This document shows, one piece after another, positions 1 through 23,467 of a stretch of DNA of 23,467 nucleotides. The position numbers were made by a program, and so were the translations under genes. Position 1 is the stretch's first letter; each line of letters starts with the position of its first letter. The DNA comes from Deltaproteobacteria bacterium (GTDB taxonomy: Bacteria > Myxococcota_A > JAADFL01): assembly GCA_013152945.1 (NCBI GenBank), contig JAADFL010000111.1, positions 1 to 23,467 on the forward strand. Direction: 5' to 3'. Below the pieces are notes generated by a model. It worked only from the letters and a program-made list of their open reading frames with translations. It made no database searches and was not told the DNA's origin.

Positions 1-2
1 TA

Positions 3-482
3 ACAGGTGAGCGCAGAAGTCTGACAGATGATGATGTAATGCAAGATAATACCCGCATTTCCTTATCCGGTAATCGACTGATCTGGACCGACTGGCGCAA
101 TGGCAAGTGGACGTACAGCTCGTCTTACAATGCAGACATCTACCTGTATGACCTCGAGACGGGCAAGGAGTACAATGTCACGTATGACAGCAGAAAGGAC
201 CAGGAGTCAGGCGACGTGTACGGTGATTACGTGGTATGGACCGACCTGCGACACGGGTATCATGACATGACCGGGTGGTACGTGAACTCCGAGATCTACC
301 TTCGCCGTGTACGTGGAGGGATATGGCCCCAGTGGAGGCTGACCAATACTCCAGAGCGCAACGAGTACTGGCCCCAGATCTACAAGAACTACATTATCTG
401 GTACGCGTCGTACCCCAACCAGGACTACAGGTTTGACAAGCACGTGTACCTGTATGACTTCTCGGAGCTTGTAGGCGAGTAG
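3..482 (+). CDS. TolB/WD40-like beta-propeller protein, 3' end only
   Basis: This is the last 159 codons of a longer gene: the frame is open to the left window edge without a start, so the ATG at 39 need not be the true start. The visible protein has recurring propeller-blade units. Each has a strand such as LSGNRLIWTDWRNG, GDYVVWTDLRHG or YKNYIIWYASYPN, followed by a strand of the type DIYLYDLETG, EIYLRRV or HVYLYDF. This resembles the TolB-like / 'cell surface protein' beta-propeller repeats found in secreted or periplasmic proteins. No enzyme motif is visible. Such repeats usually serve binding; ligand and location cannot be told because the N-terminus with any signal peptide is outside the window. 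The gene ends directly before a perfect GC-rich palindrome. The fold is fairly sure; the function is unknown. Confidence 0.7.
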   Translation, partial: TGERRSLTDDDVMQDNTRISLSGNRLIWTDWRNGKWTYSSSYNADIYLYDLETGKEYNVTYDSRKDQESGDVYGDYVVWTDLRHGYHDMTGWYVNSEIYLRRVRGGIWPQWRLTNTPERNEYWPQIYKNYIIWYASYPNQDYRFDKHVYLYDFSELVGE

Positions 483-502
483 GGGCGGTTCGCGAACCGC
501 CC
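483..502 (+). terminator. Perfect GC-rich palindrome just after the propeller gene
   Basis: GGGCGGTTCGCGAACCGCCC is a perfect 20-nt palindrome starting at the base after the stop codon. As RNA it would form a stable hairpin (8-bp stem with a CGCG loop). Only two T residues follow, so it is not a textbook intrinsic terminator. It may still stop transcription or protect the mRNA 3' end. Confidence 0.45.
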
Positions 503-605
503 TTGCAGTTCCCTCCACCTCCCTCTCCCCCAGGCCGGCATCCTCCCCTCTGCCCAGTAGCTTACTCCTAGTCCTGTATCTTCGAGCCTCTCTCCAGGTA
601 CCCTG

Positions 606-655
606 CTACTGACATATTCATTCGGCGGTACCACTGACATTTTAATTCGGCTACC
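606..655. repeat. Two imperfect tandem 25-bp repeats (possible IS end remnant)
   Basis: ACTGACATATTCATTCGGC (608-626) recurs 25 bp later as ACTGACATTTTAATTCGGC (633-651), identical at 17 of 19 positions. Tandem imperfect repeats of about this length are typical of the multiple transposase-binding repeats at ends of IS21-like elements, but no transposase gene is nearby. The rest of 503-750 shows no gene. A T8 run lies at about 666-673. Confidence 0.5.
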
Positions 656-750
656 ACAGTCCACCCGCTTTTTTTTGACAAGTTGCACGTTTAACTTTAC
701 TACTTCGCAGGACTACAGTATTTTTGCCGCCGTAAAGAGAGGTGTGGAAT

Positions 751-1029
751 ATGACAGAAAAAGAGAAACCGATTTGTCCACATTGCAACAAACCCATGAG
801 CAAGTGGATGCCGCCGCCGATGACATCCTGGGGTGATTATCCCCAGTATGTTTGCTTCAACGACGAATGTCCTTACTTTGTAAAGGGTTGGAAGTGGATG
901 GCGGAACAGTACCAGCAGCGGGCTTCGTACAGGCACAGGTACGACCCCAACACCGGGGAAACCGGCCCCTTGCCTGTTTGGTCGCCTGCGGCCATGCGTA
1001 ATTTGATAATTCCCGATGACCAGGATTAG
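751..1029 (+). CDS. Ogr/Delta-like zinc finger small protein
   Basis: A 92-residue protein. Four cysteines form a likely zinc site: C9-x2-C12 near the N-terminus (ICPHCNKPM) and C35-x4-C40 ([11 protein letters not shown]), with aromatic residues after the last cysteine. This is the layout of Ogr/Delta-like zinc fingers, named for phage late-transcription activators but also found as small chromosomal proteins. The C-terminal half is proline- and tryptophan-rich with no known motif. The ATG at 751 is preferred over the in-frame GTG at 742 because GAGAGGTG lies just upstream at proper spacing. Its stop is 9 bp before the YkgJ-type gene, so the two are probably co-transcribed. A role in transcription or metal handling is only a guess. 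Confidence 0.75.
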
Positions 1030-1038
1030 AGGTGCGGC

Positions 1039-1881
1039 ATGACGGATTTCAAAGCAATCGAAACTTTCAAGGAAACTATACTTCAAGATTACCCCAGGTT
1101 GGATGAAAGCCATGAATTCAAATTTTCATGTCATCCAGGGGTCGAGTGCTTCAATGTTTGTTGTTCGGACGTAAACATCTTCCTGGTTCCTTTCGACATC
1201 TTGAGATTGAGAACCAGGCTTGGTATCAGCACAGAGGAATTCCTGGACAACTATACCATTTCACCATTTACAAAAAAGCTCAAGTTTCCGGTAGTACAAC
1301 TCAAAATGCGTGATGACGAAAATAAGACCTGTCCTTTTGTTGCTGAAGAGGGGTGCTCGGTGTACCCTGATAGGCCATGGGCCTGCAGGATGTACCCTGT
1401 GGGAAGCGCTTCCTCCAGGCCGGGCTTCAAGAGCGGAAAGGATTTCTATTTTCTCTTACATGAGGAACACTGCAAGGGTTTCAAAAGCGAAAAGGAGTGG
1501 ACCATCAAGGAATGGGTCCATGACCAAGGTGCAGATGAGTATGAAAAACCGGGGGAATTGTACAAGGAGCTTGCTACGCACCCGTTCTTTCGCGGACCCG
1601 AGGCAGAGAATCTTTCACCACAGAAAATGGAAATGCTTCACATGGCTTGTTACAACCTGGACAAGTTCAGGACGTTTCTCTTCAAGAGCGGCTTTTTTGA
1701 TAAGTTCGAGGTTGACCCAAAGACAAGGGAGGATCTTGAGAAGGACGACTTGAAACTTCTTGAGTTCGGCGCCAAGTGGGTCAGGTTTGCACTATTCGGT
1801 GAAAAGACAATAAAGATAAAAAAGCCTGTCCTTGAAGAGAAGGCGAAGAAGATGGGTATCGAGCCCCCACCTGACCTTTAA
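1039..1881 (+). CDS. YkgJ family cysteine-cluster protein
   Basis: A 280-residue protein with the YkgJ/UPF0153 cysteine pattern: C31, C37 and the pair C41-C42 (CHPGVECFNVCCSD), then C98 (CPF), C106 (GCSVYPDRPWAC) and C116 followed by RMYP. Cysteines followed by the YPDRPxxCRxYP block are the hallmark of this family, which is thought to bind zinc or an Fe-S cluster. Its biochemical role is not established. The protein is longer than the minimal family domain (about 100 residues); the C-terminal half is charged and may be a separate helical domain. A GAGG Shine-Dalgarno lies 6 nt before the ATG, overlapping the end of the zinc-finger gene. Family assignment is confident; function is not. Confidence 0.85.
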   Translation: MTDFKAIETFKETILQDYPRLDESHEFKFSCHPGVECFNVCCSDVNIFLVPFDILRLRTRLGISTEEFLDNYTISPFTKKLKFPVVQLKMRDDENKTCPFVAEEGCSVYPDRPWACRMYPVGSASSRPGFKSGKDFYFLLHEEHCKGFKSEKEWTIKEWVHDQGADEYEKPGELYKELATHPFFRGPEAENLSPQKMEMLHMACYNLDKFRTFLFKSGFFDKFEVDPKTREDLEKDDLKLLEFGAKWVRFALFGEKTIKIKKPVLEEKAKKMGIEPPPDL

Positions 1882-1918
1882 AACCGCGTTTCCAACCAAG
1901 CATCTGACCCCGGAGAAC

Positions 1919-3550
1919 TCATTTGAAATCTGCCAGGGCTTTCTCGAGCAGCTTGGCCGGCGCATCGCCGCACGTGGTCTTGATCGCCGCATCAGTGGTT
2001 TGACCTTGAGAAATCCGTCTCAAGGCCCGGACCATGTCTCTGGCACCGCGTTTTTGTATTATGTAGGCCACCAGAGTCAAACTCTCCAAGTACGCAAGGG
2101 CCGAGATACTCTGGTCAGGGTTTATGAGTGCCTTGTCAAGACTACTTAGAGGCAGGAACCTTTTGAACCCCTGCAGCCTTGACAGCAAGGAGTCTTTGCG
2201 GCTGTCCTCCTGGAAATACTGGGCCAGGCCCTCCTGCAGCCATCTGGGGCAGTTGCTGCCGGCCAGGTCGAAAACCAGTGCATGGACGTACTCGTGCGAA
2301 GCGGTTACCTCCAGTTGATGGACGTCTGCTCTGGCTGTAAACAAGCGGATTTTACCATCGAATCCGCCTCCTGCCCAGGCAGGTGAGCCTGTGAGCCCCC
2401 TGAATTGTTGCCGGGTATAAAGCAGGGCTACCACCAGTCCCTGCGGTTCTGCTCCCAATTCACGCCGTAGCCTTTGCCGGGTCCGCTCAAGCGCAGACAT
2501 GACCAAGTCGGCTGTTTGCCTGTCCCTCGGACCTTGGTACCTGATAATGAAGTGGCGCCCCAGCTTGCGAAGCTTGCCTTCCACTGCAGCTTCTTTGTTA
2601 ATCCGCATTTCCATGGCTGCCGCTCTCAAGCTTCCGGGCGATGTATGGGTAAGCTTGGCCGCAGCCTTCTTTGCGGCTTGCACGTCATCCAGTTTCCAGG
2701 CAAGAAACGATTTTAACTCCAGTAATACCGGATCTGATGGCGATGCCAACAAACCCCGTTCCACCTGGACAAGGGCTGACTCGAACTCGTGGTTGGCCAT
2801 GTGAGCCCTTGCGATCCCTGCCCTAAGCCCCGGTGAATCCGGAGCCAGGTCCAAGCCGGCCAGGAAGTCCTGGGCAGCAGAATTGGGTCGCCCGGCCTCG
2901 AGTTCCTGTTTTCCTGCTTGCTCGTACAACCAGGCTCTCAATCCCCTGGCACCGGCGAGTTTCCTGGCCTCCGGGTGTTCAAGAATGGCCTTTTCAAAAC
3001 GTTTCAATCCTTGCTCCGCCTTGCCGTCCTCGGCAAGATCCCTTGCCTCTTGTGCGGCATCCACCACTCCTGCAAGGTCGCCAAGCATGCTGCGCCAATC
3101 AGGCGGAATGGGTTTACCCGGATTCCAGCCGAAATAAGACGGCTGCTCTGTCTTCTTTGGGTTTTCTCGTTTTTCTCCGGCTTGCCCGGCTTTTTCGATT
3201 TTTTTTGTTTCTAAATCAAGTGCCTTGATTGAGGTGGAGTTTTGCTCTCCATTGCCGGCTGACTGCTGATGTATCCCACGATCGTGAGATCCCTTTGCCG
3301 AGGCGCGCCCCTGTCTTATTTCCCGGCGTGTGGCTTTATGTATGTAAATGTAGTTTCTTATCAATAAGATAATTGCGGCGAGGCCAATGGCGGCAAGAAT
3401 GATCCCAAGGATAGGGCTTCGTGTTTTTTGCTTTTTTACCGAGTGTTGCCTTCGTGCGCTGGATGGACCGGCCATGGTCACAGGTCTACCACAACCCGGG
3501 CATATTAAACCCTGGGACTCAACTTCACAGCCGCATGCAGGGCATCGCAT
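1919..3550 (-). CDS. Zinc-ribbon, membrane-anchored TPR protein with gluzincin peptidase domain
   Basis: A 543-residue protein of unusual layout. Residues 1-22 form a zinc ribbon (C3-x2-C6, C17-x2-C20). A single hydrophobic segment follows at about 46-66 (ILGIILAAIGLAAIILLI). A basic, low-complexity linker runs to about 155. Residues 155-310 look like helical TPR repeats (AEQGLKRFEKAILEHPEA, SAAQDFLAGLDLAPDSPGL, FESALVQVERGLLASPSDP). The C-terminal part has the gluzincin site H419-E420-Y-V-H423, with a likely third ligand E440 in WLQEGLAQYF, as in Peptidase_MA-like proteins. Given one membrane span with a cytosolic zinc ribbon, the protease domain should face the periplasm; that topology is inferred. 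It is convergent with the YkgJ gene. No strong Shine-Dalgarno precedes the ATG. Substrate unknown. Confidence 0.8.
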   Translation of the reverse strand: MRCPACGCEVESQGLICPGCGRPVTMAGPSSARRQHSVKKQKTRSPILGIILAAIGLAAIILLIRNYIYIHKATRREIRQGRASAKGSHDRGIHQQSAGNGEQNSTSIKALDLETKKIEKAGQAGEKRENPKKTEQPSYFGWNPGKPIPPDWRSMLGDLAGVVDAAQEARDLAEDGKAEQGLKRFEKAILEHPEARKLAGARGLRAWLYEQAGKQELEAGRPNSAAQDFLAGLDLAPDSPGLRAGIARAHMANHEFESALVQVERGLLASPSDPVLLELKSFLAWKLDDVQAAKKAAAKLTHTSPGSLRAAAMEMRINKEAAVEGKLRKLGRHFIIRYQGPRDRQTADLVMSALERTRQRLRRELGAEPQGLVVALLYTRQQFRGLTGSPAWAGGGFDGKIRLFTARADVHQLEVTASHEYVHALVFDLAGSNCPRWLQEGLAQYFQEDSRKDSLLSRLQGFKRFLPLSSLDKALINPDQSISALAYLESLTLVAYIIQKRGARDMVRALRRISQGQTTDAAIKTTCGDAPAKLLEKALADFK

Positions 3551-3630
3551 GATCGTACTTTAGCATATAAATTCGAATTTACTAAAAAAAGGTGGTGCCA
3601 GGTCACAAAATATCATGGAGGCGGAAAAAT

Positions 3631-4827
3631 ATGCCCTTTAGGCACAAGTTATTCCTGGAAGAATCTGCGGGTACTGCCCTGATTGTGGGTGATTTGCACC
3701 TGCATCCGGGCAGGGACGGTGCACCTGGTACAGACTTGCTCTCCCTGGTCGAGTCATTGGATGAAAAGGATTTGCTTGTTCTGAATGGAGACGTGTTCGA
3801 TCTCGACAGGGTTGGAGGTGAGCCGGAGCTTGGTTTCGGGCCTGGTGCGGCGGCAGCAAGGATCGCAAGATTCCTGGATGAATTTCCCGCCTTGGGCCAG
3901 GCCATGAAAACCTGGACCAGCCAAGGCGGCAAGGTTGTCTGGCTCGCAGGTAACCATGATGCAGAGGTATGCCTTCCTGAAGTTCAGGAGGCTGTCATAA
4001 ACCGCCTGGGTATTGACAAGAGATCATTGTCATTTGGAGAAAAGCTTGTAATAAATAACGAAATTACCATAGAACACGGCCATCGGATGGACCCGGACAA
4101 CAATTTCTATCCAACGACCAGTGCTGCCGTGAAACGGGGAAACCTGGAATCGCTACCCATGGGATGTCTGGTAACGAGAATGCTCCTTACCAGGATTCCC
4201 GAGTACAGGCGAAATGGAGAGCACAGGAGCAATCCATGGCAGATCTTTACCAGGCTTTTCAGACAGCACAAGTTGGCGGTTTTTAAAATGGTGGCACTGT
4301 ATCTTGTTATGGCCCTGCGAATATGTAAATTGTCTGCAAGGGCGGCATACAGGGCTGATACAGCCCCCTGGTCGAGCACTTTTGGTATCCTTGCCGCTGC
4401 GCGCCGTTTGTACCTGGACAGGCTCCTCGCAGCCCTGTTTCTGGTGTCTCTCGGGATTGTGGCGTTTTCATCGTGGCTCATCGACAACGAAGTTCCTGTA
4501 TACATTGCTCTTGCCTCACTATTCAATGCAGCATTCCTGTTGATCCCCACCAGGCGTGCCAGGTTGTACGGCTCCAGGGACATCGATTCTGTCCGAAACT
4601 ATGCAGCAGGAATGGCAAGGCAAACAGGCACAAGCATTGTTATGGGTCATACTCATCAACCAGAGACAAAACCAATTGACGGGCAAGAATCCACGCTCTA
4701 CCTGAACCATGGTTCATTTGCAAAAAAAATTGATGGCAAGAGGCCTCTTGGCGTGTACAGGCACGGATTATTGGAACTTGCATACTTTCCGCCCCCTCCG
4801 GGAATCAAGTCGGTCAAGGTCGCCTGA
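3631..4827 (+). CDS. Calcineurin-like metallophosphoesterase with membrane segments
   Basis: A 398-residue protein with the full metallophosphoesterase signature: D21-x-H23 (GDLHLH), G-D54 (LNGDVFD), G-N108-H109-D110, H149-G-H151 and the terminal G-H340-T-H342. These residues bind the dinuclear metal centre and phosphate. The order resembles UDP-2,3-diacylglucosamine hydrolase (LpxH)-like enzymes, but the protein is much longer. Between the fourth and last motif there is an insertion of about 180 residues containing hydrophobic stretches (about 216-232, 266-283 and 288-306), suggesting membrane attachment. The ATG at 3631 is chosen because GGAGGCGG lies 6 nt before it; an upstream in-frame start at 3592 has no such site. 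It may act on a lipid-linked phosphate, but the substrate cannot be read from sequence. Confidence 0.8.
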   Translation: MPFRHKLFLEESAGTALIVGDLHLHPGRDGAPGTDLLSLVESLDEKDLLVLNGDVFDLDRVGGEPELGFGPGAAAARIARFLDEFPALGQAMKTWTSQGGKVVWLAGNHDAEVCLPEVQEAVINRLGIDKRSLSFGEKLVINNEITIEHGHRMDPDNNFYPTTSAAVKRGNLESLPMGCLVTRMLLTRIPEYRRNGEHRSNPWQIFTRLFRQHKLAVFKMVALYLVMALRICKLSARAAYRADTAPWSSTFGILAAARRLYLDRLLAALFLVSLGIVAFSSWLIDNEVPVYIALASLFNAAFLLIPTRRARLYGSRDIDSVRNYAAGMARQTGTSIVMGHTHQPETKPIDGQESTLYLNHGSFAKKIDGKRPLGVYRHGLLELAYFPPPPGIKSVKVA

Positions 4828-4830
4828 CCG

Positions 4831-4864
4831 TTTGGCAACTTTGTGTGTTGCCGGAAAGGTTTTT
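4831..4864 (+). terminator. Rho-independent terminator after the phosphoesterase gene
   Basis: GGCAAC (4834-4839) pairs with GTTGCC (4847-4852) around a 7-nt loop, extended by G-T pairs. A T5 run follows at 4860-4864. It lies just after the stop codon at 4827. Confidence 0.5.
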
Positions 4865-4919
4865 GAACATTACTTTTTTCCTGTTGTCTTAATCGCTCTT
4901 TAGTATTGGGAGGTGTGCA

Positions 4920-5480
4920 TTGAAACCTGCGATACTGGTTGTAGACATGCTTAACGATAATGTGCATGGCAAGTCCGCTTCCATCATGAGAGAGCAGGCC
5001 CTTGCTATAGTTCCTGCAATAAATATTTTACTGGACCATGCACATAACGTGGGATGGCCGGCATTTTTTGCGGCTGACAGCTTTCTTGAACAAGACTTTA
5101 TCTTCAAAGGAAGGATGAAGCCCCATGCCATAAGAGGAACCAGGGGCGCAATGCCTATTCCTGAATTACATTTCAGGGAAAGGGATCACTACTTACCCAA
5201 GAGGAGGTTTTCAGCTTTTTTCAAAACAGACCTGGACCAGACACTACGGACAATGAACATAGACACGGTGGTTGTCACAGGCATTGCCACTAATTTTTGT
5301 GTTCTCGCAACTGCTTTCGATGCAGTTTGCAATGACTTTAACACTGTCATCCTGGAGGACTGCTGTGCTGCCGCAAAACCCGAATGGCACGAAGCTGCGT
5401 TATCTTGTTACAGGAAAAACGCCCTGGAACCACTGTTCAGGATAATGAAATCCGCTGACTTTTTTAGCCACGAAAAATGA
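4920..5480 (+). CDS. Isochorismatase-fold cysteine hydrolase
   Basis: A 186-residue protein with the catalytic triad of the isochorismatase/nicotinamidase superfamily: D9 (LVVDMLND), K94 (LPKRRFSAF) and the nucleophile C127 in GIATNFCVLATA, which also contains the region of the conserved cis-peptide bond. Length is normal. Members hydrolyse nicotinamide, isochorismate, N-carbamoyl compounds or ureidoacrylate; the sequence does not say which. The start is a TTG at 4920, picked because GGGAGG lies 6 nt upstream and no in-frame ATG or GTG is nearer. It stands alone between a terminator-like hairpin and a tRNA gene on the opposite strand, so its partners are not evident. Confidence 0.8.
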   Translation: MKPAILVVDMLNDNVHGKSASIMREQALAIVPAINILLDHAHNVGWPAFFAADSFLEQDFIFKGRMKPHAIRGTRGAMPIPELHFRERDHYLPKRRFSAFFKTDLDQTLRTMNIDTVVVTGIATNFCVLATAFDAVCNDFNTVILEDCCAAAKPEWHEAALSCYRKNALEPLFRIMKSADFFSHEK

Positions 5481-5544
5481 GAAAACCTTTTCCATCATCA
5501 AGGTGTTCTCCTATATTGTACACGTCACAGCCGTACCCAAGCCA

Positions 5545-5631
5545 TGGTGCCGAGGAAAGGACTCGAACCTTCACGGGAATACACCCACTGGACCCTGAAC
5601 CCAGCGCGTCTACCAATTCCGCCACCCCGGC
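5545..5631 (-). tRNA. tRNA-Leu (anticodon CAG)
   Basis: Read on the minus strand, GCCGGGG at the 5' end pairs with the 3' CCTCGGC (one G-T pair), followed by an encoded CCA. The D-arm reads GCGGAATTGGTAGACGCGC. The anticodon stem CTGGG/TCCAG encloses the loop TTCAGGG, giving anticodon CAG, which reads CUG leucine codons. A long variable arm (class II tRNA) and the T-arm GGTTCGAGTCC complete the cloverleaf. Length is 87 nt with CCA. Confidence 0.95.
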
Positions 5632-5791
5632 AGTAGATTTCAATGATCACAATTACTGCCCGATGTTCGAGCAGCCTTGCATTGCTAAACTTTCAGGAAC
5701 GACTCTATGCCATTGATTAACCTTGTTTGCAAGATTTTTTTGATTTTCGAAATAATCTTTTTAGGTCCTGATTGGCATTATCGATCTTTGA

Positions 5792-5944
5792 AATTTCCTT
5801 GCAAGGGAACAAGGCGTTGTTGAGCGGCACCTAGACCGTCTGTTGAGTGCACTTGTCGCACTCGGGCTGGTCGAGCGGCAGGGGGAGGAGTTCGTGAACA
5901 CGCCGGTGGCGAGCCGGCTTCGAGCCGATCGAGAGTTTTGATAC
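5792..5944 (+). pseudogene. Relic of an O-methyltransferase dimerisation/winged-helix domain
   Basis: A short frame closed by stops at both ends has no usable start but encodes about 50 residues. Its core (LAREQGVVERHLDRLLSALV, then LGLVERQGEEFVNTP) matches the winged-helix dimerisation domain at the N-terminus of class I O-methyltransferases of the hydroxyneurosporene/acetylserotonin type. In those proteins, helices leading to LLxALxALGLVER and a TP turn are typical. No catalytic SAM-binding domain follows in any frame. This is most likely a decayed piece of a once complete gene, perhaps brought in next to the tRNA gene. It is seen by eye only and has not been confirmed by a search. Confidence 0.5.
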
Positions 5945-6179
5945 GAGCCAGCATAGCTCGGTATTGGTAGCCGAAGTGCGAACTGACGCCAAGAGTGCAA
6001 AGAAAGACTGACAAGGAGTAAGATACAGCATAAAAACGACGCAAATAACAAATGAACAAAACTCGCTCCTGGTCAAAAGAATCACGACCAATTTTGGCTC
6101 ATGATTAATAAAAACAGTCGTGAATGCCGTTTGAGCAGGGATAATATACACAGTGCTTGCGAATTAGCCAAGGGCCTGT

Positions 6180-6214
6180 TTTACATGATCCGGGCATGGC
6201 AGGCATCATGTAAA
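6180..6214. repeat. Perfect 10-bp inverted repeat
   Basis: TTTACATGAT (6180-6189) and ATCATGTAAA (6205-6214) are exact reverse complements around a 15-nt spacer. It could be a protein-binding site or an RNA hairpin. It lies in an otherwise gene-free stretch about 370 bp upstream of the -24/-12 promoter of the nitric oxide reductase gene. No T-run follows. Confidence 0.6.
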
Positions 6215-6330
6215 GATTCGAAGGATTACTTATCTCCGAAAGGAATACGGGTTTACCCAGCCTTCAGGTCTCTGCGTAACCTTGTTTGATTAACGCCAAT
6301 GACTCAACTCTCATGTGGAGGTGATACAAT

Positions 6331-6408
6331 TTGTCTATTATGTCTCAATATGCAGTCACGCCGGGTCTGAAGTGTAATTCGTTAGTCGTTGCTTGTGGTT
6401 ACGTGTAA
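6331..6408 (+). CDS. Possible 25-codon small ORF behind an ideal Shine-Dalgarno
   Basis: GGAGGTGAT at 6318-6326 is a nine-base perfect complement of the 16S rRNA 3' end, the strongest ribosome-binding site in the window. Nine nucleotides after its GGAGG core a TTG opens a frame of 25 codons ending in TAA; an ATG at 6340 is the fourth codon. The peptide is neutral and moderately hydrophobic, with two cysteines near the end (GLKCNSLVVACGYV). It matches no family I recognise. It could be a leader peptide, a small protein, the remains of a larger gene, or a chance frame. The predicted start of the downstream nitric oxide reductase transcript lies after it, so it would be on a separate RNA. Confidence 0.3.
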   Translation: MSIMSQYAVTPGLKCNSLVVACGYV

Positions 6409-6418
6409 AATGTCAAGG

Positions 6419-6432
6419 CTTGTCATGACAAG
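6419..6432. promoter_or_regulatory. 14-bp palindrome, candidate enhancer-binding-protein site
   Basis: CTTGTCATGACAAG is a perfect palindrome centred about 160 bp before the predicted transcription start of the qNOR gene, the normal distance for a sigma-54 activator. A GT-N7-AC match, the minimal NorR core, lies beside it at 6445-6455 but is weak evidence because so few bases are fixed. The regulator is not in the window. Confidence 0.45.
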
Positions 6433-6520
6433 ATATGAGAACATGTATCATTGACCGGGCGGAAAACAATCTTGAAATACGGGTTCGAGTCGAGAATCAT
6501 GTAATAAATAATAACAATTA

Positions 6521-6533
6521 AATCAATGGGTTA
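6521..6533 (+). promoter_or_regulatory. IHF-binding site candidate
   Basis: AATCAATGGGTTA fits the IHF consensus WATCAANNNNTTR at every fixed position and is preceded by an A/T-rich tract (6500-6520), as is common for strong IHF sites. It sits between the palindrome and the -24/-12 element, where IHF usually bends DNA to bring a sigma-54 activator to the polymerase. Confidence 0.5.
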
Positions 6534-6561
6534 TATGAAACAAACACCTGCTGCTCACACT

Positions 6562-6577
6562 TGGCATGATGCTTGCT
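6562..6577 (+). promoter_or_regulatory. Sigma-54 (-24/-12) promoter of the nitric oxide reductase gene
   Basis: TGGCATGATGCTTGCT differs from the RpoN consensus TGGCACRNNNNTTGCW at one position (T for the last C of TGGCAC). The invariant GG (6563-6564) and GC (6575-6576) are exactly 10 bp apart. Transcription would start near 6588, leaving a leader of about 50 nt with an AGGAGG ribosome-binding site before the ATG at 6639. Confidence 0.65.
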
Positions 6578-6638
6578 GATTCACAAGTCCCTGGTGCGAA
6601 CATTTGCAATCTTTGATTATTGGATACAGGAGGTCTTG

Positions 6639-8918
6639 ATGCCGTCTATCAACAAACTCAAGTGGGGCGCAGTGGTTAGTTTTATCGTGGCAATGATTGT
6701 CATTCTTGGAGCAGGCATCTCTGCATATAGGCAGATGGCGCCTTATCCTGGAAAAGTGGTAGGCCCAAAAGGGGACACCCTGATGACCAGGGAGGACATC
6801 CTGGCCGGTCAGGATGTGTATCAGAAGTATGGCCTCATGGACCATGGCAGCGTATGGGGCCACGGGTCCCAGCGGGGGCCCGAGTTCTCGGCCCTTACAT
6901 TGCACAAGGTGGGAAAGGTTGTCCGCGGTGAGATTGCAAAGGAAAAGTACGGCAAGAAATTCTCCGGGCTTGTTCCCCTGGAGCAGAAAGTGGTTAATTT
7001 AAGGACAGGCGAGCACATAAAGAAAAATCGGTACGACGAGTCATCCGATGTACTTTATCTCACAAAAGAGCAAACGATTGCCTTTGAAAAGGTGGTGACG
7101 TACTGGAAGCAGGTCTTTGAAACAGGCCTGAAGGATTATGGAATTCTCCCAAACACGGTTTCGGGTGCCCTCGAGCGGGAAAACCTGGCCAAGTTCTTTT
7201 TCTGGACCGCCTGGGTGGCATCCACTGCAAGGCCTGGCGAGACCTATTCATATACCAACAACTGGCCGCACGATGAAACAGTGGGCAACAACGCACCTAC
7301 CTCCACTTACCTATGGAGTATCGGTGGAATACTATCCCTGTTCCTTGTGCTGGGTTTCTTTATCTGGTTCGTGCACCGTTACAAGATGTGGTATGGCGGG
7401 GCCAAGGGGCCCAGGCTGGCCGAGAAACTCATTGAAATGCCGCTTACGTCCAGCCAACGAAAGTCGGCGAAGTTCTTACTCGTCGTTATCCTGTTGTTTT
7501 TGACACAGACTTTATTCGGCGGGTTGCTGGCGCACTACACGGTCAGTCCGGGCAGCTTCTACATGGATTTCGTTGCGAACCTGATACCATATAGTTGGGC
7601 CAAGACATGGCACCTTCAGCTAGCGATTTTCTGGATTGCCACGACCTGGGTGGCATCTGCAATATACCTGGCCCCTATTATAGGAGGAAAGGAACCTAAA
7701 GGTCAGGGCGTACTGGTTCAAATATTGTTCGTAGCGATTATTTTGGTTGCAGTGGGAAGCTTGGCGGGCGAAGTGCTGGGTATCAAGGACAAGCTGGGTG
7801 ATTTTTGGTTTTGGTTCGGTCACCAGGGTTGGGAATTTCTGGAACTGGGCAGGGTATGGCAAATTCTGTTGTTCGTTGGCCTGATTGCCTGGCTTTTCAT
7901 TGTTTACCGGGCTGTGGCGAGCCACCTGAAAGCCAAGCACAATGACGAGTATTCATCTTTGATCTGGTTCTATGTTTTCTCTGCTGTCATGGTAGTGGCG
8001 TTCTTTGGGTTCGGCCTGTTTTACGGAAGGGGGACCCACCTTACCTTGGCTGATTACTGGCGTTGGTTCGTGGTACACATCTGGGTGGAGAGCATCTTCG
8101 AGTTTTTCGGCGTCGCCGTGATTTCTCTCCTCCTGGTAAGCATGGGCCTTGTGTCCGCCAAGTCCGCATTGAGGACCGCCTACTTTACTGCGGCGCTTAC
8201 GTTTCTTAGTGGAATAATCGGTACGGCCCACCATTACTACTGGTTCGGTGGACCGTCTTTTTGGGTTGGCATAGGCAGTGTGTTCTCGTCCATGGAGCCT
8301 GTCCCACTCTTCGGATTGGTTGTAAGAGCCTTGTTGGAGTACAAGGCAATTCGGGATGAGGGACGTGAGTTCCCATACAAGTGGCCCATGTACTTCCTGG
8401 TGGCATCATCGTTCTGGAATTTCCTTGGCGCAGGAGTGTTCGGGTTCCTTATCAACCTGCCGATAGTGAACTACTATGAACACGGCACGTATCTCACCAT
8501 GAACCACGCCCATGCAGCCATGTTCGGGACATACGGCATGCTTTCGATTGCACTGTTGCTGTTCTCATGGCGTGGCATGGTCAAGAAGGAATATTGGAGC
8601 GACAAGATACTGAAGGTCTCTTTTTACGGTCTAAACGTTGGCTTGCTTCTCCTCACGTTGGGAACCTTGTTTCCGGTCGGCATCATCCAAGCCTGGATCA
8701 GCTATGATCAGGGCTTGTGGATGGCAAGGGATGCCTCTTTCTTCCAAAAGGGTGCGATCACATTCCTGGGCCATGCAAGGATAATCGCGGACTCTGTGAT
8801 CATACTGCTGGGTGTAGTGCCTCTTGCTTACTTTCTTCTCACTACGTTCAATAAGCTAAAGCCAAAGGGTATTGCAGACGGTGAATCTGTGTGGAAGGAG
8901 CTGGGAGTCGATCTTTAG
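6639..8918 (+). CDS. norZ: Quinol-dependent nitric oxide reductase (qNOR)
   Basis: A 759-residue membrane enzyme that reduces two NO to N2O with electrons from quinol. After an N-terminal membrane anchor comes a soluble domain equivalent to NorC but without a CxxCH haem c motif, which marks the quinol type. The C-terminal NorB-like part has many membrane helices and all expected ligands: H325 (HLQLAIFW) and H625 for low-spin haem b, H623 for haem b3 (NHAHAAMFG), and H480, H531, H532 with E484 for the non-haem iron (HIWVE; AHHYYWFG). Length is normal. The ATG at 6639 follows AGGAGG by 5 nt; earlier in-frame starts lack a site. It is a single gene with a sigma-54-type promoter and a terminator-like hairpin after it. 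Likely role: NO detoxification or respiration. Confidence 0.93.
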   Translation: MPSINKLKWGAVVSFIVAMIVILGAGISAYRQMAPYPGKVVGPKGDTLMTREDILAGQDVYQKYGLMDHGSVWGHGSQRGPEFSALTLHKVGKVVRGEIAKEKYGKKFSGLVPLEQKVVNLRTGEHIKKNRYDESSDVLYLTKEQTIAFEKVVTYWKQVFETGLKDYGILPNTVSGALERENLAKFFFWTAWVASTARPGETYSYTNNWPHDETVGNNAPTSTYLWSIGGILSLFLVLGFFIWFVHRYKMWYGGAKGPRLAEKLIEMPLTSSQRKSAKFLLVVILLFLTQTLFGGLLAHYTVSPGSFYMDFVANLIPYSWAKTWHLQLAIFWIATTWVASAIYLAPIIGGKEPKGQGVLVQILFVAIILVAVGSLAGEVLGIKDKLGDFWFWFGHQGWEFLELGRVWQILLFVGLIAWLFIVYRAVASHLKAKHNDEYSSLIWFYVFSAVMVVAFFGFGLFYGRGTHLTLADYWRWFVVHIWVESIFEFFGVAVISLLLVSMGLVSAKSALRTAYFTAALTFLSGIIGTAHHYYWFGGPSFWVGIGSVFSSMEPVPLFGLVVRALLEYKAIRDEGREFPYKWPMYFLVASSFWNFLGAGVFGFLINLPIVNYYEHGTYLTMNHAHAAMFGTYGMLSIALLLFSWRGMVKKEYWSDKILKVSFYGLNVGLLLLTLGTLFPVGIIQAWISYDQGLWMARDASFFQKGAITFLGHARIIADSVIILLGVVPLAYFLLTTFNKLKPKGIADGESVWKELGVDL

Positions 8919-8968
8919 GGCCATACGCGCTTTCTCGTTCTTTCGAGCGGCAATGGTCTTGGCTTTTT
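8917..8968 (+). terminator. Terminator-like stem-loop after qNOR
   Basis: AGGGCCAT (8917-8924) pairs with ATGGTCTT (8953-8960) with two G-T pairs. The region between has further pairing (CTCG/CGAG), and GGCTTTTT follows. It overlaps the stop codon of the nitric oxide reductase gene. Confidence 0.45.
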
Positions 8969-8971
8969 GTA

Positions 8972-9014
8972 AGGCACTTGGTGCAGGCTGTCCAATGCTG
9001 CGAGGCACTTGGTG
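8972..9014. repeat. 12-bp direct repeat before the first radical SAM gene
   Basis: AGGCACTTGGTG occurs at 8972-8983 and again at 9003-9014, a spacing of 31 bp (about three helical turns). Both copies lie just upstream of the radical SAM gene that starts at 9076. They could be a protein-binding pair, but chance or local duplication is possible. Confidence 0.4.
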
Positions 9015-9075
9015 GATGTGTATAGCGGGTCAAAAACCCCTTGAACATGTGCATGATTAAGACTATACGTCTCAC

Positions 9076-10485
9076 ATGGCTCGCGTGGTCTTCGTCCAGG
9101 ACATTCATTACGAACAAATCGGAATAATGAGCCTTTCTGCGTACTTGAGGCAAGCCGGGCACAAGACGAGTCTGGTCATAGGCACGGGGAAAAGGGTTGC
9201 CAAGGCTGTTATCAAGGAGAAGCCAGACCTGGTTGCGCTCTCCGTGATGTCCTACCAGCGCGCATGGGCTAAAAACCTTGTGCAGGAGTTGAAGCGTCTC
9301 GGATTAAGGGCTCCAATTCTTGGGGGCGGGATACATCTTACTCAAAATCCCGATGATTACGCATTATTGGGTCTTGACTCTATTTGCAGGGGTGAAGGTG
9401 AGGAAGCTCTGCTCGAAGCGGTTCAAGTCATCGGGAATGGTCATGGCCTGGAAAGTGTTGCAAATTTCAGTGGGCCGGGTTTCAGTAATGCCCCAAGGCC
9501 GCTGATGCAAAACCTGGATGACCTGCCCTTTCTGGACAGGAGTATATATGAACGTTATTTGTTCTTCAGGGTGACCAGGGTGCGACAGGTCATGGCTTCG
9601 AGGGGCTGTCCCTTTTCGTGTCCGTACTGTCACAATGTTCACGTGCGTAGATTGTATCCCAAGGGTACACGCTGGGTCAGGATGTACAGCCCGGGCAGGG
9701 TGGTGGAAGAGCTGGAGGCTGTGAAAAAAGACTATTCTCCGGCGATATTCAGGTTTCAAGACGATCTTTTCGGCATGGATGTACATTGGCTGCATGAATT
9801 CCTGGAATTGTATAGGAGACGCGCGGTAGGTGTCTCTTTCCAGGTGCAGACACGCGCGGATACGCTGGATGAAGCAATGGTCAAAGAGCTTGCGGACGCC
9901 GGTTGCGTTACTGTTACCGTGGGCCTTGAAACAGGCGACGAGGGCTTGCGGAACAAGGTCCTGGGCAAGGGCGTCGCAGATGAAACGTACTTGAAGCTGG
10001 CCCAGGCCTGCAAGCGGTACGGACTCGGGTTCACTACAAATAACATGTTCGGGCTTCCCGGAGAGGGCGTGGACCAGGCCATCAAGACCGTATCTTTCAA
10101 TGCCAGGCTCAAAACAGCCAGGATGGACAATGATATATTCAAGCCGTATCGAGGGCTCGACCTCACGAAAAAGGCTATCTTGGACGGTCTTTTAAAAGAA
10201 GGAGACTTGGATCGCCTGGACGAGTCTGCATTCAAGATGCGGAGGAGTATCTTGCGTCATCCCGAGATACACAGGGTGGAAAACGTGCACAAGTTGTCCA
10301 TATTGGGTGCCAGGGTACCCGCATTGATACCGCTCCTGAGGCATCTGTCGCGGGTTCCTCCAAACCCGGTGTTCGATGGTCTCTTTCTCTTGACGGCTTT
10401 TACCGAGTATCTTAGGAATGACCTGTGGATAAACCCGGTTGAAACATTGTTGCGGTTGGTTCTGAACATACGTGCCGTCTTGTAG
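9076..10485 (+). CDS. B12-binding-type radical SAM protein (first of three)
   Basis: A 469-residue class B-type radical SAM protein. Residues 1-130 look like a cobalamin-binding Rossmann domain (strand VVFVQDIHYE, LGGGIHLT, then RGEGEEALLEAV), without the DxHxxG haem-like cobalamin ligand motif, as usual in this class. The radical SAM motif is C178-x3-C182-x2-C185 (SRGCPFSCPYC), followed by strands FRFQDDLFG and VGLETGDEG. These enzymes perform difficult methylations or rearrangements, often on lipids, tetrapyrroles or natural products; the substrate here is unknown. The ATG at 9076 is the first start after an in-frame stop, and no Shine-Dalgarno precedes it. Two paralogues follow in the same direction, suggesting one pathway. 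Confidence 0.85.
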   Translation: MARVVFVQDIHYEQIGIMSLSAYLRQAGHKTSLVIGTGKRVAKAVIKEKPDLVALSVMSYQRAWAKNLVQELKRLGLRAPILGGGIHLTQNPDDYALLGLDSICRGEGEEALLEAVQVIGNGHGLESVANFSGPGFSNAPRPLMQNLDDLPFLDRSIYERYLFFRVTRVRQVMASRGCPFSCPYCHNVHVRRLYPKGTRWVRMYSPGRVVEELEAVKKDYSPAIFRFQDDLFGMDVHWLHEFLELYRRRAVGVSFQVQTRADTLDEAMVKELADAGCVTVTVGLETGDEGLRNKVLGKGVADETYLKLAQACKRYGLGFTTNNMFGLPGEGVDQAIKTVSFNARLKTARMDNDIFKPYRGLDLTKKAILDGLLKEGDLDRLDESAFKMRRSILRHPEIHRVENVHKLSILGARVPALIPLLRHLSRVPPNPVFDGLFLLTAFTEYLRNDLWINPVETLLRLVLNIRAVL

Positions 10486-10489
10486 CACA

Positions 10490-10507
10490 TCAAGCAATAG
10501 TGCTTGA
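10490..10507. repeat. Short hairpin between radical SAM genes
   Basis: TCAAGCA and TGCTTGA are perfect reverse complements around ATAG. There is no T-run, so it is more likely an RNA processing or stabilising hairpin, or a binding site, than a terminator. Confidence 0.4.
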
Positions 10508-10536
10508 CAGGTAGTCGAGCGTGCAATTAGCATCCG

Positions 10537-11997
10537 TTGTCCATTAAGGTTGGTATCCTTTTTGGCGACGTGAGGCTAGTGATGGATGTTGTCCTGGGCT
10601 GCCCTTTTCCAAGGCCTTATGGGATCGACCTGGGCTTGGGATACCTTGCCACGGCCCTTAGGCGTAATGGCCTGGCGGTTGAGATAGAAGATTTATGCCG
10701 GCCGTTTTCAAGCCCCAAATCCTTTGCAGCCAAGGTGGCGGTATCGAGGCCAAAGGTCGTGGGGTTCAAGGTATGGACCCCTGCTTTGGGTCTTGTGAGG
10801 AAGTACGTGCGTGCTGTCAGGGAGGCTGTTCCCGGTGTGCAACTGATTGTCGGAGGTCCCCACGTAACCGCCGTGGGCAGGGGGGTGTTCGAGGATATTT
10901 CTTCCGGCGGTATCGACTATGCGTTCAGGGGCGAGGCAGAAGAAGGCCTGCCTGTCCTTGTTCGGGAAGTGCTTCGGGGAAAAAGTCCGAGGAAAAACGT
11001 GTTACAGGGAATACCCGGTCTAATCTGGCGGGATGAAGGCAGGGTGCGGAGTAATAGCCAGTCATTTGTCGAAAACCTGGATGATCTTGGCTCTCCTGCC
11101 TGGGACCTTTTCGACTTCGACAGGTACCATAATCTCAAGTCGTACAGCCTGTCCAGGGGTGGGACGTCAGGGATCAGTTGGTTCCATGTTCAGGCCACCA
11201 GGGGATGCCCAAATCACTGCACGTATTGCCTTGCCCCCCGGCTTGCAGGCTCAAGGCTTCGCAAGCACAGTCCGGGCGTCCTGGCCTCCCAGCTTGAGAA
11301 CCTGAGAAAAAGTCACGGGGTAACTCACGTAGCCTTTGCAGACGATAATTTAACCCAGGACCGTGAATATGCACTCTCTCTCTTCTCCAAAATAGGCGGT
11401 ACCGGCGTCTCGTGGGACTGTACTTCCAATGGCGTGGACTTTAGGACAATTGACCGGGAGCTTGTAAAGGCCATGATATCCGCCGGATGCACTGCGATTA
11501 CCTTTGGCGTGGAATCCGGCTCAGAGCATGTACTCAAGCTGATGAACCGGAATTACTCGCCAAAGGATGTGAAAAGGGCGATTAGAGAAGTCAGGGCTGC
11601 AGGGAACTTGTGGCTCGAGAGTTTTTTCATCATTGGATTTCCGGGAGAGACATCGAGGGATATTCTGGATACGTTGCACCTTGTCGCCACACTGGACGTG
11701 GACCAGGCGAACTTCAATCTGTTCACGCCTTGGCCGGGTATTCCAATAACCCGGAAATTACAGCGGGAGGGCAAGCTGTCCGAGGTGCTGCCGAGCCAGG
11801 CATGGTACGAGAAGCCTACGAAGTACAAGGGTTCACTGTCTCCTTGGCAGCAGGGTTTGTATTTTGTGGGTGCACACGTTGTATTTTATTCCAGGCCTTC
11901 GAGGCTGCTGCGTATTCTACATAAGCTCGGCCTGAAGGGAGTGATCGTTGGTGTCGACCTGGTCTTGTTGAATGTGTTCTTGAAGGCCAGGGATTAG
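10537..11997 (+). CDS. B12-binding-type radical SAM protein (second of three)
   Basis: A 486-residue paralogue of its neighbours. The N-terminal 150 residues form the B12-binding-like domain (IKVGILFGDV; DLGLGYLATALRRNG; LIVGGPHVTAV; FRGEAEEGLPVLV). The radical SAM cluster motif is C224-x3-C228-x2-C231 (ATRGCPNHCTYC), followed by AFADDNLTQD and FGVESGSEHVLKLM, typical strand motifs of the family. The chosen start is a TTG at 10537, only 9 bp after an in-frame stop and with no ribosome-binding site. It keeps the first beta strand; the GTG/ATG pair at 10579/10582 is the alternative but would remove that strand. The substrate is unknown; methylation or C-C bond chemistry is likely from the class. 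Confidence 0.83.
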   Translation: MSIKVGILFGDVRLVMDVVLGCPFPRPYGIDLGLGYLATALRRNGLAVEIEDLCRPFSSPKSFAAKVAVSRPKVVGFKVWTPALGLVRKYVRAVREAVPGVQLIVGGPHVTAVGRGVFEDISSGGIDYAFRGEAEEGLPVLVREVLRGKSPRKNVLQGIPGLIWRDEGRVRSNSQSFVENLDDLGSPAWDLFDFDRYHNLKSYSLSRGGTSGISWFHVQATRGCPNHCTYCLAPRLAGSRLRKHSPGVLASQLENLRKSHGVTHVAFADDNLTQDREYALSLFSKIGGTGVSWDCTSNGVDFRTIDRELVKAMISAGCTAITFGVESGSEHVLKLMNRNYSPKDVKRAIREVRAAGNLWLESFFIIGFPGETSRDILDTLHLVATLDVDQANFNLFTPWPGIPITRKLQREGKLSEVLPSQAWYEKPTKYKGSLSPWQQGLYFVGAHVVFYSRPSRLLRILHKLGLKGVIVGVDLVLLNVFLKARD

Positions 11998-12038
11998 CGA
12001 GGGCTTCACTTCAACTCCATTTCGTGGCACGGCCCTCG
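11998..12038. repeat. Inverted repeat after the second radical SAM gene
   Basis: CGAGGGC (11998-12004) pairs with GCCCTCG (12032-12038), and CGTGGCACG inside can form a smaller stem. No T-run follows, so termination is doubtful. The remaining bases up to 12133 show nothing else clear. Confidence 0.35.
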
Positions 12039-12133
12039 TGTATCGTCGCCTGTCTTGACAATGTACTCTCGGTTACGTTAATTACTTCAAGCTCTTTCGC
12101 TGCCCCGGGAGATATTTTGGGAGTTGCCGGCAA

Positions 12134-13603
12134 ATGAAGGTTCTTCTTGTCAGGCCAAAACCTTGGCTCGTGGACCATATATTAAACAAGCCATACCAGG
12201 ATAAGATGGACATATTATGGGTCAGGCGGTATCCGCCTGCAGGACTCGCCCATTGTGCGGCATTCCTGGAACAGGCAGGGCACGAGGTAAAAATAATAGA
12301 CGGCGAAACCCTTTGGCTGCCTGTCGAAGCTGCGCAGTATGAAGCCGGGAAGTTCAATCCGGACCTGGTAATAGGCCAGGTCAATTTCATGAACCCTGTC
12401 GACGATCATTTGTATGTCTCGTCAGTGGCCCGAACAGTAGGGGTTCCCCTGGTGTTGCGGGGGCACTTGGGGAGGAACTACCCGGAAGAAGCAGCTTTGA
12501 TGGACGGTGCAACAGGGGTTCTTACCGGAAAGGGCCTGGTATCCGCGGTTGATGTTGCGAATGTGCTGGAAAACGGAGGCGACCTGGCAACCGTGGCAGG
12601 GCTTGCATTCAGAAAAAATGATAAAGTTGTTATCACCGGGCCCGAGCGCTTGGGTGAACCAGACTCCTGGCCTTTACCGGCGCGTCATCTTTTGGACAAC
12701 GGCGCATACATGTGCCTTGCCGTGAGGCGGCATCCGTTTACCACTTTGCACGGTTCGGGAGGTTGTCCCCATAGGTGCGTGTATTGTATCGACTCCAAAA
12801 CACGGTACTGGGCCAGATCGCCGAAAAGCATTGTGCAGGAAATGGAAATCTGCCGGAAAGACCTGGGAATACGCGAGTTCTCTTTCCTGGACCCCATGTT
12901 CAATATTACCGAGGAAAGGACGGCACAGGTCTGCGAAGCGATAATCAAGTCAAAACTTGATATTTCATTTACCATAAAGGCGAGAGCCGATGTGATCGAC
13001 GGATCCATGGCAAAGCTGTTGGCCAGGGCCGGATGCACGAGGGTCGGAATAGGGATCGAGAGCGGCAGCGAAGAGGTACTCGGCGACCTGCACAGAGAGA
13101 TGAGCCTGGGAACGATTGAACGGGCGGTGCAGGCCCTCAAAGCAGCAGGGATAATGGTCATGGGTTACGTGCAGGTCGGCAACGTGGGTGAAACATGGAG
13201 TACTTTTTCAAGGACCATGGACTTTACCCTAGGCCTGAAACTCGACCTGATCGCAGTGGGTGTTACGATACCTTTGCCGGGAACGGAAATTCATCGCCGT
13301 CTCCTTGAAGAGGGCAGGCCCGATCCATGGCTGATTCGCTTGAGGGTGAAACCAGGGACGCCTGTGGATGCGGAATCCATGAGGCCGGCCGGTGTAGACG
13401 TGGGAAGAGAGAAACTCGAAGAGTGGCGGGATCTCTTGTACAAACGTTTTTTCATGCATCCTTCGTACATGCGTAACATTGTCTTTACCAGGCAACCATG
13501 GGTAAGTATGCATCGCCTGCCAAAGGTGGCTTGGACCAACTTTAGGACCCGGGCCAAGGGTTTCCTGGAGAAGCAGGTTTTCATACATGGCGGCATAGTA
13601 TGA
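12134..13603 (+). CDS. B12-binding-type radical SAM protein (third of three)
   Basis: A 489-residue protein. The B12-binding-like domain spans about 1-150 (MKVLLVRPKP; YPPAGLAHCAAFLEQAGHEV; PDLVIGQVNF). The radical SAM motif is C211-x3-C215-x2-C218 (GGCPHRCVYC), followed by SFLDPMFNIT and GIGIESGSEEVLGDL. An internal stretch 'LDLIAVGVTIPLPGTEIHRRL' type strand-turn near the C-terminus is a common feature of the class. GGGAG lies about 10 nt before the ATG, giving the best-supported start of the three. It lies 136 bp after the second copy, so it may have its own promoter. As with its paralogues the substrate is unknown. The presence of three related enzymes in a row suggests successive steps on one product. 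Confidence 0.85.
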   Translation: MKVLLVRPKPWLVDHILNKPYQDKMDILWVRRYPPAGLAHCAAFLEQAGHEVKIIDGETLWLPVEAAQYEAGKFNPDLVIGQVNFMNPVDDHLYVSSVARTVGVPLVLRGHLGRNYPEEAALMDGATGVLTGKGLVSAVDVANVLENGGDLATVAGLAFRKNDKVVITGPERLGEPDSWPLPARHLLDNGAYMCLAVRRHPFTTLHGSGGCPHRCVYCIDSKTRYWARSPKSIVQEMEICRKDLGIREFSFLDPMFNITEERTAQVCEAIIKSKLDISFTIKARADVIDGSMAKLLARAGCTRVGIGIESGSEEVLGDLHREMSLGTIERAVQALKAAGIMVMGYVQVGNVGETWSTFSRTMDFTLGLKLDLIAVGVTIPLPGTEIHRRLLEEGRPDPWLIRLRVKPGTPVDAESMRPAGVDVGREKLEEWRDLLYKRFFMHPSYMRNIVFTRQPWVSMHRLPKVAWTNFRTRAKGFLEKQVFIHGGIV

Positions 13604-13609
13604 GATGAT

Positions 13610-13650
13610 CCGGGACCGGCTTGAACATGAGTAACTTCCCATGGTCCCGG
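13610..13650 (+). terminator. Stem-loop between convergent genes
   Basis: CCGGGACC (13610-13617) and GGTCCCGG (13643-13650) are exact reverse complements around a 25-nt loop, just after the third radical SAM gene. A T-run is missing, so this is a weak terminator candidate serving the region where two genes converge. Confidence 0.35.
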
Positions 13651-13732
13651 AAGTGACATCAAAAAAAGTGCACATGGATTATTACGGCAGGTTTCATTGT
13701 AATATCAGACCTCGTCATAACAGGTATTGGCT

Positions 13733-14404
13733 CTAAAAAAGGTAAGGTACCAGTTTCTTTGTCCTTGCTGAATAATCCCTGTAGGCCTCACCCAATTTTC
13801 TCCTTAGTGCCAACTCCTCCCTGGCCATCCTGTGCGCCACCGAGGGAAGGCTCAGTGCCAGCGTGGCCAGGATTCCCGCCAGGCTTGCAGCAGCAAGGGA
13901 TGCTCCAAGAAGATATAGCAGGGACCCGGTGTAGGAAGGGTGTCTGATTAGTTTGTACGGGCCATTCTGTACGAGTCGATGCTCCTGGTGTACCTGCACC
14001 GTGAGCGTAAAAAACCTGCCCAATGTCTTGATTGCCCATGCTCTTAAAATGATTCCCAGTAATGCCATGCAGGCTCCCACGACCAGGCCTGTCTTGGCCC
14101 AGGCAGGATCAGGGTTGAACCAGGCCCTTTCCACAGCAGCCACAGGTATCGGAACCTGGACCGACAGCCAGATCCAGGCAGCATCCCTGGATCGCAGAGT
14201 TCCTGGTTTGAAAGGCTCCCTTGCAAGAGATTCGGCCAAGTCTTTGAGCAGGATTAAAATGCACAGTGCCGCTCCCCAGGGCAGGGCCGGGAAGTTCCAC
14301 GGCAATGTCCACGAGAGGATGGATAAAACCGCAATCCAGGCGGCCAGCCTGAAAGGGCTCGTGGCCAATGCCATTGCCCTGAAGGCGAGAGCACTCCTTT
14401 TCAA
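13733..14404 (-). CDS. Isoprenylcysteine carboxyl methyltransferase (ICMT/PEMT)-like membrane protein
   Basis: A 223-residue protein with about five hydrophobic segments (about 19-35, 42-54, 78-91, 106-121, 164-190). The C-terminal signature of the ICMT/PEMT group is present: NGPYKLIRHPSYTG at 147-160 (R-H-P-x-Y-x-G binds SAM), then the acidic pair E196-E197 and LGEAYRDYSARTKKLVP. These enzymes methylate lipids, prenylated thiols or small hydrophobic molecules at the membrane; the bacterial substrates are mostly unknown. The start is a TTG at 14404 with GGGAGG 4 nt upstream. It begins 85 nt after the GlyA-GcvT fusion gene on the same strand and may share its transcript. Confidence 0.75.
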   Translation of the reverse strand: MKRSALAFRAMALATSPFRLAAWIAVLSILSWTLPWNFPALPWGAALCILILLKDLAESLAREPFKPGTLRSRDAAWIWLSVQVPIPVAAVERAWFNPDPAWAKTGLVVGACMALLGIILRAWAIKTLGRFFTLTVQVHQEHRLVQNGPYKLIRHPSYTGSLLYLLGASLAAASLAGILATLALSLPSVAHRMAREELALRRKLGEAYRDYSARTKKLVPYLF

Positions 14405-14489
14405 TCATCCTCCCACGGCGGTGATGCAACCGGATATTGTCATGGGTCGTTCAGCTCTTTCTTTGGTTAATATGAAGCCGCATTGCTAT

Positions 14490-17400
14490 TTATTCTCTTT
14501 CTTCCCCTATTTCCCGGGGAACAGGTGCGGTTTTGGCCAGTGGGAAGCGGGGAAGCACGACAGCGAATCTCGATACACTGGCCATGTCGCCCGGCTCCAG
14601 TTCGGCCGGCCACTTGGCAGGGGACTTGGGCCTGCCTGCCAAGGGGAATAGAGCCAGCCTGTTTTCAGGCACTGCATACCTTGATTGTATCAATGCCATG
14701 CCGAATTGCTTGTGGGCTACTCCTGCAATGCTGGTTACAGTGCCGATACACTTGCCAGTACCGGCATCGGCTACCGGGCTACCCGGCCTTGGCACCCTGC
14801 CGCGATCGTCCTCCAACTCGAAGCAAACGATCTTCCGGTCTTGGTGTCGCACCCATTCGAGGCACTTGCTTCTTCCGATAAAAAACGGCTTATGGAGCTT
14901 GACGAATCCGCCGTACCCCGCCTCGACAGGGGAAACATTGTTGGGGCCGGCCAGTTCATGGCCGTGCAAGGGCAGACCTGCCTCTGTCCTGGTGGAATCA
15001 CGTGCAGCCAAGCCTGCCGGAATCACTCCAAGATCGTTGCCGGCCTCGAGGATGCTTCTCCAAACAACGGGACCTGCATCGGGATGCACGTACAACTCGA
15101 ATCCGATTCTCTCGCCTGTATATCCAGTTCTTGAAATAATTGCATGAGCACCCTTGATCTCTGTCTCCATGAACCAGAACGGACGAAGTTCTCCCAGTCG
15201 CCTTACAGCATCCGGGTCTTTGACCAGCCTGGCCAATGTTTGAAAAGATGCCGGGCCTTGTAAGGCCATGTCGATCCTCTGGTCGTCACCGCTGGACGGG
15301 TCCTTGAGGTTTCGTATTGTGGCGCCGCCTTCCATGCGACGCCATGTATTGTTGAAATCCACGTCCACGTCACCCTGGTTTACGGCGCGCAGCCAGGCCT
15401 CGTCTTCCTCTGCATTGGCTGCATTTACCACTACCATGAACCTGTCCCGGGACCTCCTGTATACCAGGATGTCATCTATTACCCGGCCGTCAGGGGCCAA
15501 GAGGTACGAGTAGTGGGCCTTGTTGTCGAAAAGGGCCGGGACATAGTTCGTGGTGGCAAGGTTCAGGAATCGCTCCGCCCGTGGACCGGTGACCTCGAGC
15601 ACACCCATGTGGCTGACATCGAATAGGCCTGCTGTCATTCTTACAGCCTGGTGCTCTTCTGCAAGCCCCTTGTACCTCATGGGCATGAGCCAGCCTGCGA
15701 ACGGGGCCATGGCATGCTTGGTAGTCAGTTTTACGTGCTCATCGTACAGGCAGGTCATTCTTGCTTCCTCTTTTGCCGGTTCGAATGTAAATGTTTTACT
15801 TGTTTTTGGAGCCGGCTTGTTTTGAAACACGGCTTGCTGACCGATGAAAAAAGTCTTTTCAGCCAGATCCGCTTTTTCGGCCACGATTTGGGCAGATGCA
15901 CCTGATAAAGTGCTTCCGCCAGGAGCTTTCGGCAAATCACCTCTTTTTTTGAGTTCATCGAGTCTGTCAGGAAATTCCATCGTCAAATCATGGATCACGG
16001 CAGGACCGGCTGCCTTTGCGTACAGGTCCCCGGCGATCTTTACATAACCATCGGATAGTTCACGCAGCCATGCCAGTACAAACCCGGGGTCGCCGGCCTC
16101 CAGGGTCAAAATAAAATCCGTCCTGCAGCCTGCCCGATCCTTCAGTCTCTTTATCCTTCCTTCGGCAATACACTTTCCTGAAGCCGAGAGCACGAGGGTG
16201 TCGATTTCGTTTCCGGGACCAAGGGAGAAGACATCTGCAGTGCAAGCATCATTGAGCAAATGGGCCGATCTCCGTCCCCTGACCTCGATTACCAGGGGAT
16301 GATTATTGGACCATTCTTGACCGCTATTGTGAAGAAAATACGGGTAGGAAGCAAGTTCGCCTTCATGCGGGTCGACCGAAAAAAGAAGCTTCTCCACGTC
16401 GGCTCTCACATCCGCCAAAACCGCGGGATCGATCTTGCCTCTGCCTTGTGGAGCAGCTCCGCCGAGGTACTCGAATGGCTCAATGGCTTTTAGCACTCTT
16501 GCTATAAGTTTTGCCAATTCGATCATATGTTTTTCTGTCATTCCCCTCTGGCTGACCCAGGTGGTGCCCAGCCTGATTGCGCTGGGATGGGCTGCATTGG
16601 TGTCACCCCTGATTGTATTCTTGTTACATGTAATTTGTGCCAGGTCGAGTATCCTGGAGGCTGTCTCACCGGTCAGGCTGATACCTTCGGAGCCTTTCAA
16701 GGGTGTTAAATCCAGGAGCAGCATGTGGGTGTTCGTGCCCCCGTACGCGAGCTTGAGACCCTGGTCTTCCAAGCTCCCGGCAAGGGCTGCGGCATTCTCC
16801 TGCACCTGCTTCATCATTGTTTTGAATTCCCGGGATGCGGCAATCTTGAAGGCAACCGCCTTGGCTGCCATGGTGTGGAGGTGTGGACCTCCCTGTTCGC
16901 CGGGAAAGACCGCCATGTTTATTCTCTTGGCCTTTTCAGGGTCTGTGCAAAGGATGACCGCACCCCTGGGCCCGCACATCGTCTTATGGGTGGTGAAGCT
17001 TACTACATCGGCGTGACCGATTGGACTGTTGACATGACCCGCCGCCACCAGCCCGGCGGTGTGCGCAATATCCGCCAGGAGTATCGGCTTGCCAGGCACC
17101 TTGTCTGCAATCTCTCTGAAACGTTGCCAGTCTATGTCCCATGGGTATGCCGAGAATCCGGCGATTATCAGCTTGGGCCTTGTGGCCAAGGCTGTTTTTT
17201 CGATAGCATCATAATCCAGTGACCCCTTGGCGCTTACTTCGTAAGAGAAGACATCGTATCTCTTGCCGGAACGGTTTACCGGGCTTCCATGCGTGAGGTG
17301 ACCCCCATGGGCCAATGTCAGGCCCAATACTCTGTCACCGGGATCCAGAAAAGCTTCGTACACCGCATTGTTCGCTGCAGCTCCGGACATTGGTTGCACA

Positions 17401-17780
17401 TTTGCAAATATTCGTTCCGGTGGAATATCATCGTTGGCAAATACCTCTGCAACTCTTCTTTTTGCAAGGGCTTCCAGGATGTCCGCATATTCACAACCCT
17501 TGTAATACCTTGGATCGCCGTACCTTCTGACGTAAGAGAGCTGCTCGGCCAGGTCTTGGATTTCTTCTTCAGTGGAGCTTGACAAGAGCCTGGATGGATA
17601 TCCTTCCGCATAGATGTGGGAAAACGATCCTGCCAGGGCATCCTTGACGGCCTTGGGAGAAATGCTCTCGGACGCTATCAATATAATCTTTCTCGCCTGC
17701 CTTTGTTTCTCAATACCTTCAAGGCGGCTCATGAACGGATCCATTTCTTCAAGACCAAGCCCAAGTATTCGATCTGCCAT
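14490..17780 (-). CDS. glyA-gcvT: Fused serine hydroxymethyltransferase - glycine-cleavage T protein
   Basis: One uninterrupted frame of 1096 residues. Residues 1-440 are a complete serine hydroxymethyltransferase: ASESISP, YAEGYPSR, D237 and H240 of LADIAHTAGL, and the PLP lysine K266 in FTTHKTMCGPRG. Residues 495-585 resemble the N-terminal half of GcvT (VIEVRGRRSAHLLNDACTAD) but are degenerate, with a FIGQ remnant at 645-648. From 675 to about 1080 is a full T protein: LYDEHVKL, PFAGWLMPMRYKG, D769-D770 (VIDDILVY), SRTGYTGE, GLAARDSTRTEAG and KPFFIGR. GlyA makes glycine and methylene-H4folate from serine; GcvT makes methylene-H4folate from the aminomethyl group on H-protein. No gcvH or gcvP is in the window. 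AAGGAGAG precedes the start. SHMT alone is about 415 residues and GcvT about 365. Confidence 0.92.
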   Translation of the reverse strand: MADRILGLGLEEMDPFMSRLEGIEKQRQARKIILIASESISPKAVKDALAGSFSHIYAEGYPSRLLSSSTEEEIQDLAEQLSYVRRYGDPRYYKGCEYADILEALAKRRVAEVFANDDIPPERIFANVQPMSGAAANNAVYEAFLDPGDRVLGLTLAHGGHLTHGSPVNRSGKRYDVFSYEVSAKGSLDYDAIEKTALATRPKLIIAGFSAYPWDIDWQRFREIADKVPGKPILLADIAHTAGLVAAGHVNSPIGHADVVSFTTHKTMCGPRGAVILCTDPEKAKRINMAVFPGEQGGPHLHTMAAKAVAFKIAASREFKTMMKQVQENAAALAGSLEDQGLKLAYGGTNTHMLLLDLTPLKGSEGISLTGETASRILDLAQITCNKNTIRGDTNAAHPSAIRLGTTWVSQRGMTEKHMIELAKLIARVLKAIEPFEYLGGAAPQGRGKIDPAVLADVRADVEKLLFSVDPHEGELASYPYFLHNSGQEWSNNHPLVIEVRGRRSAHLLNDACTADVFSLGPGNEIDTLVLSASGKCIAEGRIKRLKDRAGCRTDFILTLEAGDPGFVLAWLRELSDGYVKIAGDLYAKAAGPAVIHDLTMEFPDRLDELKKRGDLPKAPGGSTLSGASAQIVAEKADLAEKTFFIGQQAVFQNKPAPKTSKTFTFEPAKEEARMTCLYDEHVKLTTKHAMAPFAGWLMPMRYKGLAEEHQAVRMTAGLFDVSHMGVLEVTGPRAERFLNLATTNYVPALFDNKAHYSYLLAPDGRVIDDILVYRRSRDRFMVVVNAANAEEDEAWLRAVNQGDVDVDFNNTWRRMEGGATIRNLKDPSSGDDQRIDMALQGPASFQTLARLVKDPDAVRRLGELRPFWFMETEIKGAHAIISRTGYTGERIGFELYVHPDAGPVVWRSILEAGNDLGVIPAGLAARDSTRTEAGLPLHGHELAGPNNVSPVEAGYGGFVKLHKPFFIGRSKCLEWVRHQDRKIVCFELEDDRGRVPRPGSPVADAGTGKCIGTVTSIAGVAHKQFGMALIQSRYAVPENRLALFPLAGRPKSPAKWPAELEPGDMASVSRFAVVLPRFPLAKTAPVPREIGEERE
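15756..15770 (-). promoter_or_regulatory. Internal ribosome-binding site and ATG for a free T protein
   Basis: Inside the fusion gene, AAAAGAGG lies 8 nt before an in-frame ATG (residue 675). The protein that would begin there starts MTCLYDEHVKL, just as stand-alone GcvT proteins do. A second product of 422 residues may therefore be made from the same mRNA. Confidence 0.4.
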
Positions 17781-17838
17781 TATAGGTCTCTCCTTTCCTT
17801 CGTGCCGGCCTCTTGAAAGTCGTGCCAGGGCCGGTGCA

Positions 17839-17893
17839 GGACATTACTACTCCATGAGGGGACCAGGTGGCAAGATCGGCCCGGACATTACTA
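17839..17893. repeat. Direct repeat upstream of the GlyA-GcvT gene
   Basis: GGACATTACTA occurs at 17839-17849 and 17883-17893, 44 bp apart (minus-strand reading TAGTAATGTCC). It lies within 60-115 bp of the fusion gene's start and could be an operator pair for it or a remnant of an insertion-sequence end. No conserved glycine riboswitch core is visible in this leader. Confidence 0.4.
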
Positions 17894-17932
17894 TATGGCT
17901 TTGTTTTGGGCAGCCTTGACAACACCCGGTGT

Positions 17933-17992
17933 CTTCATTCTAATAATATTCGGACTAATAGCACTCGGACTAATAGTCTTCGGATCAACAGC
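17933..17992. repeat. 15-bp tandem repeat, 3-4 degenerate units
   Basis: Units ATTCGGACTAATAGC (17948), ACTCGGACTAATAGT (17963) and CTTCGGATCAACAGC (17978) follow head to tail, with a weaker copy at 17933. In one plus-strand frame (from ATG 17895) they encode a hydrophobic pentapeptide-like pattern (FGLIALGLIVFGSTA), but the codons (ATA, CTA, GGA) are unlike the neighbours and no ribosome-binding site is evident. The remainder of 17993-18202 shows no gene. Confidence 0.5.
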
Positions 17993-18202
17993 TTTCGACC
18001 TTGCAAGCGGTTTTTGGAGACATAATTCGCTTATGAATGTTGTTTGTCAGACCAAAGCGCCGGCTAATGGATTGTATGCCGGATGGCGTTTCCCGGGACG
18101 AGTGCGATATGGGCCGCGATCACCCGGCTCCCGGAACGGGCGTTGTCCAATGTCGGCGGTGCCCGGTTTGACCTTTCCTGTATCAAATGGAGGCATGTAC
18201 AC

Positions 18203-19810
18203 ATGATTGGAGGCGCCGCTGGTGCAGGAGGTTCGAGGAGCCGTTGGATATTGGTCATGGCATGTGTGATTGTTGTATTTTCCACCCATTTCGAGTCATT
18301 TGGTATGGGACTGGCAGATTACGATGACTGGTGGCCTCCCAACCTGGCTGAAGAACTTGCCCGGCCCCAGGATGGCCAAAGTTTTTTCGAGATGCTGGAA
18401 ATAACTGCTGCCCGCCCGCCCAGGTTGGCCCAAGTCCTGCCTGCCATGGTTTTGGCTGTTGCTTGGGCCATGGGTGGGGGAGCACCCTTTCTTCTCCACT
18501 TGTTCATCTTGTTGGCACACATTCTTTGTGCGCTGGCACTCTATAGATTGAGCAACAGGCTCGGAGTTAAACCTGGTGCCGCCTGGACCGCGACATTGCT
18601 TTTCTGCGCCTCGCCATGGTCCTTTGAGATCGGCCCTTTGGCCGCCAACATGGACTGGGTTATGGTGACAGGACTTTTGCTGTTTTCCGCATCATTGTTT
18701 ATGGACTTTCTGGAGCAAGGAATGCATGGCCGATATGTCTGGTCGATTGTGCTTTTCTTGACGGCCCTCACATGCAGGGAGACAGCGGTTATCGCTCCGG
18801 TGTTGTTCCTGGCCCTTCTAGTCGTTACGGGCCGGACAAGGGAGAAATGGCCGGCCCTCGTGCCATACATTGTAATTGCAGCGGCTGCATTCATGGTATT
18901 GTTTGTATTGTTCAGGCCCGAACTTCCCTTGACCAAACCCGCAATTCCCCGGTCTTGGTTGCTTTCAGGCGATCCGAATGCAGCGGCTGTTACAGCTCTG
19001 GGCATTGTCAGAGGCTTGTTTCAGGCGAACCCGGGCCAGGTTGAATCCGGATCAGCCTTGGCCTTGGCCGCAATTCTTGGGGTTGCTTTTTTTGTCCTGT
19101 CCATTCTCTCTTTTCGTTCGAAGAACAAGACGGCGGTATACTTTTTTACAGCCTGGACAGCAGTCATGCTGGTGCCTCTGGCCTTTGTGTCAGGCGGATA
19201 CATGGACCTGGAGGCAAGGTTATTCTATCCTGCTTCTGCAGGCCTTTTGAGCCTGGCGTCCATGGGATTATGGAACGGTTTGCCGAATACTGGTGTGAAA
19301 AAGGTGCGATTTGCTGCGGCTGGTTTGATGGTCCTGTTTTCCGGTTCGATCACGGTTGCGTATGAATCCGGTTACGTTGACTCAAGGGCAGGGGAGGAGA
19401 GACACATCGCGATGATGCAGGCATTGGCGTTACAGCTTGAATGTGGAACGACCTTGGCGTTGCTTGATACCGGGCCGATGGATGAGGCCGCTCATACTGC
19501 GGCCTTGATAGCGGCAAGGGCGTCGAAGCCATGCTTGAGATATGTTTTTGTTAAAAATCCCCGGGTATCGGAGAAGTGCCCATACCGTTTCCGGCAGATT
19601 TCAAACAAGCTGGTACTTGTATTTGCATATGCGGGCTCATACTTCAGGGCGGATGTCTTGACAGCGGCCCGGTACCTTGGGAAAACGGATTTTGTCGATG
19701 ATCCCAATCTTTCCCGTGCCGGTTGCCTGGCCAACGATATTAATGGACCGTTTTTGACAGGAGAGATAGTGCGGTACGACAGAGTCTTGGACATACTTGG
19801 GAAACACTAG
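18203..19810 (+). CDS. Multi-pass membrane protein, possible GT-C-type glycosyltransferase
   Basis: A 535-residue protein with about ten hydrophobic segments from residue 15 to about 405 and a soluble C-terminal part of about 130 residues. After the first membrane span comes an acidic loop motif (LADYDDWWPPNL, about 37-48). An acidic pair in the first external loop is typical of GT-C glycosyltransferases of the PMT/ArnT type, which use lipid-linked sugars. A charged Arg-Glu pair (LTCRETAVIAPV) later on is also common in such proteins. The chosen ATG at 18203 has GGAGG about 9 nt upstream; a longer frame from 18083 has no such site. No sugar-pathway neighbours are present, so the assignment rests on layout only. 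A generic membrane protein of unknown function is the alternative. Confidence 0.6.
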   Translation: MIGGAAGAGGSRSRWILVMACVIVVFSTHFESFGMGLADYDDWWPPNLAEELARPQDGQSFFEMLEITAARPPRLAQVLPAMVLAVAWAMGGGAPFLLHLFILLAHILCALALYRLSNRLGVKPGAAWTATLLFCASPWSFEIGPLAANMDWVMVTGLLLFSASLFMDFLEQGMHGRYVWSIVLFLTALTCRETAVIAPVLFLALLVVTGRTREKWPALVPYIVIAAAAFMVLFVLFRPELPLTKPAIPRSWLLSGDPNAAAVTALGIVRGLFQANPGQVESGSALALAAILGVAFFVLSILSFRSKNKTAVYFFTAWTAVMLVPLAFVSGGYMDLEARLFYPASAGLLSLASMGLWNGLPNTGVKKVRFAAAGLMVLFSGSITVAYESGYVDSRAGEERHIAMMQALALQLECGTTLALLDTGPMDEAAHTAALIAARASKPCLRYVFVKNPRVSEKCPYRFRQISNKLVLVFAYAGSYFRADVLTAARYLGKTDFVDDPNLSRAGCLANDINGPFLTGEIVRYDRVLDILGKH

Positions 19811-19873
19811 AAATGTTGCCTCTAATCAGATGAGTATGACGAGTCGCGTTATTTTTTGAGGTATAAATTTTGT

Positions 19874-19904
19874 TTGACTAAGAATGTAACATGAAAAATA
19901 TATT
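19874..19904 (+). promoter_or_regulatory. Candidate sigma-70-type promoter of the folD operon
   Basis: TTGACT (19874-19879) is followed after 19 bp by TATATT (19899-19904), or by weaker A/T hexamers at 17-18 bp. Both hexamers match consensus at five of six positions, but the spacing is long. It would give a leader of about 210 nt before folD. Confidence 0.3.
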
Positions 19905-19908
19905 TGTA

Positions 19909-20054
19909 ACACCGAATAACAGTATTGGTGTAATTCCTTCTTTGCCTTGACAGGTGAAAGGCTTAGTGGTACCAGGATAGTCCGATGTTGAGGGCGGGCC
20001 TGAAAAAAAGTGCTTGCCCGATGCAGGTGGTTGTGCGGATAACCCTGCAGCATC
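19909..20054 (+). ncRNA. Structured 5' leader of folD (two hairpins)
   Basis: Within the 308-bp gap before folD, ACACCGAATA (19909-19918) pairs with TATTGGTGT (19923-19931), leaving one bulged G and an ACAG loop. Further on GATGC (20020-20024) pairs with GCATC (20050-20054), enclosing GGTT/AACC and AGG/CCT pairing. CGGGC (19995-19999) could alternatively pair with GCCCG (20016-20020), which shares one base with the second hairpin. Mutually exclusive stems in a long leader suggest an RNA control element, but no known riboswitch core is recognisable by eye. Confidence 0.3.
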
Positions 20055-20118
20055 GTATAAGAAATAATAGAGGTACCGGTTCAAAAAGGTGTCTCTTGGA
20101 ATGCCAGGGAGGAATGAG

Positions 20119-21006
20119 ATGGCTGCACAGGTGATTTCAGGAAAAAAAGTTGCCAAGGAGATTAGGGAAGAGCTCAAAATCGAAACTGAAAAGCTCATCC
20201 GGGATACAGGGGTTCAGCCTGGTCTGGTTACGATTTTGGTCGGCGAAAACCCTGCTTCAGTAAGCTATGTGACCGCCAAGGGCAAGGCGGCAAAGAAACT
20301 CGGGTTCAATTCGATACAGGAAAACGTGCCGGCGGACATATCAGAGGAGAATCTCCTGGCTCTGGTGGAAAAGTACAATAATGATTCATCGATACATGGA
20401 ATACTGGTTCAACTCCCGATTCCAAAGCACATCAATGATAAAAAGATTCTCTATGCAATCGATCCCGACAAAGACGTGGATGCTTTCCATCCCATGAACG
20501 TGGGGCGCATGGTGATAGGCGAGCCTGTATTTCTACCTTGCACGCCGGCAGGAATACAAGAGTTGATCGTCCGTAGCGGAGTGAACACGGAAGGTGCGGA
20601 GGTCGTGGTTGTCGGCCGTTCCAATATCGTGGGCAAACCTATCGCCAACATGATGCTTCAAAAGGCAAAGGGCGCCAACTCTACTGTCACCGTGGTCCAC
20701 ACAAGGACCAGGGACATGGCCGAACACACCAGACGTGCCGATATCCTTATCGTGGCTGCAGGCGCACCAAAGGCGGTGACAGCAGACATGGTCAAGGAAG
20801 GCGCCGCCGTAATAGACGTGGGAGTGAATAGGATCGGAACCACCGAGTCCGGCAAGGCCAAGCTGTGCGGCGACGTGGACTACGAACCCGTGGCGGAGAA
20901 GGCCGGGTACATCACCCCGGTTCCGGGCGGCGTCGGCCCAATGACCATTACTATGCTGATGAAGAACACGTTGAAAGCGGCACAGGTTGCTGCGTCAAAG
21001 AAGTGA
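20119..21006 (+). CDS. folD: Methylene-H4folate dehydrogenase / methenyl-H4folate cyclohydrolase
   Basis: A 295-residue bifunctional cytosolic enzyme that interconverts methylene-, methenyl- and formyl-H4folate using NAD(P). The catalytic residues sit at the same numbers as in E. coli FolD: Y50 and K54 (SYVTAK), Q98 (VQLP) and D121 (DVDAFHP). The dinucleotide-binding loop VVVGRSNIVGKP and the folate-site block PVPGGVGPMT are intact. Length is standard. The ATG at 20119 follows GGGAGG by 6 nt, better than the earlier in-frame GTG at 20089. It is the first gene of a tight operon with CODH/ACS genes, which points to use in the methyl branch of the Wood-Ljungdahl pathway in either direction. A long structured leader precedes it. 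Confidence 0.96.
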   Translation: MAAQVISGKKVAKEIREELKIETEKLIRDTGVQPGLVTILVGENPASVSYVTAKGKAAKKLGFNSIQENVPADISEENLLALVEKYNNDSSIHGILVQLPIPKHINDKKILYAIDPDKDVDAFHPMNVGRMVIGEPVFLPCTPAGIQELIVRSGVNTEGAEVVVVGRSNIVGKPIANMMLQKAKGANSTVTVVHTRTRDMAEHTRRADILIVAAGAPKAVTADMVKEGAAVIDVGVNRIGTTESGKAKLCGDVDYEPVAEKAGYITPVPGGVGPMTITMLMKNTLKAAQVAASKK

Positions 21007-21022
21007 AAGCGGAGTTGATGAT

Positions 21023-21790
21023 TTGAAGGGGCGCGTGATAGCTGTTGCCGGTAAGGGCGGAACAGGTAAGACTACTATTGGTGCTTTGCTCATCAGGTCG
21101 GCGTTGAAATCCAAGGTCGAGCCCATATTGGCTGTGGATGCGGATCCGAACTATTGTCTTGGTGAGGCAATGGGAATGGATGTGGGAGAGACTGTGGGCC
21201 TGTTGCGGGAGGATTTCGGCAAGCTGGGGTCCGATCTTCCTCCAGGTATGTCCAAGGCCAATTACCTGGAAATGCAAGCCAACAAGGCTGTGGTTGAAGG
21301 TGATGGCGTCGATTTGGTTACCATGGGCAGGCAAGAGGGACCGGGCTGCTATTGCTTCGCAAATGACGTGCTTCGCTCTGTCGTCGACAACTTGCAGGAC
21401 AACTATCCACTGGTAGTAGTTGACAACGAGGCAGGGTTGGAGCACTTGAGCAGGCGTACCACGCGGCATGTGGACTGGATGGTAATGGTATCGGATCCTG
21501 CGCCAAAGGGCTTACGTGCAATAGAGAGAGTGCTGGGACTGATAGGTGAACTCAAACTGGATGTTAGGAAGAAGAGCCTGGTTATAAACAGGGTCCCGGA
21601 AAAGGGGCTGGATCCTGCACTGTTGGAACGTGCTGAAAAGATGCGCTTGGATGCTCCGCCGCTCTTGGTTCCGGCAGACCATGAAATCGAAAAGAAGGAC
21701 ATTGCCGGGGAATCTTTGCTGGATATTGAAAATTGTCAATCCTGCGGGCTGGTGGATGAGCTTTTCTCCCAAATCATGGAAAGAACGTGA
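21023..21790 (+). CDS. cooC: CooC/AcsF-type ATPase for nickel insertion into CODH/ACS
   Basis: A 255-residue SIMIBI-class ATPase (MinD/ParA-like). The deviant Walker A loop is AGKGGTGKTT (residues 9-18), followed by VDADPNYCLGEAMG. A Cys-x-Cys pair (C109, C111 in GPGCYCFAND) is the metal-binding site of CooC and its homologues at the dimer interface, and VVVDNEAGLEHLSRR is the Walker B-like region. A second pair C237-x2-C240 (CQSCG) lies near the C-terminus. Such proteins load nickel into carbon monoxide dehydrogenase or acetyl-CoA synthase. The start is a TTG at 21023 with GGAG 8 nt upstream, giving a gap of 16 bp after folD; a start at 20987 would overlap folD. The symbol cooC is by family, as CooC and AcsF cannot be separated by eye. 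Confidence 0.88.
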   Translation: MKGRVIAVAGKGGTGKTTIGALLIRSALKSKVEPILAVDADPNYCLGEAMGMDVGETVGLLREDFGKLGSDLPPGMSKANYLEMQANKAVVEGDGVDLVTMGRQEGPGCYCFANDVLRSVVDNLQDNYPLVVVDNEAGLEHLSRRTTRHVDWMVMVSDPAPKGLRAIERVLGLIGELKLDVRKKSLVINRVPEKGLDPALLERAEKMRLDAPPLLVPADHEIEKKDIAGESLLDIENCQSCGLVDELFSQIMERT

Positions 21791-21807
21791 AGAAAGAGGG
21801 AAAGACC

Positions 21808-22029
21808 ATGGAAAAGAACAAGAAAGTAAAAGTCAAATCGCGGACAGGAGAAGAAGTCGAAATTATCGGAGGAACGTATGAAGCCGGAAAACCCACTTTC
21901 GGCGAGCGATTGAACTGGCTTGCCAATTTGACAACCCGCGAAGAGAAGCTGAAGTATATCAAGACTGCTCATCGGTATTGGTACAGCAAGGATTGGTATG
22001 GAAGCGAGAAGCGCAAAAATCCTGCTTAG
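21808..22029 (+). CDS. Unrecognised 73-residue protein in the CODH/ACS operon
   Basis: A small basic protein between the nickel-insertion ATPase and acsD. The ATG at 21808 follows GAGGG by 7 nt; an in-frame GTG at 21787 would overlap the upstream gene's stop. The N-terminus is lysine-rich and strand-like (KKVKVKSRTGEEVEIIGGTY), and the C-terminal half is helical and aromatic (FGERLNWLANL, KYIKTAHRYWYSKDWYG). There are no cysteines, membrane segments or known motif. Its place 17 bp behind the ATPase gene and 77 bp before acsD suggests a role in CODH/ACS assembly or a small subunit, but that is inference from position only. Confidence 0.75.
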   Translation: MEKNKKVKVKSRTGEEVEIIGGTYEAGKPTFGERLNWLANLTTREEKLKYIKTAHRYWYSKDWYGSEKRKNPA

Positions 22030-22061
22030 GATTTCGCACCTGCGGCAGATTATAAAATATC

Positions 22062-22084
22062 GCCCTTGTTGGAAGAACCAGGGC
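22062..22084 (+). other. Small hairpin between the 73-residue protein gene and acsD
   Basis: GCCCT and AGGGC pair around a short loop in the 77-bp gap, just before the acsD ribosome-binding site (AAGGGG). It may mark an RNA processing point that sets acsD level relative to upstream genes. Confidence 0.3.
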
Positions 22085-22106
22085 TGAACGAAAAGGGGAA
22101 TTTATC

Positions 22107-23060
22107 ATGGCAATTGAAATTCCGAAAAAAGTTTATGCGGGAAATGTAAGGGAGATCACTATCGGTGATGGAGATCATACCATAAAAGTCGGTGGCGAGA
22201 CGACCATGCCGTTTCACCTGTTCGAAGGAGAGATGCCGAATCCTCCCAAATTCGCCCTCGAAGTGAACGACGTGGAACCCAAGGAATGGGCAGACACATT
22301 GAAAGAGGTATACGGGGATGTCTGGTCCGACCCGGCTGCATGGGCGAAAAGGTGTGTGGAGTTAGGGGCTGACCTCATACACTTCGAAATGGTGGGCACT
22401 GATCCCAACGGCATGGACCGGCCTGCGGCAGAGGCTGCCGACGTGGCAAAGAAGGTTATTGATGCGGTTTCCTGCCCCGTGGTCATCTGGGGAACAGCCA
22501 ACCATGAAAAAGACGTGGAGGTCTTGAGGCTCATTGCAGAGCAGAACCAGGACAGAAAGCTGATTCTCGGTCCGGTGGAGGAAGGGGACTACAAGCAGCT
22601 AGGAGCGGCCTCAATCGGTTTCGGTCACACGATAGTGGCGTCTTCCCCCATAGATGTGAACCTTGCAAAACAGCTCAATATCCTTCTTGGCAACCTTGGG
22701 GTCAAAGATGACAAGATATTGATAGATCCGACAGTAGGCGGCATAGGCTATGGCCTGGAATATTCATATTCGGTAATAGAACGTTGCAAGCTGGCAGCCC
22801 TTGCCCAGGAGGACGAGCGATTACAGTTTCCGCTGTACTGCAACCTGGGTCGGGAGGTTTGGAAGACAAAGGAGGCCAAGGTGTCGCAAGACCAGATGCC
22901 TGAATTGGGTGATCCAAAGGAGCGTGGCATAGCCCTCGAGGTTCTGACAGCAACGTCATTGCTGCTGGCCGGTGGAGATATTTTCGTCATGCGTCATCCG
23001 AAGTCCATGGAACACATGCGAAAGTTGGTCGCAGATCTCACTGAGGGAGGAACGGCATGA
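22107..23060 (+). CDS. acsD: CODH/ACS delta subunit, corrinoid iron-sulfur protein small subunit
   Basis: A 317-residue protein, the normal length for AcsD/CdhD. It opens with YAGNVREITIG and the block GGETTMPFHLFEGEMPNPP, which is highly characteristic of the family. It then shows TIM-barrel strands such as DLIHFEMVGTDPNG, PVVIWGTANHEKDVEVL, KLILGPVEEGDYKQLG and ILIDPTVGGIGYGLEYSYSV. With the large subunit AcsC it forms the corrinoid protein that takes a methyl group from methyl-H4folate and gives it to acetyl-CoA synthase. AAGGGG precedes the ATG. Its stop overlaps the next start (ATGA), so the two are translationally coupled. AcsC and the catalytic subunits are not in the window. Confidence 0.95.
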   Translation: MAIEIPKKVYAGNVREITIGDGDHTIKVGGETTMPFHLFEGEMPNPPKFALEVNDVEPKEWADTLKEVYGDVWSDPAAWAKRCVELGADLIHFEMVGTDPNGMDRPAAEAADVAKKVIDAVSCPVVIWGTANHEKDVEVLRLIAEQNQDRKLILGPVEEGDYKQLGAASIGFGHTIVASSPIDVNLAKQLNILLGNLGVKDDKILIDPTVGGIGYGLEYSYSVIERCKLAALAQEDERLQFPLYCNLGREVWKTKEAKVSQDQMPELGDPKERGIALEVLTATSLLLAGGDIFVMRHPKSMEHMRKLVADLTEGGTA

Positions 23061-23467
23061 AGCCGACAGTAAAGTTCGATGCTCAGCTTTGTATAAGGTG
23101 TAAGCGTTGTCTCGTGGCCTGCGCTGTCGAGAACTCCAAGTCCAAGAATCTTTTCGAGGCGATTTTCGAAGAACCTGCACCCCAACCTCGCCTGAAGGTC
23201 GTTTTAAACGGCAGGGTTGCCGCCGTGACGGCATGCAGGCATTGTGATGCTGCGATTTGCATTGCCAATTGTCCTACCGGTGCAATGCACAGGGATACCC
23301 CGGACGGTCCTGTTGTTATAGACAAAGATCGTTGTATCGGATGCGGCAATTGTGTCTTGGTGTGTCCGTACGGGGCGCCCAGGTTGGATATTGCCGGGGA
23401 GAGGATCGACAAGTGTGATTTATGCATTGAGCGAGTGGAGCAGGGATTGGAGCCGGCGTGTGTGAGT
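23057..23467 (+). CDS. CooF/HycB-like 4Fe-4S polyferredoxin, 3' end cut
   Basis: The first 137 residues of an electron-transfer protein that runs off the right edge. Cysteine groups for several 4Fe-4S clusters are clear: C12-x2-C15-x2-C18-x3-C22; C60-x2-C63-x4-C68-x3-C72 (followed by PTGA); C93-x2-C96-x2-C99-x3-C103 (followed by P); then C120-x2-C123 and C135. This is the four-cluster arrangement of CooF, HycB and related subunits that carry electrons to or from CO dehydrogenase, hydrogenase or an NADH-linked partner. Its ATG overlaps the acsD stop, so it belongs to the operon and probably links CODH/ACS to the electron-carrier pool. The exact partner cannot be told. Confidence 0.88.
   Translation, partial: MKPTVKFDAQLCIRCKRCLVACAVENSKSKNLFEAIFEEPAPQPRLKVVLNGRVAAVTACRHCDAAICIANCPTGAMHRDTPDGPVVIDKDRCIGCGNCVLVCPYGAPRLDIAGERIDKCDLCIERVEQGLEPACVS

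Follow-up and report, generated by a model that had tools for sequence, protein, structure and literature searches.

The flow of glycine, serine and folate-bound one-carbon units lies at the heart of metabolism in every cell, and engineers of carbon fixation have made the reductive glycine pathway one of their targets. The locus analysed here raises the question of whether serine hydroxymethyltransferase (SHMT) and the T protein of the glycine cleavage system (GcvT) are carried on one polypeptide, and what such a union would do. It lies in a stretch of 23,467 nucleotides, hereafter the window, from Deltaproteobacteria bacterium (GCA_013152945.1, contig JAADFL010000111.1), whose genome comprises 218 contigs and is 94% complete. 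Our comparisons of sequence indicate, with a probability of about 85%, that the gene encodes a bifunctional SHMT/glycine-cleavage T protein on a single chain, its two enzymes joined by a decayed T-protein domain.

Architecture and active sites of the fused enzyme

The gene and its parts, all on the reverse strand, are arranged as follows.
14490..17780 (-): predicted SHMT–pseudo-GcvT–GcvT fusion gene; a single ATG frame of 1096 aa with 0 internal stops
17790..17795 (-): AAGGAG, Shine-Dalgarno-like, 10-15 nt ahead of the fusion ATG, read from the sequence
16446..17780 (-): SHMT domain, aa 1-445 (PF00464; structural match aa 7-467)
17511..17588 (-): insert of ~26 aa (aa 65-90), from the YAEGYP motif to RYYKG (E. 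coli Y65), by alignment
16983..16985 (-): Lys266, the PLP Schiff-base lysine, equivalent to E. coli GlyA K229 by alignment; invariant in 71/71 fusions
15777..16445 (-): middle domain, aa 446-668, a predicted reduced GcvT folate-binding domain (PF01571, fold match)
14910..15749 (-): GcvT aminomethyltransferase folate-binding domain, aa 678-957 (Pfam GCV_T)
15471..15476 (-): Asp769-Asp770, equivalent to the E. coli GcvT D97-D98 pair by alignment; invariant in 71/71 fusions
14655..14837 (-): GCV_T_C C-terminal barrel, aa 982-1042 (weak Pfam match)

The original prediction held that both enzymes are intact within one frame, and this was borne out by the open reading frame, by the Pfam and NCBIfam scores and by the aligned catalytic residues; the whole chain also gave a confident AF2 model (pLDDT 89.5, pTM 0.90). 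The SHMT part scored 395.9 bits against PF00464 (cut-off 27) and 426.8 against NCBIfam NF000586 (cut-off 335), and a structure search with the predicted model aligned 403 residues with B. stearothermophilus SHMT at a VIA Z of 57.0 and an rmsd of 1.3. E. coli GlyA residues K229, D200, H203, R363, Y55, E57, Y65 and H126 aligned with K266, D237, H240, R403, Y57, E59, Y93 and H161 of the fusion, respectively, and the active-site positions tallied were invariant or nearly so across 71 fusions. Compared to GlyA, the SHMT part shares the fold, the PLP lysine, the other active-site residues and a score above the subfamily cut-off, but has two more C-terminal domains and the ~26-aa insert ahead of Tyr65, which the aligned fused SHMTs have and E. 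coli GlyA lacks. This insert may mark a contact with the T domain and, lying near SHMT Y65, could alter activity. As SHMT is usually dimeric or tetrameric, the T domains may be turned towards the folate entrance of an adjacent SHMT subunit close to the insert.

The T-protein part was recognized by PF01571 (GCV_T) at 253.8 bits and by the gcvT equivalog TIGR00528 at 250.7 (cut-off 235.85), and scored 286.9 against the subfamily model NF001567, under its cut-off of 300. Its folate-site residues D769/D770, N786, Y887 and R927/D928, corresponding to D97/D98, N114, Y189 and the Arg/Asp at 224-225 of the E. coli protein, were invariant in 71 fusions. Of the domains originally proposed for a search, SHMT and GCV_T were found, GCV_T_C reached 23.9 bits, just under the Pfam cut-off of 25.9, in a region modelled as strands, and a third, degenerate GCV_T-like domain proved to have been missed. 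The T part resembles GcvT in its complete folate-binding domain, catalytic Asp pair and score above the equivalog cut-off, whereas it is not a free protein of ~360 aa and carries an insert with an NLKDP motif as well as an HKPFF motif. We infer that the chain has both activities. Other T-like functions were rejected, DMSP demethylase and LigM scoring far below GcvT. A tRNA was the sole match in an Rfam scan of the window, with no glycine riboswitch detected, and promoter and terminator predictions in the window gave matches at chance level only.

The middle domain

Because the fold search with the whole model was filled by SHMT chains, the middle domain was folded separately with 48 homologues (pLDDT 82.7) and searched alone. 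T proteins, sarcosine oxidase, dimethylglycine dehydrogenase (DMGDH) and YgfZ were retrieved at VIA Z 12-14.6, the best match being the T protein 1wos (VIA Z 14.6, 144 residues aligned, rmsd 3.6), and the first other fold, MnmE, followed at 6.8. Against PF01571 the domain scored 21.9 bits in the window protein and 104-164 bits in long homologues (L059, L097, L108, L064 and L055), in which the matches span most or nearly all of it. By profile score and modelled fold, the middle domain is thus a second GcvT folate-binding domain. It shares its fold with YgfZ and IBA57 (Z 13.1 and 12.1, respectively) and sits inside a fusion. The signature of YgfZ is a cysteine motif, KGC[FY]xGQ (KGCxxGQ), whereas the middle domain reads KTFFIGQ in the window protein and KPYFVGQ in the consensus, lacking the motif Cys.

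The domain most likely arose by duplication of a GcvT folate-binding domain and then lost catalysis. It is near-complete in about half of the family and reduced in the rest, including the window protein, where about half of it is lost; across the fusions its length ranges from 198 to 430 aa. The Asp pair is replaced in the window protein (GKCIAEG), kept in 20 of 71 homologues and missing in the other 51. A role as a spacer or docking piece is most likely. The variable length and the frequent loss of the Asp pair would suit a protein in which fusion merely fixes stoichiometry and co-expression, with no direct transfer between the sites and the middle domain an inert spacer, a reading to which we give slightly less than an even chance. 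However, the preserved fold and the residues Y579, K589, G592 and P593, invariant across many phyla, go beyond what would be expected of a plain spacer.

Partner genes and spread of the fused family

In the source genome, the fusion is the only GCV_T-domain protein and the only SHMT over the cut-off, so both jobs must fall to it, barring a further glyA or gcvT, which the missing 6% could hold. A check for gcvH and gcvP, suggested along with the original prediction, found both and no separate gcvT: gcvH, gcvPA and gcvPB are clustered on contig C158, with no gcvT beside them. Judged by this gene content, the glycine cleavage system of the source genome very likely uses the T part of the fusion. 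If this is true, annotation would need correcting, as tools that expect a gcvT of ordinary short length would report fusion lineages to have an incomplete glycine cleavage system. Outside the gcvH-gcvPA-gcvPB cluster, two adjoining GCV_H-type lipoyl-domain proteins in larger frames of 433 and 363 aa (L034 and L035) were also noted at C187:29811-31140.

The other genomes with fusions were similar in their T-protein complement, 39 of 41 having no over-cut-off GCV_T beyond fusions or contig-cut pieces (the exceptions being G378 and G409), and the P protein (GDC-P) was likewise present in 39 of 41 (all except G401 and G406). A count of the listed matches shows 24 of 42 genomes with no SHMT besides the fusion and 18 with a separate one; six of these 18 are archaeal MAGs with weak matches. 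In view of these 18 genomes, the fused SHMT may not be the principal one in every case. At five loci from different groups (L076, L098, L109, L112 and L125), the fusion has gcvH and/or gcvPA/gcvPB as close neighbours, no more than a few kb away.

A scan of 84,980 GTDB species genomes with two fused-type GcvT motifs yielded 162 relatives, and the 80 best were retained. Among these, 73 loci encode SHMT, middle domain and GcvT as a single frame of about 1050-1330 aa; six run off contig ends and one (L067) is broken, and none of the 80 is a demonstrably unfused member. Given that the window comes from a fragmented genome of 218 contigs, we considered whether the frame might be an error of sequencing or assembly, or two adjacent genes run together by chance. 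However, the 73 full-length homologous fusions reside in separate assemblies and chance or misassembly is therefore excluded for the window gene; moreover, fusions also occur on large chromosomal contigs (L093, L108 and L112), and the linking middle domain is itself conserved, with invariant residues. We regard an artefact as vanishingly improbable.

According to record labels, many of them broad or old MAG names and a few possibly misbinned, the hosts belong to Chloroflexota, Myxococcota, Bipolaricaulota, Thermoplasmatota, Planctomycetota, Spirochaetota, Poribacteria, Bdellovibrionota, Bacillota and Actinomycetota. Within the phylum of the source genome the fusion is rare: three others among 377 evenly drawn genomes (G001, G200 and G007) have it or a contig-cut piece, and the copy in G007 (Myxococcales SURF_8) is apparently a fusion truncated where its contig stops. 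In a tblastn search of plasmids, only separate glyA and gcvT genes were matched, with no full-length cover of the fusion. The original prediction had allowed that a survey might show the architecture to be common and already characterized; it is indeed widespread, and a literature search, with most subscription journals and preprints outside its scope, found no description of it. Each enzyme is textbook knowledge, and the papers searched seem to contain no account of the fused architecture with its pseudo-T domain. If our reading is true, nature has joined SHMT and T protein on one chain in archaea as well as in many uncultured phyla, and the result would be a ready-made module.

In trees built with few separate enzymes and with fused sequences collected by motif, the fused SHMTs formed one clade apart from 38 separate SHMTs (SH-aLRT 98). 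The fused GcvTs fell on one side of a branch from the sampled separate enzymes with support of 80, and a branch with support of 100 lies beyond one odd 'separate' row that is likely a fusion fragment. These data fit a single fusion event that would have been followed by vertical and horizontal spread. C_L142, which is located at the end of a contig, was rejected as a separate GcvT and most probably represents a fragment of a second fusion in the same genome.

Two fusion copies are apparently present in some Chloroflexota and Bipolaricaulota genomes (G383, G387, G380 and G400; L069, L075, L061 and L099/L101); in G380 and G400, a contig end truncates one of the copies. In the broken locus L067, from a Euryarchaeota MAG (G382), the SHMT part is incomplete and its N-terminal half lies ~570 kb away on the same contig, reflecting either a rearrangement or an assembly error.

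Coupling of the two sites and metabolic context

On the bifunctional chain, the T part would catalyze aminomethyl-lipoyl-H protein + H4folate <-> CH2-H4folate + NH3, and the SHMT part CH2-H4folate + glycine <-> serine + H4folate; together with the P, H and L proteins, the outcome would be 2 glycine <-> serine + CO2 + NH3. H4folate and CH2-H4folate would cycle 1:1 between two sites on the same protein, and a 1:1 fusion would be the natural stoichiometry because one turnover of each enzyme closes the folate cycle. In plant mitochondria, the glycine decarboxylase complex (GDC) and SHMT are separate proteins that share H4folate and convert two glycine into serine, CO2 and NH3. The reaction pair proposed for the fusion is the same, whereas the T protein and SHMT, separate in plants, are fused here.

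A GcvT-type folate domain fused to an enzyme that produces one-carbon units is also found in dimethylglycine oxidase, DMGDH and heterotetrameric sarcosine oxidase, the structures of which the middle domain matches; their partner is an FAD oxidase, whereas that of the fusion is a folate-using PLP enzyme. Such GcvT-domain oxidase fusions work by a folate-coupled mechanism. They provide precedents for the idea that the fusion channels H4folate and methylene-H4folate from one active site to the other, the middle domain perhaps acting as a folate relay, and that this was the selective reason for joining the T and SHMT parts. Consistent with this idea, both active sites would share one folate pair in 1:1 stoichiometry, and the middle domain keeps the T-protein fold and, in the minority of members noted above, its Asp pair as well. 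Furthermore, free CH2-H4folate breaks down to formaldehyde, and this decay is the main formaldehyde source in the reconstituted glycine cleavage system (PMC7227101), which offers one rationale for having both sites on a single protein. However, in the window protein the middle domain is without its Asp pair and reduced by about half, and we hold channelling to be tentative and somewhat improbable. If the bifunctional reading is true, the fusion would allow a direct test of folate channelling between SHMT and T protein.

The surroundings of the gene raise a further possibility, that the protein serves mainly the methyl branch of the Wood-Ljungdahl pathway, through serine and glycine feeding CH2-H4folate or through reductive glycine synthesis. 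Three genes on the opposite strand bear on it.
20089..21006 (+): folD, methylene-H4folate dehydrogenase/cyclohydrolase (Pfam, NCBIfam)
20987..21790 (+): CooC-like MinD/ParA-family ATPase (Pfam, NCBIfam; name from context)
22107..23060 (+): acsD/cdhD, CO dehydrogenase/acetyl-CoA synthase delta subunit (Pfam, NCBIfam)

As originally noted, folD and acsD lie on the other strand, 2.3 kb and 4.3 kb from the fusion, respectively. Further markers of the acetyl-CoA pathway, ACS (CdhC) and formyl-H4folate synthetase (FTHFS), are encoded elsewhere in the source genome, and in another Myxococcota genome (L071) folD, a CooC-like gene and acsD are divergent from the fusion in an arrangement close to that of the window. 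These genes give indirect support to a Wood-Ljungdahl link, which is plausible. However, with the queries used, such a neighbourhood was found at only 1 of 73 other loci, fewer than have gcvH/gcvPA/gcvPB near the fusion, and adjacency is silent on the direction of flux. We consider a main role in this branch unlikely.

A broader scenario would make the fusions an ancient, horizontally spread family in which the pseudo-T domain hands folate between the SHMT and T sites, so that CH2-H4folate would never be released during 2 glycine <-> serine + CO2 + NH3, and which would form the sole way into or out of glycine and serine in numerous anaerobes that use acetyl-CoA or reductive glycine metabolism; we regard this as speculative and decidedly doubtful.

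The window holds other genes on the far side of the fusion from this trio. Positions 6573-8918 encode a 781-aa membrane protein that, by its sequence, appears to resemble quinol-dependent nitric oxide reductase or haem-copper oxidase subunit I, and positions 9076-13603 contain three consecutive B12-binding radical SAM-like genes, the third of which was confirmed by Pfam and NCBIfam.
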